A stretch of DNA of 64,000 bases from Tenacibaculum adriaticum. Lineage in GTDB: Bacteria > Bacteroidota > Bacteroidia > Flavobacteriales > Flavobacteriaceae. Shown in pieces: positions 1-64,000 of the stretch. The stretch is taken from the NCBI RefSeq assembly GCF_008124875.1, contig NZ_VNIA01000001.1:428943-492942 (forward strand), read 5' to 3'. Positions within the stretch are counted from its first letter, which is position 1. Every line of letters starts with the position of its first letter. The position numbers were made by a program, and so were the translations under genes. The notes under the pieces were generated by a model, which was not told the origin of the DNA, ran no database searches, and saw only the letters and a list, made by a program, of their open reading frames with translations.

Positions 1-588
1 ATTGGTGGTGGTGTAGCAGGAATGCAATGTGCTTTAGTATTAGGCTCAGCAAAAGACAAGCCTTATGCTAAAGATAAAAGTATTGGAATTATTATCCATC
101 AAAGAGCTTCTCATCTTCAAAATGCACTATTTAATAATGTTTTAGGATTGCCACAAGGAACACTGGGAAAAGATGTTTTAGAAGAAGGAAAAAAACATTT
201 GTTGGAAGTTTATCCGAACGTTACTCAAATTGAAAAAGAAAAGGTTGAAGCGGTTTTAGAGAATGAAATAGGTTATAAGATTATTACCAATAAAAATGAA
301 TACTACTCTAAGATTGTTGTTTTAGCTTTAAACTATGCCAAGCCATTTGAAATTGCAGGATTGGAACAATATGTTGAACGTCATACGAGTGCTAACCCAA
401 TGAAAGACAGGATTCAATTACGAAACTATAATCACATAATTAAAGAAGGATTATATGTTTGCGGCACGATTGCAGGTTGGCGAAGCCAATTTGCAATTGC
501 AGCGGGTAGTGGAGCGTCTGTAGCCTCTGATATTCTAACTCTTTGGAATGATAATATTGGGACGCAGGTTCATGATAAAACTAGCTGA
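1..588 (+). CDS. FAD/NAD(P)-dependent oxidoreductase, thioredoxin-reductase-like, C-terminal part
   Basis: The frame is already open at base 1 and starts with a dinucleotide-binding glycine motif (IGGGVAGM), so the true start lies just upstream of the window. The visible 195 residues end with the FAD-binding strand typical of thioredoxin-reductase-like proteins (GLYVCGTIAGWRSQFAIAAG), where the last helix covers the flavin. No CxxC redox pair is visible in the fragment, so a classical thioredoxin reductase is unlikely; a small flavin-dependent oxidoreductase of unknown substrate fits better. It is followed by a 190-bp gap before the phytate locus and is probably unrelated to it. The fold is supported by the motifs; the substrate is unknown. 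Confidence 0.7.
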   Translation: MGGGVAGMQCALVLGSAKDKPYAKDKSIGIIIHQRASHLQNALFNNVLGLPQGTLGKDVLEEGKKHLLEVYPNVTQIEKEKVEAVLENEIGYKIITNKNEYYSKIVVLALNYAKPFEIAGLEQYVERHTSANPMKDRIQLRNYNHIIKEGLYVCGTIAGWRSQFAIAAGSGASVASDILTLWNDNIGTQVHDKTS

Positions 589-778
589 TATTTAAAAAAT
601 TTAATCCTTTCTTTTGATATAATATACAAACTAAAAATTCTTTTTGTGATATAAACTTCATTTCTATCTGTTTTTACTCTTTTTATATCGATGATATATG
701 TTTATAAAAACAAATTAATGATTAGTTAACACGATAATTTATTGTTGTTAGATTATTTATCTATTCTTTTGTGGAGTC

Positions 779-2377
779 ATGTTAAATAATCACTACATTC
801 TTTGTGGGTTTCTTACGGTGTGTATTTTGTTTTTTAATAACGCTAATGGCCAATCTATAGATTTAAATACCCCTTTTTATAAAGAAACAGATTCTATATT
901 ATTAAATTACAAAAAAGAACTGGAGCTTGCTAAAAAGAAAGACTCCAACCACTTAATTGCAGAGAAAAGACAGCAATTGGGTCATTTTTATTATGATTCT
1001 GGATTGTATACAGAGGCTATTAATCAATATAATAAATCTTTAGAGCTTATTAACTCATTAAAAGTTGGCTCCTTACATATTTTACTAAACAATGACATTG
1101 GAAGAGTATATCTTTCTATGAATAACTACAGTTCTGCTGAAACTTTTTTTAAAGATGCTTTACAGATTTCAAAAAAATTAAATTTATTAAAAGGACAAGC
1201 CGATTCTCAGGGTTTATTAGGAGCTACTTACGAAAAAAAAGGAGAATATTTAAAAGCTTTAGAATATCAAAGAAAAAGTTTATCTCTGTTTGAAATCTTA
1301 AAGGATAGCACTGGAATCGCACTAATAAATGAAAATATTGGAAGTATTTATGAAGATCTAATCCAATATGATAAAGCTCATAATTATTTTATTAAAGCCT
1401 ATCGTTACTTAAAAGACACCAAAACACATGCTGAAATTAATGTATTAAATAATTTAGGTGATGTGTATAGAAAAAAAGGAGAGTATGATGAATCAATATT
1501 ATACACTAAAAAAGCCTTGGAATTAGCCATCATAATTAATGACGACAATGAGCTTGAAAGTGCCTATAAAGACATGTCTAAAGCTTATGCTTTAGTAGGA
1601 AATTATGAGAAAGCATTTGAGTTTTTAAAAAAATCAGAAAGGTTAAAGGAAGAAATACTAAATAATCAAAATGCTTATCAATTAAATGCTTTACAAACTG
1701 CTTATGATTCTAACAAAAAAGAAGCTCAAATTCGACTTTTAGAAGAAAAAAACAAAGTAAATCAGGCAAATCAAAAAGTATTAATCGTCATCTTAATTTC
1801 TATTTTAAGTATCATCTTGATTTTATTACGATATTTTAATAAAAAAAGGAAAGCAAATTTAAAACTACAAGATTATAAGCAACGAACTTTAAAGGCTGAA
1901 CTCGACAAAAAAGAAATTGAAGAAAAAAATTTACAACGAGATAACCAGTTAAAAACTGCTTCACTATCAAAATACAGTTTGCATCTATCTCAAAAAAATA
2001 AAATTTTATCAGATATTTCTACCACTTTAAAAAACATCGCTACTCGAAAAAATATAGACTACAACTCTAAGTTAAAAGAATTAGCTAAAGAAATAGATTT
2101 TAATTTACAACAAGAAAGTGAATGGGTTGAATTCAAAAACTTATTTGAAGATATACATCCAGATTTTATAAAAAAACTATCTTCAGTATCTGTTGATCAT
2201 TTGTCTCCAGCAGAACTAAAATTAGGAATGTTACTAAGATTAAACCTTTCTTCTAAAAAAATTGCCTCTGTATTAAGAGTAACACCAGATAGTGTAAGAG
2301 TCGCTCGATATAGATTGAGAAAAAAACTTCCTATAGATCAGAAAAAAGAATTAGTCAGTTTTATGCTTGAATTATAG
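779..2377 (+). CDS. Membrane-anchored TPR transcriptional regulator with C-terminal HTH
   Basis: This 532-residue protein has a signal peptide (residues 1-25, ending NANGQS), five or six TPR-like repeats over about 60-290, one membrane helix at about 333-351, a coiled coil at about 355-400, and a LuxR/SusR-like helix-turn-helix at about 475-525 (LSPAELKLGMLLRLNLSSKKI). In Bacteroidota, proteins with periplasmic TPRs and a cytoplasmic HTH sit next to TonB-receptor operons and are thought to control them in response to a periplasmic signal. Here it is directly upstream of, and in the same direction as, a TonB receptor and a phytase, so it is probably the local regulator. The signal it senses is not visible; phosphate, inositol phosphate or the receptor itself are possible. 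The start codon lies 7 bp after a GGAG-like sequence. Confidence 0.8.
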   Translation: MLNNHYILCGFLTVCILFFNNANGQSIDLNTPFYKETDSILLNYKKELELAKKKDSNHLIAEKRQQLGHFYYDSGLYTEAINQYNKSLELINSLKVGSLHILLNNDIGRVYLSMNNYSSAETFFKDALQISKKLNLLKGQADSQGLLGATYEKKGEYLKALEYQRKSLSLFEILKDSTGIALINENIGSIYEDLIQYDKAHNYFIKAYRYLKDTKTHAEINVLNNLGDVYRKKGEYDESILYTKKALELAIIINDDNELESAYKDMSKAYALVGNYEKAFEFLKKSERLKEEILNNQNAYQLNALQTAYDSNKKEAQIRLLEEKNKVNQANQKVLIVILISILSIILILLRYFNKKRKANLKLQDYKQRTLKAELDKKEIEEKNLQRDNQLKTASLSKYSLHLSQKNKILSDISTTLKNIATRKNIDYNSKLKELAKEIDFNLQQESEWVEFKNLFEDIHPDFIKKLSSVSVDHLSPAELKLGMLLRLNLSSKKIASVLRVTPDSVRVARYRLRKKLPIDQKKELVSFMLEL

Positions 2378-2431
2378 CCTATTTCTACCTTTCTTTTTTT
2401 AAAGTTAGTACAATGTAAATTAATCTTTATT

Positions 2432-2486
2432 GTTGCCTATTTGTTTACCTAAAAACAGAATATAGTTGCTTGTTTGTTTACCTAAA
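2432..2486 (+). promoter_or_regulatory. Pair of 22-bp direct repeats 33 bp apart, candidate operator
   Basis: Two copies of GTTGCnTnTTTGTTTACCTAAA lie at 2432-2453 and 2465-2486 and match at 20 of 22 positions. The 33-bp spacing equals about three helical turns, so a protein could bind both on one face of the DNA. They sit between the HTH regulator and the TonB receptor, upstream of the receptor's -7 box. I infer a binding site for that regulator; no binding data are available. Confidence 0.5.
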
Positions 2487-2513
2487 TAAAAACATATAAC
2501 ATATTGATATATA

Positions 2514-2521
2514 TAAATTTG
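2514..2521 (+). promoter_or_regulatory. Candidate -7 promoter box of the TonB receptor-phytase operon
   Basis: TAAATTTG matches the Bacteroidota -7 consensus TAnnTTTG and lies 23 bp before the receptor start codon. No good -33 TTG is found at the usual spacing, which fits a promoter that needs an activator bound to the upstream repeats. Confidence 0.45.
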
Positions 2522-2544
2522 GAGTAAATAAAACTATAACTAAA

Positions 2545-5403
2545 ATGAAACAAACCAACCTACTAAGATTCCTTTTTGTAACGGTTTTTATACTTTTTAA
2601 TATTGTAAAAACCAATGCTCAAAACGGGACAATTCAAGGTATTATAACCGATGAAAACGGAATCTCTATTCCTGGAGCTACTATTTTAATAGAAGAATTA
2701 AAAAAAGGTGCAGTATCAGATTTTGATGGAAAATTCACGATGCTAAATATTCCTGAAGGTACTCATAAATTTTTAATCGAATATTTAGGATATGCAAACC
2801 AAGAACAAGAAGTGACTGTAAAAACATCAGTAACTACAGCTGTAAACATTATATTAAAATCCAAAAGTACAGAGTTGGATGAAGTTGAAATTACTGCTTA
2901 TACCATAGGAGGACAAGCAAGAGCTTTAAATGCTCAAAAAAACAAGCAAAATATTACTAATATCGTTTCTACAGATCAAATAGGAAAATTTCCTGATGCT
3001 AATATTGGAGATGCTGTAAAACGTATTCCTGGAATTACTATGCAAGTAGATCAAGGAGAAGCACGAAATATTGTAATTCGTGGTTTAGCACCTCAATTAA
3101 ATTCTGTTACCTTAAACGGAAGCAGGATACCTTCAGCCGAAGGTGATAACAGAAATGTCCAAATGGATTTAATTCCTTCGGATATGATTCAAACTATTGA
3201 AGTAAATAAAGCAGTAACTCCAGATATGGATGCCGATGCACTTGGTGGTTCTGTAAATTTAATCACAAGAACCTCTCCTCAAGGGTTCCGGTTTTCGGGT
3301 ACTATAGGTTCTGGACTTAATTTTATAACAGACAAACGTATAATTAATGGATCTTTTCTTGTAGGAGACAGAACAAAAGATGATAAATTTGGATGGATGA
3401 TTTCAGCATCTGTAAACGATAACGATTTTGGATCGGATAACGTTGAAGCAGAATGGGAAGATGAATTTGAATACAATGCTTTTGATGATGAAGATAATTT
3501 AGAAGAAGTTGCTGTAAATCCTTATGCTAAAGTAACTGAAATTAGAAAATATCTTGTACAGCGTATTAGACGTAGTTTCTCTGCTAACTTAGACTATAAA
3601 TTCGACGATAATAACTCAATTTATTTAAAAACTATTTATAATTGGAGAGACGATCGTGAAAATAGATTCCGATTAGAACAAGAAATTTTAGATGGTGAAG
3701 ATATTGAAGATGGTGATTTTTCTGTTGATGGAAATGGAAATTTAACCAGTTTTCCTGTTGAAGCTAAAAGACAAACTAAAGGAGGAATTTCAGGAGGAAG
3801 AAATAAAAATGCTCGTTTGGAAGACCAACGTATGCAAAATTACAGTTTTGGAGGTAAACACTTAGCAAACAACTTACAGATAGATTGGATGGCTTCTTAT
3901 GCTAAAGCATCCGAAGAACGTTTAAATGAACGTTATTTAGAATATGAAAGTGAATATGGAATTACATACAACAACAACTCAGATTTTCCTCTTTATACAC
4001 CATTAAGTACAGAGAATGCAGACTATAACCTTTTTGAATTCGGAGAATTAACGGAAGAAAACCAATACACAGAAGAAAAAGATTTCAATACATTTTTGAA
4101 TTTCGAGTTACCATTAAACTTATTTAATAAAGAAAACGGGGTATTAAAATTTGGCTTTCGAGGAAGATTCAAAAACAAAAACAGAAATAATAATTTTACT
4201 GAATATAGTCCTGAAGGAGCAGAATTTGAATTCTTGGGAGGTATTCCCACTCAAAATTATACAGACTCTAATTTTGAACCAGGTAGTCAATATATAATAG
4301 GAGATTTTGGAAGTGCTGAATATCTTGGAAGTTTAAATTTAAACAACACTTCTCTTTTTGAAGGGGAAGATGTTCCGGATGAATATTTAACAGCAAATTT
4401 TGATGTAGACGAAACTGTGTCGGCTGGTTATATAATGACAACTCAAAATATAACTGAAAACTTCAGTGCATTATTTGGAGTACGATTGGAAAACACAAAA
4501 ATAAAAAGTATAGGAAATGAAATTATCTTTGACGAAGATGGCGATTATGAAGCAACAAATGAGGTGAAGGATGAAAATTCTTATACTAACATCTTACCGG
4601 GACTTCATTTAAAATATGATATTTCAAAAAACACCATTTTACGTTTTGCTTGGACCAATACAATTGCAAGACCAAATTATGTAGATCTTGTTCCTTTTAA
4701 AGAAATAAATAATGAAGATGAAGAAATTGTATTAGGAAACTCAGAGTTAGATCCTGCAACATCAATGAATTTTGATATAATGGCGGAACATTATTTTAAA
4801 TCTGTAGGATTAATTTCTGGAGGTGTATTTTATAAAGACATTAAAGATTTTACTTATATTTTTCAATATGAGGATGAGAACGAATACGAAGTGTACCAAC
4901 CTTTTAATGGTGATGATGCTTCTGTACTAGGATTTGAGGTTGCTTTACAACGTCAATTAGATTTCTTACCAGGATTTGCTAAAAACTTTAGCATCTATTT
5001 AAACTATACTCATTTAACATCTGATGCTAATGGTATTAGAAATGAAGATGGTGAAGAACGTACAGATTTAGACCTTCCTAATACAGCTCCAAATATGTTT
5101 AATGCTTCTTTTGGTTATGCAGACAAAAGAATAAATTTACGTTTATCAGGTAATTATTCCGATGCATATTTAGATGAAATTGGTGGACGCCCTTTTGAAG
5201 ACAGGTATTATGATAAACAGTTTTTCTTAGATTTTAACGCAAGCGTAGCATTAAATAAAAACTTGAGTTTATATGCAAGCATCAATAACATTACAAATCA
5301 ACCTTTACGTTATTATCAAGGTGTAAGTAGTAGAACTATGCAAATGGAATATTATCAAAAACGTTTAACTTTTGGTTTAAAATACGACCTGTTCAAAAAA
5401 TAA
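2545..5403 (+). CDS. TonB-dependent outer-membrane receptor with CarboxypepD_reg N-terminal domain
   Basis: This 952-residue protein has a signal peptide (1-25, ending TNAQ), a carboxypeptidase-regulatory-like beta-sandwich domain at about 28-115 (GIITDENGISIPGATI), a plug domain at about 130-245 with the IRGLAPQLNSVTLNGSRIP signature, and a 22-strand-type barrel to the C-terminal aromatic strand (LTFGLKYDLFKK). It imports a large ligand across the outer membrane using TonB-ExbBD energy. The next gene, 3 bp downstream, encodes a phytase, so phytate or an inositol-phosphate product is the likely ligand; that is inference from context. The layout matches the FecA/CirA-like long receptors common in marine flavobacteria, and no lesions are seen. 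Confidence 0.88.
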   Translation: MKQTNLLRFLFVTVFILFNIVKTNAQNGTIQGIITDENGISIPGATILIEELKKGAVSDFDGKFTMLNIPEGTHKFLIEYLGYANQEQEVTVKTSVTTAVNIILKSKSTELDEVEITAYTIGGQARALNAQKNKQNITNIVSTDQIGKFPDANIGDAVKRIPGITMQVDQGEARNIVIRGLAPQLNSVTLNGSRIPSAEGDNRNVQMDLIPSDMIQTIEVNKAVTPDMDADALGGSVNLITRTSPQGFRFSGTIGSGLNFITDKRIINGSFLVGDRTKDDKFGWMISASVNDNDFGSDNVEAEWEDEFEYNAFDDEDNLEEVAVNPYAKVTEIRKYLVQRIRRSFSANLDYKFDDNNSIYLKTIYNWRDDRENRFRLEQEILDGEDIEDGDFSVDGNGNLTSFPVEAKRQTKGGISGGRNKNARLEDQRMQNYSFGGKHLANNLQIDWMASYAKASEERLNERYLEYESEYGITYNNNSDFPLYTPLSTENADYNLFEFGELTEENQYTEEKDFNTFLNFELPLNLFNKENGVLKFGFRGRFKNKNRNNNFTEYSPEGAEFEFLGGIPTQNYTDSNFEPGSQYIIGDFGSAEYLGSLNLNNTSLFEGEDVPDEYLTANFDVDETVSAGYIMTTQNITENFSALFGVRLENTKIKSIGNEIIFDEDGDYEATNEVKDENSYTNILPGLHLKYDISKNTILRFAWTNTIARPNYVDLVPFKEINNEDEEIVLGNSELDPATSMNFDIMAEHYFKSVGLISGGVFYKDIKDFTYIFQYEDENEYEVYQPFNGDDASVLGFEVALQRQLDFLPGFAKNFSIYLNYTHLTSDANGIRNEDGEERTDLDLPNTAPNMFNASFGYADKRINLRLSGNYSDAYLDEIGGRPFEDRYYDKQFFLDFNASVALNKNLSLYASINNITNQPLRYYQGVSSRTMQMEYYQKRLTFGLKYDLFKK

Positions 5404-5406
5404 AAG

Positions 5407-6420
5407 ATGAAATATTTATATATAACCTTATTAGTATTAACAATTGTTGCTTGTAAAAAACAATTACCTGAAATAAAACCAACAGTTATTACTGAAAAAT
5501 TACCTCATGATAGTGATGATCCAGCAATTTGGATTAACAAACAAGATCCTGAAAAAAGCATTGTTTTTGGAACGGATAAAGACGAAGTTAATGGAGGAGT
5601 CTATGCTTTTGATTTAGATGGAAAACTTATCAAAGAAAAAAGTATTACAAATATTAATTATCCAAACAATGTAGATGTAGAATATGATTTCAAAATAAAC
5701 GATTCTACAAAAACAGATATTCTGGTGTTTTCGGAAAGGGAAAAACATCAACTCCGATTATTTTCTGTTCCAGATTTAAAACCATTAGATAATGGTGGTT
5801 TCAAGGTTTTTGAAGATGAAACTGATGTTGAAATGAAACGACCAATGGGAATTTCTTTATATAAAAACCCTAAAAACGGAAACATCTCAGTGATTGTGAG
5901 TCGTAAAAACGGACCCACAGAAAACTATTTGCATCAATATGAATTCATTTCAGACTCTTTAGGGATAAAAGCCAATTTAGTTAGAAAGTTTGGAAAATTT
6001 AGTGGTAATAAAGAAATTGAAGCAATTGCTGTAGACGATACTTTAGGATATGTTTATTATTCAGATGAAGGAGTTGGAATACGTAAATATTATGCTAATC
6101 CTGAACAAGGAAATGAAGAAATCAAATTATTTGGTGGCGAACATTTTAAAGATGACATAGAAGGAATTGCCATTGCTACTTATGAAGGAGATAAAGGTTA
6201 TATTATTGTTTCAGATCAACAAGACCATACATTTAATTTTTTTAAACGTAGCGATAATATGTTTGTTAAAAAACTAAATCTTGGAACTTTAGAAACTGAT
6301 GGTTGTGATGTTACCACAACAGCTTTAGGAACTAAATATCCTAACGGATTATTTGTATCTATGAATGATGAGAAAGATTTCTTTTTGCACGCATTAGATT
6401 CGCTTAAAATTACAGAATAA
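5407..6420 (+). CDS. Beta-propeller phytase (3-phytase), lipoprotein
   Basis: This 337-residue protein has a lipobox ending at Cys16 (LTIVAC) and the hallmark DDPAIW motif at 37-42, where acidic residues bind the calcium ions that hold phytate. Further blades carry the family's EGIA and YYSDEGVGIRKY motifs (EAIAVDDTLGYVYYSDEG, DIEGIA). The family removes phosphate from myo-inositol hexakisphosphate using Ca2+. The protein is probably anchored to the outer membrane or periplasmic face. It is translationally linked to the TonB receptor (3-bp gap), and together they suggest phosphate scavenging from phytate. Family assignment is strong; surface location is inferred from the lipobox. Confidence 0.88.
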   Translation: MKYLYITLLVLTIVACKKQLPEIKPTVITEKLPHDSDDPAIWINKQDPEKSIVFGTDKDEVNGGVYAFDLDGKLIKEKSITNINYPNNVDVEYDFKINDSTKTDILVFSEREKHQLRLFSVPDLKPLDNGGFKVFEDETDVEMKRPMGISLYKNPKNGNISVIVSRKNGPTENYLHQYEFISDSLGIKANLVRKFGKFSGNKEIEAIAVDDTLGYVYYSDEGVGIRKYYANPEQGNEEIKLFGGEHFKDDIEGIAIATYEGDKGYIIVSDQQDHTFNFFKRSDNMFVKKLNLGTLETDGCDVTTTALGTKYPNGLFVSMNDEKDFFLHALDSLKITE

Positions 6421-6435
6421 TTAAAATTATCTCAT

Positions 6436-6477
6436 AAAAAACAAACCCTTTTTATTTCTAAAAGGGTCTGTTTTTTA
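6436..6477. terminator. Bidirectional terminator between phytase and MutS-like gene
   Basis: A hairpin with arms around AACCCTTTT and AAAAGGGTC is flanked by A and T runs on both sides. It lies between two convergent genes and overlaps the last few codons of the minus-strand gene. Confidence 0.7.
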
Positions 6478-8244
6478 TATAATTTCCATCTTTTTTAACA
6501 AGAAACTCGCATTCATATTCTGGCAAATTCCTTTTTTGAAAGTATAGTCAAAATGAAGCTCGTCGTTGATAATTTCCGCATCAAAATAGTAGTTTTGTAC
6601 AGCCTTTAATTCTTTTTCAATTTCACATAAACTTAAATCATGCGTAGCAATAATTCCTGTAGCTTTTGATGCTACCAATTTCTCTACAAATTTGCGTGAG
6701 CCAATAGCTTTATCAGTACTGTTTGTACCTTTTAATATTTCATCTAGAATAATAAAATAAGGTTCTTTCTGTATTGCGTCTACAATGAGTTTTAAGCGCT
6801 TTAATTCTGAAAAGAAATACGAACTGTCATCAGTTAATGAATCGCTTGTACGCATGCTTGTAATAAGCTTAACAGGAGAATATATACTAGACTCAGCACA
6901 AACAGGCAAACCAACATTAGCCATAACAATATGAAGCGAAACCGTTCTTAAAAAAGTACTTTTTCCAGCCATGTTTGCTCCAGTAACAATAAAAAATTGC
7001 TGATGATCTATATGAATGTCATTATCAATTCGTTTCGCTTCCTTAAGTAAAGGATGCCCTAAACCCTTGGTGTTAATAGCAACGTTATTTTCTATAATTT
7101 TTGGAAATATATACTGCGAATGATTATACGCATAATTACCTAAACTATTATATGCATCAAAAAACGAAACGACTTCAAACCAATCTTCTACTTTATCATG
7201 ATAGTTTTTTATCCATTGTTCTACTTGGTAACTGTTTTTAATATCTACTAAAAACAATCCGTTTCCAAAAATGGCAGAAATTAAATTATTTCTATTATCT
7301 AAAGCATCTAAAGCCTTTGAAAGTTCCGTAAAAATAAGAGAAGCTTTTTTGTTTTCAGTTTGAATTTTCTTTTGCTTTTCCTTTAATAATTCTGAAGTAA
7401 AAGTCTCATTTTCTATCTGATTTAATAACTGAGCATATTGACGAAAGGTGTCTTTTACCTTGTCTGTATTTTGAGACAAGTCATTTATTTTTTTAAGATA
7501 TTTTCCTGTAATTGCTAAACCTACCAACAACCAATACACTAAAAAAGAAGTATTTATAACATTTAACAAAATCAACCCAAATAAAATTGAGGATAATAAT
7601 GAGAATACCAACGGAATCCATTGCATTCCTTTAGGTAAAAAGGATTGATGTTGTTTTAACCAAACTATAATCTTATTAGCGGGAGTTTCGGTTTTTATTA
7701 AACTAGATATTGCCTGAAAATGCTGCCTCCATACTGTCTTAGAAGCAAGTTCTTTTATGGCTTGCTGACGAGAAATAATATCTTTTGTATTATTAGCCGT
7801 TAGTTCATCTACTAATTTTTTAGTGCCTTCGCTTATAATGGTTCTATTCATAAATTGAAAGAAAGAACCTCTTCCAAATAAATCAATATCTAAGCTATAA
7901 AAGTGATGTGAATCTTGAAATTGTAAACCTTCTTCTCTTTCCTGAAAATCACCAGAAGCAATCTTGATTTCATCTTCATTTATATTCACTAACGCTTTGG
8001 CTAATTCTTGTTGTTGCTTAATATTGGTATACTTAATCAATAAAAACAAAAATATAGATACGCCTATCAATCCAATAACTACCGCTATTTGCCACTGATT
8101 AAAGAACCAATAAACACCAAAAGAAGTTGATAAGAACACTAATAATCTAAACATACTTAAAGCAGTCATCGACTTGTATAGTTTACTTATTTCCTTTTCG
8201 TGAATCTTAATTTGTTCCTTATAAAATGATATTGTTTCTTTCAT
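6475..8244 (-). CDS. Membrane-associated MutS-family ATPase
   Basis: This 589-residue protein has two N-terminal membrane helices (about 28-48 and 52-70), a second hydrophobic pair (about 205-245), a MutS-like core/lever region, and a C-terminal MutS ATPase with Walker A GANMAGKST at about 419-427 and Walker B YFIILDEILKGTNS at about 498, followed by the ATHD motif (GIIATHDLSL). It lacks the mismatch-recognition domain I of true MutS. Related membrane MutS-like proteins are common in Bacteroidota, but their role is not established. It is a single gene between two terminators. ATPase identity is strong; a part in mismatch repair is not supported. Confidence 0.8.
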   Translation of the reverse strand: MKETISFYKEQIKIHEKEISKLYKSMTALSMFRLLVFLSTSFGVYWFFNQWQIAVVIGLIGVSIFLFLLIKYTNIKQQQELAKALVNINEDEIKIASGDFQEREEGLQFQDSHHFYSLDIDLFGRGSFFQFMNRTIISEGTKKLVDELTANNTKDIISRQQAIKELASKTVWRQHFQAISSLIKTETPANKIIVWLKQHQSFLPKGMQWIPLVFSLLSSILFGLILLNVINTSFLVYWLLVGLAITGKYLKKINDLSQNTDKVKDTFRQYAQLLNQIENETFTSELLKEKQKKIQTENKKASLIFTELSKALDALDNRNNLISAIFGNGLFLVDIKNSYQVEQWIKNYHDKVEDWFEVVSFFDAYNSLGNYAYNHSQYIFPKIIENNVAINTKGLGHPLLKEAKRIDNDIHIDHQQFFIVTGANMAGKSTFLRTVSLHIVMANVGLPVCAESSIYSPVKLITSMRTSDSLTDDSSYFFSELKRLKLIVDAIQKEPYFIILDEILKGTNSTDKAIGSRKFVEKLVASKATGIIATHDLSLCEIEKELKAVQNYYFDAEIINDELHFDYTFKKGICQNMNASFLLKKMEII

Positions 8245-8266
8245 TGATTTTTTGGTTTAAAGAAAT

Positions 8267-8297
8267 AAAAAATCCCAAGTTTTATCTTGGGATTTTT
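8267..8297 (-). terminator. Terminator of the sdhCAB operon
   Basis: The arms AAAAATCCCAAG and CTTGGGATTTTT enclose a 6-base loop, 24 bp beyond the sdhB stop codon on the minus strand. The symmetric A/T tails suggest it can act in both directions. Confidence 0.8.
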
Positions 8298-8320
8298 CTT
8301 TCTATATAAAAGAAGTGATT

Positions 8321-9067
8321 TTATCCTTTTAAACTTGCTTTTAAGTATTCTGTATTCATACGAGCAATGTTTTCTAAAGAGATTCCTTTCGGACATTCTA
8401 CTTCACAAGCTCCTGTATTCGTACAGTTACCAAAACCTTCTTCGTCCATTTGCTTCACCATGTTTAAAACACGATCCGTAGCTTCAATTTGTCCTTGTGG
8501 TAATAATGCAAACTGAGATACTTTTGCACCCACAAATAACATTGCTGATGAGTTTTTACAAGTTGCGACACAAGCACCACAACCAATACAAGTTGCTGCC
8601 TCAAAAGCTTTGTCTGCATCGTGCTTATTCACAGGAATAGCATTTGCATCAATAGTATTTCCTGATGTATTTACAGAAATAAAACCTCCAGCGTGTTGAA
8701 TACGATCGAAAGAACTTCTATCTACAATTAAATCTTTAACTACAGGAAATGCTTTTGCTCTAAATGGCTCGATGTAAATTGTATCTCCATCTTTAAACAT
8801 ACGCATGTGTAATTGACACGTAGTTATTCCACGATCAGGCCCATGCGCTTCTCCATTAATATATAATGAACACATACCACAAATTCCTTCACGACAATCG
8901 TGATCGAAGGCTACAGGCTCTTCATCTTTATTAATTAATTGTTCGTTTAAAACATCTAACATTTCAAGGAAAGACATATCTGGTGAAATATCGTTGACTT
9001 TATAATCAACCATTTTACCTTTATCGTTAGCGTTTTTTTGACGCCATATTTTTAACGTTAAATTCAT
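8321..9067 (-). CDS. sdhB: Succinate dehydrogenase/fumarate reductase iron-sulfur subunit
   Basis: This 248-residue electron-transfer subunit carries the [2Fe-2S] ligands (CREGICGMC, then a Cys in ITTCQ), the [4Fe-4S] set ([11 protein letters not shown]) and the [3Fe-4S] set ([14 protein letters not shown]). It passes electrons from SdhA to the membrane cytochrome b subunit in complex II. It is the last gene of sdhC-sdhA-sdhB, 8 bp after sdhA, and is followed by a strong terminator. Length and cluster ligands match the Bacteroidota type B enzymes, which have one cytochrome subunit. Confidence 0.93.
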
Positions 9068-9075
9068 AGCTTTCC

Positions 9076-11088
9076 TTATTTGTATGATCTTTGTTTTAAT
9101 TCTATATCTTTAAATTCTAACTGCTCTTTGTGTAAAACAGCATCGCTTGGTTCTCCTTTGTATTCCCAAGCAGCAACGTATGCAAAATCTTTATCGTTAC
9201 GTAATGCTTCACCTTTTTGTTCACCATCTAACTCAACAGAATCTTCTCTAAAGTGACCTCCACAAGACTCTTCTCTATTTAAAGCGTCTTTTGCAAATAA
9301 TTCACCTAACTCTAAGAAATCTGCTACACGACCTGCTTTCGCTAATTCTTCGTTGTATTCTTCGTTTGTTCCAGGAACTTTAACTTCTTTCCAAAACTGC
9401 TCTCTTAAAGCTTTTATTTCTGAAATAGCTTCTGTTAATCCTTGTACATTACGAGACATTCCTACTTTGTTCCACATGATTTTTCCTAATTTCTTGTGGA
9501 AATAATCTACAGAGTGTTTCCCTTCATTCGTTACAAAGAAATTTAATTTCTCTTTTACTTCTTTTTCTGCCTCTTCAAATTCTTTTGAATCTGTAGAAAT
9601 TGGGCCTGTACGAATATCATCAGATAAATAGTCTCCAATGGTATATGGTAATACAAAATAACCATCTGCTAAACCTTGCATTAATGCAGAAGCTCCTAAT
9701 CTATTTGCTCCGTGGTCTGAAAAGTTAGCTTCACCAATACAATATAAACCAGGAACTGTTGTCATTAAATTATAATCTACCCATATTCCACCCATTGTAT
9801 AGTGAACTGCTGGATAAATCATCATTGGTGTATTGTATGGGTCTTGATCTACAATCTTCTCATACATTTGAAACAAGTTTCCGTATTTATTTTTTACTAC
9901 TTCTTGTCCTAATTTTTTAACTAAAGCAGCATCATTTTCATTTAATCCTTTAACATGTGCTTGCTCTTTACCATAACGTTGAATGGCAGAAGCAAAATCT
10001 AAAAATACCGCTTCACCTGTTGCGTTTACACCAAAACCAGCATCACAACGCTCTTTTGCAGCACGAGAAGCAACATCACGAGGCACTAAGTTTCCAAAGG
10101 CAGGATAACGACGCTCTAAATAATAATCTCTATCTTCTTCAGCTAAATCTCTAGGTCTTAATTTCCCTGCTCTAATAGCTTCTACATCTTCCATTTTCTT
10201 TGGAACCCAAATACGTCCATCGTTACGTAAAGACTCAGACATCAAAGTTAATTTAGACTGATGATCTCCAGAAACAGGAATACATGTTGGATGAATTTGT
10301 GTGTAACAAGGGTTTGCAAAGTAAGCACCACGTTTGTGCGCTTTCCAAGCTGCTGTTACGTTACTTCCCATCGCATTTGTTGATAAGAAGAATACATTAC
10401 CATAACCACCAGTTCCAAGAACTACTGCGTGTGCAGAATGACGTTCGATTTCTCCCGTAATTAAGTTACGTGTTATAATTCCACGAGCTTTTCCATCAAC
10501 TTTAACAACGTCTAACATTTCGTGACGGTTGTACATTTTGATTTTACCACGACCTATTTGACGGTTCATAGCAGAATATGCTCCTAATAATAATTGTTGT
10601 CCTGTTTGTCCAGCTGCGTAAAAAGTACGTGATACTAACACACCACCAAACGAACGGTTATCTAACAAACCACCATATTCACGAGCAAAAGGAACTCCTT
10701 GTGCAACACATTGGTCAATAATATTTGCAGAAACCTCTGCCAAACGATACACATTTGCTTCACGAGAACGATAATCTCCACCTTTTACAGTATCGTAAAA
10801 TAATCTGTAGGTAGAATCTCCATCTCCTTGGTAATTCTTCGCTGCATTAATTCCTCCTTGTGCAGCAATTGAGTGTGCACGACGAGGAGAATCTTGAAAA
10901 CAAAATGCTTTTACATTATAACCTAGCTCTGCTAACGTAGCAGCAGCGGAACCCCCTGCTAAACCTGTACCTACAACAATAACATCTATGTTACGTTTGT
11001 TAGCTGGGTTTACTAAATTAATGTGGTTTTTATAATTAGTCCATTTGTCTGCAATTGGACCTTTTGGTATTTTAGAATCTAAAGCCAT
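9076..11088 (-). CDS. sdhA: Succinate dehydrogenase/fumarate reductase flavoprotein subunit
   Basis: This 670-residue catalytic subunit has an N-terminal FAD-binding motif ([18 protein letters not shown]), the covalent-flavin region around [13 protein letters not shown], the active-site arginine and histidine region ([26 protein letters not shown]), and the C-terminal helical domain with [12 protein letters not shown]. It oxidises succinate to fumarate in the TCA cycle and feeds the respiratory quinone pool. It lies 15 bp after sdhC and 8 bp before sdhB, so the three are one operon. Length agrees with type B complex II of Bacteroidota. Confidence 0.94.
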
Positions 11089-11103
11089 ATTTAGATGTGT
11101 TTT

Positions 11104-11781
11104 TTAGTGATTAAAATGATGAAACAATGCAATAAAAATGAATCCTAAAGGAATACCAATTGCATAGATTTTACTAAATCCTTTTAATCCTTTTGTGTAT
11201 TTGTTATTTGCTCCAATTGATTGGAAAGCAGAATTGAAACCATGTAATAAGTGAAGTGATAAGAATACAAAACCTATACAATACAGAGCAACTCTCCATA
11301 TTGGAACAAATTTATGTTGTAATTCTTCAAAGTATCTATAACCTTCACCATCTGCTAATAAACCAGACATGTCACCTTGAATATATTTGGTGTTAATTTC
11401 TGGAATCCAAAAATCTAAAAAGTGAATAACTAAAAATACTAAGATAAAACCACCACTCCAAATCATGTTTCTGCTCATCCAAGAAGAATTAGCTCCTCCA
11501 TTGTTTTTTGCATAACTAACTTGTCTGGCTTTGTTATTTTTTATTTCTAAAACAAATCCCATTACAAAATGGAAAATAACACCTATAATTAAAACAGGTT
11601 GCAATAAATACTGGACAGCCCAAAAAGTCCCCATAAAGTGAGAAGCTTCGTTAAAAGCATCTGGACTTATAACCGATAAAATATTAATTGCAAAGTGTTG
11701 TAAAATAAAAAACATTAGAAAGAGTGCCGAAAGTGCCATCGCAAACTTTCTTCCTATTGAAGAATTTAAAATTCCGCTCAT
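11104..11781 (-). CDS. sdhC: Succinate dehydrogenase cytochrome b subunit (type B, five-helix)
   Basis: This 225-residue membrane protein has five predicted helices and conserved histidines (ILQHFAINIL, IFHFVMGFVL, VIHFLDFW, SLHLLHGFNS) able to hold two hemes. It anchors SdhAB and reduces menaquinone. It is the first gene of the operon, with a clear promoter upstream (11807-11838). The start ATG is followed by the typical SGILNSSIGRKFAMALSALF, which makes this start convincing. Confidence 0.9.
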   Translation of the reverse strand: MSGILNSSIGRKFAMALSALFLMFFILQHFAINILSVISPDAFNEASHFMGTFWAVQYLLQPVLIIGVIFHFVMGFVLEIKNNKARQVSYAKNNGGANSSWMSRNMIWSGGFILVFLVIHFLDFWIPEINTKYIQGDMSGLLADGEGYRYFEELQHKFVPIWRVALYCIGFVFLSLHLLHGFNSAFQSIGANNKYTKGLKGFSKIYAIGIPLGFIFIALFHHFNH

Positions 11782-11806
11782 TTTTTTGAAGTTGATTTAT
11801 ATCTAA

Positions 11807-11838
11807 CAAAGTTAATATGTACGTATTTATTGCACAAA
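11807..11838 (-). promoter_or_regulatory. sdhCAB promoter
   Basis: On the minus strand TTTG at 11835-11838 is followed 20 bases later by TAACTTTG at 11807-11814. This matches the Bacteroidota -33 TTTG / -7 TAnnTTTG promoter with the right spacing. It is 26 bp upstream of the sdhC start codon. Confidence 0.7.
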
Positions 11839-11901
11839 TTTTACGAATTGTTTTGTTTGATATTTAGAATGTGTATAAATAGAGAGCTCTTTTTGAAAGG
11901 T

Positions 11902-12032
11902 TTCGCTATCGTGTTTGTATATGGTTTGTTGCGTGGTTAACAAATAAAAACCGAATAGAAAATCCTTGCGGATTTTCGTAAGTAGGCTAGAACTAGCAAT
12001 AAATTATACACGTCTTAAGTTAGCAGCAGTTA
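11902..12032. repeat. attC-like repeat A with cassette-end inverted repeat
   Basis: The core 11915-12012 is a near copy of repeat B (50739-50849): shared blocks include GTATATGGTTTGTTGCGTG, a small hairpin AAAATCC-loop-GGATTTT, and AGAACTAGCAATAAATTATA. The two ends of the core pair with each other imperfectly (GTATATGGTTTGTTGC against GCAATAAATTATAC), giving a long hairpin with a short inner hairpin. On its right side AAGTTAGCAGCAGTTA (12017-12032) is inverted at 13567-13582 on the other side of the HEPN gene. TTCGCTATCG at 11902-11911 is also inverted, at 13619-13628. The layout resembles an integron gene cassette with its attC site, but no integrase is in the window. Confidence 0.6.
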
Positions 12033-13550
12033 TTTATTTTCTTCACTTCTAATTAGAAAAGTAAAACTGAATATTGCAGAACGAACAATTTTAAGTAATT
12101 CCATTGTAAAGCTTTCTAATTCGCTTAATGAAATAGTTTTGTTACTCTCATTAAAAAAGACTTTGGTTTCAATTATTTTATATGTAAATTCATGTTCCAT
12201 TAGGTTTCTTAATTTCTTATATAATCGTAGTTTTCCACTATCTTTATTTAAATCTAACGATAAGCTATATAGTGCGCATAAAGAAATGTTCTTTTCATTT
12301 ATTAATTGAGCTTTATATACGTCAAATACATTTTCAAAATAGGTGAAATTATCTTGGTTTAGATTATAAAAGGTGACTATACCATTTCCTAACTTATCTA
12401 AAATACTATAAGCTAATTTAAAAGACATTTTCAAATATTCAATAGAGTAACCTGTCTTAATTTTAATTGAACTGTCATATAAAACATCATTCGGTTGTGG
12501 GTGAGATTGAGTTTTGTGTTCAAAAAGAAGAAATCTTGAAAACGAAAATTCGGATTTAATTATTTCAAGTAATTGGTTTAAGTCATTATTCTTAGAGTTT
12601 AATAATAAATCATCTTGATAAGCATCTGTGCATTTACAATATATTGCATGTTCAGAAAGTGTAACATTATTATCTAATGAAAACTTTCTTAACTCAGAAT
12701 GATTTTTATAATATTCTATTTCTTCATTAATATTCTTTATTATTTGTTCTTTATTTAGTTCAAATCCATTTTCTTCTAGTCTTTTTTTGCAAAAGTTTAT
12801 ACTACTTTCTGTATTTCGTATAACCGCATCATGAGTAGGTTCAAGATATATTTTTTCTAATCTTTCAGCTGCTTTGTAATATAGAGAAGGTGTTTCTTTG
12901 ATTTGATATTTTGAAACAATATTTAGTAAAGAATCAGCCCATGAAATACTAGACTTAATATGATTATTGTTTTTTTTAATATTTTCTTCATAATAGGTCA
13001 TTGCTTCTAAATATCTACCAACATGGCCTAAAGAAACTGCTAAGTTATTTTTAATGTTAAATTCTTCTATTTCACTAGTGTTATCCTTTAAACTCACTCG
13101 ATATAATGAAATAGATTTTTGGATACTATCTTTAATGGAATAGATGTTTTTTATTTTGGAATAGTCAATAAGTGTTTCTCCTTTTTTAAAAGTATTTTCT
13201 GCTAATTCTATCGTGTATTTAACTTCGTGTGCTCTAGCAGTAACAGAATTATGAAACTGTTTGAGTCCAACTTCTTCTTCTGGAATAATTTTTTTTAAAC
13301 TTTTGAGTAATCCAATTCCTTTTGATATAACTTTTTTAGCTTGTTCAAATCGATTTCTATAATAGATTAGAGTATCTGCAATTACGATATATGACTCAAC
13401 TAATTGAACTTTAAAAAATTCAGGTTCGATGGGAATTTCTCCGTTAATTACTTTATCCAATTTATCTAAGGCATCATCATATTTTTTATTGTCAATTAAT
13501 AAATTTATTTCTTCGTGAATTGCAATAGAAGTTAATGGGATTGGATTCAT
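12030..13550 (-). CDS. TPR-HEPN protein (LA2681-like), probable RNase effector
   Basis: This 506-residue protein has no signal peptide. Residues 1-290 look like tandem TPR-type helical repeats. The C-terminal 150 residues are helical and hold R448-N-L-M-E-H453, the R-x4-H motif of HEPN domains, many of which are metal-free RNases used in toxins and anti-phage systems. The overall layout resembles LA2681-type HEPN proteins, recognised here by pattern only. It is a single gene flanked by inverted repeats (12017-12032 and 13567-13582) beside an attC-like repeat, and lies between the sdh promoter and an unrelated core gene, so it is probably acquired. No antitoxin gene is seen next to it. A role in defence or regulated RNA cleavage is inference. 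Confidence 0.6.
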   Translation of the reverse strand: MNPIPLTSIAIHEEINLLIDNKKYDDALDKLDKVINGEIPIEPEFFKVQLVESYIVIADTLIYYRNRFEQAKKVISKGIGLLKSLKKIIPEEEVGLKQFHNSVTARAHEVKYTIELAENTFKKGETLIDYSKIKNIYSIKDSIQKSISLYRVSLKDNTSEIEEFNIKNNLAVSLGHVGRYLEAMTYYEENIKKNNNHIKSSISWADSLLNIVSKYQIKETPSLYYKAAERLEKIYLEPTHDAVIRNTESSINFCKKRLEENGFELNKEQIIKNINEEIEYYKNHSELRKFSLDNNVTLSEHAIYCKCTDAYQDDLLLNSKNNDLNQLLEIIKSEFSFSRFLLFEHKTQSHPQPNDVLYDSSIKIKTGYSIEYLKMSFKLAYSILDKLGNGIVTFYNLNQDNFTYFENVFDVYKAQLINEKNISLCALYSLSLDLNKDSGKLRLYKKLRNLMEHEFTYKIIETKVFFNESNKTISLSELESFTMELLKIVRSAIFSFTFLIRSEENK

Positions 13551-13566
13551 TTGATAGTCGGTTTTC

Positions 13567-13628
13567 TAATTGCTGCTAACTTTAATGATATGAGTTCGTT
13601 TTAATAACTTATATCAGACGATAGCGAA
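13567..13628. repeat. Right-hand inverted-repeat ends of the HEPN cassette
   Basis: TAATTGCTGCTAACTT (13567-13582) matches 12017-12032 in inverted orientation at 15 of 16 bases. CGATAGCGAA (13619-13628) is the exact inverse of 11902-11911. Together they bracket the HEPN gene and repeat A. Confidence 0.6.
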
Positions 13629-13666
13629 GTTATCGAAAAATGACTTTAGAAACAAACTAAATATTT

Positions 13667-13704
13667 AAACAAAAAACCTCACAAATTTGTGAAGTTTTTT
13701 GTTT
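13667..13704 (-). terminator. Terminator downstream of the HhH protein gene
   Basis: A long hairpin centred on CACAAATTTGTG has flanking A-run and T-run arms. It lies 16 bp beyond the stop codon of the minus-strand gene at 13720. Confidence 0.75.
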
Positions 13705-13719
13705 AAATACATAGAAAAA

Positions 13720-14313
13720 TTATGCTTTCCCTCCATCTAATTCATCTTGCCACTTTACCAATTCTTCCCATCGGCCTTGATACGCCAATCTTGCTTGCCT
13801 TGGCCATGTTCCTGGCTTATGAATTTTATAACGATCTCCTCCGCTATTTAAAACTTCTTGACATTTTTCTATAGAAGTTTCACCTAAAGCTTTCCATGTT
13901 TTTATTCCGAAGTTATGAAAAAGGCCTTCAATTTTAGGTCCAATTCCTTCTACAATTTTTAAATCGTCTTGTTTTACTTTCTTTCCTAAAGCTGCTTTGG
14001 CTGCATCTGCTTTAAACGGAATAGTAGCAACGGTTCCTACTGCTGAAGTAAATGAAGAAGAAACGTTTCCTAAAGGTTTTCCTCCAGTTTGTAAGTTCTG
14101 TTCTTTTGATGTGCTTTCTTTTGCTGATTTTAAATCAGTTTCTAATTTTATTTTGCTTTTTTTACAAGCATTTAAATCGGTTTCTAATTTTGCTACTTGT
14201 TTTTTTAATGCTAATAATTCGTCATTATTTCCGCTTAAAAGCTTCCCTAATAAATAGCCTAATAAAGCTGAAATAAGACCTACTAATAAGGGGATTAATA
14301 AACACCAATTCAT
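13720..14313 (-). CDS. Membrane-anchored coiled-coil protein with helix-hairpin-helix-like C-terminal domain
   Basis: This 197-residue protein has one N-terminal membrane helix (about 4-25), a coiled coil at about 28-70 (LLALKKQVAKLETDLNACKK), a short linker, and a C-terminal domain at about 118-190 opening with LKIVEGIGPKIEGLFHNFGI. The GIGPKI core is a helix-hairpin-helix signature, as in proteins with a DNA polymerase/ligase-type HhH fold. It lies 17 bp after an OmpA-family gene and is likely co-transcribed with it. In flavobacteria this pair is common and of unknown function. The HhH could bind DNA or, in this setting, only fold similarly. Confidence 0.65.
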   Translation of the reverse strand: MNWCLLIPLLVGLISALLGYLLGKLLSGNNDELLALKKQVAKLETDLNACKKSKIKLETDLKSAKESTSKEQNLQTGGKPLGNVSSSFTSAVGTVATIPFKADAAKAALGKKVKQDDLKIVEGIGPKIEGLFHNFGIKTWKALGETSIEKCQEVLNSGGDRYKIHKPGTWPRQARLAYQGRWEELVKWQDELDGGKA

Positions 14314-14330
14314 AATTTTTTGTTTTAAGG

Positions 14331-15251
14331 TTAGTTAATTGTTATTACTGTTCTTCTATTTTTTGCTCTACCTTCTTCGGTACCATTGTCTGCAATAGGC
14401 TCTGTTTGACCTTTAGAGGTTGCGATAATTTTATCTCCTGATATTCCATTAGTAATTAAGTATTGTTTTGCAAAATCTGCTCGGTTTTGGCCTAATAGTA
14501 TATTATGAGTTGCATCTCCGGTTTTATCTGTATGACCTGTTACTAAACACATTGCTCCTTCAACCTTATCTAAATACATAGAGATATCGGCTATTTTACT
14601 TCTTTGTTCAGGCGTTAAGTTGATGTTTGCCTGACCTGTTTTAAAATATAACACTACTGGATTTTCCTTAATTTCATTAGCAGTCAATTTTAACTTTTCT
14701 GAATTATCAACAGAAGCTAAAACCTCAAAAGATAATGGTCCATGAAATACATTTAATGAATCTGCAACCATTTCATCATTTAATTGACTATAAGTGTCTA
14801 TTAATTTTGATGAAATTCCTTTATCTTTTAAGTAATTTTTAATTGAATTTGCTCTAGCTAATCCTAAGTTTGGAAATGCTGAATTGTTCGTTTCATCACT
14901 TTGATAAAATCCTGTAACAGATAATGTTTTTCCTTCTTGAGAAGTTAAATATTCTTTTAATTTTTCTATTTCATGGTCTAAATTTGTAGAGACTGGTTGT
15001 AAATAATTTAAACCTGATTGTTTGAAGTTGAAATTATCCTCTACAGAGAGAGATAAGTTTCCGTTAACATCTTTTACTTGGAAAGGTAAAAAAGTAGTAG
15101 CAGGAATAATTGTACTAACATTTTCAACTTTTTTTTTCTGTTTGCATGCACCTACTTCACAACAAGGATTACAACAAAACTTCCAATAAAAATATGTTCC
15201 TAAGAGGATAGTACCTATAATACCTAATAGATACAGTAGTTTTTTGCTCAT
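14331..15251 (-). CDS. OmpA-family peptidoglycan-binding protein
   Basis: This 306-residue protein has an N-terminal membrane helix (about 3-23) followed by a cysteine-rich stretch (FCCNPCCEVGACKQ). The C-terminal 105 residues form an OmpA domain: VLYFKTGQANINL, then GHTDKTGDATHNILLGQNRA and GRAKNRRTVITIN, the expected diaminopimelate-binding elements. The middle (about 75-165) resembles a second, degenerate OmpA-like domain (LGLARANSIKNYLKDKGI). It probably links the envelope to peptidoglycan. It is the first gene of a pair with the HhH protein downstream. Confidence 0.8.
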   Translation of the reverse strand: MSKKLLYLLGIIGTILLGTYFYWKFCCNPCCEVGACKQKKKVENVSTIIPATTFLPFQVKDVNGNLSLSVEDNFNFKQSGLNYLQPVSTNLDHEIEKLKEYLTSQEGKTLSVTGFYQSDETNNSAFPNLGLARANSIKNYLKDKGISSKLIDTYSQLNDEMVADSLNVFHGPLSFEVLASVDNSEKLKLTANEIKENPVVLYFKTGQANINLTPEQRSKIADISMYLDKVEGAMCLVTGHTDKTGDATHNILLGQNRADFAKQYLITNGISGDKIIATSKGQTEPIADNGTEEGRAKNRRTVITIN

Positions 15252-15532
15252 AGTATATTTTTTTAAGTTACTGAGGGTTAATTTATTAAAATTTTACCAA
15301 ATTTTAACATTTAGCTCTTTTTAATTTTTTTGAACACTAAATTATCAAATTCACAATAAGATAAACTTACCTTAAAACATATAACACACACGCCTTTTAC
15401 ATTTGTTTATTAAATAATTTTAATAAAATGTTATAATGTTATTATTATGTTAATAAGTGTTTTAATTTGAAACTTCTTTTCTTTTAAAGCGTCTTTTAGT
15501 TGAACATAACTATTAACTTAAACCTTAAAATC

Positions 15533-15913
15533 ATGAAAAAATCGGTTCTAACCATTATGGTCTTATTTTTAGCCATAACAACAACTAATGCAAGTTCAAA
15601 AAACATTAAACGCACAGAAATTACTACTCGTTACGCGGATGTAAGTCCGTTTTGTAAATTAATTCAGTCTGGTAATTATGAAGCTGTAAAAGCTATGATT
15701 GAAAGTGGTGTAGATATTAATAAAAAATCTACAGGGTTAACACCTTTAATGTTTGCGGCTCGTTACAACAAAGCTAAAATTGCTAAATTGTTAATTGAAC
15801 GCGGAGCTAAATTAAAAGTAAAATCAGACAATGGTTTTACTGCATTAAAGTATGCACAATTATCGAAAGCAACAGACGCTTTAGCTGTTATTGAAGAAGC
15901 TCTAAACAGTTAA
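15533..15913 (+). CDS. Small exported ankyrin-repeat protein
   Basis: This 126-residue protein starts at ATG 15533, where a clear signal peptide begins (MKKSVLTIMVLFLAITTTNA); a TTG 33 bp upstream would spoil it. The mature part holds two to three ankyrin repeats (GLTPLMFAARYNKAKIAKLL; GFTALKYAQLSKATDALAVI). Ankyrin repeats bind proteins, and secreted single-domain forms are common in flavobacteria with no fixed role. It stands alone, with a 280-bp AT-rich upstream region and a perfect hairpin terminator after it. Confidence 0.75.
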   Translation: MKKSVLTIMVLFLAITTTNASSKNIKRTEITTRYADVSPFCKLIQSGNYEAVKAMIESGVDINKKSTGLTPLMFAARYNKAKIAKLLIERGAKLKVKSDNGFTALKYAQLSKATDALAVIEEALNS

Positions 15914-15944
15914 ACTTGCAGTATTGTAATTATTTGAATAAACA

Positions 15945-15972
15945 AAAAGCCTCGCAAATTTGCGAGGCTTTT
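15945..15972. terminator. Perfect palindromic bidirectional terminator
   Basis: A 28-bp perfect palindrome with arms AAAAGCCTCGCAAA and TTTGCGAGGCTTTT lies between two convergent genes and can end transcripts on both strands. Confidence 0.85.
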
Positions 15973-15978
15973 AACTTT

Positions 15979-17520
15979 TTATAAATCAAATTTAATTCCT
16001 TGTGCTAACGGTAAATCAGTTGTGTAATTAATCGTGTTAGTTTGACGACGCATATACACTTTCCATGCATCTGAACCAGATTCACGACCCCCACCAGTTT
16101 CTTTTTCACCACCAAAAGCTCCACCAATTTCTGCTCCTGAAGTACCAATGTTTACATTCGCAATACCACAATCAGATCCCTGAACAGATAAGAAACGCTC
16201 AGCTTCACGTAAATTATTGGTCATAATTGCTGATGATAACCCTTGTGCAACACCGTTTTGTAATGCAATTGCATTTTCAACATCTCCAGAATACTTCAAT
16301 AAGTATAAAACAGGTGCAAATGTTTCGTGTTGTACTATCTCGTAATAATTTCCTGCTTCTGCAATTGCTGGTTTTACGTAGCATCCGCTTTCGTAACCTT
16401 CTCCTGATAAAACGCCGCCTTCAACAACAATTTTACCTCCTTCAGCAACAACTTTTTCTAAAGCATTTTCATAATTTTTAACGGCATCTTTATCGATTAA
16501 CGGTCCAACATGATTGTTTTCATCTAATGGATTTCCAATACGTAATTGTTTATATGCATCAGCAACCGCATTTTTTACTTTATCATACATAGATTCATGA
16601 ATGATTAAACGACGTGTAGATGTACAACGTTGTCCTGCAGTTCCTACAGCACCGAAAACAGCTCCAATAACCGTCATTTTAATATCGGCATCTGGAGTTA
16701 CGATAATAGCATTATTTCCTCCTAATTCTAACAATGATTTTCCTAAACGACCTGCCACTTCTTTTGCAACGATTTTACCCATACGGGTAGAACCTGTTGC
16801 AGAAATTAAAGGAACACGAGTATCTTTAGTCATCATTTCACCAACTTTATAATCTCCATTAACTAAACAAGAAATTCCTTCTGGTAAGTTGTTTTCTTTT
16901 AATACTTCTGAAATAATATTTTGACATGCAACACCACATAAAGGTGTTTTTTCAGAAGGTTTCCAAATACAAACATCACCACAAATCCAAGCTAATGCTG
17001 TGTTCCAAGCCCAAACTGCTACTGGAAAGTTAAATGCAGAAATAATTCCAACAACTCCTAATGGATGATATTGCTCATACATTCTGTGGCCAGGTCTTTC
17101 TGAATGCATTGTTAATCCATGTAACTGACGCGATAAACCAACGGCAAAATCACAGATATCAATCATTTCTTGTACTTCTCCTAAACCTTCTTGATAAGAT
17201 TTACCCATTTCATAAGAAACTAATTTTCCTAAAGCTTCTTTTTTCTCACGTAATTTTTCACCAAACTGACGTACAATTTCTCCACGTAATGGTGCTGGTT
17301 TAGTTCTCCAAGTTTTAAATGCTTCTGTAGCTGTTTTCATTACAGCTTCGTAATCATCTTTTGTTGATGCTTTTACTTTTCCTATAAGTTTACCATCTAC
17401 TGGTGAGTAACTTTCTATAATATCTCCGTTAGAAAACCATTTAGTTCCCGTAGATGATCCGTTGTTTATATCTTCTAATCCTAAAGTAGATAACGCTTCT
17501 TTAATTCCAAAATCTGCCAT
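15979..17520 (-). CDS. Aldehyde dehydrogenase, ALDH7/aminoadipate-semialdehyde type
   Basis: This 513-residue cytosolic enzyme has the ALDH signature with glutamate in LLELGGNNA (about residue 265) and the catalytic cysteine in GTAGQRCTSTRR (about 297). Sequence features such as MHSERPGHRMYEQYHPLG and ISATGSTRMGK resemble ALDH7A1/AmaB enzymes, which oxidise alpha-aminoadipate semialdehyde (piperideine-6-carboxylate) in lysine breakdown. No other lysine-catabolic gene is next to it, so the substrate is inferred from subfamily features. Length and motifs are intact. Confidence 0.85.
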   Translation of the reverse strand: MADFGIKEALSTLGLEDINNGSSTGTKWFSNGDIIESYSPVDGKLIGKVKASTKDDYEAVMKTATEAFKTWRTKPAPLRGEIVRQFGEKLREKKEALGKLVSYEMGKSYQEGLGEVQEMIDICDFAVGLSRQLHGLTMHSERPGHRMYEQYHPLGVVGIISAFNFPVAVWAWNTALAWICGDVCIWKPSEKTPLCGVACQNIISEVLKENNLPEGISCLVNGDYKVGEMMTKDTRVPLISATGSTRMGKIVAKEVAGRLGKSLLELGGNNAIIVTPDADIKMTVIGAVFGAVGTAGQRCTSTRRLIIHESMYDKVKNAVADAYKQLRIGNPLDENNHVGPLIDKDAVKNYENALEKVVAEGGKIVVEGGVLSGEGYESGCYVKPAIAEAGNYYEIVQHETFAPVLYLLKYSGDVENAIALQNGVAQGLSSAIMTNNLREAERFLSVQGSDCGIANVNIGTSGAEIGGAFGGEKETGGGRESGSDAWKVYMRRQTNTINYTTDLPLAQGIKFDL

Positions 17521-17629
17521 TTTGTGTTTCCTTTTTAGTTGTTTAAATTGAGCTCAAATTTACAAATAATTTTTTTGTTATATAATTTAAACAAATTATT
17601 TGGTTTTTGTTTAAAATCAAACATTTAAA

Positions 17630-18676
17630 ATGAAAAAAAACTATTTTTTATCGATCTTACTACTATCGTTTCTCGGATGTAATTCTGAGCCTAAAACATC
17701 ATCTGAAAAGAATAAAAAAGTAAATGAATTTGCTATTGTTATCCACGGTGGTGCAGGTACTATTTTAAAGAAAAATATGACTCCTGAAAAAGAAAAAGCA
17801 TATCAAGATAAATTAGAGGAAGCTATAAAAGTTGGTTATAATATTTTAAATAATGGAGGTTCTAGCTTAGATGCTGTAGAAAAAACAATTCACGTCATGG
17901 AAAATTCTCCATTGTTTAATGCAGGAAAAGGAGCTGTTTTTACACATGATGAAACCAACGAATTAGATGCTTCAATAATGACTGGAAATGATTTAAATGC
18001 CGGTGCTGTGGCTGGGGTAAAGAATGTTAAAAACCCTATTTCATTAGCTCGTAAAATTATGGAAGAGTCTCCTCATGTTTTACTTTCAGGTAACGGTGCT
18101 TCTGTTTTTGCAAAAGAACAAGGATTAGAAATCGTGGAACCAAGTTATTTTTATACTGAAAGTAGATTCAAATCTCTACAACGAGTAAAAGAGAAAATGA
18201 AAGCGGAATTAGATCATAATGCAAAAACTGCTTTTTACGACTCAGAAATTAAGAATAGTAAATTTGGAACTGTTGGTTGTGTTGCATTAGATAAAAACGG
18301 AAATATTACAGCTGGAACCTCAACAGGAGGAATGACCAATAAACGTTGGAACAGGATTGGAGATTCACCCATAATTGGTGCGGGTACCTATGCCAATAAT
18401 GCTACTTGTGGTGTTTCATCTACTGGTTGGGGTGAATATTTTATTCGCGGGATGGTAGCGCATGATATTTCTGCTTTAATCGACTATAAAGGTTCAACAT
18501 TAAAAGAAGCAAGTAAAGAAGTTATTCAGAATAAACTAACAAAGCTTGGTGGAACTGGTGGTATTGTCGCTATTGACAAGTTTGGCAATATTGTGTACGA
18601 ATTCAACACCGCTGGAATGTACAGAGCATCTATGAACGATAAAGGTGAATTGGATGTGAAAATTTACAAAGAGTAA
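17630..18676 (+). CDS. Isoaspartyl peptidase/L-asparaginase (Ntn hydrolase), lipoprotein
   Basis: This 348-residue protein starts with a lipoprotein signal (LSFLGCNSE, Cys17). The Ntn-hydrolase nucleophile is Thr214 in KFGTVGCVALD, which becomes the new N-terminus after self-cleavage. Downstream GTSTGGMTNKRWNRIGDSPI and GGTGGIV are family substrate-binding elements. The family removes isoaspartyl residues from peptides and cleaves L-asparagine. Lipidation suggests action in the periplasm on imported peptides. It is transcribed alone and converges on a small lipoprotein gene 1 bp beyond its stop codon. Confidence 0.87.
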   Translation: MKKNYFLSILLLSFLGCNSEPKTSSEKNKKVNEFAIVIHGGAGTILKKNMTPEKEKAYQDKLEEAIKVGYNILNNGGSSLDAVEKTIHVMENSPLFNAGKGAVFTHDETNELDASIMTGNDLNAGAVAGVKNVKNPISLARKIMEESPHVLLSGNGASVFAKEQGLEIVEPSYFYTESRFKSLQRVKEKMKAELDHNAKTAFYDSEIKNSKFGTVGCVALDKNGNITAGTSTGGMTNKRWNRIGDSPIIGAGTYANNATCGVSSTGWGEYFIRGMVAHDISALIDYKGSTLKEASKEVIQNKLTKLGGTGGIVAIDKFGNIVYEFNTAGMYRASMNDKGELDVKIYKE

Positions 18677-18677
18677 A

Positions 18678-19037
18678 CTAAAAACTTTTCCAGAGAACTT
18701 TTTTATCTGTTGCTTTTTCGGTAAAATCTGGGCATGTGTTATTTAAACTAGGTAACATCCCTCCAAACGTGCAAAGCTTTTCTTTTTTAATGTTGTATAA
18801 AGTAGACATTGCATCCGGACATTGGTAACAACCGTCAACCATATAAACTATTTCTCCTTTATATGTATATTGAGTAATCATAGCTTTGGTTGGAAATGGA
18901 CTTTTCTTAGTTTCTTCTATATATTCTTTTATCCAAACAATATCTTGTAACGGATTGTTGGTACTTTTTTGCGCATTTGAACTCGATTTACAAGACATCA
19001 TCAAAACAATTAGAAGGGCGGGAAAAAATATTTTCAT
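18678..19037 (-). CDS. Small lipoprotein of unknown function
   Basis: This 119-residue protein starts at ATG 19037, giving a lipoprotein signal MKIFFPALLIVLMMSCKSSS; a TTG start further out would add residues before the signal. The mature protein has paired cysteines (DGCYQCPDAM; LCTFGG; NNTCPDF) and YKGEIVYMVDGCYQC, like small periplasmic proteins of the DUF6970 kind. It follows the anti-sigma/barrel gene by 24 bp on the same strand and may belong to the sigma-factor operon. Confidence 0.65.
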   Translation of the reverse strand: MKIFFPALLIVLMMSCKSSSNAQKSTNNPLQDIVWIKEYIEETKKSPFPTKAMITQYTYKGEIVYMVDGCYQCPDAMSTLYNIKKEKLCTFGGMLPSLNNTCPDFTEKATDKKVLWKSF

Positions 19038-19061
19038 TTGTGTTTTTAAGCTAAGGTACAA

Positions 19062-20387
19062 TTAAAATTCATACTTTATTCCTGTATAGATTCCGAAAGT
19101 ATAAGGTTTAAAGCCGTTTGAGTTTTTTGAAAAAGTATTAAAATGTGATTTAAACATTGGGTTAATGTTAAATTTCATCTTATTATTAATAGAATAATCT
19201 ACATCTAATCCAAAATTACCACTAAAATTTATGGTGTTTAAATTGTTTGCTTCTCCTAGAACTTCAGAAAAAGAACTTGTTTCTGCGGTAATTGTATTTT
19301 GATTTAAAAAAAGAGAACTAAAACCAGCGATTATATTTGTTCTTATTTTTGAGGAAGATAATATGTTATACTTCATCTCAATTGGTATTTCAATATACCC
19401 GTATGTTTGATTTAAGCTTCCTTGTTCTACAGCAAAGCTATTACTTAAAGATAAAGCATCTGCATTTTCAAATGAGTTTACAATAAAGTATTCTTGATTA
19501 GAATTAATATTTGTTAAATTACTACTTCCAATAACACTAGAGACGATAGCTACATTTTTTGTGTTGAATTCAACTTTTTGCATATGAATACCTGATTGAA
19601 CAGACCATTTCTTATTTATTTTATAAGCAACATTTACACCATAAGAAAACGTGTTTTCTCCTGATGTTTTATTGCTATTAAGCCCTGCATCAATAGCGGA
19701 TGCATTTGTAAAAGAATTCGATTTTAAAACTCCTAAAACAGGAGAAACTGACCACTTATTTTCTTTGGAAACAACTTTAACATTCTCTTTTTCTTTTTTT
19801 AATTCCGCAATAAAATCCTTTCTTCCTTTTTCTTTCTTTTTATTAGATTGATCCTTTTCTTCTTTATTAGAAAAAATCTTTTCCATAACAATTTTTTTGT
19901 CAGAAGAAATACCCTTCACAGTTTCTTCTGACTCTCTTCCTTTTTCAATATTTTTTTCAGTTTTTTTATCCCCAAAGGCCAAAATTTGTTTTGTTTTTAT
20001 TTTCTTTTTGGAAGCTCCTATTTGTTTTTTTTTTCTTTTGGTAATTTCCCTTTTTTTTTCAATTGATACTATTTCTTGGTTAGTCTCTTTTTCGATTACA
20101 TCTTTATTCTTTAATTTTTTTGTATTAACAACTTCTTCTATTTTTTGTGGTAAATTTAGATTGTCTTTTTGGTTATTATCCTCTATTTTTTTTATCTCTG
20201 GGAACAACAATAATCCAAAAATCAACATGGCTGCCACACCACTAGAAAGCCACCAAATTGGAAAAATTCTTCGTTTTTTCTTTTGAAGTTTTGCTTCAAT
20301 ATTCTCCCAAATTTCAGGACCAGGAGTCACCTCCATATCTTTGAATTTCTCTTGAAACAACCTATCAATATTTTTATTCTCTAACAT
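19062..20387 (-). CDS. Membrane anti-sigma-type protein with C-terminal outer-membrane beta-barrel-like domain
   Basis: This 441-residue protein begins with a cytoplasmic segment (residues 1-40, PGPEIWENIEAKLQKKK) like those of Bacteroidota anti-sigma proteins. One membrane helix follows at about 44-62, then a long lysine/glutamate-rich spacer (about 75-205). The C-terminal part (about 210-441) is rich in beta strands resembling a PorT-like barrel (YGVNVAYKINKKWSVQSGIHM). Its start codon overlaps the stop region of the ECF sigma gene. This arrangement is frequent in flavobacteria; binding of the sigma factor is inferred. How a single chain would span both membranes is unclear, so the barrel-like part may simply be periplasmic. 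Confidence 0.6.
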   Translation of the reverse strand: MLENKNIDRLFQEKFKDMEVTPGPEIWENIEAKLQKKKRRIFPIWWLSSGVAAMLIFGLLLFPEIKKIEDNNQKDNLNLPQKIEEVVNTKKLKNKDVIEKETNQEIVSIEKKREITKRKKKQIGASKKKIKTKQILAFGDKKTEKNIEKGRESEETVKGISSDKKIVMEKIFSNKEEKDQSNKKKEKGRKDFIAELKKEKENVKVVSKENKWSVSPVLGVLKSNSFTNASAIDAGLNSNKTSGENTFSYGVNVAYKINKKWSVQSGIHMQKVEFNTKNVAIVSSVIGSSNLTNINSNQEYFIVNSFENADALSLSNSFAVEQGSLNQTYGYIEIPIEMKYNILSSSKIRTNIIAGFSSLFLNQNTITAETSSFSEVLGEANNLNTINFSGNFGLDVDYSINNKMKFNINPMFKSHFNTFSKNSNGFKPYTFGIYTGIKYEF

Positions 20388-20935
20388 TAAGCGTTTTCTT
20401 GTTTTTGCTGGTAATCTTCAATCTTTCTTTTTAAAATTAAACGTGCTCGTGATAAATTAGATTTTGAGGTTCCTTCAGAAATTTCTAACATATTCGCTAT
20501 TTCTTTATGCGAAAAATTATCTAACACGTATAAATTAAAAACCAATCTATACCTATCTGGTAACTGCTGAATTAACTCTAACATAAAATTTAACTCTATT
20601 TTAGTTTCGTCGACATCTATTAAAATGTCTTCCTTACTTTCTATATTTTGTTCATCCTTTACTAACTGTAAAGGTGATTTTTCTCGGTACCTCTGTAATG
20701 CTGTGTTCACAACAATTCTTTTAAGCCAACCTTCAAAAGAACCTTTACTTTCGTATTGATACATTTTATTAAATGCTATTATAAAACTGTCTTGCAACAC
20801 ATCTTCAGCATCATGATAATTTCGAGAATACTTTAAACTCAATGCGAAAAGTTTACCAGCAAAAAGATGATAAACTTGAGTCTGCGCTTGCAAATTATTT
20901 TGCTTGCATTTTTGTATGAGCTCTTCTAGGTTAAT
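20387..20935 (-). CDS. ECF RNA polymerase sigma factor
   Basis: The protein has sigma-70 region 2 (YSRNYHDAEDVLQDSFIIAFNKMYQYE) and region 4 (LPDRYRLVFNLYVLDNFSHKEIANML). It probably directs expression of an envelope-stress regulon and is paired with the membrane anti-sigma-like protein, whose gene overlaps its end. The start is odd: family-like residues (NLEELIQKCKQNNLQAQ) continue upstream of the first usual start codon (TTG at 20893), but the codon where ATG is expected is ATT (20933-20935), and an in-frame stop follows five codons further upstream. Either ATT is used, or translation begins at TTG and loses the first helix. The coordinates given use the ATT. Confidence 0.8.
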   Translation of the reverse strand: MNLEELIQKCKQNNLQAQTQVYHLFAGKLFALSLKYSRNYHDAEDVLQDSFIIAFNKMYQYESKGSFEGWLKRIVVNTALQRYREKSPLQLVKDEQNIESKEDILIDVDETKIELNFMLELIQQLPDRYRLVFNLYVLDNFSHKEIANMLEISEGTSKSNLSRARLILKRKIEDYQQKQENA

Positions 20936-20961
20936 TTTTATAAAGTTTATTTAAAAATAAA

Positions 20962-21657
20962 CTAATATTTTAATACAGGATATCCGTTTTCACAAACTAC
21001 CTCTTGTGGCTGAACGGGCAGTTCACAGGTGGAAGTTATATTCCATTTAATATTATATTGATTTTCTGCCTCGGTATATTCTTCTATTTTTTGTAAAAAA
21101 TCAACTGTATCTATTTGATTAGAATATGGTATGTATCCTTGAGGACCTCCACAAGCTTTAGAACCGTATGCAGTAAAACTCCATTCTGTAGCATTTGTAC
21201 AAGAAATACTGTTAGATACATTTTCTATTTCTGTAAACAATTCGATTAATTTTTGATGGTCTTTTTCTTGATCACTCAGCTCTCTTTTTACCACTAATTT
21301 CTCATCCGTTAACGAAACTATTCTCCAATTAAAATCTCCTGGAAAAAATTCCATTTTCACTTCTATTAAATCATTTTTGGTATTATACCTTCCTTCTACA
21401 TCATTAAAAACCAACGGTGGAGTTCCACACCAACCAGATGTTCTTTCAATAAAAATTCCATTATTTAAGAAAGAGATTCCATATTCTTTTTCCATTAAAT
21501 TAGTTGCCCTTTCAAACGTTAACGTTTCATTTTCATATACTGCATTTACCCAACTCCCTAACAATAAATTATTAGGATTAAAATCTGTGCTCGTATTATC
21601 TGAACAAGACACTAATGTGATGCAAAATAATATTGTAATTAAAATTTTAACTTTCAT
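20962..21657 (-). CDS. Lipocalin-like lipoprotein with cysteine-rich tail
   Basis: This 231-residue protein has a lipobox (ITLVSCSDN, Cys19). Residues about 30-130 look like a lipocalin-type beta sheet (LLGSWVNAVYENETLTF). Residues 150-231 hold cysteines and the segment ATEWSFTAYGSKACGGPQGYIPY, which resembles a domain seen in other flavobacterial lipoproteins, including YSNQIDT. Function is unknown. It lies in the same direction as the ECF operon, 26 bp before the sigma gene's apparent start, and so may be co-transcribed. Confidence 0.65.
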   Translation of the reverse strand: MKVKILITILFCITLVSCSDNTSTDFNPNNLLLGSWVNAVYENETLTFERATNLMEKEYGISFLNNGIFIERTSGWCGTPPLVFNDVEGRYNTKNDLIEVKMEFFPGDFNWRIVSLTDEKLVVKRELSDQEKDHQKLIELFTEIENVSNSISCTNATEWSFTAYGSKACGGPQGYIPYSNQIDTVDFLQKIEEYTEAENQYNIKWNITSTCELPVQPQEVVCENGYPVLKY

Positions 21658-21686
21658 GTGTTTAGTAATTTTATGTTAAAAATTGA

Positions 21687-22091
21687 TTAATTTACTGGCA
21701 CAACAACTTCCTCGAAAATGTTTTCCCCATCATCATCTACTCCTTTCCAAAATTTAAAAACATAATCTTTTTCCTGTGTAACTTTTACAGGAAAAGTATA
21801 TTCTTCTTGAACTATTTCTTCGGTACAATCTACATCGAGTCTTACACGTGCATTTATAGCAACAACTCTTATAGTGTCTTGATAATCATAATATAATCCG
21901 TTAAAGAAGTAACAACTATTTGGTAAAGAATATTTTACTGTAATATCGTAAGTCTCACCATATATGAAACTATCAGGAGTCTGTGCTTCATCAATCGTTA
22001 ATAACTCATAATTATATTTAGGTGTATCATCGTCTCCTAAACAAGACTGAAATAATAGAACACTTAAAAAAAGAAAAACAAGCTTTTTCAT
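21687..22091 (-). CDS. Small lipoprotein of unknown function
   Basis: This 134-residue protein has a lipobox (VLLFQSCLGDDD, Cys17). The rest is predicted beta-rich (YDITVKYSLPNSCYFFNGLYYDY), with a cysteine pair (Cys in NSC and DVDC) and FKFWKGVDDDGENIFEEVVVPVN at the end, consistent with an Ig-like sandwich. I do not recognise a named family. It is followed after 29 bp by another lipoprotein gene on the same strand, so the two are probably one transcript. Confidence 0.6.
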   Translation of the reverse strand: MKKLVFLFLSVLLFQSCLGDDDTPKYNYELLTIDEAQTPDSFIYGETYDITVKYSLPNSCYFFNGLYYDYQDTIRVVAINARVRLDVDCTEEIVQEEYTFPVKVTQEKDYVFKFWKGVDDDGENIFEEVVVPVN

Positions 22092-22158
22092 AATAGTATC
22101 GTTTTTAATTGTTTATTATAAGATGTAGATTTTATAATTAGGTTGCGTTTAATAATCT

Positions 22159-22166
22159 TATTTTTG
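22159..22166 (+). promoter_or_regulatory. Candidate -7 box of the LuxE-like gene
   Basis: TATTTTTG matches TAnnTTTG and ends only 9 bp before ATG 22176. If used, the transcript would be nearly leaderless. It also rules out the TTG at 22143 as start codon. Confidence 0.45.
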
Positions 22167-22175
22167 CAAAGGTTT

Positions 22176-23150
22176 ATGCAAAAAGAAGTTTTTAACATAC
22201 AATCTGAAGAAGATTTTAACAAAGTAACCATGCAAGTTTTTAAACATCAGTTTGAAAATAATGTGGTATATCGTTCTTTTTGTGATTTGTTATATGTACA
22301 TCCGAGTGATGTAAAATCTATTGAAGAGATTCCTTTTTTACCGATTCAGTTTTTTAAATCGCATCCCGTTTTAAGTACTTCGGATGAAATTCAACAAACA
22401 TTTACCAGTTCAGGAACTACAGGAAGCATAACTAGTAAACATTTAGTGTCTGACCTTTCTTGGTACGAAAAAAGTTATTTAAACGGTTTCAAACATTTCT
22501 ATGGTAATATTGAAGAGTATACTGTTTTAGCCTTATTGCCAAATTATTTAGAGCGAACAGGATCATCCTTAATTTATATGGTTGATGATTTAATTAAACG
22601 CTCTAAAAATCTTGAAAGTGGATTCTATCTTAATAACCTTGAGGAACTCGCTAAAAAACTCATCAATCTTGATAAAAAAGGAAATAAAATTCTACTCATA
22701 GGTGTTTCTTTTGCTTTGCTAGATTTAGTTGAAAACTATCAATTCGATCTACAAAATACCATCGTAATGGAAACTGGCGGAATGAAAGGACGTAGAAAAG
22801 AATTAGTTCGTAACGAATTACATAAAATTTTATCTGATGGTTTTTCTGTTGATAAAATCCATTCAGAATATGGTATGACTGAACTCTTAAGTCAAGGATA
22901 TTCAAAAGGAAACGGAGTTTTCGGTTGTCCACCTTGGATGAAAATTCTTACTCGTGATACTGAAGATCCTTTAACTATTCAAAACACTGGGAAAACAGGT
23001 GGAATTAATGTTATAGACTTAGCCAATTACAACTCGTGCAGTTTTATTGCAACGCAAGATCTAGGAAAAGTGTATAACGATGGTAGTTTTGAAATTATTG
23101 GTCGTTTTGATAACTCTGATATTCGTGGGTGTAATTTGATGGTTTTATAA
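22176..23150 (+). CDS. LuxE/PaaK-like acyl-protein synthetase (acyltransferase)
   Basis: This 324-residue protein belongs to the adenylate-forming LuxE branch: the nucleotide-binding loop FTSSGTTGSITSKH (about residues 82-95), then METGGMKGRRKEL (about 205-217), HSEYGMTELLSQGYS and a final GRFDNSDIRGCNL hinge region. LuxE-type enzymes activate a fatty acid as acyl-AMP and hold it as a thioester. In flavobacteria such genes occur without luciferase and the substrate is unknown. It is a single gene before glpD. Confidence 0.75.
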   Translation: MQKEVFNIQSEEDFNKVTMQVFKHQFENNVVYRSFCDLLYVHPSDVKSIEEIPFLPIQFFKSHPVLSTSDEIQQTFTSSGTTGSITSKHLVSDLSWYEKSYLNGFKHFYGNIEEYTVLALLPNYLERTGSSLIYMVDDLIKRSKNLESGFYLNNLEELAKKLINLDKKGNKILLIGVSFALLDLVENYQFDLQNTIVMETGGMKGRRKELVRNELHKILSDGFSVDKIHSEYGMTELLSQGYSKGNGVFGCPPWMKILTRDTEDPLTIQNTGKTGGINVIDLANYNSCSFIATQDLGKVYNDGSFEIIGRFDNSDIRGCNLMVL

Positions 23151-23232
23151 AACTTTCCTTTCTCTAATTTTTTTCTTAATAATTATCTGAAAAAGAAATT
23201 CTAAAAAATTTAAAATCATTTAAGTTTATCAT

Positions 23233-23240
23233 TATTTTTG
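23233..23240 (+). promoter_or_regulatory. Candidate -7 box of glpD
   Basis: TATTTTTG is a consensus -7 element. It ends 1 bp before an in-frame ATG at 23242, so transcription would begin after that ATG. This favours ATG 23257 as the true start of glpD. Confidence 0.45.
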
Positions 23241-23256
23241 GATGAAACTATATGCT

Positions 23257-24903
23257 ATGAACAACTTTTCATTCTTTAATAGAGAAAACATCAAAAAAGA
23301 ATTACAATCTAATGAGTTTGATATTCTTATTATTGGTGGCGGAATTACGGGTGCTGGAATTGCTTTAGACGCTGCTTCTCGCGGAATGAAAGTTGCTCTT
23401 ATTGAAAAAAATGATTTTGCTTCCGGAACTTCAAGTAAGTCCACTAAATTAATTCATGGTGGGCTTCGTTACTTAAAACAATTTGATTTTTGGTTGGTAA
23501 AAGAAGTAGGTACCGAGCGTGCTATTGTGCACAAATTAGCACCTCATTTGGTAATTCCAGATAAAATGATTTTGCCTTTAATTGAAGGTGGAACTTATGG
23601 TTCGTGGTTAACATCTATTGGATTAAAAGTATATGATGTATTGGCTTCTGTTGAAGGTGATGACAAACGTAGAATGTTAGATAAAGAAGAAGCTTTAAAA
23701 AAAGAACCTTTGTTACCAGAAGAAATCTTAAGTGGTGCTGGTTATTATGCTGAATATAGAACGGATGATGCTCGTTTAACTATTGAGGTTTTAAAAACCG
23801 CGAGTCACTATGATGCAGAAATACTAAATTATACAGAAGCAACAGAGTTTTTGTATCATAAAAAGCGGGTTGGTGGTGTAAAAGCAAAAGATGTTTTCAC
23901 TGATGAAACGTACAATATAAGAGCAAAATATGTAGTAAATGCTGGTGGGCCTTGGGTAGATGATTTACGTGAAATTAACAACTCTAAAACAGGAAGTCGT
24001 TTACACCTAACTAAAGGTGTGCATTTAGTGGTTCCTTTTGAAAAATTGCCTGTAAAACAATCGGTTTATTTTGATATTCCTGATGGTCGAATGATGTTTG
24101 CTATTCCAAGAGGAAAAGTAACCTATTTTGGTACTACGGATACAAATTACAATAAAGATTTAGATAGTGTAGAAACTGGTTTGGTAGATGCATTGTATCT
24201 AATTTCTGCAGTCAATAACATGTTTCCAAATATTGAATTAACCTTAGAGGATATTCAATCCTCTTGGGCAGGATTACGTCCGTTAATTCATGAAGAAGGA
24301 AAATCTGCTTCTGAGTTGTCTAGAAAAGATGAAATTTTTGTGTCTGACACTGAATTAATATCAATTGCAGGAGGGAAGCTAACGGGTTACCGGAAAATGT
24401 CGGAACGCATTGTAGATTTAGTTACTAAAAAATACAAAAAGAAATACGAAACAGAGTTTGATTCCATTCAAACAGAAGATATTGTTTTAACTGGTGGTCC
24501 ATTTAAAAATTACAAATCGGTAAATCTTTACATTAAACAAGTTTTTAAACAAATCAAAAAAGACGGTTTAACGAAACAAAATGCTGAATATTTAGTTCAC
24601 AATTATGGTAAACAAACCGATATTGTATTAGATAAATTTGATGAAATTAAAGAAAAAGATATAGAAAAACGTTTAATAAAAGCGGAAGTATGGTTTACTA
24701 TTCAGCATGAAATGACCTGTACACCTTCCGATTTTTTTATGCGTCGTACTGGACGTTTATTTTTTGATAAACCGAGTGTAGATAAATATAAAGAACTCGT
24801 GTTAGAAGAGTTTTCTAAGTACTTTAATTGGGATACTCATACAGCGGAAAAACATCAACAAGAATTAGAGAAAAAAATAGACTTAGCTGTGAATTTTAAA
24901 TAA
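23257..24903 (+). CDS. glpD: Aerobic glycerol-3-phosphate dehydrogenase
   Basis: This 548-residue protein (from ATG 23257) has the FAD-binding motif ILIIGGGITGAGIALDAASRG near the N-terminus, the GlpD signature SGTSSKSTKLIHGGLRYL, the active-site region FDIPDGRMMFAIPRGKVTYFGTTD, and the C-terminal helical cap. It oxidises glycerol-3-phosphate to dihydroxyacetone phosphate at the inner membrane face and feeds electrons to quinone. An ATG 15 bp upstream is in frame but would lie before the likely transcription start. gpsA, the soluble enzyme working in the opposite direction, is 3 kb away. Confidence 0.9.
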   Translation: MNNFSFFNRENIKKELQSNEFDILIIGGGITGAGIALDAASRGMKVALIEKNDFASGTSSKSTKLIHGGLRYLKQFDFWLVKEVGTERAIVHKLAPHLVIPDKMILPLIEGGTYGSWLTSIGLKVYDVLASVEGDDKRRMLDKEEALKKEPLLPEEILSGAGYYAEYRTDDARLTIEVLKTASHYDAEILNYTEATEFLYHKKRVGGVKAKDVFTDETYNIRAKYVVNAGGPWVDDLREINNSKTGSRLHLTKGVHLVVPFEKLPVKQSVYFDIPDGRMMFAIPRGKVTYFGTTDTNYNKDLDSVETGLVDALYLISAVNNMFPNIELTLEDIQSSWAGLRPLIHEEGKSASELSRKDEIFVSDTELISIAGGKLTGYRKMSERIVDLVTKKYKKKYETEFDSIQTEDIVLTGGPFKNYKSVNLYIKQVFKQIKKDGLTKQNAEYLVHNYGKQTDIVLDKFDEIKEKDIEKRLIKAEVWFTIQHEMTCTPSDFFMRRTGRLFFDKPSVDKYKELVLEEFSKYFNWDTHTAEKHQQELEKKIDLAVNFK

Positions 24904-24907
24904 AATT

Positions 24908-26176
24908 TTATTCAGAGTTTTCATGCTCTTCTAAATCTTTTATTAAGTCTAGTTTTCTTAATGTTGGATTAATAATTCCTGTTGTTAGCACAGTAATTAA
25001 CGTCATAGTTCCACCAAAAACAACAGCGGTTACTGTTCCCATTAATTTGGCTGTAACACCACTTTCAAAGGCTCCTAATTCGTTTGATGACCCAACAAAC
25101 ATAGAATTTACAGAAGCTACTCTACCACGCATATGATCAGGTGTTTTTAATTGTAAAATAGTTTGCCTTATAACCATAGAAACTCCGTCTGTAACACCAC
25201 TAAAAAACAATGCTACAAGTGAGATCAAGAAAACAGAAGATAAACCAAATATGATGATACAAATACCAAAACCAAAAATTGCAGTTAGTAATTTCATTCC
25301 TGCATTTTTACTAATAGGAAGGTATGCTGTAATTAACATCGTTAAAAAAGCACCGATTGCTGGAGCAGCTCTTAAAGCACCAAAACCTTCTGGTCCTACT
25401 TTTAAAATATCCTGCGCATATATAGGTAATAAAGCAACTGCTCCTCCAAAAAGTACGGATATCATATCTAAGGTGATAGCGCCTAAAATAGCTTTTGTTT
25501 TATATACAAATTGAATTCCTTCTTTTAAGCTTTGCATAACAGGTTCTCCTATTTTTGGATTTAAAATTGGTTTATTTTTTATAAAAAATACAGTGAAGAA
25601 AGACAATAAAACCAATGTAAATACTACACACAAAGACCAATGAACACCAATAAAGGAAATTAAATAACCAGCAAAAGCAGGTCCTAAAACAGAGGCTATT
25701 TGCCAAGTAGAACTGCTCCAAGTAGCGGCGTTAGGGTATAATTTTTTGGGAACTATTAAAGCTATTAAAGAAAAAATGGTAGGACCAAAAAAAGATCGTA
25801 AAAAACCTCCAAAAAAAACAAGTGTGTAAATAGCATACAAAACTGTGTTGGTAGACCAGTCTTTAATAAAACTAGGTAGTGTTAAAAAAAACAAACCTAA
25901 ACTTATAAAAGAAAATGCTCCTATACATAAGGCTAGTAAATTTCGTTTTTCTTTCTGATCTACTATATGACCAGCGAATAATGCCATAGAAACTGCTGGA
26001 ATTACTTCCATTAAACCAATAATTCCTAACGATAAGGGGTTTTTAGTAATACTATATACTTGCCATTCTATGATAATAAATTGCATAGACCAAGCAAATA
26101 CTAACAAAAATCTTACTAAAAGGAAAATATTAAATTCTTTAATTCTTAAAGATGCATAGGGATCTTTTTTTTCCAT
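24908..26176 (-). CDS. Major facilitator superfamily exporter
   Basis: This 422-residue membrane protein has about 12 predicted helices and the MFS loop motif between helices 2 and 3 (GHIVDQKEKRNLLAL). It resembles the EntS/MFS_3 branch of drug or siderophore exporters (SMQFIIIEWQVYSITKNPLSLGIIGL). The substrate is not predictable. It converges tightly on glpD (4-bp gap) and precedes nothing on its own strand, while the ACT-like gene lies 13 bp upstream in the same direction, so the two may be co-transcribed. Confidence 0.82.
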   Translation of the reverse strand: MEKKDPYASLRIKEFNIFLLVRFLLVFAWSMQFIIIEWQVYSITKNPLSLGIIGLMEVIPAVSMALFAGHIVDQKEKRNLLALCIGAFSFISLGLFFLTLPSFIKDWSTNTVLYAIYTLVFFGGFLRSFFGPTIFSLIALIVPKKLYPNAATWSSSTWQIASVLGPAFAGYLISFIGVHWSLCVVFTLVLLSFFTVFFIKNKPILNPKIGEPVMQSLKEGIQFVYKTKAILGAITLDMISVLFGGAVALLPIYAQDILKVGPEGFGALRAAPAIGAFLTMLITAYLPISKNAGMKLLTAIFGFGICIIIFGLSSVFLISLVALFFSGVTDGVSMVIRQTILQLKTPDHMRGRVASVNSMFVGSSNELGAFESGVTAKLMGTVTAVVFGGTMTLITVLTTGIINPTLRKLDLIKDLEEHENSE

Positions 26177-26189
26177 GTAAACTTAATTT

Positions 26190-26849
26190 TTAACTCAATT
26201 TTAAATCCATTAAAATGGAAAAAGTTTCGTTTACCTCGACGTCTTTTACAACAATAGTCATCTCATGAGTTGTAGAAATAACTTCTTGTACTGCAATATT
26301 TGCCCAAGCAAGTTGTTTTAAAATGAAATAATAAATACCTGATTGCTCCATATTTTCTTTAGGTAATTTTATAGTAATTGAAGCTAAATCATCTATATTA
26401 TTAATAAGGGTTTCTTTTTCAAACGTTTTTATAATTTGTGTTTGTAAACTCTTACTAGCCACAATATTTGTTTCAAAAATTCCTTGAGAAACCGTTAAAA
26501 AAGTATCGTTATTTTCTCCTGCTTCCGATAAAATAGAAGCAACTCTTTTAAATAAAGTCGATGAATTTTTGAAAGTATAATCACACAAATCCGAACGAAC
26601 AATTACATCTCCCAAATTTAGTGCAAGGCGTTTAATATTTTTACGAATACGTAATTCGCTAGCTGGGGATAACCTGTTAATAGCCATCATAACAGCTCCA
26701 ACTTTTACTTCCTTTTTAAGTTGTTGCGCTACTTCTGGCAAAATAATTCGTGCTAACGAGGAAACATTAATTAATTTTTCATGTAATGCTTCTTCTATAA
26801 AAGGAGTTTTACGTATCGTAATTTCAACAGCTTCCTGAATCGTTTTCAT
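26190..26849 (-). CDS. ACT-domain-like protein of unknown function
   Basis: This 219-residue soluble protein has an N-terminal helical region (about 1-60) and two regions resembling ACT modules as in aspartate kinases (LGDVIVRSDLCDYTF; SGIYYFILKQLAWANIAVQEVISTTHEMTIVVKD). ACT domains bind amino acids and regulate enzymes, but no catalytic domain is present here. Free-standing proteins of this kind are conserved in Bacteroidota with no assigned role. It is 13 bp upstream of the MFS exporter in the same direction, which may hint at amino-acid-linked export. Confidence 0.6.
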   Translation of the reverse strand: MKTIQEAVEITIRKTPFIEEALHEKLINVSSLARIILPEVAQQLKKEVKVGAVMMAINRLSPASELRIRKNIKRLALNLGDVIVRSDLCDYTFKNSSTLFKRVASILSEAGENNDTFLTVSQGIFETNIVASKSLQTQIIKTFEKETLINNIDDLASITIKLPKENMEQSGIYYFILKQLAWANIAVQEVISTTHEMTIVVKDVEVNETFSILMDLKLS

Positions 26850-26941
26850 TATTGTTTAAAATTAAACTAAAAGTTATAAAAACAAATGTATGAAAGTTAA
26901 AAATAACTTATATCTAGAATTTTGTGTTTTTTTTGGGTAAG

Positions 26942-26973
26942 TTGTATGTAAATCAGAAATTTAATTAACTTTG
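26942..26973 (+). promoter_or_regulatory. Orphan plus-strand promoter
   Basis: TTG at 26942-26944 is followed 21 bases later by TAACTTTG at 26966-26973, a good Bacteroidota promoter. No protein gene lies downstream on this strand before the 3' end of gpsA on the opposite strand. Confidence 0.5.
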
Positions 26974-26978
26974 GATAA

Positions 26979-27039
26979 TGTTATTAATGCAACACAACTA
27001 AATAAAAGAGCGATTGATTGAGTTTTTAACTCATTTTTT
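26979..27039 (+). ncRNA. Candidate small RNA of about 60 nt
   Basis: It lies between the promoter at 26942-26973 and an intrinsic terminator (TGAGTT-TTT-AACTCA at 27019-27033 followed by six T). The only open frame inside is MLLMQHN, which is probably not a gene. The start point is estimated from the promoter. Confidence 0.35.
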
Positions 27040-27065
27040 GAGAACCCAAATATGTAAATAAACAA

Positions 27066-28061
27066 CTAATTTAATCTATTTGTTAACTTTTCAAACTCGT
27101 CTTTCGCCTCTTTTTTTCCATACAAAACATTATAAACAGCATCTATAATCGGGGTTTTTGCACCATTTTTTTGGTTGATTTCATAAGCACTTTTAGTAGC
27201 ATAATATCCTTCAGCGACCATACTCATTTCCATCATTGCAGATTTTACAGTATATCCTTTACCAATCATATTTCCAAACATTCTGTTTCTACTAAAGACT
27301 GAATATCCTGTAACCAATAAATCTCCTAAATAAGCTGAATCATTAATATTACGTTTCATCTTATGCACTTTTTTAATATACCTTTTCATCTCACGAATTG
27401 CGTTACTCATTAATACAGACTGAAAATTATCTCCATAACCCAATCCGTGTGCAATCCCCGCAGCTATTGCATAAATATTTTTTAGCATTGCAGCATATTC
27501 CGTTCCGATAATATCATCAGATATCTTGGTTTTTATATATCTACTAGCAATGTATTTACTTAAATTTTTTGCTTTTTCTTCATCTTCACATGCTAATGTT
27601 AAATACGATAAGCGTTCCATCGCGACCTCTTCTGCGTGACAAGGACCTGTAAGAACACCAATATTTTCAAATGGAACACTATGGTAATCATGAAAATGTT
27701 CTCCCACTATTAATCCTGTTTCTGGAACAATCCCTTTAATGGCCGAAAACACAACTTTATCTTTTAAGGATACTGTGAGTTTATCTAATTCTCCTTTTAA
27801 AAAAGCAGATGGTATAGCAAAAATTAAAATATCATAATTATCAACAATTTCATTAATATCATCAGATAAATCTAATTGCTCTGGATGTAATTCTGCAGAA
27901 CTTAAGTAATTAGGATTATGTTTGTTTCGTTTTATATGTTCTATCGCATATACACTTCGCATATACCACCCAACAGTATCAAGGTTTTCAGATAACATTT
28001 TTACGATTGCTGTAGCCCAACTTCCACCACCTAATACAGCTATTTTTGCTTCTTTACTCAT
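27066..28061 (-). CDS. gpsA: NAD(P)H-dependent glycerol-3-phosphate dehydrogenase
   Basis: This 331-residue cytosolic enzyme has the Rossmann motif VLGGGSWATAIVK at about 9-21, GPCHAEEVAMERLSYLTLA and the catalytic lysine in AAMLKNIYAIAAGIAHGLGYGDN, with the substrate-binding RNRMFGNMIGKG near the C-terminus. It reduces dihydroxyacetone phosphate to sn-glycerol-3-phosphate for phospholipid synthesis. A -7 box (TAGTTTTG, minus strand 28081-28088) lies 20 bp upstream of the start. Confidence 0.92.
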   Translation of the reverse strand: MSKEAKIAVLGGGSWATAIVKMLSENLDTVGWYMRSVYAIEHIKRNKHNPNYLSSAELHPEQLDLSDDINEIVDNYDILIFAIPSAFLKGELDKLTVSLKDKVVFSAIKGIVPETGLIVGEHFHDYHSVPFENIGVLTGPCHAEEVAMERLSYLTLACEDEEKAKNLSKYIASRYIKTKISDDIIGTEYAAMLKNIYAIAAGIAHGLGYGDNFQSVLMSNAIREMKRYIKKVHKMKRNINDSAYLGDLLVTGYSVFSRNRMFGNMIGKGYTVKSAMMEMSMVAEGYYATKSAYEINQKNGAKTPIIDAVYNVLYGKKEAKDEFEKLTNRLN

Positions 28062-28080
28062 TTTACTTGGTTTTGTATTA

Positions 28081-28088
28081 CAAAACTA
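28081..28088 (-). promoter_or_regulatory. Candidate -7 box of gpsA
   Basis: TAGTTTTG on the minus strand matches TAnnTTTG and lies 20 bp before the gpsA start codon. No clear -33 element is visible. Confidence 0.4.
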
Positions 28089-28128
28089 ATAAATCTAAAC
28101 ACTAAAGCTAAATAGTTTTTGTTATTAT

Positions 28129-28136
28129 TATATTTG
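28129..28136 (+). promoter_or_regulatory. Candidate -7 box of dut
   Basis: TATATTTG matches the consensus and lies 18 bp before the dut start codon. It is divergent from the gpsA promoter, about 40 bp away. Confidence 0.45.
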
Positions 28137-28154
28137 AAGTGTAAATAGATTATT

Positions 28155-28586
28155 ATGAACGTACAAATTATAAACAAATCAAAACATCAAATTCCAGCTT
28201 ATGAAACCGAAGGTTCTGCAGGAATGGATTTAAGAGCAAATATTGATGAATCTTTTACTTTGAAACCTTTAGAAAGAGCTATTGTAAAAACAGGTTTATT
28301 CATCGCTTTACCGAAAGGGTTTGAAGCACAAGTTCGTCCGCGAAGCGGACTCGCAGCAAAAAAAGGAATTACCGTTTTAAACTCACCTGGAACTGTCGAT
28401 GCTGATTATAGAGGTGAAATAGGAGTAATTCTTGTAAACTTATCTAACGAAGAATTTGTAGTTAATGACGGAGAACGAGTAGCTCAATTAGTAATTGCAA
28501 AACACGAACGTATAAACTGGCAAGAAGTGGAAGTTTTAAACGAAACTGAACGTGGTACAGGTGGTTTTGGTAGCACTGGAGTTTAG
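28155..28586 (+). CDS. dut: dUTP diphosphatase
   Basis: This 143-residue trimeric dUTPase has all five motifs: [37 protein letters not shown] with the catalytic aspartate and beta-hairpin tyrosine, RVAQLVI, and the C-terminal P-loop-like [10 protein letters not shown]. It hydrolyses dUTP to dUMP and keeps uracil out of DNA. It is a single gene with its own promoter and a strong terminator 20 bp downstream. Confidence 0.94.
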
Positions 28587-28605
28587 AATAGAACCTAATA
28601 AATAT

Positions 28606-28638
28606 TAAAAATCCGAAGTTGTTAACTTCGGATTTTTA
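28606..28638. terminator. Terminator between dut and the GNAT gene
   Basis: A hairpin with arms AAAAATCCGAAGTT and AACTTCGGATTTTT and a GTT loop lies between convergent genes and can act in both directions. Confidence 0.85.
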
Positions 28639-29175
28639 ATTTAGTTCTTTTACCATTTTATACATTCCTCGGTAATCATCAAAAACCAACGGAAATTCAA
28701 TAAAAACTTTATCAACTTCTTTAAAGTTATATTTTTTATAGAAATGAAGTGCTTGTGATTGTTTTTCCATCACTTCTAACCACAATTTTTTATACCCTTT
28801 TTTAGTTGTAAAATCAATTAACCAATCCATCAATTTTTTCCCTATTCCTTGGTTTTGAATCTGTTGATCTAAATATATTCGGTGTAATTTCACAAATTTC
28901 ATATCCTCTTCATAATCAGTATTTAAATTCCAAACTAATCGTAAAATTCCGATGTTTTTATTATTAAAAAGGATGAAGAAATAGTCTGAATTTTTTTCTT
29001 TAATTTCTTCTTTTACATTTTGATAATTATACAATTCATCAACGTACCATTTCCCTCCATCCTGCCAATAATCAAAATATGCTGGCGGATAAATTCTACA
29101 CATCAACTCATACAATTCTTTATGATTGTTAATAGTAATTGATTGTAGTGATAAGTTTTCTGAAATTGAAATCAT
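28636..29175 (-). CDS. GNAT-family N-acetyltransferase
   Basis: This 179-residue protein has the GNAT acetyl-CoA loop IQNQGIGKKLMDWLIDFTTKKG (about 112-133) preceded by HRIYLDQ and followed by LWLEVMEKQSQALHFYKKYNFKEVDK. Substrate cannot be told from sequence. It lies downstream of recA on the same strand, but the recA terminator separates them. Confidence 0.82.
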   Translation of the reverse strand: MISISENLSLQSITINNHKELYELMCRIYPPAYFDYWQDGGKWYVDELYNYQNVKEEIKEKNSDYFFILFNNKNIGILRLVWNLNTDYEEDMKFVKLHRIYLDQQIQNQGIGKKLMDWLIDFTTKKGYKKLWLEVMEKQSQALHFYKKYNFKEVDKVFIEFPLVFDDYRGMYKMVKELN

Positions 29176-29190
29176 TTATTAAAAATAAAA

Positions 29191-29218
29191 AAACTGTTGT
29201 AAATACTTACAACAGTTT
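29191..29218 (-). terminator. recA terminator
   Basis: A hairpin AAACTGTTGTAA-ATAC-TTACAACAGTTT lies 33 bp past the recA stop codon on the minus strand and ends before the GNAT gene. Confidence 0.75.
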
Positions 29219-29250
29219 AAAATTTAAACACTAAAATATTTTGTGTTATA

Positions 29251-30258
29251 TTATTCTTGATTGTCAATTACTTCTTTAATCTTTGTTTCAAGTTCCTCTG
29301 CTAACTCAGGATTATCCTTTATTAATCCTTTTACAGCATCACGTCCTTGTCCTAATTTAGTGTCTCCATAACTAAACCAAGAACCGCTCTTTTTAACGAT
29401 TCCTAATTCTACACCAATATCTAAAATTTCACCAACTTTAGAGATTCCCTCTCCATACATAATATCAAATTCTGCCTGTTGAAAAGGTGGGGCAACTTTA
29501 TTTTTTACTACTTTAACTTTGGTGCTATTTCCAATAACTTTATCACCTTCTTTAATTTGTGTTCTACGGCGAATATCTAAACGTACAGACGCATAAAATT
29601 TTAATGCGTTACCACCTGTTGTTGTTTCTGGATTTCCGAACATTACTCCAATTTTTTCACGTAATTGGTTAATGAAAATAACTGTACAGTTTGTTTTACT
29701 AATTGTACCTGTTAATTTACGAAGCGCTTGCGACATTAAACGTGCATGTAATCCCATTTTAGAATCACCCATTTCCCCTTCAATTTCTGATTTTGGAGTT
29801 AATGCTGCAACCGAGTCAATAACCACAATATCTATAGCTCCAGAACGGATTAAGTTATCAGCAATTTCTAATGCTTGCTCTCCATGATCTGGTTGGGAAA
29901 TGATTAAATTATCAATATCAACTCCTAAATTTTCTGCATAAAAACGATCAAATGCGTGTTCCGCATCAATAAAAGCAGCAATTCCTCCTGCTTTTTGTGC
30001 CTCCGCAATTGCATGTAATGTTAAGGTTGTTTTACCAGAAGATTCAGGTCCGTAAATTTCAATTATTCTTCCTCGTGGATATCCACCAACACCTAAGGCT
30101 AAATCTAATCCTAAAGAACCTGATGAAATAGCATCAACTTCTTCAATAACTTTATCACCCATTTTCATTACGGTACCTTTACCGTAAGACTTATCTAATT
30201 TATCTAATGTAAGTTGAAGCGCTTTAAGTTTCGCTTCTTTTTCTTTATCTGCTGCCAT
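29251..30258 (-). CDS. recA: Recombinase A
   Basis: This 335-residue protein has Walker A GPESSGKT at 70-77, the Walker [22 protein letters not shown] region, loop L2 ([17 protein letters not shown]) and an acidic C-terminal tail. It forms filaments on single-stranded DNA for homologous recombination and drives SOS or repair responses. It is transcribed alone, and I see no clear LexA-type palindrome in the 120 bp upstream. Confidence 0.97.
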
Positions 30259-30380
30259 AAAAATTGCTAAAAATGTTCATAAAAATAAGAGTTGCTAAGG
30301 TATAAAAAAGTGAGGTAATTCTATATGCTTTTTTTAGACTCCTTTTTTATTGTAATATTGCTGTTTATTAAGCCTTTTTA

Positions 30381-30947
30381 ATGTTTAAACACCAACATTT
30401 CATTATTCATAAACCTTATGGTTTTATTTCTCAGTTTGTAAATCCTGGTAAAAGAAAGAAGAAATTATTAGGTGAGTTATATAATTTTCCTGAAAATACC
30501 ATGGCAATTGGGCGTTTAGATGTTGCTTCAGAAGGATTATTATTATTAACTACGGATGGAAAAGTAAGTCATTTTATCAGAAGTAAAAAAGTGGAAAAAG
30601 AGTATTATGTTCAAGTAGATGGAATCATAACTCAAGAAGCAGTTAATAAACTTAAAGAAGGTGTAGAAATTGGATTTGAAGGAAAAAAATACCTCACAAA
30701 TCCTGGAAAAGCAACATTAATTAAAGACCCTAAATTTCCTTTAAAATCTCAAAAAATACGTGATGAAAGACATGGTCCAACAAGTTGGGTTTCTATCATT
30801 ATTAAAGAAGGAAAATTTAGACAAGTTCGTAAAATGACAGCTGCTGTTGGCTTTCCTACATTACGGCTTGTTAGAGTGAGGGTGGGATCAATTTTATTAG
30901 AAGGTTTAAATAATGGAGAAGTTAAAGAAGTAGATTCTTTACTTTAA
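30381..30947 (+). CDS. rluE: 23S rRNA pseudouridine synthase, RluE-like
   Basis: This 188-residue protein lacks an S4 domain and starts directly with the RsuA/RluE catalytic fold: FIIHKPYGFISQFVNP, the catalytic aspartate in IGRLDVASEGLLLLTTDG (about residue 51), and WVSIIIKEGKFRQVRKMTAAVGFPTLRLVRVRVG near the end. Members isomerise a uridine in 23S rRNA. Length and absence of S4 match RluE rather than RluB/RluF; the exact target base is inferred. Confidence 0.82.
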   Translation: MFKHQHFIIHKPYGFISQFVNPGKRKKKLLGELYNFPENTMAIGRLDVASEGLLLLTTDGKVSHFIRSKKVEKEYYVQVDGIITQEAVNKLKEGVEIGFEGKKYLTNPGKATLIKDPKFPLKSQKIRDERHGPTSWVSIIIKEGKFRQVRKMTAAVGFPTLRLVRVRVGSILLEGLNNGEVKEVDSLL

Positions 30948-30998
30948 TGTAACTTTTATTACAGTACATAAATATTTTGCTTACTAATTTTGTTTACT

Positions 30999-31100
30999 AT
31001 GAAATCAAATACATTTATTTACATAATTGCAAGTATTATCATTCTACATTTTATAGCAGGATTTGCATATTTAATTTATAAAATGAATAAAAAGAAATAA
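30999..31100 (+). CDS. 33-residue single-helix membrane protein
   Basis: The short frame encodes MKSNTFIYIIASIIILHFIA followed by GFAYLIYKMNKKK: one membrane helix (about 6-27) and a lysine-rich end that would stay in the cytoplasm by the positive-inside rule. The composition looks like a real tiny membrane protein, and similar small flavobacterial proteins are familiar to me, but function is unknown. It is 51 bp after the rluE-like gene. Confidence 0.55.
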   Translation: MKSNTFIYIIASIIILHFIAGFAYLIYKMNKKK

Positions 31101-31265
31101 TTATTTCTTTTTATATTCTTCTCGTACTTAAATAAATTATTAGCTCTCTAAAATTAATTCATATAGTTTTTCTCGGTAATAAAAAATAAGCCCTTTTATA
31201 TATCAAAAGTAAATTATAATATCTTTTTGTATTATTGTCTCTTTATTATATAAATATAACTAACT

Positions 31266-32165
31266 ATGAAAAAAGCATTCCCCTTTCTATTATTTTTATT
31301 AATTTCTAACTTTTCTTTTGCTCAAGACTCAGAAAATGATCAGATTTCTGAAGAAGAATATATCAGAAAAATTGATAGTATTAATAATGCATTTACTTAT
31401 CAAGAAGGCAAAATTACTTTACAAGATGGAATTGCTGAAATTACAATTCCTGATGGATATAAATTTTTAGATGCTAAACAAAGTAGTTATGTATTAACAG
31501 ACTTATGGGGAAATCCTCCTTCAGAAGTTTTAGGAATGTTATTTCCAAAAGATGTTAATCCTTTAGGAGATAACTTTACGTATGCAGTAGAAGTAACTTA
31601 CTCTAAAGATGGTTATATTAATGATGAGGATGCTAAGGAATTAGATTATGATGAATTATTAGAGCAAATGCAAGAAGATACTGATGCTTCAAACCCGGAA
31701 AGAAAAAAATTAGGTTATCCAACAATGGATTTAGTTGGTTGGGCTTCTGCTCCTTTTTATGATGAAAATAATAAAAAGTTACACTGGGCTAAAGAAATAA
31801 GTTTTGAAGGAGAAGCAGAAAACACTTTAAATTATAATATCAGAGTCTTAGGAAGAAAAGGATATTTAAATTTAAATGCTATTGGAACTATTGATATTTT
31901 ACCAAATTTTAAAAAAGATGTAAATCAAATATTAAATAGTGTTGCTTTTACAGAAGGTAATAAATATTCTGATTTTAATCCTGATATTGATCAAGTTGCC
32001 GCTTATGGTATCGGTGGTTTAATTGCTGGTAAATTATTAGCAAAAGCTGGCTTCTTTGTCGTAATTCTAAAATTTTGGAAAGTAATTGCTATCGCTGTTG
32101 CTGGTGGTTTTGCTGCTTTTAAAAATAAACTTTTTGGTAGAAAAGAAGAGGAAGAAGTTTCTTAG
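31266..32165 (+). CDS. DUF2167-family membrane protein
   Basis: This 299-residue protein has a signal peptide (1-19, ending SFAQ), a beta-rich extracytoplasmic domain (ITLQDGIAEITIPDGYKFLD, VLTDLWGNPP, GYPTMDLVGWASAPFYDENN) typical of DUF2167, a membrane segment at about 247-285 (GIGGLIAGKLLAKAGFFVVI) and a charged tail (KNKLFGRKEEEEVS). Function is unknown. It stands alone with a strong terminator downstream. Confidence 0.75.
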   Translation: MKKAFPFLLFLLISNFSFAQDSENDQISEEEYIRKIDSINNAFTYQEGKITLQDGIAEITIPDGYKFLDAKQSSYVLTDLWGNPPSEVLGMLFPKDVNPLGDNFTYAVEVTYSKDGYINDEDAKELDYDELLEQMQEDTDASNPERKKLGYPTMDLVGWASAPFYDENNKKLHWAKEISFEGEAENTLNYNIRVLGRKGYLNLNAIGTIDILPNFKKDVNQILNSVAFTEGNKYSDFNPDIDQVAAYGIGGLIAGKLLAKAGFFVVILKFWKVIAIAVAGGFAAFKNKLFGRKEEEEVS

Positions 32166-32187
32166 TTTAAGAATATACTTTAAAAAT

Positions 32188-32222
32188 AAAAAGGGTGAAG
32201 AAAATTTCTTCACCCTTTTTAT
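32188..32222. terminator. Terminator between DUF2167 and GNAT genes
   Basis: Arms AAAAAGGGTGAAG and CTTCACCCTTTTT with an AT loop lie between convergent genes; the A and T tails allow action on both strands. Confidence 0.8.
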
Positions 32223-32659
32223 TTTTTTATCATATAAATATGAATAATTCCGTCTTCTAAATATTCATCGCCAATTTGTATAAAACCATGACTTTCGTAA
32301 AACTTCTTTAAATACTTTTGAGCACCAATTTTTATGAGCGAGGTATTATATAGTTTTTTTATAGTTTGTATTGAAAAATCCATTAAATCATGACCGTAAC
32401 CATATTTACGTTCTTCTTGTTTTACAACCACTCTACCAATACTGGATTCTTTATAATAATCTCCTGATTGAAACAAACGAGTATAGGCTACTATTTTGTC
32501 ATTTTTTTTTCCTAAAACATGTATAGCTTGTTGGTCTTTACCATCTAAATCAAGAAAAACACAATCTTGTTCTACTACAAAAACATCCGAACGTAATTGT
32601 AAAAGATCATACAATTCTAATGTTGTTAATTCCTCAAAAGTTTTAACTAAAAAATCCAT
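32219..32659 (-). CDS. ElaA-type GNAT acetyltransferase
   Basis: This 146-residue protein opens with LYDLLQLRSDVFVVEQDCVFLDLDGKDQQAIHV, the ElaA-family signature, and carries the GNAT loop IGRVVVKQEERKYGYGHDLM. Its substrate is unknown. Its ATG overlaps the rpiB stop codon (TAATG-type overlap), so translation is coupled to rpiB. Confidence 0.8.
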   Translation of the reverse strand: MDFLVKTFEELTTLELYDLLQLRSDVFVVEQDCVFLDLDGKDQQAIHVLGKKNDKIVAYTRLFQSGDYYKESSIGRVVVKQEERKYGYGHDLMDFSIQTIKKLYNTSLIKIGAQKYLKKFYESHGFIQIGDEYLEDGIIHIYMIKK

Positions 32660-33093
32660 TAAGATTCACAAGAAATTTTATCTACTCTATTTTTATGACG
32701 ACCCCCTTCAAACTCTGTAGAAAGAAAAATCTTTACAAAATCTAATGCTTGATAAAGAGAAACAAAACGTGCAGGAATTGTTAAAATATTTGCATTATTG
32801 TGTTGACGAGATAATGCTACTAATTCATTATTCCAACATAAAGCAGCACGAATTCCTTGGTGTTTATTAGCAGTCATTTGAGCACCATTACCGCTTCCGC
32901 ATAAAATAATTCCCATTTCTGCCATACCTGTTTCTACCGCTTCTGCAGTTGGATGAATAGCATCTGGATAATCCATACTGTAAGTATCATTGGTACCAAA
33001 ATTGATAACTTTATGTCCCAACTTTTCGAGTAGTTTTATAATTTCGAACTTGTATTCGGTACCTGCATGATCGTTTCCGATTGCAATTGTCAT
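32659..33093 (-). CDS. rpiB: Ribose-5-phosphate isomerase B
   Basis: This 144-residue enzyme has AIGNDHAGTEYK at the N-terminus, the catalytic cysteine in ILCGSGNGAQMTANKHQGIRA, and RQHNNANILTIPARFVS. It interconverts ribose-5-phosphate and ribulose-5-phosphate in the pentose phosphate pathway. It is the first gene of a two-gene unit with the ElaA-like gene. Upstream is an 844-bp very AT-rich gap. Confidence 0.92.
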   Translation of the reverse strand: MTIAIGNDHAGTEYKFEIIKLLEKLGHKVINFGTNDTYSMDYPDAIHPTAEAVETGMAEMGIILCGSGNGAQMTANKHQGIRAALCWNNELVALSRQHNNANILTIPARFVSLYQALDFVKIFLSTEFEGGRHKNRVDKISCES

Positions 33094-33937
33094 AATTAAT
33101 TGATTTTAATAGTGTTATTATAAACAAAAATACAGTTATTAACGGTTATCAACAGTAATTAACAATGCTTTTTTTACCGTACTTAATAACCCTTTAAAAA
33201 TAAAGGTTTTATAAATATTATTTAAATGTTAAGAACTAGTTGTATGTTTTTAAAAATATATTTGATTCTTTCATAAAAATTTACAATACAATTACTAAAT
33301 TTAATTATGCAACTTTTTTTTTAAGTTTTTAATGAACATTTATCAACATAAAATTAACCCTTTATTTACATTATAAATCATTTTAACTATTCATAAAAAC
33401 TAGTTAATTGCTGTTTATAACTTTTGTTAATAACCTAACTTTATAATTGATTTTAAAGATTTTAATAATTGAATAACTTGTTTATTTTATTTAATAAGTG
33501 ATAAATCAAAATTTAAAAGTAAAAAAGTATTGTAGAAATTAACAAGCTATAATAACAATCACCTTTTTTTAAATTTTAAAATATCTTTTTTAATAATAAT
33601 ATATATTGTTAACAACTGAAATTTTAAAAAGATGAATTTGATTTCTTTTCTGCTTTAATTAAGTAAAGCGTGTCTTTTTTTTTTCTTTTAAAGTTTGTGT
33701 AGGATCTTTTTTATTAAGCGTAGTGTTAATACTTATTGCAGTAATAATTATACCAGCAATAAATATTCCAAAAAATAGAGCAATTATTTTACGTAAGTTT
33801 TTCACTTTTAACGACTTCCTTTAAATAAAGACTTTAAATTTTAAGAAATGTTACAATTTTATTAAGTTTTTTTTAAGAAAGTTTATTACGATAATTTCTT
33901 CGTACTTTGGATGAAATTATAATGAGACAAAATATAT
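33094..33937. other. AT-rich gap with DnaA-box-like words
   Basis: The gap between divergent rpiB and rnr is extremely AT-rich. It contains TTATTAACG (33136-33144), TTATCAACA (33146-33154 and 33340-33348), TTATTAACA on the minus strand (33425-33433) and the palindrome TTGTTAACAA (33606-33615). These differ by one or two bases from the common DnaA box TTATCCACA. The left 500 bp holds no gene; the right part holds the small frame at 33659-33805. It could be an origin-related region, but chance AT-rich matches are possible. Confidence 0.35.
33659..33805 (-). CDS. 48-residue membrane protein with GTG start
   Basis: A short frame from GTG 33805 encodes a basic start (VKNLRK), one membrane helix (about 7-26, IIALFFGIFIAGIIITAISI) and a lysine-rich tail ending KKKTRFT. 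An AGGAAG-like ribosome site lies 9-14 bp upstream. The organised charge and helix pattern in so AT-rich a region suggests a true gene. Function is unknown; it points away from rnr. Confidence 0.45.
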   Translation of the reverse strand: MKNLRKIIALFFGIFIAGIIITAISINTTLNKKDPTQTLKEKKKTRFT

Positions 33938-36157
33938 ATGTCAAGAAAGAAAAAAATATACAAGAAAAAAGGAAATGTAATAAAAGATTTAACGCGTAAT
34001 ATATTCAGAATTTTAAATGAAGACAGCGAAAAATCTTTCAACTATAAACAAATTGCTGCTAAAATAGGTGTTGTAGATACAGAAGGGAAAAATCAAATTA
34101 TTCAAAAATTAGCTGAACTTAAAAAAAATCAAAAAATAAAAGAAATAGATAGAGGAAAATTCCAAATTAATGAAGATCGTAAATACCATGTTGGTAAGTT
34201 AGATTTAACCTCAAACGGTAATGGCTATTTTATTTGTGATGATTTCGAAGATGATATTTTTGTTCCTTCAGTAAATATAAACCATGGTTTGCAAGATGAC
34301 CTAGTGCGTGTTTATGTATATAAAAAACGTAAAAGCTCAAAATTAGAAGCTGATGTTGTAGAAATTTTAGAACGTGCTAAAACAGATTTTGTAGGTACGT
34401 TACAAATGAATAAAAACTTTGGTTTTGTAGTACCTGATAGTTATAAAATGTATGCTGATATTTTTATATCTAAAGGAAAATTGGGAGGTGCACAAGACGG
34501 GGACAAGGTATTAGCTAAAATTACAGATTGGCCTGATAATTCTAAAAATCCTTTTGGTACTATTACACAAGTACTTGGTAAACCTGGAGAACACGATACA
34601 GAAATTCATTCTATTTTATTGGAGTATGGTTTACCTTATGAGTTTCCAAGAGAAGTAGAAAAAGATGCTGAAAAGCTTTCTATAGAAATAACCAAAGAAG
34701 AAATTGCCAAGCGTAGAGATATGAGAAATGATTTAACATTTACCATAGATCCAAAAGATGCTAAAGATTTTGACGATGCTTTATCATTTACAAAATTAGA
34801 AAATGGTAATTATGAAATTGGAATTCATATTGCTGATGTTTCTCACTATTTACAACCAAAATCTATTTTAGATGATGAGGCATATAATAGAGCAACATCA
34901 GTTTATTTAGTTGATAGAGTAGTACCTATGTTACCAGAAATGTTATCTAATGGTGTTTGTTCTTTACGCCCTAACGAAGAAAAATTAACTTTCTCTGCAG
35001 TTTTTGAAATAGATGAAAAAGCGAACGTTATCAATCAATGGTTTGGTAGAACAGTAACGTATTCTGATCAACGTTTCGCGTATGAAGAAGCACAATCTAT
35101 CATTGAAAACTGTAAACTATCAGATACTATTGAATCATACACAATGCCAATAGATACTTCTATTATAGATAGAGAATATAATGTAGTACCTGAAATTGTA
35201 GAAGCAACTTTAAAATTAGATGAGTTAGCAAAAAAATTCCGTTCAAAAAGAATGAAAGCTGGAGCTATATCTTTTGATAGGGTAGAAGTAAAATTTAATT
35301 TAGATCAAGATTTTAATCCTACAGGAGTTTATTTTAAAGAGTCTAAAGACGCAAATAAACTAATTGAAGAGTTTATGTTACTTGCTAATAGAAAAGTGGC
35401 TGAATTCGTAGGAAAAGGGAAAGGTGCAAAACCTACTAATAAAACTTTTGTGTATCGTGTGCATGACGAGCCAAATCTAGAAAAATTAGCATCTTTACAG
35501 AATATTATTGGTAAATTTGGTTATAAAATTAACACTGAAAATAAAGAAACAACATCACAGTCGTTAAATAAATTACTTTCTGATGTTCATGGTAAAGGAG
35601 AAGCTAACATGGTTGAAACTTTAACCATTAGATCTATGAGTAAAGCAGAGTATACGACACAAAATATTGGACATTATGGTTTAGCATTTGACTATTATAG
35701 TCATTTTACTTCACCAATTCGTCGTTATCCAGATGTAATGACACATCGTTTATTACAACATTATTTAGATGGCGGTAATTCTCCTAAAGCAGATGTTTAT
35801 GAAGAAAAATGTAAACATTCTTCTAAAATGGAAGAACTAGCTGCAAAAGCAGAAAGAGATTCTATAAAATACATGCAGGTTAAATACATGCAAGATCATC
35901 AAAATGAAGAATTTCCTGGAGTGGTTTCAGGAGTTACTGAATGGGGAATTTATGTTGAAATCATTAGTAATAAATGTGAAGGAATGGTTCGTATTAGGGA
36001 TATTAAAGATGATTATTATATTTTTGATGAAAAGCAATATGCAATTGTTGGGCAAGCAAGTCAAAATATTATTCAGTTAGGTGATGAAGTAGTTGTTAAA
36101 GTTAAAAAAACTGATTTAGAAAGAAAACATCTTGATTTTGATTTGATTAGTCACTAA
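33938..36157 (+). CDS. rnr: Ribonuclease R
   Basis: This 739-residue enzyme has an N-terminal winged helix (about 15-65), two cold-shock RNA-binding domains, the RNB catalytic domain with TIDPKDAKDFDDALSF (four metal-binding aspartates), YSHFTSPIRRYPDVMTHRLL, and a C-terminal S1 domain (FPGVVSGVTEWGIYVEI). It degrades structured RNA from 3' to 5' and takes part in rRNA and mRNA turnover. It is shorter at the C-terminus than the E. coli enzyme, lacking a long lysine-rich tail, as is usual in Bacteroidota. Confidence 0.94.
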   Translation: MSRKKKIYKKKGNVIKDLTRNIFRILNEDSEKSFNYKQIAAKIGVVDTEGKNQIIQKLAELKKNQKIKEIDRGKFQINEDRKYHVGKLDLTSNGNGYFICDDFEDDIFVPSVNINHGLQDDLVRVYVYKKRKSSKLEADVVEILERAKTDFVGTLQMNKNFGFVVPDSYKMYADIFISKGKLGGAQDGDKVLAKITDWPDNSKNPFGTITQVLGKPGEHDTEIHSILLEYGLPYEFPREVEKDAEKLSIEITKEEIAKRRDMRNDLTFTIDPKDAKDFDDALSFTKLENGNYEIGIHIADVSHYLQPKSILDDEAYNRATSVYLVDRVVPMLPEMLSNGVCSLRPNEEKLTFSAVFEIDEKANVINQWFGRTVTYSDQRFAYEEAQSIIENCKLSDTIESYTMPIDTSIIDREYNVVPEIVEATLKLDELAKKFRSKRMKAGAISFDRVEVKFNLDQDFNPTGVYFKESKDANKLIEEFMLLANRKVAEFVGKGKGAKPTNKTFVYRVHDEPNLEKLASLQNIIGKFGYKINTENKETTSQSLNKLLSDVHGKGEANMVETLTIRSMSKAEYTTQNIGHYGLAFDYYSHFTSPIRRYPDVMTHRLLQHYLDGGNSPKADVYEEKCKHSSKMEELAAKAERDSIKYMQVKYMQDHQNEEFPGVVSGVTEWGIYVEIISNKCEGMVRIRDIKDDYYIFDEKQYAIVGQASQNIIQLGDEVVVKVKKTDLERKHLDFDLISH

Positions 36158-36231
36158 ACAATATACTTTTTAATAAAAAAATGAGTTGGTATAATTATTG
36201 AATTACCTTTTCAAAATAAATTTCAAAAATT

Positions 36232-36909
36232 ATGAATAAATTATTGTTTTTAAGCATGTTATTTACTGTAGCTTTATGCTCTGCACAAACAACCATAAAC
36301 AAAGTTTTGCAAGATTTTTCAACTTTAAAAGTTTACAATGGTATTGATTTAGAATTAATAAAATCAGAGGATCAACGCATTGAAATAACAGGAGAAAAGA
36401 CAGATAAAGTTGTTATTAAAGAAGAAGATAAAACTTTAAAAGTATATTTAAGATTCCCAGAAACAGTTGCAGAAGGAAAAGTGAAAGCTACTTTATATTT
36501 TAATAAAAACATAGATGTTATAGATGCTAATGAAGGAGCAACTTTAACAGGAAAAAATATTGATCAAACTAGTTTAGAAGTTAAAGCACAAGAAGGTGCT
36601 TTTATTAACCTTGTTGTAGCAACTAAACATTTATATGTTAAATCAACCTCAGGAGGAGTTATTAAATTATCTGGTACAACACAAAATCAAGATGTATCTG
36701 TAGATTTAGGTGGAGCTTATCATGGTTATAAATTAAAAACATCTCATGTATCTACAGTTAAGGCAGGATCAGGAGCAAAAGCAGAAGTTAGTGTTGGTGA
36801 AACATTAGATGCTAGGGTTACTTTTGGTGGTACAATTTTTTATAAAGGAACTCCAGAGGTTTTAAAAGATAAAAAAATTATTGGAGGTACTATAGAACAA
36901 CGTAATTAA
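36232..36909 (+). CDS. Head GIN domain (DUF2807) exported protein
   Basis: This 225-residue protein has a signal peptide (1-18, ending LCSAQ). The mature part is a right-handed beta-helix-like auto-transporter-adhesin head GIN domain (FSTLKVYNGIDLELIKSEDQRIEITGE; VKAGSGAKAEVSVGETLDARVTFGGTIFYKG). Such proteins are periplasmic or surface-located and of unknown role in Bacteroidota. It follows rnr by 74 bp and could share its transcript. Confidence 0.78.
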   Translation: MNKLLFLSMLFTVALCSAQTTINKVLQDFSTLKVYNGIDLELIKSEDQRIEITGEKTDKVVIKEEDKTLKVYLRFPETVAEGKVKATLYFNKNIDVIDANEGATLTGKNIDQTSLEVKAQEGAFINLVVATKHLYVKSTSGGVIKLSGTTQNQDVSVDLGGAYHGYKLKTSHVSTVKAGSGAKAEVSVGETLDARVTFGGTIFYKGTPEVLKDKKIIGGTIEQRN

Positions 36910-36917
36910 AGTTTTCG

Positions 36918-36925
36918 TATTTTTG
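36918..36925 (+). promoter_or_regulatory. Candidate -7 box of tatA
   Basis: TATTTTTG lies 19 bp before the tatA start codon and suggests that tatA has its own promoter. Confidence 0.45.
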
Positions 36926-36944
36926 TACTATTAAAATTTAAAAA

Positions 36945-37130
36945 ATGACAGCATTAACTATTTTTTTAGGAATGATTGGACCATGGCAAATTGCAATTGT
37001 AGTTGCATTGGTTTTATTAATGTTTGGAGGTAAGAAAATACCAGAATTAATGAAAGGATTAGGTACTGGTATTAAAGAATTTAAAGACGCTACCAAAACA
37101 GAAGAGGAAGAAAATAAAGAAGAAAAATAA
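36945..37130 (+). CDS. tatA: Sec-independent translocase subunit TatA
   Basis: This 61-residue protein has the TatA layout: short N-terminus, membrane helix (about 12-27, PWQIAIVVALVLLMFGG), hinge GGKKIPELMKGLGTGIKEFKDA amphipathic helix, and an acidic tail. It forms the pore of the twin-arginine pathway that exports folded proteins. No tatC lies beside it. A strong terminator follows. Confidence 0.9.
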   Translation: MTALTIFLGMIGPWQIAIVVALVLLMFGGKKIPELMKGLGTGIKEFKDATKTEEEENKEEK

Positions 37131-37152
37131 TTTCTTTTAAATAATAAAAAAT

Positions 37153-37180
37153 AACCGAAACTTTATGTTTCGGTTTTTTT
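37153..37180 (+). terminator. tatA terminator
   Basis: A hairpin ACCGAAAC-TTTAT-GTTTCGGT followed by a T-run lies 23 bp past the tatA stop codon. Confidence 0.8.
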
Positions 37181-37217
37181 ATGAAATGAAATCTTACTCT
37201 TCATTTATAATTTTCGC

Positions 37218-38135
37218 TTATTCATCTTTCTTTTTCATATTTTTCATAGCTTCTCCAATCTGATTACTAGCTGTAAAACTTGCAACCATATCATTTAACA
37301 TTTGACTACCTGCTTGAGGAGAATTAGGTAATAAAATTAAATTACTATTTGTTTCTTGTCCTATAGATTGTAATGTATCGTAGTGTTGTGTTACTACAAT
37401 TAGAGCAGAAGCTTCTTGACTATTAATACCTACTTTATTTAATACTTCTACAGATTCTTCTAAACCACGAGCAATTTCTCTACGTTGATCAGCAATTCCC
37501 TGTCCTTGTAAACGTTTACTTTCTGCTTCTGCTTTTGCTCGTTCTACGATTAAAATACGTTGTGCATCTCCTTCAAATTGTGCAGCTATTTTTTCACGTT
37601 CAGAAGCATTAATTCTGTTCATAGCTTCTTTTACTTGTCCATCAGGATCTATATCAGTTACTAAAGTTTTTATGATATCATATCCATATTCTATCATTGC
37701 ATCGTTTAATTCCGATTTTACTGCAATGGCAATATCATCTTTTTTTACAAATACATCATCTAACTTCATTTTTGGTACTTCAGCACGAACAACATCAAAA
37801 ACATAAGAAGTTATTTGATCGTGAGGATAATCTAACATATAAAATGCATCATACACTTTATCTCTAATTACTTTGTATTGTACCGATACTTTTAGTTTTA
37901 CAAATACATCATCCAATGTTTTTGTTTCAATAATTACATCTAATTGTTGAATTTTTAAACTCAATTTACCTGCAATTCTATCAAAAACAGGAATTTTAAA
38001 TTGTAATCCTGATTGACGAATGCTATGAAACTTACCAAAACGCTCTATAATTGCTGCAGTTTGTTGTTTAACTATAAATACTGAAGCTAATAATATAAAG
38101 ATTGATAATCCGATGAGAATAGGAATTAATGCCAT
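37218..38135 (-). CDS. SPFH-domain (stomatin/paraslipin-like) membrane protein
   Basis: This 305-residue protein has an N-terminal membrane helix (about 3-22), then an SPFH/band-7 domain (QTAAIIERFGKFHSIRQSGLQFKIPVFD; DVFVKLKVSVQYKV), a long alpha-helical coiled coil (RINASEREKIAAQFEGDAQRIL) and a C-terminal oligomerisation region. It is likely to form large membrane rings involved in microdomains or protease control. No NfeD partner gene is next to it. Confidence 0.85.
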   Translation of the reverse strand: MALIPILIGLSIFILLASVFIVKQQTAAIIERFGKFHSIRQSGLQFKIPVFDRIAGKLSLKIQQLDVIIETKTLDDVFVKLKVSVQYKVIRDKVYDAFYMLDYPHDQITSYVFDVVRAEVPKMKLDDVFVKKDDIAIAVKSELNDAMIEYGYDIIKTLVTDIDPDGQVKEAMNRINASEREKIAAQFEGDAQRILIVERAKAEAESKRLQGQGIADQRREIARGLEESVEVLNKVGINSQEASALIVVTQHYDTLQSIGQETNSNLILLPNSPQAGSQMLNDMVASFTASNQIGEAMKNMKKKDE

Positions 38136-38257
38136 AGTTTATTTTTTAAGTTGATAATTTGTTAAAGATACTATATAATTGATTTACTTATATGACGTAG
38201 TTTTTATTTAATGTTACAATTCATTTATTAAAATTATATTTGCTTAAAATCAACTTT

Positions 38258-38659
38258 ATGGAATTATTACAGAAACACGCTACTGAAATTTTAATCTTAT
38301 TTTTTTTAATTGTCACCTTTTTACAATCTGGAATTGATAAAGTGTCTGATTGGGAAGGGAATTTGTCTTTTATAAAAGCTCATCTCAAAAACACACCATT
38401 CAAAAATAGTGTTCCTCTCTTATTAGCAATAATCTTAGTTATTGAAATTATGGCAGGCGCTTTAATGTTCGTTGGTGTTTTTCAATTAGTAACTGTTGGT
38501 ACAACTAATTTAGCTTTGATTGGTGTAGAATTGTCAGCTTTGTGCTTAATATTTTTATTAATTGGTCAACGACTTGCAAAAGATTATGCAGGTGCAATGA
38601 CATTAGCAGTTTACTTTATCATTACAATTTTCGGTGTGTATTTATTAAATGCTCACTAA
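38258..38659 (+). CDS. DoxX-like membrane protein
   Basis: This 133-residue protein (ATG 38258; a TTG 18 bp upstream is less likely) has four predicted membrane helices with a DoxX-type start (HATEILILFFLIVTFLQSGIDKVSDW). The family contains quinone- or redox-linked small membrane proteins; the function here is unknown. It is transcribed alone. Confidence 0.75.
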   Translation: MELLQKHATEILILFFLIVTFLQSGIDKVSDWEGNLSFIKAHLKNTPFKNSVPLLLAIILVIEIMAGALMFVGVFQLVTVGTTNLALIGVELSALCLIFLLIGQRLAKDYAGAMTLAVYFIITIFGVYLLNAH

Positions 38660-38750
38660 ATCATTTGAGCTAAGATTTGTTTGTTTCAAGTCAATCCTAC
38701 TTTCTTTTAGTATATAATTTTGTTCATTATTAACATTAAAATATTTTATT

Positions 38751-39341
38751 ATGAACAAGAAACTATTTTTATTATTTGTGTTTTTCACTGCAATTATGAG
38801 CGCACAAAACTTTGGTATTAAAGGAGGGATTAATTTTTCTAATTTAACAAATTTTGACAAATCTTTTGAAGAAGAAGTAGAATCAGAAAGTATTAGAACA
38901 TCATTTCATGTTGGTTTTTACAATGAATTCAAAATCAATGATAATTTAAGTATTCAACCAGAATTATTATATTCATCACAAGGTATAAATAATGAATCTG
39001 ATGGTATTGATGGAAAGGTTCAACTAGATTATATTAATATACCAGTTTTACTTAAAATATATTTGACTGAAGGCTTCTTTTTAGAAGCAGGACCTCAAAT
39101 TGGTTTTTTGGTTAATGATGACATAAAAGTTGGAACGTTAAATTTTTCAGATAATGAAGATTTATTCAATACTGTTGATTATTCTATGGATTTAGGTTTA
39201 GGTTTCAAATTATCTGAAGGAGTATTTTTAAATGCACGTTATGGTTTTGGTTTAAACGGAGTTTTTAATTCTTCAGAAGAAGGATCTGATAATAATCCAA
39301 AAAATAGTGTTTTTGCTGCATCTCTTGGTTTTAACCTATAA
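38751..39341 (+). CDS. Porin-family outer-membrane beta-barrel protein
   Basis: This 196-residue protein has a signal peptide (1-18, ending MSAQ) and a PorT-like eight-strand barrel (NFGIKGGINFSNLTNF, LSIQPELLYSSQGI, FFLEAGPQIGFLV), ending with the aromatic strand NSVFAASLGFNL. Function is unknown; such barrels are numerous in flavobacteria. A strong terminator follows. Confidence 0.78.
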   Translation: MNKKLFLLFVFFTAIMSAQNFGIKGGINFSNLTNFDKSFEEEVESESIRTSFHVGFYNEFKINDNLSIQPELLYSSQGINNESDGIDGKVQLDYINIPVLLKIYLTEGFFLEAGPQIGFLVNDDIKVGTLNFSDNEDLFNTVDYSMDLGLGFKLSEGVFLNARYGFGLNGVFNSSEEGSDNNPKNSVFAASLGFNL

Positions 39342-39388
39342 TAATATTAATTTATATTAATTTTATTATTAATCAATTTTTTATATTT

Positions 39389-39425
39389 AAAAAGCTCTTA
39401 AAACATCGTTTTTAAGAGCTTTTTA
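39389..39425. terminator. Terminator after the porin-family gene
   Basis: Arms AAAAGCTCTTAAAA and TTTTTAAGAGCTTTTT enclose a short loop, 48 bp past the stop codon. Confidence 0.8.
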
Positions 39426-39490
39426 TTTTTACTTAATATGATTTACTATTTATATATTATAAATGAATTAAACATATATTAAAATTGATT

Positions 39491-40345
39491 TTATCTATTT
39501 TTTATGATATATATTAATGAAGAATGTTCTTTTGATGCTTTTGCTTTTCTATTCGACATAAAACCATTAATAAATGCATGAATAGGTCTCATCTTTCCTG
39601 TTTTGTATTTTTCTGATAATAAAGAAACATAATACGAATCAAACTTCATTGGTAATACTTTTTCAATTTTCATTTCTACAGTTGAAAATAACTTTCTGAT
39701 TGAAGTTTTAGAGAAATGCCACAGATGTCTGGGTACATCAAATGCGGCCCAAAATTGTTTGTAATGCTTTGCATCATAACTTTTAAAATTTGGAACAGCA
39801 ATTACCAACACACCATCGGGTTTTAATAAACCTTTTAATTGTTGAATATATTCTATTAAATCTGGTACATGTTCTAATACATGCCACATTGTAATAACAT
39901 CAAATTTTTCGTTAATCTCACTAAGATTTTCCTTTACAACTAATTTTTTAGTTATAGATATTTCTCTTGCTTTTTTATTAGGTTCTATTCCCGATACTTT
40001 CCAATTATTTTGTTTACATATTGCTAAAAAATCACCCGTGCCAGAACCAATATCTAAGAGCGTTTTTTCTTTAGAGTTAAATGAATTTAGTAAGTTTAGT
40101 TTTGTCTTTAATGTATAATTACGCACTAATTTATACACTTTATCTATTATAGATTTACTACTATCAGTATGAGAAATATAGTCTTCACTTTTATAATAAT
40201 CACCTAAATTTTTGGGTACAGGTTGTGTAACTAACATATCAAATTCCTTGTTAAATAAAAGTTGATATTCCTCTTTTGAAACTGTATAATCTATAGAATT
40301 TAAAAACGGTTCTAAATTATTATTTATTTTTTCTGTTATATTCAA
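39491..40345 (-). CDS. Class I SAM-dependent methyltransferase
   Basis: This 284-residue protein has the SAM-binding motif I LLDIGSGTGDFLAICKQNNW (about 93-112), motif II VITMWHVLEHVPD and LLKPDGVLVIAVPN. The N-terminal 80 residues (DMLVTQPVPKNLGDYYKSEDYISH) match methyltransferases that often act on lipids or small molecules. The substrate is unknown. Its start codon lies 18 bp from the first parS-like site. Confidence 0.82.
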   Translation of the reverse strand: MNITEKINNNLEPFLNSIDYTVSKEEYQLLFNKEFDMLVTQPVPKNLGDYYKSEDYISHTDSSKSIIDKVYKLVRNYTLKTKLNLLNSFNSKEKTLLDIGSGTGDFLAICKQNNWKVSGIEPNKKAREISITKKLVVKENLSEINEKFDVITMWHVLEHVPDLIEYIQQLKGLLKPDGVLVIAVPNFKSYDAKHYKQFWAAFDVPRHLWHFSKTSIRKLFSTVEMKIEKVLPMKFDSYYVSLLSEKYKTGKMRPIHAFINGFMSNRKAKASKEHSSLIYIIKNR

Positions 40346-40362
40346 TGGTCTATTTGTTATTA

Positions 40363-40378
40363 TGTTCCCCGTGGAACA
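40363..40378. promoter_or_regulatory. parS-like site 1 (TGTTCCCCGTGGAACA)
   Basis: This is the most symmetric outer-arm version (TGTTCC/GGAACA), with the centre CCGT. It lies 18 bp upstream of the methyltransferase start codon and might also affect that gene. Confidence 0.65.
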
Positions 40379-40496
40379 ATGCTATGATTTTGTTTTTTTA
40401 CCTTGATACAATGAATACCAAACGGATTCAAAATTAAATAAAGGTTTTTAATTTATAATTGATTATTTTAATTTTTTAATGAACATTTCTATATAA

Positions 40497-40512
40497 TGTT
40501 CCCCGTGAAACA
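40497..40512. promoter_or_regulatory. parS-like site 2 (TGTTCCCCGTGAAACA)
   Basis: It differs from the majority site only by C for T at position 7 and keeps the canonical right half CGTGAAACA. It lies 134 bp from site 1. Confidence 0.7.
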
Positions 40513-40942
40513 TTTCTTTATTTATATTAATGTGTTGTGATCATTATGCCGAATTTTATTAAATTATTTTAAACTTATTTTTTATTTCTATAATTATAAC
40601 ACTACCTATCCCATTTCTATTTGTTTCTTATTTTTAATTTAGAAATATCTGAATTTATTTATGGAGGATCTTTTATAAATTAATATCATAATTTTATTTA
40701 CCTTATATTAATCTAAAAGAAATGTTTTAATATTTTAACGTATAAATAATTTTTCTTTTACTCATGTTTTTCAATTATCGTCGTGAAATTAGATTTCTAT
40801 TTTAAGATGATTTAATTCTACTATTTCATCCTTATTTAATTGTGATTAATTTTTGTTTCTAAAATAAAATTTGATATTAGTATTGATCGTGATTAATTCT
40901 AGTTTTATTTATAGTCTATAAAATAATTACGTTTATTAATAA

Positions 40943-40958
40943 TGTTCCTCGTGAAACA
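40943..40958. promoter_or_regulatory. parS-like site 3 (TGTTCCTCGTGAAACA)
   Basis: Majority sequence, in the same orientation as the others, 446 bp from site 2. Confidence 0.72.
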
Positions 40959-41236
40959 ATTGCTTTTTCTTTAATTAATTATAATGTTATTGTAGGACTT
41001 ATAAGAATCGTTTATTCTAATAATGATGGTTTTGTTATTTATTTTAAAATTGAATTCAATTATTAAAACCTGATTTAAATTAACTCTTTAGTTAGTTTAT
41101 ATTATTTTTTTATTGATGTTTACGACCTTATGAATGTTAAGTTTTATTTTGTGTCTCATAAAAGAACTTATGAGATAAAAGGAGTTAAACTTTATTGATT
41201 TCAACCTATCTTGGAATTTCATTATTTTTTTAATAA

Positions 41237-41252
41237 TGTTCCTCGTGAAACA
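41237..41252. promoter_or_regulatory. parS-like site 4 (TGTTCCTCGTGAAACA)
   Basis: Majority sequence, 294 bp from site 3, at the 3' side of a heavily decayed VOC-gene remnant. Confidence 0.72.
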
Positions 41253-41264
41253 TCACTCATAATA

Positions 41265-41510
41265 TTTAATTTTTTAGTTTTGATATAATGACATTATTAC
41301 CATTAGGATTTTAATTTAGTTATCTATCTTCTCAAGATAAGCCAGTGTATGATAATTTTTAAAAGGGTGTTTTTAGTTGTTTGTGGTGAATTCTTATTGC
41401 CAACTACTTTTATCATAATATAGATCATCGCCATTATTTTTAATTGTATTGTGTTTTATAATTTAATAACGGTGTTTAATAAAAATATAGATTTTATTTT
41501 TCTATTATTT
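41265..41510 (-). pseudogene. Heavily decayed VOC-family remnant
   Basis: On the minus strand fragments such as EFTTNN and PNGNNVIISKLKN match the aligned positions of the two better-preserved copies (EFTSIN; DPNGYNMIISNFK). Several frameshifts and stops are present. It looks like an older copy of the same gene. Confidence 0.45.
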
Positions 41511-41538
41511 TTGTAGTTTAAATATCGTTTCAATATAA

Positions 41539-41554
41539 TGTTCCTCGTGAAACA
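41539..41554. promoter_or_regulatory. parS-like site 5 (TGTTCCTCGTGAAACA)
   Basis: Majority sequence, 302 bp from site 4. Confidence 0.72.
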
Positions 41555-41827
41555 ATTCTATTATTTTTTATAAAATATGAGTAATAATTATAATTATGTA
41601 TAGCCTAAAAGAGATAATTGTTTATCTTTTTTTATTACCTACTTATTACTTTTTAAGATTAGATTTTGATTAGCTGTTCAACTTTATAATTTTAAATTAG
41701 GGTAGAGTAATTTATTTTTGTTTGAAGTAAAAAAGAAAGGAATCATTAATTTTAAATAGCATTCTATAACTAATCTATTAGAAGTAAAATTAATAATGAT
41801 GTAATTGTTTATTATAATTTAATTAGA

Positions 41828-41843
41828 TGTTCCTCGTGAAACA
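41828..41843. promoter_or_regulatory. parS-like site 6 (TGTTCCTCGTGAAACA)
   Basis: Majority sequence, 289 bp from site 5; it opens the first 411-bp tandem unit. Confidence 0.75.
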
Positions 41844-41852
41844 TTAACTATT

Positions 41853-42227
41853 TTATTTAATTATTTTGAAGTTAGATATAATCATATTGTAACCATTAGG
41901 ATCTTGAATTAGGCATCCATTTCTTTCCAATATAGATTTTTAGGTATGTTGATTTTAATTCCACTCCTATTGATGTTTTTAAAATTAAGTTATACTCACC
42001 TCTTTGTTCTAGATAGAATACTAATATGTCATCATTAAAATTTGAATTAATTTATCCATTTATTGAAGTAAATTCTTGATGTTAATTCAAACCATCTTTA
42101 GCCAAAAGGCACAGTCTTAATTATTATGATTTTGATAATGTCCTTGTATTTAAAAAACTAATATAAACATGTAGAAATTAATTATTGGATGTAGTTTTTC
42201 AGTATGTCTTGCTATTCTATATATTAT
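41853..42227 (-). pseudogene. VOC/glyoxalase-family pseudogene, copy 1
   Basis: This copy aligns over its whole length with copy 2 and shares its stops, including the early TAA after the FYTFILGL-type segment. The start ATG of copy 2 is ATA here. The C-terminal end still reads LIQDPNGYNMIISNFK. Shared lesions show that duplication came after inactivation. Confidence 0.7.
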
Positions 42228-42238
42228 TTTATAAAGAA

Positions 42239-42254
42239 TGTTCCTCGTGAAACA
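42239..42254. promoter_or_regulatory. parS-like site 7 (TGTTCCTCGTGAAACA)
   Basis: Majority sequence, exactly 411 bp from site 6; it opens the second tandem unit. Confidence 0.75.
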
Positions 42255-42263
42255 TTAACTATT

Positions 42264-42638
42264 TTATTTAATTATTTTGAAGTTAGATATAATCATATTG
42301 TAACCATTAGGATCTTGAATTAGGTATCCATTTCTTTCCAATATAGATTTTTAGGTATGTTGATTTTAATTCCACTTCTATTGATGTTTTTAAAATTAAA
42401 TTATACTCTCCTCTTTGTTCTAGATAGAATACTAATATATCATCATTAAAATTTGAATTAATTTATCCATTTATTGAAGTGAATTCTTGATGTTAATTCA
42501 AACCACCTTTAGCCAAAAGGCACGGTCTTAATTGTTATGATTTTGATAATGTCCTTGTATTTATAAACCTAATATAAACGTGTAGAAATTAATTATTAGT
42601 TGTAGTTTTTCAGTATGTTTCGCTACTCTAAAAATCAT
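42264..42638 (-). pseudogene. VOC/glyoxalase-family pseudogene, copy 2
   Basis: From ATG 42638 the minus strand reads MIFRVAKHTEKLQLIINFYT-FILGL then a stop. After further stops and frameshifts it reads HQEFTSING, NSNFNDDILVFYLEQRGEYN and GYLIQDPNGYNMIISNFK before the final stop at 42264-42266. These pieces in order match small (about 125-residue) VOC-superfamily proteins of flavobacteria. The gene is clearly dead. Confidence 0.75.
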
Positions 42639-42649
42639 TTTATAGATAA

Positions 42650-42665
42650 TGTTCCTCGTGAAACA
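42650..42665. promoter_or_regulatory. parS-like site 8 (TGTTCCTCGTGAAACA)
   Basis: Majority sequence, exactly 411 bp from site 7 and 75 bp beyond the mnmG stop codon. Confidence 0.75.
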
Positions 42666-42698
42666 ATAAGTTGAAATTAGTAATAAATGTATAAAAAT

Positions 42699-42728
42699 AA
42701 AAAAGCGTTCCATTTGGAACGCTTTTTT
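42699..42728. terminator. mnmG terminator
   Basis: Arms AAAAAAGCGTTCCA and TGGAACGCTTTTTT with a TT loop lie just after the mnmG stop codon. It shields the parS-like array from mnmG transcription. Confidence 0.88.
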
Positions 42729-42739
42729 ATTTGTTGTTT

Positions 42740-44617
42740 TTATCTACCCATGTAAACCAAGAGCACGGATACATCACTTGGTGATACTCCGCTTATTCTA
42801 CCTGCTTGGGATATGGTTACAGGTTTTATTTTAGATAGTTTCTCTCGTGCTTCAAATGATAATGATTTCACTTTCGAATAATCAAAATTATAAGGTATTG
42901 GTACGTTTTCTAAACGATTCAATTTATCAGCATTACTTTTCTCCTTCTCTATATATCCAGAATATTTTAAGTAAATTTCTACCTGTTCAATAATTTCATT
43001 ATCGATGTTATTCTCTTGAATATAATTTTCTAATTTATCAATAACTCTAAAATCATTAAAGTCTAATTGAGGACGTGCAGCAATCTTAAATAATTTTAAC
43101 GATTGGTTCACCGTAGCTAAATTTTTAGCTTCTAAAATCGGATTTACTTCTTCTTTTTTAACACTTAAATTTTTTATAAAATCAATTAAGTTTTCCGTTT
43201 TTTCTTTCTTTTCAATAACACGATCCATTCTTTCTTTAGATGCTAAACCTATTTCAAAAGATAAAGGTGTTAATCTTAAATCTGCATTATCTTGACGTAA
43301 TAACGTTCTATATTCTGCACGAGAAGTAAACATACGATAGGGTTCTTCTGTACCTTTTGTAATTAAATCATCAATTAAAACACCGATGTAAGCTTCACTC
43401 CTTTTTAAAATAAAAGGTGATCTGTTTTGTACTTTTAAAGCTGCATTTATACCTGCCATTAAACCTTGTGCAGCTGCTTCTTCATAGCCAGTTGTTCCGT
43501 TAATTTGACCAGCAAAGAATAAGTTTTTAATTAATTTCGTTTCTAAAGAATGCGTTAACTGTGTAGGTGGAAAATAATCGTATTCGATAGCGTATCCATA
43601 TCTAAAGAATTTTACGTTTTCAAAACCTGCAATAGATCGTATCGCTTTATCTTGAATATCTTCTGGTAAGGAAGTAGAGAAACCATTTACATAAATTTCT
43701 ACCGTATTCCATCCTTCTGGTTCAACGAAAATTTGATGTCTATCCTTTTCTGCAAAACGATTTATTTTATCTTCTATAGAAGGACAATAGCGAGGTCCTG
43801 TAGATTTAATTCTACCGTTAAACATTGGTGAACGATCAAAACCTTCTTTTAATAAATCGTGTACTTCTTGGCTCGTATAGGTTAAGTAACAAGAACGTTG
43901 TTTTTGTAGTGGTTTGGTTGTTGGTAAATAGGAGAATTTTTCGGGATTATCATCACCAGGTTGCTCTGTCATTTTAGAATAATCCAAAGATCTTCCATCT
44001 ACTCTTGGAGGAGTTCCTGTCTTCATTCTACCCGATTCAAACCCTTTTTCAACTAAATCTTCTGTAATACCAGTTGAAGCTCCTTCACCAGCTCTACCAC
44101 CACCAAAAGTTTTTTCACCAATATGTATTAATCCATTTAAAAAAGTACCAGCAGTAACAATAACAGTTTTAGCTTTTATTTCTAGTCCTAAAGCTGTTTT
44201 TACACCAATTATGGTATCTCCGTCAAAGATTAATCCGTTAACACTGTCTTGAAAAAAGTCTAGATTTTCCGTTTGCTCTAACATAGTTCTCCATGTTTCT
44301 GCAAACTGCATTCTATCAGATTGTGCCCTCGGACTCCACATTGCAGGTCCTTTCGACTTATTTAACATTTTAAATTGAATGGCTGTTTTATCAGTTACAA
44401 TTCCGCTATAACCTCCTAAAGCATCAATTTCGCGAACTATTTGTCCTTTTGCAATTCCTCCCATGGCAGGATTACAACTCATTTGTGCAATGTTTTGCAA
44501 ATTCATTGTAATTAACAATGTTTTTGCACCCATATTTGCACTTCCTGCTGCGGCCTCACTTCCTGCATGACCACCTCCAATAACAATGACGTCGTATGTT
44601 GTTGTAAATAAACTCAT
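42740..44617 (-). CDS. mnmG: tRNA uridine-5-carboxymethylaminomethyl(34) synthesis enzyme MnmG
   Basis: This 625-residue protein has the FAD-binding motif VIGGGHAGSEAAAGSANMG at about 12-30, the GidA signatures GGIAKGQIVREIDALGG and FAGQINGTTGYEEAAAQGLMAGINA, and the C-terminal helical domain (SGYIEKEKSNADKLNRLEN; GRISGVSPSDVSVLLVYMGR). With MnmE it modifies the wobble uridine of several tRNAs. The gene is often next to the replication origin. Here its 3' end faces the parS-like array; ybeY is 48 bp upstream on the same strand. Confidence 0.96.
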   Translation of the reverse strand: MSLFTTTYDVIVIGGGHAGSEAAAGSANMGAKTLLITMNLQNIAQMSCNPAMGGIAKGQIVREIDALGGYSGIVTDKTAIQFKMLNKSKGPAMWSPRAQSDRMQFAETWRTMLEQTENLDFFQDSVNGLIFDGDTIIGVKTALGLEIKAKTVIVTAGTFLNGLIHIGEKTFGGGRAGEGASTGITEDLVEKGFESGRMKTGTPPRVDGRSLDYSKMTEQPGDDNPEKFSYLPTTKPLQKQRSCYLTYTSQEVHDLLKEGFDRSPMFNGRIKSTGPRYCPSIEDKINRFAEKDRHQIFVEPEGWNTVEIYVNGFSTSLPEDIQDKAIRSIAGFENVKFFRYGYAIEYDYFPPTQLTHSLETKLIKNLFFAGQINGTTGYEEAAAQGLMAGINAALKVQNRSPFILKRSEAYIGVLIDDLITKGTEEPYRMFTSRAEYRTLLRQDNADLRLTPLSFEIGLASKERMDRVIEKKEKTENLIDFIKNLSVKKEEVNPILEAKNLATVNQSLKLFKIAARPQLDFNDFRVIDKLENYIQENNIDNEIIEQVEIYLKYSGYIEKEKSNADKLNRLENVPIPYNFDYSKVKSLSFEAREKLSKIKPVTISQAGRISGVSPSDVSVLLVYMGR

Positions 44618-44665
44618 ATTTTTACAGTTTCATTCGAAACTTTAATTTTTTTAATTAACTGGTAA

Positions 44666-45079
44666 TCAATTATTTAGTTTATGTAAACATTGATTTTCTC
44701 TATCTCTCATTAGTTGTTTTTCTTCCTCAGATTTGTCTTTATAACCCATGTAATGCAACACACCATGGATGATAACTCTGTGTAACTCATTTTTGAAAGA
44801 AACCTCAAATTCTTTTGCATTTTCTGCTACTCTATCCACAGAAATAAATATATCTCCGCCTATTAATTTTCCTAAAGTATAATCAAAACTGATAATATCG
44901 GTTAAAGTATCGTGTTGTAAAAATTCAACATTGATTTTATGTAGGTAATCATCATCACAAAAAATATAGTTGATTTCGCCTAATTCAAATCCTTCTTTTT
45001 CGACACACTCTTCTATCCAATTAGTTGTTTTTTCTTCGTTATCTAACTGGAATTCTGTTTCGTAATTAAAAGCTATCAT
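44666..45079 (-). CDS. ybeY: Endoribonuclease YbeY (rRNA maturation)
   Basis: This 137-residue protein has the UPF0054 metal motif HRVIIHGVLHYMGYKDKSEEE. Two of the three usual zinc histidines are present; the third position is aspartate (GYKD instead of GYDH), as is usual in Bacteroidota. It takes part in 16S rRNA 3'-end maturation and ribosome quality control. It lies 2 bp after the DUF4175 gene and 48 bp before mnmG, so the three form an operon. Confidence 0.9.
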   Translation of the reverse strand: MIAFNYETEFQLDNEEKTTNWIEECVEKEGFELGEINYIFCDDDYLHKINVEFLQHDTLTDIISFDYTLGKLIGGDIFISVDRVAENAKEFEVSFKNELHRVIIHGVLHYMGYKDKSEEEKQLMRDRENQCLHKLNN

Positions 45080-45081
45080 TC

Positions 45082-48000
45082 TTAATTTTTATCCTGATCA
45101 GGAATACTAAAATATTCCTGAACTTTCTTTTTATAATTTTGGCGCAAAGGTAAGGATTGTCGGTTTAATATTTCTGTTTGATTGTAAAACAACTTCTTAA
45201 ATTCTAATTGTTTAGCATTATTTTTATTGTATTCAATTAAATTGGAGTTTGCTTTGCGTTGTTTATCACGACCTTGCTCAAAAGTAGCCTTGTCTAATTT
45301 TAACAATTCGTAGTTAAGTTTTTGCATTTTGTTTAAAGCGCCTTGTGTAAAACCTTTCTCCAGAATTTCATTCTCCAATTCCTCCATTTCTTTCAATGCT
45401 TTCTTTGCTTTACCATTTCCAGAACCACCTTCTTTTATTGCGTCTTCAAGTTGCTGACGTAGTTCAGATTGTTCTTTATAAATCTGATATAGTTCACCAT
45501 TCATTTCTTCATTTTCTCCACCATTTCCTTGTTTTTCACCCTTACCTTCCTTACTACCTTTTCCCTCTTTCCCTTCTCCATCTTTAGGTTTTCCTTCATT
45601 TCCTTTCTTCTGCATTCCTTCTTTCATTTTTTGCATCAATTCACTTTGTTTTTGAATGATGTCTGGTAAACTAAAAGATTCTCCTTTTCCCTTTCCTTTT
45701 CCGCTACCAGGTTTGGCGTTTTTCATTGCGTCTAAGGTATTACTTAACATATTAGCTAATTCGTTCGCAGAAGTCATAATATAGCGTTGGTTAGAAACAC
45801 CATTATTAAACCTGCTTTCCGCAAAATTTTCTAAAGATTGGTCTAAATTATAGTGTGCATTTCCTAAATGTTCTTGTATTTCAGAAGAAATTCTAGGCAC
45901 ACGCATCGATAAAACAAACAAACTATCATCTATATGTTCAAAATAAGTTTTAAGTTGAAATTGTTTTTTTAAGTTTTTACCAAAATCTGGATGCGAAGAA
46001 GATGAATCTGTAAATTCGTTCATTAATGCTTCTTGATCAAATGAAAAAGTAATTAGATTTTCTAGTATTTGACGTAAATCTTCTTCATTTTCTTCTTGCA
46101 TTTCATCACTCATCATTTCCATAGATTTCTCCATCTTAGCACTCATTTGTTTCATTTTATCAGCAGCTTTTTGCTGATTTTTATTTGCGTCTTTTGGCTT
46201 ATTTTGTTTTAAATTTTCTTCAGCTTTATTTAATTCCTGTTCAGTTTCTTTTTGTAATTCTTCCATCTTTGGAATATCCATTGGGTCTTTAAGCTTTTCA
46301 TTGTCTTTTTGCAATTCCTTCATTTGCTCCTGAACTTTTTGAAACTCTTTTTTAACCGCTTCTTGCTCTTCTTTATCCGCATCTTTATTAGCCAAATTTT
46401 CTTGTTTTTTGGCCAATTCTTTTAATTCGTTTGCTAGTTGTGTGGTTTTTTGTTCCACATAAAACCTTTTGGTCATTTCTAATACACGCTCTAAACTACG
46501 CTCTTGTTGTTTGTTTTGTTGCGCTAGCTCTTTGGTTTTCTTTATCAACTCTTCTTTATTGAGTTTTTCTGCCATTTTCATGAGCTCGTCTAACAACTTT
46601 TGTTGTTTTTCTAATTTTTTAAGCTCCTCTATTCGTTTTTTTAAATCTTCTTTTTTCTGTTGTAAATCCTCAGTTTCTTCTTTTTTTTCTGAAAAATTTT
46701 CTTGCAACTTATCGGTTTGACGTTGCATCATTTGTTTATATTGTTGCTGTCGCTTAATTAAATTCTGAACTTTCTTTTGATCGTTCCAATTCATGTTCTT
46801 TTTGTTCTGTAAATCGAACTGAATTTTCTCTAGATCTTGTTTGCTTTTTTGTTGCTTTTCTAACGAGTTTTCTAAGTTGTTAATATGATCTCGTTGCTCT
46901 TGTAATAACTCTTGTTCTATTTCTTGTGTTGTTTTTTGTCGGTATGAGAACTTTTTACTCGTTGTTTTTTTATTTCCGTTAATGGCATCATTGTCAAAAA
47001 CTTGAAAGAACATTTCATAATTAATACCTTCTTGTAAATTTAAACCATCAGGAAATTGATAAAAAAACGTTTGAATATTCTCTTTTCCTATAGTAATCTC
47101 TTTGGTTTGTTGCGACTGCGGATTTTGAGCATTGTAATACACCAACTGTAATTTTTTAAATCCGTAATCATCAGATATCTGACCCGCAAACATGGCAGGT
47201 CCACGTGAAACACTATCAATATTCGATTGCACAGAAATAATTGGATATTCATCTTTTACCACATTAACTGAAAATTGTAATTGCTCGTAATCTTGTAACT
47301 TTTCGTTTGAAGTTGTAATTTGGTAATTAATGTTCTTTAAAATTCGTTTCGAAAACACAAAAAGATCCGTTTCGTTTTGTTTAAAATCGGTACGAGTTTC
47401 TTCGTTAATAAAAGTAACCGTATTACTTTGAGATGTTTTTACATTCCACTCTATGGTGGTTCCTTGCGGAAGGGTAATATTACTTGTATTCGGAATCGTT
47501 TCGTTTTGTTTTCCTAAATATCTCGGATACAACAACCGCATCGAAACGTTTTGTATGGTGGGAGTTTTAATAATATTTATATGATAATCTACAGACTGAA
47601 TTCCGTTTGCTTCTGCATAAAAATCAATGGGTTGGTTTACTTCTGAAAATGTATAGGAAAACAATCCTACTCCGTTATTTTCTAGATAATATTGCTGATT
47701 ATCGTAAAAAATTTTCGCTTCTTGCGGAATTACTTCTCCTTTCGCTTCTACATAAATTGTTAAGGGTTTTCCTTGTATAACCTGTAAATTATTGTTGGTT
47801 AATGAAAGTGTAAAAGGAGCTGGTGGTGCGTAAGCAATACGGTGATTTACAACACGTTCTAAACTTTGATTTAATTTAGTGTTAGCGCCTGTAAATAAGG
47901 TTATTAACCAAATTATAATAGGAATTAAAGCGAATTTTAAGTATTTAGTATTGTTGTTAAAATCAACTGCTTTGGTAAAAGGGACAGGTTGTAGTTCGTT

Positions 48001-48396
48001 CGATTTTTGCTCGATACTTGCCAATAACAAATCCGATTGATTATTGGATTGTTTGAGTTGCAATACATTCAGTAATTTATCTTTAACCTCCGGGAAGTGA
48101 TTTCCAATAATTTTTGAAGCTTCTTCGAACGAAATTCCTTTTTGCAATCCGAATAATTTAAATAATGGAAACCCAATAAACCGCACCAATAAAAAACCTT
48201 CAATTAATATAAAACCCCAAAACAAAATAGTTCTTGCCGTGGGTTTTAACCATAAAAAATACTCTATAAACAAGGTGAATAATAGGTACAATAACCCCAA
48301 CGTAACAAATAAAATACTTCCTTTTATCAGTTCGTTGGTGTAATATTTACGGCTAAATTGCTGTAGTTTGTGTTCTATGTTGGTAAAATCGTTCAT
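45082..48396 (-). CDS. Large DUF4175-type membrane protein with long coiled coils
   Basis: This 1104-residue protein has two N-terminal membrane helices (about 25-45 and 52-75), a third near 150-170, an Ig-like beta region (about 190-480, with APPAPFTLSLTNNNLQVIQGKPL), and long glutamine/lysine/glutamate-rich coiled coils (about 490-790 and 900-1050). A glycine/lysine low-complexity stretch lies at about 920-970. The layout fits the DUF4175 family of Bacteroidota, of unknown function and probably an envelope protein. It is the first gene of the ybeY-mnmG operon. A relic of its 5' end occurs at 53346-53475. Confidence 0.75.
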   Translation of the reverse strand: MNDFTNIEHKLQQFSRKYYTNELIKGSILFVTLGLLYLLFTLFIEYFLWLKPTARTILFWGFILIEGFLLVRFIGFPLFKLFGLQKGISFEEASKIIGNHFPEVKDKLLNVLQLKQSNNQSDLLLASIEQKSNELQPVPFTKAVDFNNNTKYLKFALIPIIIWLITLFTGANTKLNQSLERVVNHRIAYAPPAPFTLSLTNNNLQVIQGKPLTIYVEAKGEVIPQEAKIFYDNQQYYLENNGVGLFSYTFSEVNQPIDFYAEANGIQSVDYHINIIKTPTIQNVSMRLLYPRYLGKQNETIPNTSNITLPQGTTIEWNVKTSQSNTVTFINEETRTDFKQNETDLFVFSKRILKNINYQITTSNEKLQDYEQLQFSVNVVKDEYPIISVQSNIDSVSRGPAMFAGQISDDYGFKKLQLVYYNAQNPQSQQTKEITIGKENIQTFFYQFPDGLNLQEGINYEMFFQVFDNDAINGNKKTTSKKFSYRQKTTQEIEQELLQEQRDHINNLENSLEKQQKSKQDLEKIQFDLQNKKNMNWNDQKKVQNLIKRQQQYKQMMQRQTDKLQENFSEKKEETEDLQQKKEDLKKRIEELKKLEKQQKLLDELMKMAEKLNKEELIKKTKELAQQNKQQERSLERVLEMTKRFYVEQKTTQLANELKELAKKQENLANKDADKEEQEAVKKEFQKVQEQMKELQKDNEKLKDPMDIPKMEELQKETEQELNKAEENLKQNKPKDANKNQQKAADKMKQMSAKMEKSMEMMSDEMQEENEEDLRQILENLITFSFDQEALMNEFTDSSSSHPDFGKNLKKQFQLKTYFEHIDDSLFVLSMRVPRISSEIQEHLGNAHYNLDQSLENFAESRFNNGVSNQRYIMTSANELANMLSNTLDAMKNAKPGSGKGKGKGESFSLPDIIQKQSELMQKMKEGMQKKGNEGKPKDGEGKEGKGSKEGKGEKQGNGGENEEMNGELYQIYKEQSELRQQLEDAIKEGGSGNGKAKKALKEMEELENEILEKGFTQGALNKMQKLNYELLKLDKATFEQGRDKQRKANSNLIEYNKNNAKQLEFKKLFYNQTEILNRQSLPLRQNYKKKVQEYFSIPDQDKN
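47197..47212. promoter_or_regulatory. Intragenic parS-like sequence (AGGTCCACGTGAAACA)
   Basis: It has the canonical centre CCACGTGAAACA and differs from TGTTCCACGTGAAACA at two outer bases. It lies inside the DUF4175 coding sequence (residues SVSRGPAM). It may be a ninth ParB site or chance. Confidence 0.3.
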
Positions 48397-48858
48397 GACT
48401 AATACGTAAAATTACGGAAATTACGTTAGTTAGTTGATTTTTAGTTGAGGGAAAGTTTTAGCTATTTTTTTCAATATCAATTTTTATTTTCTAAAGTTGG
48501 AAAACGGGCTTTATTTTTTATAAAAAAGGAACTTCATAAGCTAGAAAAAGCACTACTAAGTTATCTAAAAATAAACCGACTTAAAAGAGGGTTATAATAT
48601 TTGATATTTTACAAATTATTGACTTTTGCAACGGTTATTATTATGAGTTGTTTGTATTATACTAATAATTATAGTTCTTATGGATACAAAATGATTACTT
48701 CATTACAATTTTTCAAAAAACAATTTTTTATTTCTTCAACTTTGAATTGTAATCAAAATATATTATTCGATTGAATAGCTATTAATAATTTTTAATTACA
48801 ATGGTGATATCCGAAAAACCAATTTTAAATAGAGTAGGAAAATTAAATTTTAACTATT
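48397..48858. other. Intergenic region at the left edge of the accessory island
   Basis: The first 80 bp are the DUF4175 upstream region, which is repeated in decayed form at 53420-53475. A short frame ending at about 48597 (SKVGKRALFFIKKELHKLE) could be a gene remnant but has no good start. I see no convincing gene. A promoter for the 48859 gene is not clear. Confidence 0.4.
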
Positions 48859-49320
48859 ATGAGTATTACACCACTTTTTGGAGCAGGAGTAGCAGGCTCT
48901 AAAACAGATTCATTTAATGATTCAGTGATCAAATTAGAACAAAAATATTGGTCATATTGCGGAGGTTCAACCGATTCTTTTGGATATAATGTTAATGAAA
49001 TAACAATTACGAACATAGATCCAAATGGAGCTCATTTAGAGAACGTTGAAGTACTTTTAAGTGCTGATGACAATAGTATTAATTGGGAAGTGCTTCTAGC
49101 TAATTCAGAATATAAATCTGTAGAAACACTGACATTAGATTTTGGTTCTATTAAAAATGGACAAAGTGTTAAACTTTCTTATAGATGGTTTGCAAAATGT
49201 ATTAACGGCATAGCCGGAGACACTAAATATGATTACCAATTCAATGTTATGCCTTCGTATACTGTTATCTACAATAAGGCTGAAGCTTGGACTAGTAAAG
49301 GATCTGGGAATCCTGCTTAA
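48859..49320 (+). CDS. Orphan protein of unknown function, 153 residues
   Basis: The protein is acidic and beta-rich with no signal peptide or membrane helix. It opens with MSITPLFGAGVAGSKTDSF and contains an internal sandwich-like stretch (VNEITITNIDPNGAHLENVEVLL; VETLTLDFGSIKNGQSVKLSY). I do not recognise a family. A good reading frame, well-formed start and lack of lesions support a real gene. It lies at the edge of the accessory island, just left of a dead IS3 element, so it may be acquired. Confidence 0.55.
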   Translation: MSITPLFGAGVAGSKTDSFNDSVIKLEQKYWSYCGGSTDSFGYNVNEITITNIDPNGAHLENVEVLLSADDNSINWEVLLANSEYKSVETLTLDFGSIKNGQSVKLSYRWFAKCINGIAGDTKYDYQFNVMPSYTVIYNKAEAWTSKGSGNPA

Positions 49321-49365
49321 AATAGATTCTTTTGAAGTGAATCGTACATTTTTTATGGGTAATTT

Positions 49366-49395
49366 AAAAGGAGCGTTCTTGTTGGACCTCCTTTT
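49366..49395 (+). terminator. Possible terminator after the orphan gene
   Basis: AAAAGGAG and CTCCTTTT can pair across a 14-base loop, 46 bp after the stop codon. The stem is short and there is no long T-run. Confidence 0.35.
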
Positions 49396-49465
49396 AGTAT
49401 TTAATAAACAATTAAAGAGAGCATGTCTAGTCTTGAAGAAATATGGTTACAGGTTAAAATTAAAT

Positions 49466-50312
49466 TTACGCTGATAATTTATATACCATATTTGGTGTTT
49501 TATAGTCTAAAGATAAGTGTAATCTTATTTCGTTGTATAAATTAATTGCATTTTTTGCAGCTCTTTTTGCGTGAGCCACGTTTGTAAAGGTTTGGTCGAG
49601 ATAAAATTCATCTTTTAAAATTCCATTTACACGCTCAGCCATTGCATTTTCGTAACAATGATTTTCTTGGGTCATACTAATATCTATTTTTTTTCTTTTA
49701 AGAATTTGGGTATATACATTACTACAATATTGTATTCCTCTGTCAGAATGATGAATAAGCTGTTTAATGTTTTTAGCTTGATAAATGGCCTTATTAAGTT
49801 CTCTTACACAGCCTTTTAGTTCTAGGCTATCCTAAGATCGTACCCAACAATTTTCCTAGAATGCATGTCGGTTATTAAAGCTAGATAACAAAAGCCATTT
49901 ACGATTCTAATGTATGTAATATCAGATGCCCAAACATGATTAGGTCTATTAATTTCTATATCTTTAATAATGTTATTGTACTTATAAAACCGATGATAGG
50001 AATTAGTTGTTCTGGCGCTAGTTTTCTTTCTAAGAGTAAGCATATTGTGTTTTCTAAGGGCATTAAATAGCGTATCTCTACCAACTTTAAGATTAGCATT
50101 AGTAAACTCAGCACCTAATGATTTTTCAAGTTTACGTACGCCTTCTCAGGGAAGGGATTTACGTCTTTTCTTGACGATCTCAATAATTTGTTGTTCAAGT
50201 TTTAATCGCTTATCAGCTCTTACTTTATGCTTATAATACGCATCACGATTAAGTCGAAAACAATGGGTTATAGTGGTTAAAGAAGCAAACCCTTTAGCTT
50301 TAATTAAGACTT
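49466..50312 (-). pseudogene. IS3-family transposase orfB (DDE integrase), broken
   Basis: The frame contains HTH_21-like AYYKHKVRADKRLKLEQQII, the core domain HVWASDITYIRIVNGFCYLALI (first D) and HSDRGIQYCSNVYTQ (second D), and the end ENAMAERVNGILKDEF (catalytic E). A TGA at 50146-50148 replaces an expected arginine codon (CGA) in RKSLP-EGVRKL. A one-base deletion near 49830 shifts the frame after GYDL. Both inactivate it. Confidence 0.85.
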
Positions 50313-50315
50313 ATA

Positions 50316-50682
50316 CTTAACTTTTTTTTTAGTTCAGTAATAGATTTGTAACCTAAATCTTCAGCAGCTACTTCCAGGTAAGCATCCAACACCATGGCAT
50401 CTAGATCCTTTTTAAGTAATAGTTTTTTAAGCTGTTCAATCTCTTTTTGAAGCGCTTTGATTCTAGATATCTAGATATTTCGTCTTTAGTTTCCACCTTA
50501 ATTCTGGTGTTCATTAAGTCTTTCCGATTGTACTTTTTAATCCATTCGTTAACTGTTGTTGGAGCAATAGAATAGAGTTTACAAAGTTCACTCTTAGTGT
50601 GTTTTCCGATTGTAAGTTGGTCTAAAATCTTTAATTTAAAAGGTTCGTTGTAACGTCTAATTACTTTGTCATTTTTGTACAT
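50316..50682 (-). pseudogene. IS3-family transposase orfA, frameshifted
   Basis: It opens with a helix-turn-helix (PFKLKILDQLTIGKHTKSEL; YSIAPTTVNEWIKKYNRKDL). An 8-bp tandem duplication (CTAGATAT twice at 50463-50478) shifts the frame after ETKDEISR, so the leucine-zipper half is read wrongly. The remaining sequence still encodes the expected LLLKKDLDAMVLDAY in another frame. Confidence 0.8.
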
Positions 50683-50730
50683 AATGTTTAAAATTATGTA
50701 GCCTTTATTCAGGACAACTCAAAATTAATG

Positions 50731-50862
50731 CAACGTTGTTGTATATGGTTTGTTGCGTGTTTTAGCACGTAATTTAGCAAATAAAAACTGAATAGAAAAT
50801 CCGCGAGGATTTTCGTAAGTAGGCAAGAACTAGCAATAAATTATATACGGTGTTGCCACCCG
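50731..50862. repeat. attC-like repeat B
   Basis: The core 50739-50849 is about 90% identical to repeat A over the aligned bases, with a 13-bp difference in length. Its ends are near-complementary: GCAACGTTGTTGTATATGG on the left, and TATATACGGTGTTGCCA on the right. Inside lies AAAATCCGCGAGGATTTT, a small hairpin. TTATATACGG-TGTTGCCACCC (50841-50862) recurs inverted at 51406-51428 across the neighbouring gene. Confidence 0.6.
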
Positions 50863-50884
50863 TTTTTTATTCAGATTACTAATT

Positions 50885-51382
50885 TTAAAATAAATGAGTT
50901 GTGAGTTTCCATATTTTCCCAATAGTAATTTCCTCTGTTATTACCACAAGTATAATTCCAGATATTAATTTATTTTCAGTAATTAATTTCCAAAATTTTA
51001 CAATAAGAGATTTTTTTTCTTGCGTAGCAGTCGGATTAATATTAGTCAGACTATTTGAAAAGTTAGATTCTTGGTTTAATTGACTAATTGTCGAATTATT
51101 AAAATTATTTGTTATGTTTTTATTTTCAGTTTCAAGTTTATTTAGATATTCAATACCTTTAAATTCAATCTTTGCTTTTATATGGTCAACTTTGATATTG
51201 TCTCCATCTCCAAAGCGCATATCTATTCCGCCACTATATGAAATTAGTTTTTCTTTAGAAATTCCGTTTAGTTTTATTCGTAATAATTTCTTATCGTCTG
51301 ACAATTCAGAAACGTCTATATATTCTCCATTATCATTATCTTTTAAATGTTTAAGTATTTTATATTCTAAAGTATCTTTCAT
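50885..51382 (-). CDS. Cassette-borne winged-helix-like protein with C-terminal membrane helix
   Basis: This 165-residue protein starts with a likely winged helix (about 1-80, EYKILKHLKDNDNGEYIDVSEL). An asparagine-rich linker follows (about 85-115, NKNITNNFNNSTISQLNQES), then a charged stretch and one membrane helix at about 138-155 (LISGIILVVITEEITIG). Proteins with this pattern occur as single genes in mobile regions of Bacteroidota, with no known function. Inverted repeats flank it (50841-50862 and 51406-51428), like the HEPN cassette. Confidence 0.6.
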   Translation of the reverse strand: MKDTLEYKILKHLKDNDNGEYIDVSELSDDKKLLRIKLNGISKEKLISYSGGIDMRFGDGDNIKVDHIKAKIEFKGIEYLNKLETENKNITNNFNNSTISQLNQESNFSNSLTNINPTATQEKKSLIVKFWKLITENKLISGIILVVITEEITIGKIWKLTTHLF

Positions 51383-51405
51383 TTTTCAGAGTGTGATTGG
51401 TAAAT

Positions 51406-51428
51406 GGTTGGCAACGTGGTTATATACG
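51406..51428. repeat. Left cassette-end repeat (inverted copy)
   Basis: GGTTGGCAACGTGG-TTATATACG is the inverse of the right end of repeat B. It lies upstream of the start codon of the cassette gene and marks its other boundary. Confidence 0.5.
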
Positions 51429-51558
51429 TGTAAAATACATCGTTATACCCCTTTTTTGAGGTGTAAAGGATGTATTTGTACATCTTTATGCATTTTAGAA
51501 TAAAGATATAAATTAAATATTAATACTAACGCTTAGATTAATGTATCTTGAATAAATG

Positions 51559-51598
51559 AAAAACCTTTATTCTTAAGAAATTTAGAACAAAGGTTTTT
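51559..51598 (-). terminator. Terminator of the GNAT-nitrilase gene
   Basis: AAAAACCTTT and AAAGGTTTTT pair across a 20-base AT loop, 27 bp past the stop codon. Confidence 0.55.
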
Positions 51599-51624
51599 AC
51601 TTTCGTAAGCTTATATTTTACTAC

Positions 51625-53154
51625 CTATTTCACTTTTTTTAAATCGAAAAGATCTTTTCTTCTGTCTTTTAAGTTTCGAACACTACCAAACTGGTTTAAA
51701 TCTTTTAGTAGATCTAAATCAACATCCGCAATTAAGATCATTTCTGTATTGGTGGTAGCTTCCGCTTTAATTCCGTTTGCAGGAAAAGAAAAATCACAAG
51801 GCGTAAAAACCATAGATTGTGCATATTGTATATCCATGTTGTTTACTTTTGGTAAGTTACCAACACTACCCGCAATAGCTACATAACATTCGTTTTCTAT
51901 GGCTCTTGCTTGGGCACAATGTCTTACCCTAGAATAACCATTTTGTGTATCGGTTAAAAAAGGTATAAATAAAATATCCATCCCTTCATCAGCTAAAAGT
52001 CTGCTTAATTCTGGAAACTCAGAGTCGTAACAAATAAGAACCCCAATTTTACCACAATCGGTATCAAAAGTTTTAAGTTCATGTCCACCTTGCATTCCCC
52101 ACACCTTAGCTTCATCTGGCGTAACATGTAGTTTTTCATAACGCTCTGTAGTACCATCTCTTTTACAGATATAACCTACATTATACAAAAGTTGATCTCT
52201 TATTTCTGGCATACTGCCCGTAATTACGTTAATGTTATACGTAATGGCTAGTTCTGAAAACTTTTGAACGATTTCTGGAGTATATTTTGCCAATTCTCGA
52301 ATGGCTTCTGCTTCTGGCAGATGATTGTTATCTGCCATTAAAGGCGCATTAAAAAATTCTGGAAACAACGCAAAATCTGAACGATAAGCAGATACAGCAT
52401 CTATAAAATATTCTGCTTGTTGCATTAATTCGTTCAAATTTTTGTACAAACGCATTTGCCATTGTATCAAACCTAAACGCACCACTTTTTTCTTAGTAGC
52501 CGCTTTTTTAGATTTCTTCTCGTAGTAGATATTATCCCATTCTAACAACACAGCAAACTCTCCAGAATTTTCATCTCCTTCTAAATAGCTTTTTAAAACT
52601 TTTGATGGGTGAAAATCGTTTGATATTTGAAAATTTAATACAGGATCGTGAATTTCTTTGCGCTTCACTTTTTCGATATATTGCTTTGGTGATAAAGTAG
52701 TTGCGTATTTGTGGTAGTTTGGTATTCTTCCACCAAAAGCAATTCCTCTTAAATTTAATTTTTCTGCAAGTTCTTTTCTATAATCATACAATCTACGACC
52801 TAAACGTAGACCTCTGTATTCAGATTTAATAAAGACGTCAATTCCATACAACACATCGCCATCGGCTTTATGAGTATCGAAAGTGTATTTTCCTGTAATT
52901 TCTTCGTAGGTATGATGCTCATCAAAACTATCATAATCTACAATAATAGACAAAGCACAACCCGCTAACTCACCATTAATTTTTATAACAACCTGTCCTT
53001 CTGGGAATTTTTCAATTAAAGATTTTATATGAGATTCTCTCCAATATGAATCTGGCATACTACTCGAGTACGCCTCAATCATTGCATCTTTTAATTGGTT
53101 GTAATCACTTAGAGTTAAATATTTAAGCTCTATATTTTCAATATTTTCTATCAT
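51625..53154 (-). CDS. Bifunctional GNAT acetyltransferase-carbon-nitrogen hydrolase
   Basis: This 509-residue protein fuses two enzymes. Residues 1-210 form a GNAT domain (VFIKSEYRGLRLGRRLYDYRKELAEKLNLRG). Residues 225-509 form a nitrilase-superfamily domain with the catalytic triad visible as FALFPEFFNAP (Glu), YEKLHVTPDEAKVWG (Lys) and IGVLICYDSEFPEL (Cys). Such fusions are known in many bacteria; the substrate is unknown. It lies in the accessory island, yet base composition and frame look normal. Confidence 0.88.
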   Translation of the reverse strand: MIENIENIELKYLTLSDYNQLKDAMIEAYSSSMPDSYWRESHIKSLIEKFPEGQVVIKINGELAGCALSIIVDYDSFDEHHTYEEITGKYTFDTHKADGDVLYGIDVFIKSEYRGLRLGRRLYDYRKELAEKLNLRGIAFGGRIPNYHKYATTLSPKQYIEKVKRKEIHDPVLNFQISNDFHPSKVLKSYLEGDENSGEFAVLLEWDNIYYEKKSKKAATKKKVVRLGLIQWQMRLYKNLNELMQQAEYFIDAVSAYRSDFALFPEFFNAPLMADNNHLPEAEAIRELAKYTPEIVQKFSELAITYNINVITGSMPEIRDQLLYNVGYICKRDGTTERYEKLHVTPDEAKVWGMQGGHELKTFDTDCGKIGVLICYDSEFPELSRLLADEGMDILFIPFLTDTQNGYSRVRHCAQARAIENECYVAIAGSVGNLPKVNNMDIQYAQSMVFTPCDFSFPANGIKAEATTNTEMILIADVDLDLLKDLNQFGSVRNLKDRRKDLFDLKKVK

Positions 53155-53254
53155 TTTATTAACGATTTAAGGCTCTTGTTTTAAAATGAATACACATTCA
53201 TAGCCATTAACAAAGTTCAATAAAAAAAATATATAGAATAATATTTTTTTTCAC

Positions 53255-53345
53255 TTATTTTTTCATCAATCTACGCAAGACTTCATACGCCATAGTCATC
53301 CCAAACATGGCAGGCATATAAGCAATAGTACCGTAAAAAGATTTT
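53255..53345 (-). pseudogene. Relic of a tcdA 3' end
   Basis: The minus strand reads FYGTIAYMPAMFGMTMAYEV then LRRLMKK and stop, matching the end of the intact tcdA (56882 onward; ...IRRLTRV). The flanking AAGTTCAATAAAA (53211-53223) is also shared with the intact copy (56852-56864). Divergence shows it is not a recent duplicate. Confidence 0.85.
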
Positions 53346-53475
53346 TAAAAGGAGAAGGTTAGTTATTATGTGTAGTATTAGTGGCTAAATTGTTGTTATA
53401 TGTTAGTAAAATCATTCATAGCTAATACGGAAATTGTATTAGCTAGTTTATTTTTAGTTAAGGAAAAATTTTATT
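53346..53475 (-). pseudogene. Relic of the DUF4175 gene 5' end and its upstream region
   Basis: From ATG 53419 the minus strand reads MNDFTNI, then stop and frame-broken QQFS and YYT, matching MNDFTNIEHKLQQFSRKYYT of the intact gene at 48396. The 55 bp upstream also match 48397-48465. It joins the tcdA relic directly. Confidence 0.85.
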
Positions 53476-53503
53476 TACAGATAATATATTATGAACTATA
53501 TTT

Positions 53504-56500
53504 TTATTTTTTCAATGAGAAATGACCAGAAAAAAATGTTCCGTCATCAAGAATAACTTTAAACCAATAATCATTATCATTCATCAATTTTCCATTATAA
53601 GTTCCATTCCAACCTAAACTATTAGGAGATAGTTGTTTTAATAGTTTTCCAAATCTATTGAAAATAAATATTTTAGAATTAGGGTATTTCTCTATTCCTT
53701 TAATTTGCCAATAATCATTATAACCATCATTGTTTGGAGTAAAGAATTTCGGATAGTCAATTACTATAACTTTTTTTGAATCTTCTCCACAATCTTCTTT
53801 ATCTCTTACATATGTAGTATAGTTTCCTCCTTGAATGTTAGGAAAATAATTACTGTCTTGATAATTTATACCATCTATAGAATATTCAAAATTTCCGTCA
53901 CCTGAAGCAATTATTTCTATAAAATTATTATCTGACAATTCCTCATATTTTATTTCTGTAATATTTGGAAGAACGGAACGTATTAATTCAAATTCAAAAC
54001 TATTCTCACAATACAAGCCATTTTTATTTTCAGCTACTGTAAGTGTGTAATTACCTGCGTTTACTATAGTGGCTTCATGAGTGTTTGAAACTGTGTCACC
54101 ATTTTGATATTCCCAAGTATATGTATTTAAATTATTATCAACACTTATATTTAATGATGTTTCTAGGTTACAAATAAAATAAGTTTCATCAATGTTTACG
54201 GTTGGCAATTCATTAACTATTAGTTCGAAACTAGTTTCGGAATAACACAAATTATTTAGCTCGTTTTCTACTTTTACATTTATGATTTGAGACCATGCTT
54301 GGGTATTTTGAAAAGGAATGGGTAATGGACTCGGTAATTGATTTCCACTAGTATCAAAATAAAATATTTTCAACCCATTTTGATTACCAATAAGTTCTGT
54401 TTCAATATTAGAGGTATCAAAACTTGCAAAACCATTACCTAAATCACATCCATAAAGCGATAGAGGTGTATTTATTTCTGGTTGCGAAGCTGTTTTTAAA
54501 ACTAAAAGTGTTTCTGCATAACAACTTGTTAACGGGTTAGTAACTTTAACCGTAATTGTTTCTTGATTTATTATTGAATTTGTAAAAGGGTTCGGTAATG
54601 GACTTGGTAATTGATTGCCTGCAGCATCAAAATAAGAGACCTCCATATTTGTTTGATTCCCTAAAACGTTTACCTCAATATTTGAAGTGTCGAAATATTC
54701 AGAGACCCCATCATTATTATCATCGCAACCTATTAATTCATTTAAAGCGTTAGCTACAGGTAAAGGATTTACGATTAATTTAAAAGTAGTTTCATTATAG
54801 CAATTTGTATCAGTGTTAATAGCACGAACAGTAATTATTTCTTCATTTATAATTAAATTCATAATAGCATTTAATGATGATTGTATTAATTGCCCGTTTT
54901 CATGATAAAATTCGACTTCGATATTATTAGTGTTATTTATAATGCTTGTTTTCATTTGCTCTAAATCGAAAAAAGCAAATCCATCAGTATCATTATTACA
55001 AACATATAAGTCTGAAATGGATGCTAAACTTGGCAAAGGATTTGTAATTAGATCAAAAGTAGTTTCAGAATAACAACAAGGATTGTCATTGTGAGAAACT
55101 CTTACGCTTATAGTTTCTATATCTCTAATGGTGTTAGTAAAGGGATTAGGTAATGTGTTGTATTCGTTACCGCTACCATCTATGTAGGTAACAATTTTAT
55201 CAATTTGTCCACCTAAAACCTGTTGTGTAACCATTGAAACATCAAAAGATGATGAAAGACCTGTGTCGAAATTATCTTCACATGCGTAAATGTTATTAAT
55301 ACCATAAGTATTTGGAGGCTCTTTAACATCAATGGTTTCTGTTAAAACCTCAATATTTGCATCATTACTAGTAACTGTAGCGGTAATTGTATATATACCG
55401 TCTGCTGAAAAATCGTGAAAAGGTGATAAATCGGTGGAAATATTATAGGCTCCAGTAGCAGGGTCTCCAAAATCCCATAAAACTGAAGCTATGTTTGTAC
55501 TGTCTTCAACACTAAATTCTTTTAAAAACTCTGAACAAATATTTGAAATATTCATTTCAAAATTATTGGTAACATGATTTACATTTCCTGTTACATTTAT
55601 ATAAAGTTTTGTATTTGGATGACCAAGATCTACAACGTCAACAAATGTTCCAAATGGTCCGCAACCTCCATTATATGATCTAAACCAAGAAACACTATTA
55701 TCATCTTGTTCAGTAGCTGCCGGAAAAGAAACTGCTCCTCCTTGATATACTTCTATGAGTATCCTTTCTACCTCATTTGAAACTACAATTGGAGAGTCAA
55801 AATCTACATTAAAAACAGTAGGCGTTGAACTTGAGTTAGAACCAATATAGGGAACTGATACAACCTGACTTGTGCCTATTAAATCTGTATCAGAAAAAGA
55901 AGATGGAAAATCATTATCTATTTTATAAACTCTAAATTGAATTGTTGTTCCCCAATTTGCATAATATATTCCAACTTGTCCAGAGTTGATTATAAATTCT
56001 TCATTAGAAGATATTCCAAAGTCGTCTAGTATAAAATCTCTTGACCAACTCATACCTCCACCAGAACAACCATAAATTGTTGGTTTAATTAAATCATCAC
56101 ATGTACTATGTGATAACCTAGTTGTTGAGCCGGAACTTTGCGTGTTAATTAATTCTCCTGTAACATTTATGAAAAAGTTGGCATTTGGTAATGGAGTACT
56201 TAAATTTTCTGTAGAAGTATATGTATAAAGCTCTCTACAACCTTTAAACCAAGAAATATCATTATCTTGTTCAGTACCTGCAATAATAACCTTTGTATAA
56301 TCAGGATTATATATATCCTCCATTTGGGTAACTTCAACTAAAATTCTTTCAACTCCAGCAGGAATAATAATAGAAGTACTAAAATCAATCTGAACAATTT
56401 TTGGGGTATTACCTATCTCTGGAGCTAATACTAAATTTCCATAGCTAATTCTTTCTGGAGATGAATTAGGGAAATTTGAATCAACACTATAAAAATTAAA

Positions 56501-56743
56501 TAGTAGCCTAGCACCGTCATAGGAGTTACTAATAGCTACTTGGCCAGAATTAATAATAAATTGGTCTGTAGTAGATATTCCAAAATCAGAAAGAGTAAAT
56601 GTTCTAGCCCAATATTCTTCATACTCACAAGTTGTTATATCCGTTTTTATAGGGTTATTTCCAATATTATGAGTTAAGGTTATTTGGGCATTTATACTTT
56701 GAAAAGAAAGAACAAGAAGAATTAGTGCAATATTTTTAATCAT
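53504..56743 (-). CDS. Large T9SS type B sorted surface protein with PKD and repeat domains
   Basis: This 1079-residue protein has a signal peptide (1-19, ending SINAQ). Two similar beta domains follow at about 20-200 and 205-390 (each with WARTFTLSDFGISTTDQFI- or WSRDFILDDFGISSNEEFI-type starts). Then come a PKD-like domain at about 400-475 (VLWDFGDPATGAYNI) and four repeats of about 85 residues at about 480-840 (NPLPSLASISDLYVCNND-like units). The gliding-motility/T9SS type B sorting domain is at about 1000-1079 (FFTPNNDGYNDYWQIKGIEK; IFNRFGKLLKQ). It is probably secreted through the type IX system to the cell surface. Its ligand is unknown; it lies in the accessory island. Confidence 0.88.
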   Translation of the reverse strand: MIKNIALILLVLSFQSINAQITLTHNIGNNPIKTDITTCEYEEYWARTFTLSDFGISTTDQFIINSGQVAISNSYDGARLLFNFYSVDSNFPNSSPERISYGNLVLAPEIGNTPKIVQIDFSTSIIIPAGVERILVEVTQMEDIYNPDYTKVIIAGTEQDNDISWFKGCRELYTYTSTENLSTPLPNANFFINVTGELINTQSSGSTTRLSHSTCDDLIKPTIYGCSGGGMSWSRDFILDDFGISSNEEFIINSGQVGIYYANWGTTIQFRVYKIDNDFPSSFSDTDLIGTSQVVSVPYIGSNSSSTPTVFNVDFDSPIVVSNEVERILIEVYQGGAVSFPAATEQDDNSVSWFRSYNGGCGPFGTFVDVVDLGHPNTKLYINVTGNVNHVTNNFEMNISNICSEFLKEFSVEDSTNIASVLWDFGDPATGAYNISTDLSPFHDFSADGIYTITATVTSNDANIEVLTETIDVKEPPNTYGINNIYACEDNFDTGLSSSFDVSMVTQQVLGGQIDKIVTYIDGSGNEYNTLPNPFTNTIRDIETISVRVSHNDNPCCYSETTFDLITNPLPSLASISDLYVCNNDTDGFAFFDLEQMKTSIINNTNNIEVEFYHENGQLIQSSLNAIMNLIINEEIITVRAINTDTNCYNETTFKLIVNPLPVANALNELIGCDDNNDGVSEYFDTSNIEVNVLGNQTNMEVSYFDAAGNQLPSPLPNPFTNSIINQETITVKVTNPLTSCYAETLLVLKTASQPEINTPLSLYGCDLGNGFASFDTSNIETELIGNQNGLKIFYFDTSGNQLPSPLPIPFQNTQAWSQIINVKVENELNNLCYSETSFELIVNELPTVNIDETYFICNLETSLNISVDNNLNTYTWEYQNGDTVSNTHEATIVNAGNYTLTVAENKNGLYCENSFEFELIRSVLPNITEIKYEELSDNNFIEIIASGDGNFEYSIDGINYQDSNYFPNIQGGNYTTYVRDKEDCGEDSKKVIVIDYPKFFTPNNDGYNDYWQIKGIEKYPNSKIFIFNRFGKLLKQLSPNSLGWNGTYNGKLMNDNDYWFKVILDDGTFFSGHFSLKK

Positions 56744-56881
56744 AAATTTTTTAATCTTGTTGTGTTATTCCGGCTTTAGCTATTTTTAACTTATAAGTTA
56801 TAGTAAAAGAGAACACCCATCTATTTTAATTATGAATATTCACCAATAGCGAAGTTCAATAAAATTAAATTAATAATCAAA

Positions 56882-57601
56882 CTAAACTCTTGTTAACCGT
56901 CTAATTACCTCATACGCCATAGTCATCCCAAACATCGCAGGCATATAGGCAATTGTACCATAAAAAGATTTCTTATAATTAGTGCCATCGGTTAGTTGTA
57001 ATGAATCTTTATTTTGAATTTCTTCAGAATAAACAGTTAATACTCCATCTCTAACTCCTTTAGCGCGTAGGTACTTTTTTACTGTTTGTGCAAACTTACA
57101 ATCTCTAGTTTTTTTAATATCGGCAATACGTATTTTCGTAGGATCTAATTTACCTCCTGCTCCCATAGAAGAAATAAACTTACATTTCATTCTACGTAAG
57201 GTTAATATTAAACTCACTTTTGGGCTTACACTATCAATACAATCCATTACAAAATCAAATTGGTTTTGTAATAACAATTTTTGCATTGCTTCCGGTGTCA
57301 TAAATTGATCGTATACGGTAATCTCTAATTCTGGATTAATATCTAAAAAACGATCTTTTAATACCTCTGCTTTTTGCATTCCAGCAGTAGAATCTAAAGC
57401 TTGCAATTGCCTGTTTTTGTTGGTTAAATCTACATCGTCTCCGTCTATAATTGTAATTTTTCCGATTCCAGATCGTACCATGGTTTCAGCTGCGTAACTT
57501 CCTACTCCGCCTAATCCGACAACAAGAATGTGTGTGTGTTTAAGTTTTTGTATTGCTTCTTTTCCTATTAATAATTCAGTTCGTTCTAACCAGTTATTCA
57601 T
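56882..57601 (-). CDS. tcdA: tRNA threonylcarbamoyladenosine dehydratase
   Basis: This 239-residue E1-like protein has the ATP-binding motif VVGLGGVGSYAAETMVRSGIG, then IIDGDDVDLTNKNRQ, DFVMDCIDSVSPKVSLI and SSMGAGGKLDPTKI. It dehydrates t6A37 of tRNA to its cyclic form. The upstream TatD-type gene overlaps it by 8 bp. A decayed 3' end of a second copy lies at 53255-53345. Confidence 0.92.
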   Translation of the reverse strand: MNNWLERTELLIGKEAIQKLKHTHILVVGLGGVGSYAAETMVRSGIGKITIIDGDDVDLTNKNRQLQALDSTAGMQKAEVLKDRFLDINPELEITVYDQFMTPEAMQKLLLQNQFDFVMDCIDSVSPKVSLILTLRRMKCKFISSMGAGGKLDPTKIRIADIKKTRDCKFAQTVKKYLRAKGVRDGVLTVYSEEIQNKDSLQLTDGTNYKKSFYGTIAYMPAMFGMTMAYEVIRRLTRV

Positions 57602-58274
57602 GATTAAAAAATGTTATTGCGTTTTTATTGATTTGTTTTATGAGTGTTTCAACAGAAATATTGAGAATTTTTGCTGCCTGCAAATATATATTCTCTATAG
57701 AAATATTTGGCATACTATCTGTCTCTAAAAAAAACCGATCTAAAGGCAATGATGTAAGGAGTGTTTTATACTTTTCAGTAGGTTGTAAAACAGGTATTAA
57801 CGAAATGTAAAAACCTTGATGTATGAGTTGTTTTGCTAATTCAGGGTGACGAGAAAAACCATGTATACACCAATTGGGTATATGTGGAAATTCTTTTTTA
57901 ATCTGTATTAGTTGATCAAAAGCACGAACACAATGAATAATAACAGGTTTTTTAAGAGCATTGGCTAAAACGAGTTGACTTTTGAGTATTTCAATTTGTT
58001 TTGAGAGCTCTGGGCCTTTAAATTTATCTAAACCCATTTCTCCCATTGCTAAGCAATGCTCGCTGCTTAAATGTAAAGTAAGCGTGTTTAATTCTTCTTT
58101 TGAAAGCACTTCTTCGGTCCACCAAGGATGTTTTCCAATCGTATACAAACTATGTTCCGTTTCTTTTCCTAAATGAATTGAAACGATTTCGCTAATGTTA
58201 GCCTCACTTTGTCTACGCATTTTGTGGGTATGAAAATCTAAGTAATTAATATTTTCAAAAGGATTTTCACTCAT
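57594..58274 (-). CDS. TatD-family metal-dependent hydrolase
   Basis: This 226-residue protein has the metal-binding YLDFHTHKM (HxH), LAMGEMGLDKF, VIIHCVRAFDQL, WCIHGFSRHPELAKQLI and FLETDSMPNISIENIYLQAA motifs. TatD-type enzymes are 3'-5' exonucleases or related hydrolases; this one is shorter than the usual 255-260 residues. It overlaps tcdA by 8 bp and is thus translationally coupled. Confidence 0.85.
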   Translation of the reverse strand: MSENPFENINYLDFHTHKMRRQSEANISEIVSIHLGKETEHSLYTIGKHPWWTEEVLSKEELNTLTLHLSSEHCLAMGEMGLDKFKGPELSKQIEILKSQLVLANALKKPVIIHCVRAFDQLIQIKKEFPHIPNWCIHGFSRHPELAKQLIHQGFYISLIPVLQPTEKYKTLLTSLPLDRFFLETDSMPNISIENIYLQAAKILNISVETLIKQINKNAITFFNHE

Positions 58275-58286
58275 TTTTTAAAACAA

Positions 58287-59234
58287 TTATAATCCTAAAA
58301 AAGTTAAAACTGGTACTAAACTTGTATTGGGATCTTCTTCCATAGGCACATGTCCCAAATTTTCCAAAACAACCAAAGTGTCGTTTGGTAAATCTTCATG
58401 AAAACGATATGCATTACTTACAGGAATTAAAAAATCTTTATCACCCCAAAGCACTAATGTGGGTTGTTGAATGTTTTTAATTTTATCAATATTTGGTGTC
58501 TGGTTTTCCATCATCATTCTATCCACCAATGCTTGTCGGTTGCCTTCGCGTAAGGTCAATTCAAAATACCTCTCAACCAATTCAGGGGTTACTTTGGTTT
58601 TATCTGCATACACATCTTCTACACTTTTTTTTACCATAGGTTTTGGAGTAATAACTGTAAGAATTTTATTTAAAATAGGTGTACGAGCTATAGCAAAAGC
58701 AGCAGGCACACTTTCCGATTCAAACGGATAACCAGCGGCATCAATTAAAATTAATTTTTCTACTTTCTGCGGAAATTTTACAGTAAAATTCCACGCTATT
58801 TGTCCGCCTAAAGAATTCCCTCCGATTACGCATTTTTCAATGCCTTTAGCATCTAAAAAATTATTAATAAAGGTTGCATAACTGTTAATTGAATAGTTTT
58901 TATGCGGAAACGGTCCGGTTAAACCAAACCCGGGAATATCCATTCGAACAATTCGTTTTTTGTCTTTAAGTTGATTGGTCCAAGCATCAAAAGTGTGCAA
59001 ACTTGCTCCAGTACCATGAATTAAAACCAATGGCAAACTATCTAACGGATTTCCTTCATCACGATAATGTACATCCATTCCATCAACAGCCATAAAAGAA
59101 GAAGGCGGATTTGCATATTTTGCTTTCAAATCTTCAAAAGGTCTATCTTGATATCCAAAAAATAGATAAACACCAAGGGCTATAAGCAGTAATGCAAAGA
59201 AGAAAACTCTTAAAATTTTAGTGATTAGTTTCAT
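58287..59234 (-). CDS. Alpha/beta hydrolase with N-terminal membrane anchor
   Basis: This 315-residue protein starts at ATG 59234 (MKLITKILRVFFFALLLIAL). An ATG at 59327 would make the protein overlap the SDR gene and precede the membrane helix. The catalytic serine is in VIGGNSLGGQIAW, the oxyanion HG in VLIHGTGASLHTF, the acid after LWGDKDFLIPV, and the histidine in NLGHVPMEEDP. The helix at about 5-25 would hold it in the inner membrane. The substrate is unknown; it follows the SDR gene in the same direction. Confidence 0.82.
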   Translation of the reverse strand: MKLITKILRVFFFALLLIALGVYLFFGYQDRPFEDLKAKYANPPSSFMAVDGMDVHYRDEGNPLDSLPLVLIHGTGASLHTFDAWTNQLKDKKRIVRMDIPGFGLTGPFPHKNYSINSYATFINNFLDAKGIEKCVIGGNSLGGQIAWNFTVKFPQKVEKLILIDAAGYPFESESVPAAFAIARTPILNKILTVITPKPMVKKSVEDVYADKTKVTPELVERYFELTLREGNRQALVDRMMMENQTPNIDKIKNIQQPTLVLWGDKDFLIPVSNAYRFHEDLPNDTLVVLENLGHVPMEEDPNTSLVPVLTFLGL

Positions 59235-59283
59235 AACGGTAGCAGTTTGGTTAATAAAATATGTAATAATTATTGAATAAGTT

Positions 59284-60054
59284 TTAATAGGCGCCCCAAC
59301 CACCATCGGCGACAAGCACTTCTCCATTTACAAAACTAGAATCATCACTTGCTAAAAATAGTGCAACTTTAGCTATTTCTGTAGGGTTTGCAGTTCTTGG
59401 GTTTAAAGCCATACCTGGCATTATCCTGTCATTTACCAAAGAAGAAACTTTAGTAAAATCAATTGTATCGCTAATATTAGTTTCTACAGCACCCGGAGCA
59501 ATTGCGTTGCAACGAATACCTAATTTGGCGTACATATACCCTGTGTTTTTTGTCAAACCTACCAAGGCGTGTTTGCTTGTGGTATACGCAGCACCTGCTC
59601 TTGCTCCATTAATACCACCAAGAGAAGCAATATTAATAATAACTCCTTTTTGCTGAGGAAGAAATATTTTGAGAGCACTTCTAATAGCTTTGAAAGGACC
59701 GTCAACATTTACTTTCATAATCTTTTCCCATAGTTGATTACTCACTTCATCGGCTGGTTCAAAATTATCCATAATACCAGCATTGTTTACTAGAATATCT
59801 AGCGTACCATAGTTTGATGTAGCTGTATTGATCATTTTTTTTATATCATCTTCCTTAGAAATATCAGAAATTACAGTTGCAATCTCTCCGCCTATTTCTC
59901 TAATTTCTTTTTCAAGAACATCTAATCTTTCTTGATTAATATCGGCAGCTACTATTTTACTTCCTTCGGAAGCAAATAACAGAGCAATTGATTTTCCTAT
60001 TCCAGAGCCAGCTCCAGTTATGATTGAAACTCTATTTTCTAATTTTTTTTCCAT
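59284..60054 (-). CDS. Short-chain dehydrogenase/reductase
   Basis: This 256-residue enzyme starts at ATG 60054 (MEKKLENRVSIITGAGSGIG); a TTG 33 bp upstream is less likely. It has the NAD(P)-binding TGAGSGIGKS, NNAG (LVNNAGIMD), the catalytic YTTSKHAL (Y-x3-K) and NIASLGG serine. An acidic residue (ADINQ) after the second strand suggests NAD rather than NADP. The substrate is unknown. It likely forms an operon with the alpha/beta hydrolase. Confidence 0.88.
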   Translation of the reverse strand: MEKKLENRVSIITGAGSGIGKSIALLFASEGSKIVAADINQERLDVLEKEIREIGGEIATVISDISKEDDIKKMINTATSNYGTLDILVNNAGIMDNFEPADEVSNQLWEKIMKVNVDGPFKAIRSALKIFLPQQKGVIINIASLGGINGARAGAAYTTSKHALVGLTKNTGYMYAKLGIRCNAIAPGAVETNISDTIDFTKVSSLVNDRIMPGMALNPRTANPTEIAKVALFLASDDSSFVNGEVLVADGGWGAY

Positions 60055-60180
60055 GCTTGAATTGTTTATTACAGAATAGATTACCAAAAAGGAATTCTGC
60101 TTGAAAGTAAGTGATTTATAATCTTGCTAGCTAAGTTCACCTTTTTTCGGTCAAAAAACAATCAAAAACCTTGTAATAAT

Positions 60181-60188
60181 TATCTTTG
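60181..60188 (+). promoter_or_regulatory. Candidate -7 box of gltX
   Basis: TATCTTTG matches TAnnTTTG and lies 20 bp before the gltX start codon. Confidence 0.5.
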
Positions 60189-60208
60189 CGCTTTCAAAAC
60201 GAATAAAA

Positions 60209-61726
60209 ATGTCAGAAAACGTACGTGTGCGCTTTGCACCAAGTCCTACCGGACCATTACATATTGGTGGTGTAAGAACCGCTTTATTCAATTATTTATT
60301 TGCTAAAAAACACAACGGAACCTTTGTATTGCGTATTGAAGATACCGATCAAACTCGTTATGTGGCGAATGCCGAACAGTATATAATCGATTCTTTAGAT
60401 TGGTGTAATATTCCGTTTGATGAAGGACCAGGAAAAAATGAAAAGTTCGGACCGTACCGTCAATCAGAACGTAAAGAATTATACAAACAATATGCCGATG
60501 AATTGATTGAAAAAGGTTGGGCATATTACGCTTTTGATACTGCAGAAGAATTAGACGCTCACCGTAAAGATCATGAAGAAAAAGGAAAAACGTTTATTTA
60601 CAACTGGCATAATCGCGAAAAATTACAAAACTCATTAGGGTTGTCTACAGAAGAAATTCAAAGTAAGATAAACGCAGGTGAAAAATACGTAGTTCGTTTT
60701 AAAACGCCGCAAGATGAAACCTTGATCATGCATGATGAAATTCGTGGAACGATTAAAATTGACACGAATACGTTGGATGATAAAGTGTTGTTTAAGTCTG
60801 ATGGAATGCCAACCTATCATTTAGCAAATATTGTAGATGATCACTTAATGAAAATTTCCCATGTAATCCGTGGTGAAGAATGGTTGCCGTCAATGCCTTT
60901 GCACGTATTGTTATACAAAGCATTTGGTTGGGATGCACCAAAATTTGCGCATTTACCATTGATTTTAAAACCAGTAGGGAAAGGAAAGTTAAGTAAGCGT
61001 GATGGTGATAAATTAGGTTTTCCGGTTTTCCCATTAGAATATACAAATGATGAAACTGGTGATGTTTCACGTGGCTACAAAGAAGACGGATATTTTGCAG
61101 ATGCTTTTATAAACATGTTAGCTTTATTGGGATGGAACCCAGGTACAGAGCAAGAAATTTTTACATTAGAAGAATTAATTCAGGCATTTGATTTAACTCG
61201 TGTAAGTAAATCAGGAGCTAAGTTCAGCCCAGATAAAACGAATTGGTTTAATCAACAGTATTTACAACAGAAATCGGATGCAGAATTAACAAAGTTATAC
61301 TTACCAATTTTAAGAGAAAAAGGTATTTCTATAGATGAAAATTTTGTAGAAAAAGTAGTTTCTCTAATTAAAGAGCGTGCTGTATTTGTAGCAGATTTTT
61401 GGGAATTGTCTAACTTCTTCTTTGAAAATCCATCAGAATATGATGAGAAAGCAGCTAAAAAACAATGGAAAGAAGGAACTTCAGACCTAATGAAAGAATT
61501 AGTCGAGGTAATCTCTAAAATCGACGATTTTAATATAGAAAATGCACAAACTGAAATTAAAGGTTGGATTACTGCCAAAGAAATAGGTTTTGGTAAAGTA
61601 ATGCAACCCCTTCGTTTAAGTTTAGTAGGTAAATTAGCAGGACCCGATTTGTTTGAAATTATGACAATGATTGGTAAAGAAACTACCGTTAAACGTATAG
61701 AAAATGCCATTTCTAATTTATTTTAA
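60209..61726 (+). CDS. gltX: Glutamyl-tRNA synthetase
   Basis: This 505-residue class I enzyme has the HIGH motif in GPLHIGGVRTALFNYLF, VLRIEDTDQTR, and the KMSKS variant KLSKRDG (about residue 261), plus the anticodon-binding helical domain at the C-terminus. It charges tRNA-Glu. The following barrel gene begins one base after its stop codon, so they are probably co-transcribed. Confidence 0.96.
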   Translation: MSENVRVRFAPSPTGPLHIGGVRTALFNYLFAKKHNGTFVLRIEDTDQTRYVANAEQYIIDSLDWCNIPFDEGPGKNEKFGPYRQSERKELYKQYADELIEKGWAYYAFDTAEELDAHRKDHEEKGKTFIYNWHNREKLQNSLGLSTEEIQSKINAGEKYVVRFKTPQDETLIMHDEIRGTIKIDTNTLDDKVLFKSDGMPTYHLANIVDDHLMKISHVIRGEEWLPSMPLHVLLYKAFGWDAPKFAHLPLILKPVGKGKLSKRDGDKLGFPVFPLEYTNDETGDVSRGYKEDGYFADAFINMLALLGWNPGTEQEIFTLEELIQAFDLTRVSKSGAKFSPDKTNWFNQQYLQQKSDAELTKLYLPILREKGISIDENFVEKVVSLIKERAVFVADFWELSNFFFENPSEYDEKAAKKQWKEGTSDLMKELVEVISKIDDFNIENAQTEIKGWITAKEIGFGKVMQPLRLSLVGKLAGPDLFEIMTMIGKETTVKRIENAISNLF

Positions 61727-62479
61727 ATGAAAAAACTACTTTTTATTATGCTGATATTGAGTAGTTTTTTTGCTCAATCTCAAATTATAAATGTTGAAAA
61801 TCTTCGAAGAGTAACCGATACTTCGGGGTGGTCTGGTTACACAAGGTTTGATTTTCAACTCATAAAAAACAAGAACAGTATTTTTGTTTTGTCTAATGAT
61901 GTTAGAGTTCAATACAAAACTAAAAATCATTTATGGTTACTTATTAATGATGTAGATTTTAAAAAGGCAAATTCAACAAAATTGGTTAGTAAAAATGCAC
62001 AACATTTACGCTATAATTATCGTTTTCACTCTAAAATAACATGGGAGGCATTTTTACAATCTCAAGAAGATGAGATTTCAGCTATTAGATTTCGAGGATT
62101 AGCAGGAACAGGTTTTCGCTTTAAGTTTTTTAAATCAGAGGAGTATAAATTTTATCTTGGAAGTTTATTAATGTTTGAACATGAAAACTCTAATTCTCAA
62201 ATTAAACGAATTCATAACGATTGGAGAAATAGTTCTTATTTATCGTTTAGTTTGTATCCGAAAGAAAATGTAACAGTGGTAAGTACGACTTATTTTCAAC
62301 CAAGATTAAATCAGTTTTCAGATTTTAGGGTTTCAAGTCAAACCTCAGTAATATTAACGATTTTTAAGAACTTAGCATTTACAGCAACGTTTTCTTATCA
62401 GTTCGATAAGTTTCCTGTAGAAGGAGTTCCTAAAGAACAGTATACTTTAAAAAATGGATTAGTATATTCTTTCGATTAA
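61727..62479 (+). CDS. Exported beta-barrel protein (DUF481-like)
   Basis: This 250-residue protein has a signal peptide (1-18, ending FAQS) and alternating beta strands (YTRFDFQLIKNKNSIFVLSN; RFRGLAGTGFRFKFFKSEEYK) ending with an aromatic strand (LKNGLVYSFD). It resembles DUF481 outer-membrane proteins; the role is unknown. It starts directly at the gltX stop codon and is followed by a strong terminator. Confidence 0.7.
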   Translation: MKKLLFIMLILSSFFAQSQIINVENLRRVTDTSGWSGYTRFDFQLIKNKNSIFVLSNDVRVQYKTKNHLWLLINDVDFKKANSTKLVSKNAQHLRYNYRFHSKITWEAFLQSQEDEISAIRFRGLAGTGFRFKFFKSEEYKFYLGSLLMFEHENSNSQIKRIHNDWRNSSYLSFSLYPKENVTVVSTTYFQPRLNQFSDFRVSSQTSVILTIFKNLAFTATFSYQFDKFPVEGVPKEQYTLKNGLVYSFD

Positions 62480-62505
62480 AAAAAGCGCCAATTGGCGCTT
62501 TTTTT
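62478..62505. terminator. Bidirectional terminator after the gltX unit
   Basis: A near-perfect palindrome with arms AAAAAAAGCGCCAA and TTGGCGCTTTTTTT lies between convergent genes. Confidence 0.88.
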
Positions 62506-63094
62506 AATGTTGGTTGTAATAACAAGATCCTCCTACTGATCCGCCACTTCTTCCTCCAGAAGATAAATTTTTAATAACAAAAACGAGTCCGATTGTTACT
62601 TGAATATGTGAACGCATACTTTCGTACGATTCTAACGAATATTTGTAATATAATTGAGAATTAATACCTAAACCTTCAGAAAACCAGTAGGTAGCACCAG
62701 CACCAAAATTTAGTGTAGGTGTCATTTTACGTTCAGAATCTACTAAACTTCCTCCAGCAAAAACATAGGGATAAAAACTTTCTGAAACGTTTGTAAAACG
62801 ATAACGAACAGAACCATCCATAGAGAAGTACTTTGCCGAATTTGTTATAAAACCAATATCAAACGTATTGAAAGACAAAGCTCCATCAATGGAGATGTTT
62901 TCTGTAATGGGTGCAGTTAAATTTAGTCTTGGTACCTGAAACAGGTATTGATCACCAATAAAAGCAGCATCTTCTTCACCAAATTTTACAATACTCGCGC
63001 CAACACCTATTTGCCATTTATTATTCTTTGTTTGAGCAACTAAGCTCGAACAAAAAGCAAAAACTATAACGAAAAGTATTTTTTTATAAACCAT
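62504..63094 (-). CDS. Outer-membrane beta-barrel protein
   Basis: This 196-residue protein has a signal peptide (1-20, ending SLVAQ) and an OmpA/OprF-like eight-strand barrel (WQIGVGASIVKFGEED, ISIDGALSFNTFDIGF, MSRNVQ-free PTLNFGAGATYWFSEGLGIN). It is followed by a short glycine/serine-rich C-terminal tail (SSGGRSGGSVGGSCYYNQH). The function is unknown. Confidence 0.7.
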   Translation of the reverse strand: MVYKKILFVIVFAFCSSLVAQTKNNKWQIGVGASIVKFGEEDAAFIGDQYLFQVPRLNLTAPITENISIDGALSFNTFDIGFITNSAKYFSMDGSVRYRFTNVSESFYPYVFAGGSLVDSERKMTPTLNFGAGATYWFSEGLGINSQLYYKYSLESYESMRSHIQVTIGLVFVIKNLSSGGRSGGSVGGSCYYNQH

Positions 63095-63153
63095 ATTTAT
63101 GGGGAATATTTATTTCTAAAACTAAAAAATTAAGATTTTAGTACGTAAATATA

Positions 63154-63588
63154 CTAAACTGCATTCACTTCTTTAATTGAAGACGTAAAATCCTCTAAAT
63201 CATTGTCATTCAATACTAAATGAATAGCTTCGTCACATACTTTTTCTACATTATCTGTAGGGAAATGTAAAGCAACAGCAATTTTTTGCATTAATTTAAC
63301 TTCTTCTTTACTTACTTCATCATCTGCAAAAACCATTTTTGTTAAACGGTATAAACGCTCTATTCTTTCGTCATAGCTTACAGGTGCGTTTACTGGATAT
63401 TTTTCAGGATTCTTTAAAATAAGTTTATATTCTTCCTCACTAATATTTAATCTTTCAGCAGTTCTATTTAACAACTTTTGTTCTCCTTCGGTAATTATAG
63501 TATCAGTTTTAGCTATTTTTACAATACTTGCAAAATGACCTACTTCTTGCTTGTGTTTCCCGTTTGAGTATAAATCAGATATCGACAT
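63154..63588 (-). CDS. TerB-like (tellurite-resistance-type) helical protein
   Basis: This 144-residue cytosolic helical protein matches the TerB/DjlA domain pattern (GHFASIVKIAKTDTIITEGE; LTKMVFADDEVSKEEVKLMQ), where aspartates and glutamates can bind metal. A role in tellurite resistance is not implied in flavobacteria. It is transcribed alone. Confidence 0.75.
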   Translation of the reverse strand: MSISDLYSNGKHKQEVGHFASIVKIAKTDTIITEGEQKLLNRTAERLNISEEEYKLILKNPEKYPVNAPVSYDERIERLYRLTKMVFADDEVSKEEVKLMQKIAVALHFPTDNVEKVCDEAIHLVLNDNDLEDFTSSIKEVNAV

Positions 63589-63680
63589 ATTTTTTGAATT
63601 TTCGACAAAAATAAAGGAAAATGAATGGTAAACTAAAATAAAATTATTGAAAACTTTACCTTTGCTTAAAATAGTTACCG

Positions 63681-64000
63681 TTGAGCAAGCAAACGATTGT
63701 TAATCACTACCAAAAATCTGCTAAAACAACGCAGGTTTTACAAGAGCTACAACACGATAAAAACCATTTTCAAATATCGAATTTGGTAGGGTCGTCGTTG
63801 TCTTTTGTTATTTCAGAAACGTTTAAAAAAGTAGATAAACCGTATTTGTTAATTTTTAACGATAAAGAAGAAGCGGCTTATTATTTAAATGATTTAGAAC
63901 AACTTCTAGGAGATAAAAATGTACTTTTTTATCCAGGGTCATACCGAAGACCTTATCAAATAGAAGAAACCGACAATGCTAATGTTTTATTGCGTTCGGA
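63681..64000 (+). CDS. mfd: Transcription-repair coupling factor, N-terminal part
   Basis: The frame starts at TTG 63681 (an in-frame stop lies two codons earlier) and stays open to the window end, giving 106 residues. It reads LVGSSLSFVISETFKKVDKP, LLIFNDKEEAAYYLNDLEQL and LFYPGSYRRPYQIEETDNAN, the start of the UvrB-like domain of Bacteroidota Mfd. Mfd removes RNA polymerase stalled at damage and recruits UvrA. The helicase part lies outside the window. Confidence 0.85.
   Translation, partial: MSKQTIVNHYQKSAKTTQVLQELQHDKNHFQISNLVGSSLSFVISETFKKVDKPYLLIFNDKEEAAYYLNDLEQLLGDKNVLFYPGSYRRPYQIEETDNANVLLRS

Follow-up and report, generated by a model that had tools for sequence, protein, structure and literature searches.

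The closest described systems are the consensus parS sites of ParABS, the clustered parS sites of Caulobacter and the half-parS sites of Pseudomonas aeruginosa. Consensus parS is a 16-bp near-palindrome, proximal to ori, in genomes that encode ParA and a CTPase-type ParB. In Caulobacter, according to the available text of PMC5815017, several sites of graded affinity are clustered near ori, strong and weak together; one half, GTGAAA, is common to all and the other is degenerate. P. aeruginosa ParB binds scattered half-parS sequences, GTTTCAC/GTTCCAC, and binding of this kind is weak in Caulobacter and was not seen with the ParB of B. subtilis, as given in the available part of PMC10419367. Among the literature matches listed, which come from a coverage that most subscription journals lie outside, none was found to deal with mnmG-adjacent parS in Bacteroidota or with a conserved half-defective parS.

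The window, by which we mean the whole 64,000-nucleotide stretch of Tenacibaculum adriaticum DNA that was analysed, contains eight 16-mers inside 2.4 kb, all on the plus strand, which were located by a pattern scan (Table 1). Their spacings in order are 134, 446, 294, 302, 289, 411 and 411 bp, the GC content of the inter-site spacers is 17-23%, and the longest ORF in the interval between the methyltransferase-like ORF and mnmG is 50 aa. Site 8 occupies the place where relatives have their single downstream site. At ≤3 mismatches the window yields 10 matches, compared with a mean of 0.54 and a maximum of 3 in 100 shuffles; the two matches besides the eight are site 1 read in reverse and a 3-mismatch match at 47197 within a long ORF. 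Across the genome (3.21 Mb, 21 contigs), exact TGTTCCYCGTGRAACA occurs eight times, every one in the array. At ≤2 mismatches to TGTTCCYCGTGRAACA, site 1 matches again in its reverse reading, and three further matches, each with 2 mismatches, are scattered over other contigs; a scan for GTTYCNCGTGRAAC returned only those eight array sites. An earlier note on this DNA had described eight co-oriented sites with these sequences and spacings, in gene-free DNA, as a dense cluster, and had proposed a whole-genome motif search: the rescan bears out the description, the exact copies are confined to the array rather than scattered evenly, and the array is the sole cluster found, no second one having turned up in the genome-wide pattern scans. 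An Rfam search over the array interval gave nothing at or above gathering score; five weaker matches, the strongest with E 0.011, were confined to the mnmG terminator end. Elsewhere in the window, a short transposase-like HTH ORF at 50401-50682, with Pfam matches slightly under cut-off, is a possible insertion-sequence remnant.

Table 1. Features of the array and its flanks, in window coordinates.
Feature	Coordinates	Strand	Sequence	Remarks
Methyltransferase-like ORF	39491..40345	-		UbiG-like, under curated cut-off; site 1 just upstream
Site 1	40363..40378	+	TGTTCCCCGTGGAACA	17 bp upstream of methyltransferase ORF
Site 2	40497..40512	+	TGTTCCCCGTGAAACA	
Site 3	40943..40958	+	TGTTCCTCGTGAAACA	
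Site 4	41237..41252	+	TGTTCCTCGTGAAACA	
Site 5	41539..41554	+	TGTTCCTCGTGAAACA	
Site 6	41828..41843	+	TGTTCCTCGTGAAACA	
Site 7	42239..42254	+	TGTTCCTCGTGAAACA	
Site 8	42650..42665	+	TGTTCCTCGTGAAACA	Closest to mnmG, 78 bp beyond its last codon
Two 411-bp tandem units	41827..42648	+		Each starts with a site
mnmG terminator-like hairpin and T run	42695..42732	-		Stem GTTCC/GGAAC resembles a parS relic
mnmG (gidA)	42740..44617	-		625 aa; TIGR00136, 857.7 bits
Decayed upstream parS place	44626..44641	-	AGTTTCGAATGAAACT	3 core mismatches

Seven of the eight sites differ from the parS consensus TGTTTCACGTGAAACA at two positions (5 and 7), and site 1 differs at three, so that seven lie within the 2-mismatch rule for parS calls found in the available text of PMC10197239. 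A perfect CACGTG core in both halves occurs in none of the eight, and a genome-wide scan for the exact canonical-core 14-mer GTTYCACGTGRAAC found no copy in the window genome. Absence of CACGTG was not treated as exclusive of parS because Caulobacter has degenerate native sites. The array shares with consensus parS its 16-bp near-palindromic form, its proximity to ori and the presence of ParA and a CTPase-type ParB in the genome, but differs in that no exact canonical-core site was found and each array site has one defective half. It resembles the Caulobacter cluster, as far as the available text describes it, in having several clustered sites near ori with one half conserved and the other degenerate, whereas only half-defective sites, partly in tandem, were found in the window. 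The intact half of the array sites is the GTTTCAC reported for P. aeruginosa (GTTCCAC in site 1); the half-parS sites in the available account are scattered, whereas those of the array are clustered and their other half is also preserved but for position 7. Multi-site arrays adjoining mnmG were also seen in three Flavobacterium records, L039 (4812-5938), L041 (5624-5941) and L045 (5525-5883), with six to ten parS-like sites at ≤1 mismatch; unlike the window array, these lie upstream of mnmG, have mostly canonical cores (CACATG in 4/10 in L039) and have sites mostly 40-120 bp apart.

GC skew on contig C1 was followed over 963 kb of its 1,153 kb (45 stretches plus the window). The cumulative minimum lies near 485 kb, and a two-segment fit places the break at 487.9 kb, with mean skew of -0.050 before and +0.059 after; the bootstrap 5-95% interval of the break is wide, 331-567 kb. 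The array, at 469.3-471.6 kb, is about 17 kb from the best-fit break, in keeping with the previously claimed position near the origin, for which a GC-skew check had been suggested, though the interval is wide. DnaA boxes (TTATCCACA, ≤1 mismatch) number 25 in the window, where the chance mean is 20, and none falls inside the array, by which test the array was rejected as oriC. The skew and DnaA-box analysis of the window genome did not locate oriC itself.

A single ParB_N match was found in the window genome, and this parB adjoins, on contig C7, a ParA-like ORF recognised by its Walker motif alone. The cognate ParB contains the GERRFR (CTP) box and conserved parS-reading residues. ParB sequences were sought at 60 loci, of which 55 were aligned (30 from the genus, being the best 30 of the matches, and 25 from the outgroup); five outgroup loci were dropped when the motif filter found no frame. 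The recognition helix KKRSTVTNYLRLL is identical in 30/30 aligned genus ParBs; most of the 25 outgroup proteins show only small departures from it, and four of the 25 have KDRSTITNSIRLL. Genus-fixed changes in ParB fall outside the helix (e.g. residues 105 and 107), and a specificity switch, looked for in the 55 aligned ParBs, was not found. In the available text of PMC7383237, a lysine at residue 179 or 184 is permissive, the variant RTKG is promiscuous, and residue 201 is linked to the base at position 6 in that paper's numbering. Counted from the conserved arginine, the window ParB has R, Y, K and G at the Caulobacter places 173, 179, 184 and 201. Comparing parS with NBS, we equate position 6 of that numbering with position 7 of the 16-mer. 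With the link between residue 201 and position 7 and the permissive lysine, the defect of the window sites falls, in one half, at the base separating parS from NBS. The permissive lysine is also present in many outgroups, so it would permit the genus pattern and does not explain it.

The arrangement around mnmG outside the genus was examined in the best 80 of at least 590 mnmG loci minus L006-L011 (genus members or near kin), which left 74 loci, mostly from Flavobacteriaceae with some further Bacteroidota, their genus membership not being checked singly. On this basis, GTTYCACGTGRAAC lies ≤200 bp upstream of mnmG in 68/74 outgroup loci (the full 16-mer in 57), and a parS-armed site, GTTYCNNNNGRAAC, lies ≤300 bp downstream in 67/74. 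Both core halves are intact in 69 of the 72 outgroup downstream sites, both are broken in two and one is broken in one; all 41 with full TGTT..AACA ends have an intact core. The order parS - mnmG - parS is the likely ancestral arrangement. L022 and L043 come from records titled Limnohabitans and Chitinophaga, in which mnmG is 75% identical to that of the window; these are possibly misnamed or mixed MAGs. In the Tenacibaculum records L006, L007 and L008, TGTTCCTTGTGGAACA occurs about 2.9 kb upstream of mnmG (at 3104, 3085 and 3125, respectively), presumably inside a long DUF4175 gene; it is absent from the window.

Within the Tenacibaculum/Polaribacter genus, mnmG flanks were read in 151/166 genomes (that of the window plus 90 and 60 relatives). 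Flanks were not counted for G030, G100, G105, G114, G175, G176 and G181, which gave no mnmG match; G039, G127, G179, G187 and G188, with partial matches only, and G165, G183 and G190, with full matches, were left out. Upstream of mnmG, the exact 14-mer is retained in 141/151 genomes, but just 12 of these have it flanked by the outer T..A pair; restriction avoidance of CACGTG was rejected on the ground that this upstream site retains it. Downstream, 137 full-ended sites (TGTTYCNNNNGRAACA) lie ≤300 bp from mnmG in 124 genomes, and in every one of them a single core half is broken, with no case of an intact core or of two broken halves. Over 5 kb downstream, 165 sites have one half broken and one has both, the cores being TCGT (73), ACGA (30), ATGT (23), ACAT (13), ACAA (8), CCGT (8), TTGT (8) and ACGG (2). 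The exceptions to this rule are seven further downstream sites with an intact core in which the T..A end pair is missing, five of them ≤300 bp downstream (G111, G119, G129, G199 and G200). By these counts the change in the genus is in the downstream site, one half of which is defective in every full-ended copy ≤300 bp from mnmG, whereas the full-ended downstream sites of the outgroup are intact.

The broken half may be the left or the right, by T, by C or by a neighbouring change. Mapped by parsimony onto a FastTree tree of mnmG proteins (a single gene, hence an approximate count), the broken side of the first site switches 23 times or more, compared with a mean of 36.6 and a minimum of 30 for shuffled side labels, and flips are seen at like places with alignable flanks, as between G109 and G054 (flanks 73% identical). 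A small inversion of the core, produced if the template is switched from one arm to the other, could reverse the broken side in a single event. Full-ended, non-terminator downstream sites number 0 in 23 genomes (six ParB-less ones included), 1 in 102, 2 in 22, 3 in two, 5 in one (G003) and 8 in the window genome alone, the most among the 151; the counts are lower bounds where sequence stops <5 kb downstream (e.g. after 300 bases in G134 and 777 in G133). Either orientation occurs in the relatives. These comparisons divide the remaining claims of the earlier note. Its lineage-specific parS was half right: the recognition sequence is unchanged, judged by the ParB helix and the upstream cores, and the downstream site is altered. 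The systematic left-half change does not extend across the genus, where either half is affected by varied bases; common to the sites is a defect in one half and one only. The alignment of related genomes that it proposed finds the downstream site to be common and the eight-site density to be specific to the window genome. Hairpins after mnmG with a parS-like stem (CGTTCCATGTGGAACG or TGTTCCATGTGGAACG, plus a T run) were observed in the window (Table 1), G017, G022 and G113, and look like parS sites converted to terminators.

ParB was sought in all 166 genus genomes, 128 of which are ≥90% complete and ≤5% contaminated. It is present in 122/128 of these good genomes and absent from G008, G018, G139, G140, G142 and G152; TIGR00180 gave no ParB in G008 and G018, the two of the six tested with it, nor in the incomplete G057 and G127. 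The exact canonical 14-mer is retained by 118/122 good genomes with ParB and absent from 10/128, namely the six ParB-less genomes together with G000, G175, G176 and G184; G175 and G176 have no mnmG in the assembly, and the upstream site of G184 has an intact core with one arm mismatch. Among the 151 genomes with flanks read, all that have ParB also yielded an intact-core site, except that of the window. A parS-armed site ≤300 bp downstream (terminator-type arms counted in) is present in 0/6 of the ParB-less genomes versus 144/145 of the others, and the upstream place in the six has one mismatch (G008) or three. The six form one clade (support 0.984), so that the co-loss is one event, an origin that the Fisher value of 4e-8 for ParB/site co-loss ignores. 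Presence of the site thus follows ParB, with three incomplete genomes as exceptions, G057 (82%), G165 (70%) and G127 (59%), in which ParB was undetected yet the 14-mer is kept, perhaps because contigs are missing. G172 has ParB, no site at mnmG and three 14-mers elsewhere. The loci of the ParB-less clade are L152 (G008), L142 (G018), L342 (G139), L341 (G140), L345 (G142) and L338 (G152), in genomes of 2.6-2.9 Mb.

Sites 6-8 bound two 411-bp units whose first 300 nt are 97% identical and whose spacers match at 370/390 bases. When spacers were compared without the sites, homology was limited to spacers 1, 2 and 4; self-BLAST with the sites included recovered more decayed duplicates and was used, giving older duplicates around other sites that are 73-84% alike over 50-118 nt. 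The array evidently grew at least partly by tandem duplication, from which the co-orientation of the eight sites would follow. Six sites are identical at 16/16 positions while the youngest spacer pair differs at 20/390 bases, which speaks for constraint on the sites. G106, the sister of the window genome (support 0.924), has a site with reversed core upstream of the methyltransferase at the place aligned with site 1, and fills the same interval with mnmG 3'-end fragments, which implies that the interval duplicates readily. Tandem decayed mnmG 3' ends were also noted downstream of mnmG at L127 (G002), L119 (G106) and L177 (G040), the copies in G002 and G106 including the parS-like terminator; duplication in this interval has thus recurred, with units that differ. 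Derivation of the window spacers from decayed mnmG 3' ends was rejected; none scores above 100 shuffles, and no such fragment was listed in the window genome. G003, G012, G106 and G197 have several sites and retain the canonical upstream site, so arrays also grow without its loss, and compensation rests on one case.

Other explanations of the sites were weighed against these results. Of the full-ended downstream cores in the genus, TCGT/ACGA is found most often (103/165), and the window has it six times, as would be expected had the ParB of this lineage switched its recognition sequence to TGTTCCYCGTGRAACA; we consider such a switch quite unlikely, since the 30 best genus ParBs aligned share one helix, from which most of the 25 outgroup proteins depart little, the genus-fixed changes lie away from it, the canonical core persists upstream of mnmG, and the broken half varies and is broken by different bases. 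The clear tandem duplicates, and the ready duplication of the same interval in G106, could also belong to a parS-derived satellite that expands passively and has no present role, but the spacers decay while the sites stay identical, and an intact ParB occurs in a genome devoid of the exact canonical-core 14-mer, which makes a passive repeat very unlikely.

The sites might also act in RNA, forming hairpins or terminators at the 3' end of mnmG. Tenacibaculum relatives do have a parS-armed hairpin, CGTTCCATGTGGAACG, with a T run beside the site, at a place like that of the window terminator, and almost every copy of the site in relatives has fully complementary arms (C at 5 in 96% and G at 12 in 100%, n=157). 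In the window, however, the terminator is separate from the sites, seven of which have C at 5 opposite A at 12, so that the arms are not fully paired and these seven lack the fully paired stem with T run of an intrinsic terminator. An RNA loop, moreover, gives no reason for AC or GT to be intact in exactly one half, and the two ParB-less genomes in which the 3' flank was inspected keep the terminator without the site; a role in RNA is accordingly extremely improbable. Use of the sites by some other DNA-binding protein, such as one that regulates mnmG, would suit the fact that both sites adjoin mnmG in most genomes, and is hardly credible given the match to parS and the co-loss with ParB.

That the array sites are of parS type is well supported: canonical parS-type sites flank mnmG on both sides in other Bacteroidota, mostly Flavobacteriaceae, the skew break lies nearby, if with a wide interval, and in one clade of the genus the downstream site is missing along with ParB. 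The parS-like character first proposed for them stands. Very probably, the eight sites are a chromosomal parS centromere at which ParB is predicted to load, each with one half intact and the other defective, multiplied where relatives have one site just downstream of mnmG. In the best reading of the available tests, the array would be of centromere type and the system an ordinary ParABS in an unusual state, with many half-defective sites replacing one intact-core site. The upstream canonical-core site of the window genome has evidently decayed and the downstream site multiplied to eight. ParB would load as a CTP clamp through the intact half and a tolerated position-7 mismatch in the other, and loaded ParB would slide into the AT-rich spacers; eight weak loading sites may jointly replace one strong site, with ParA then separating the ori regions. 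It is our guess that low site strength is made up for by copy number. For the persistent half-defect, our preferred idea is the tuning of loading strength near a stronger site. Taken together, we tentatively propose, at somewhat short of even likelihood, that selection in the genus keeps the downstream parS exactly half-defective, in either half, as a tuned weak loader beside a stronger site, and that the window genome has lost the stronger site and now relies for its whole centromere on eight half-defective ones, centromere strength being set by copy number.

The expansion of the bacterial centromere region, and its driver, is named an interesting question in the available text of PMC5815017. 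What appears to be new here is not a new recognition sequence but an unexpectedly strict half-defective state of parS. A scan held strictly to the consensus may overlook an entire centromere: searching the window genome for the exact canonical core returned no site. One genus provides a natural series of canonical-core sites, half-defective sites, arrays of one to eight and a ParB-less clade without the downstream site, and this series suits asking whether ParB can load without two intact halves and whether number can stand in for strength.
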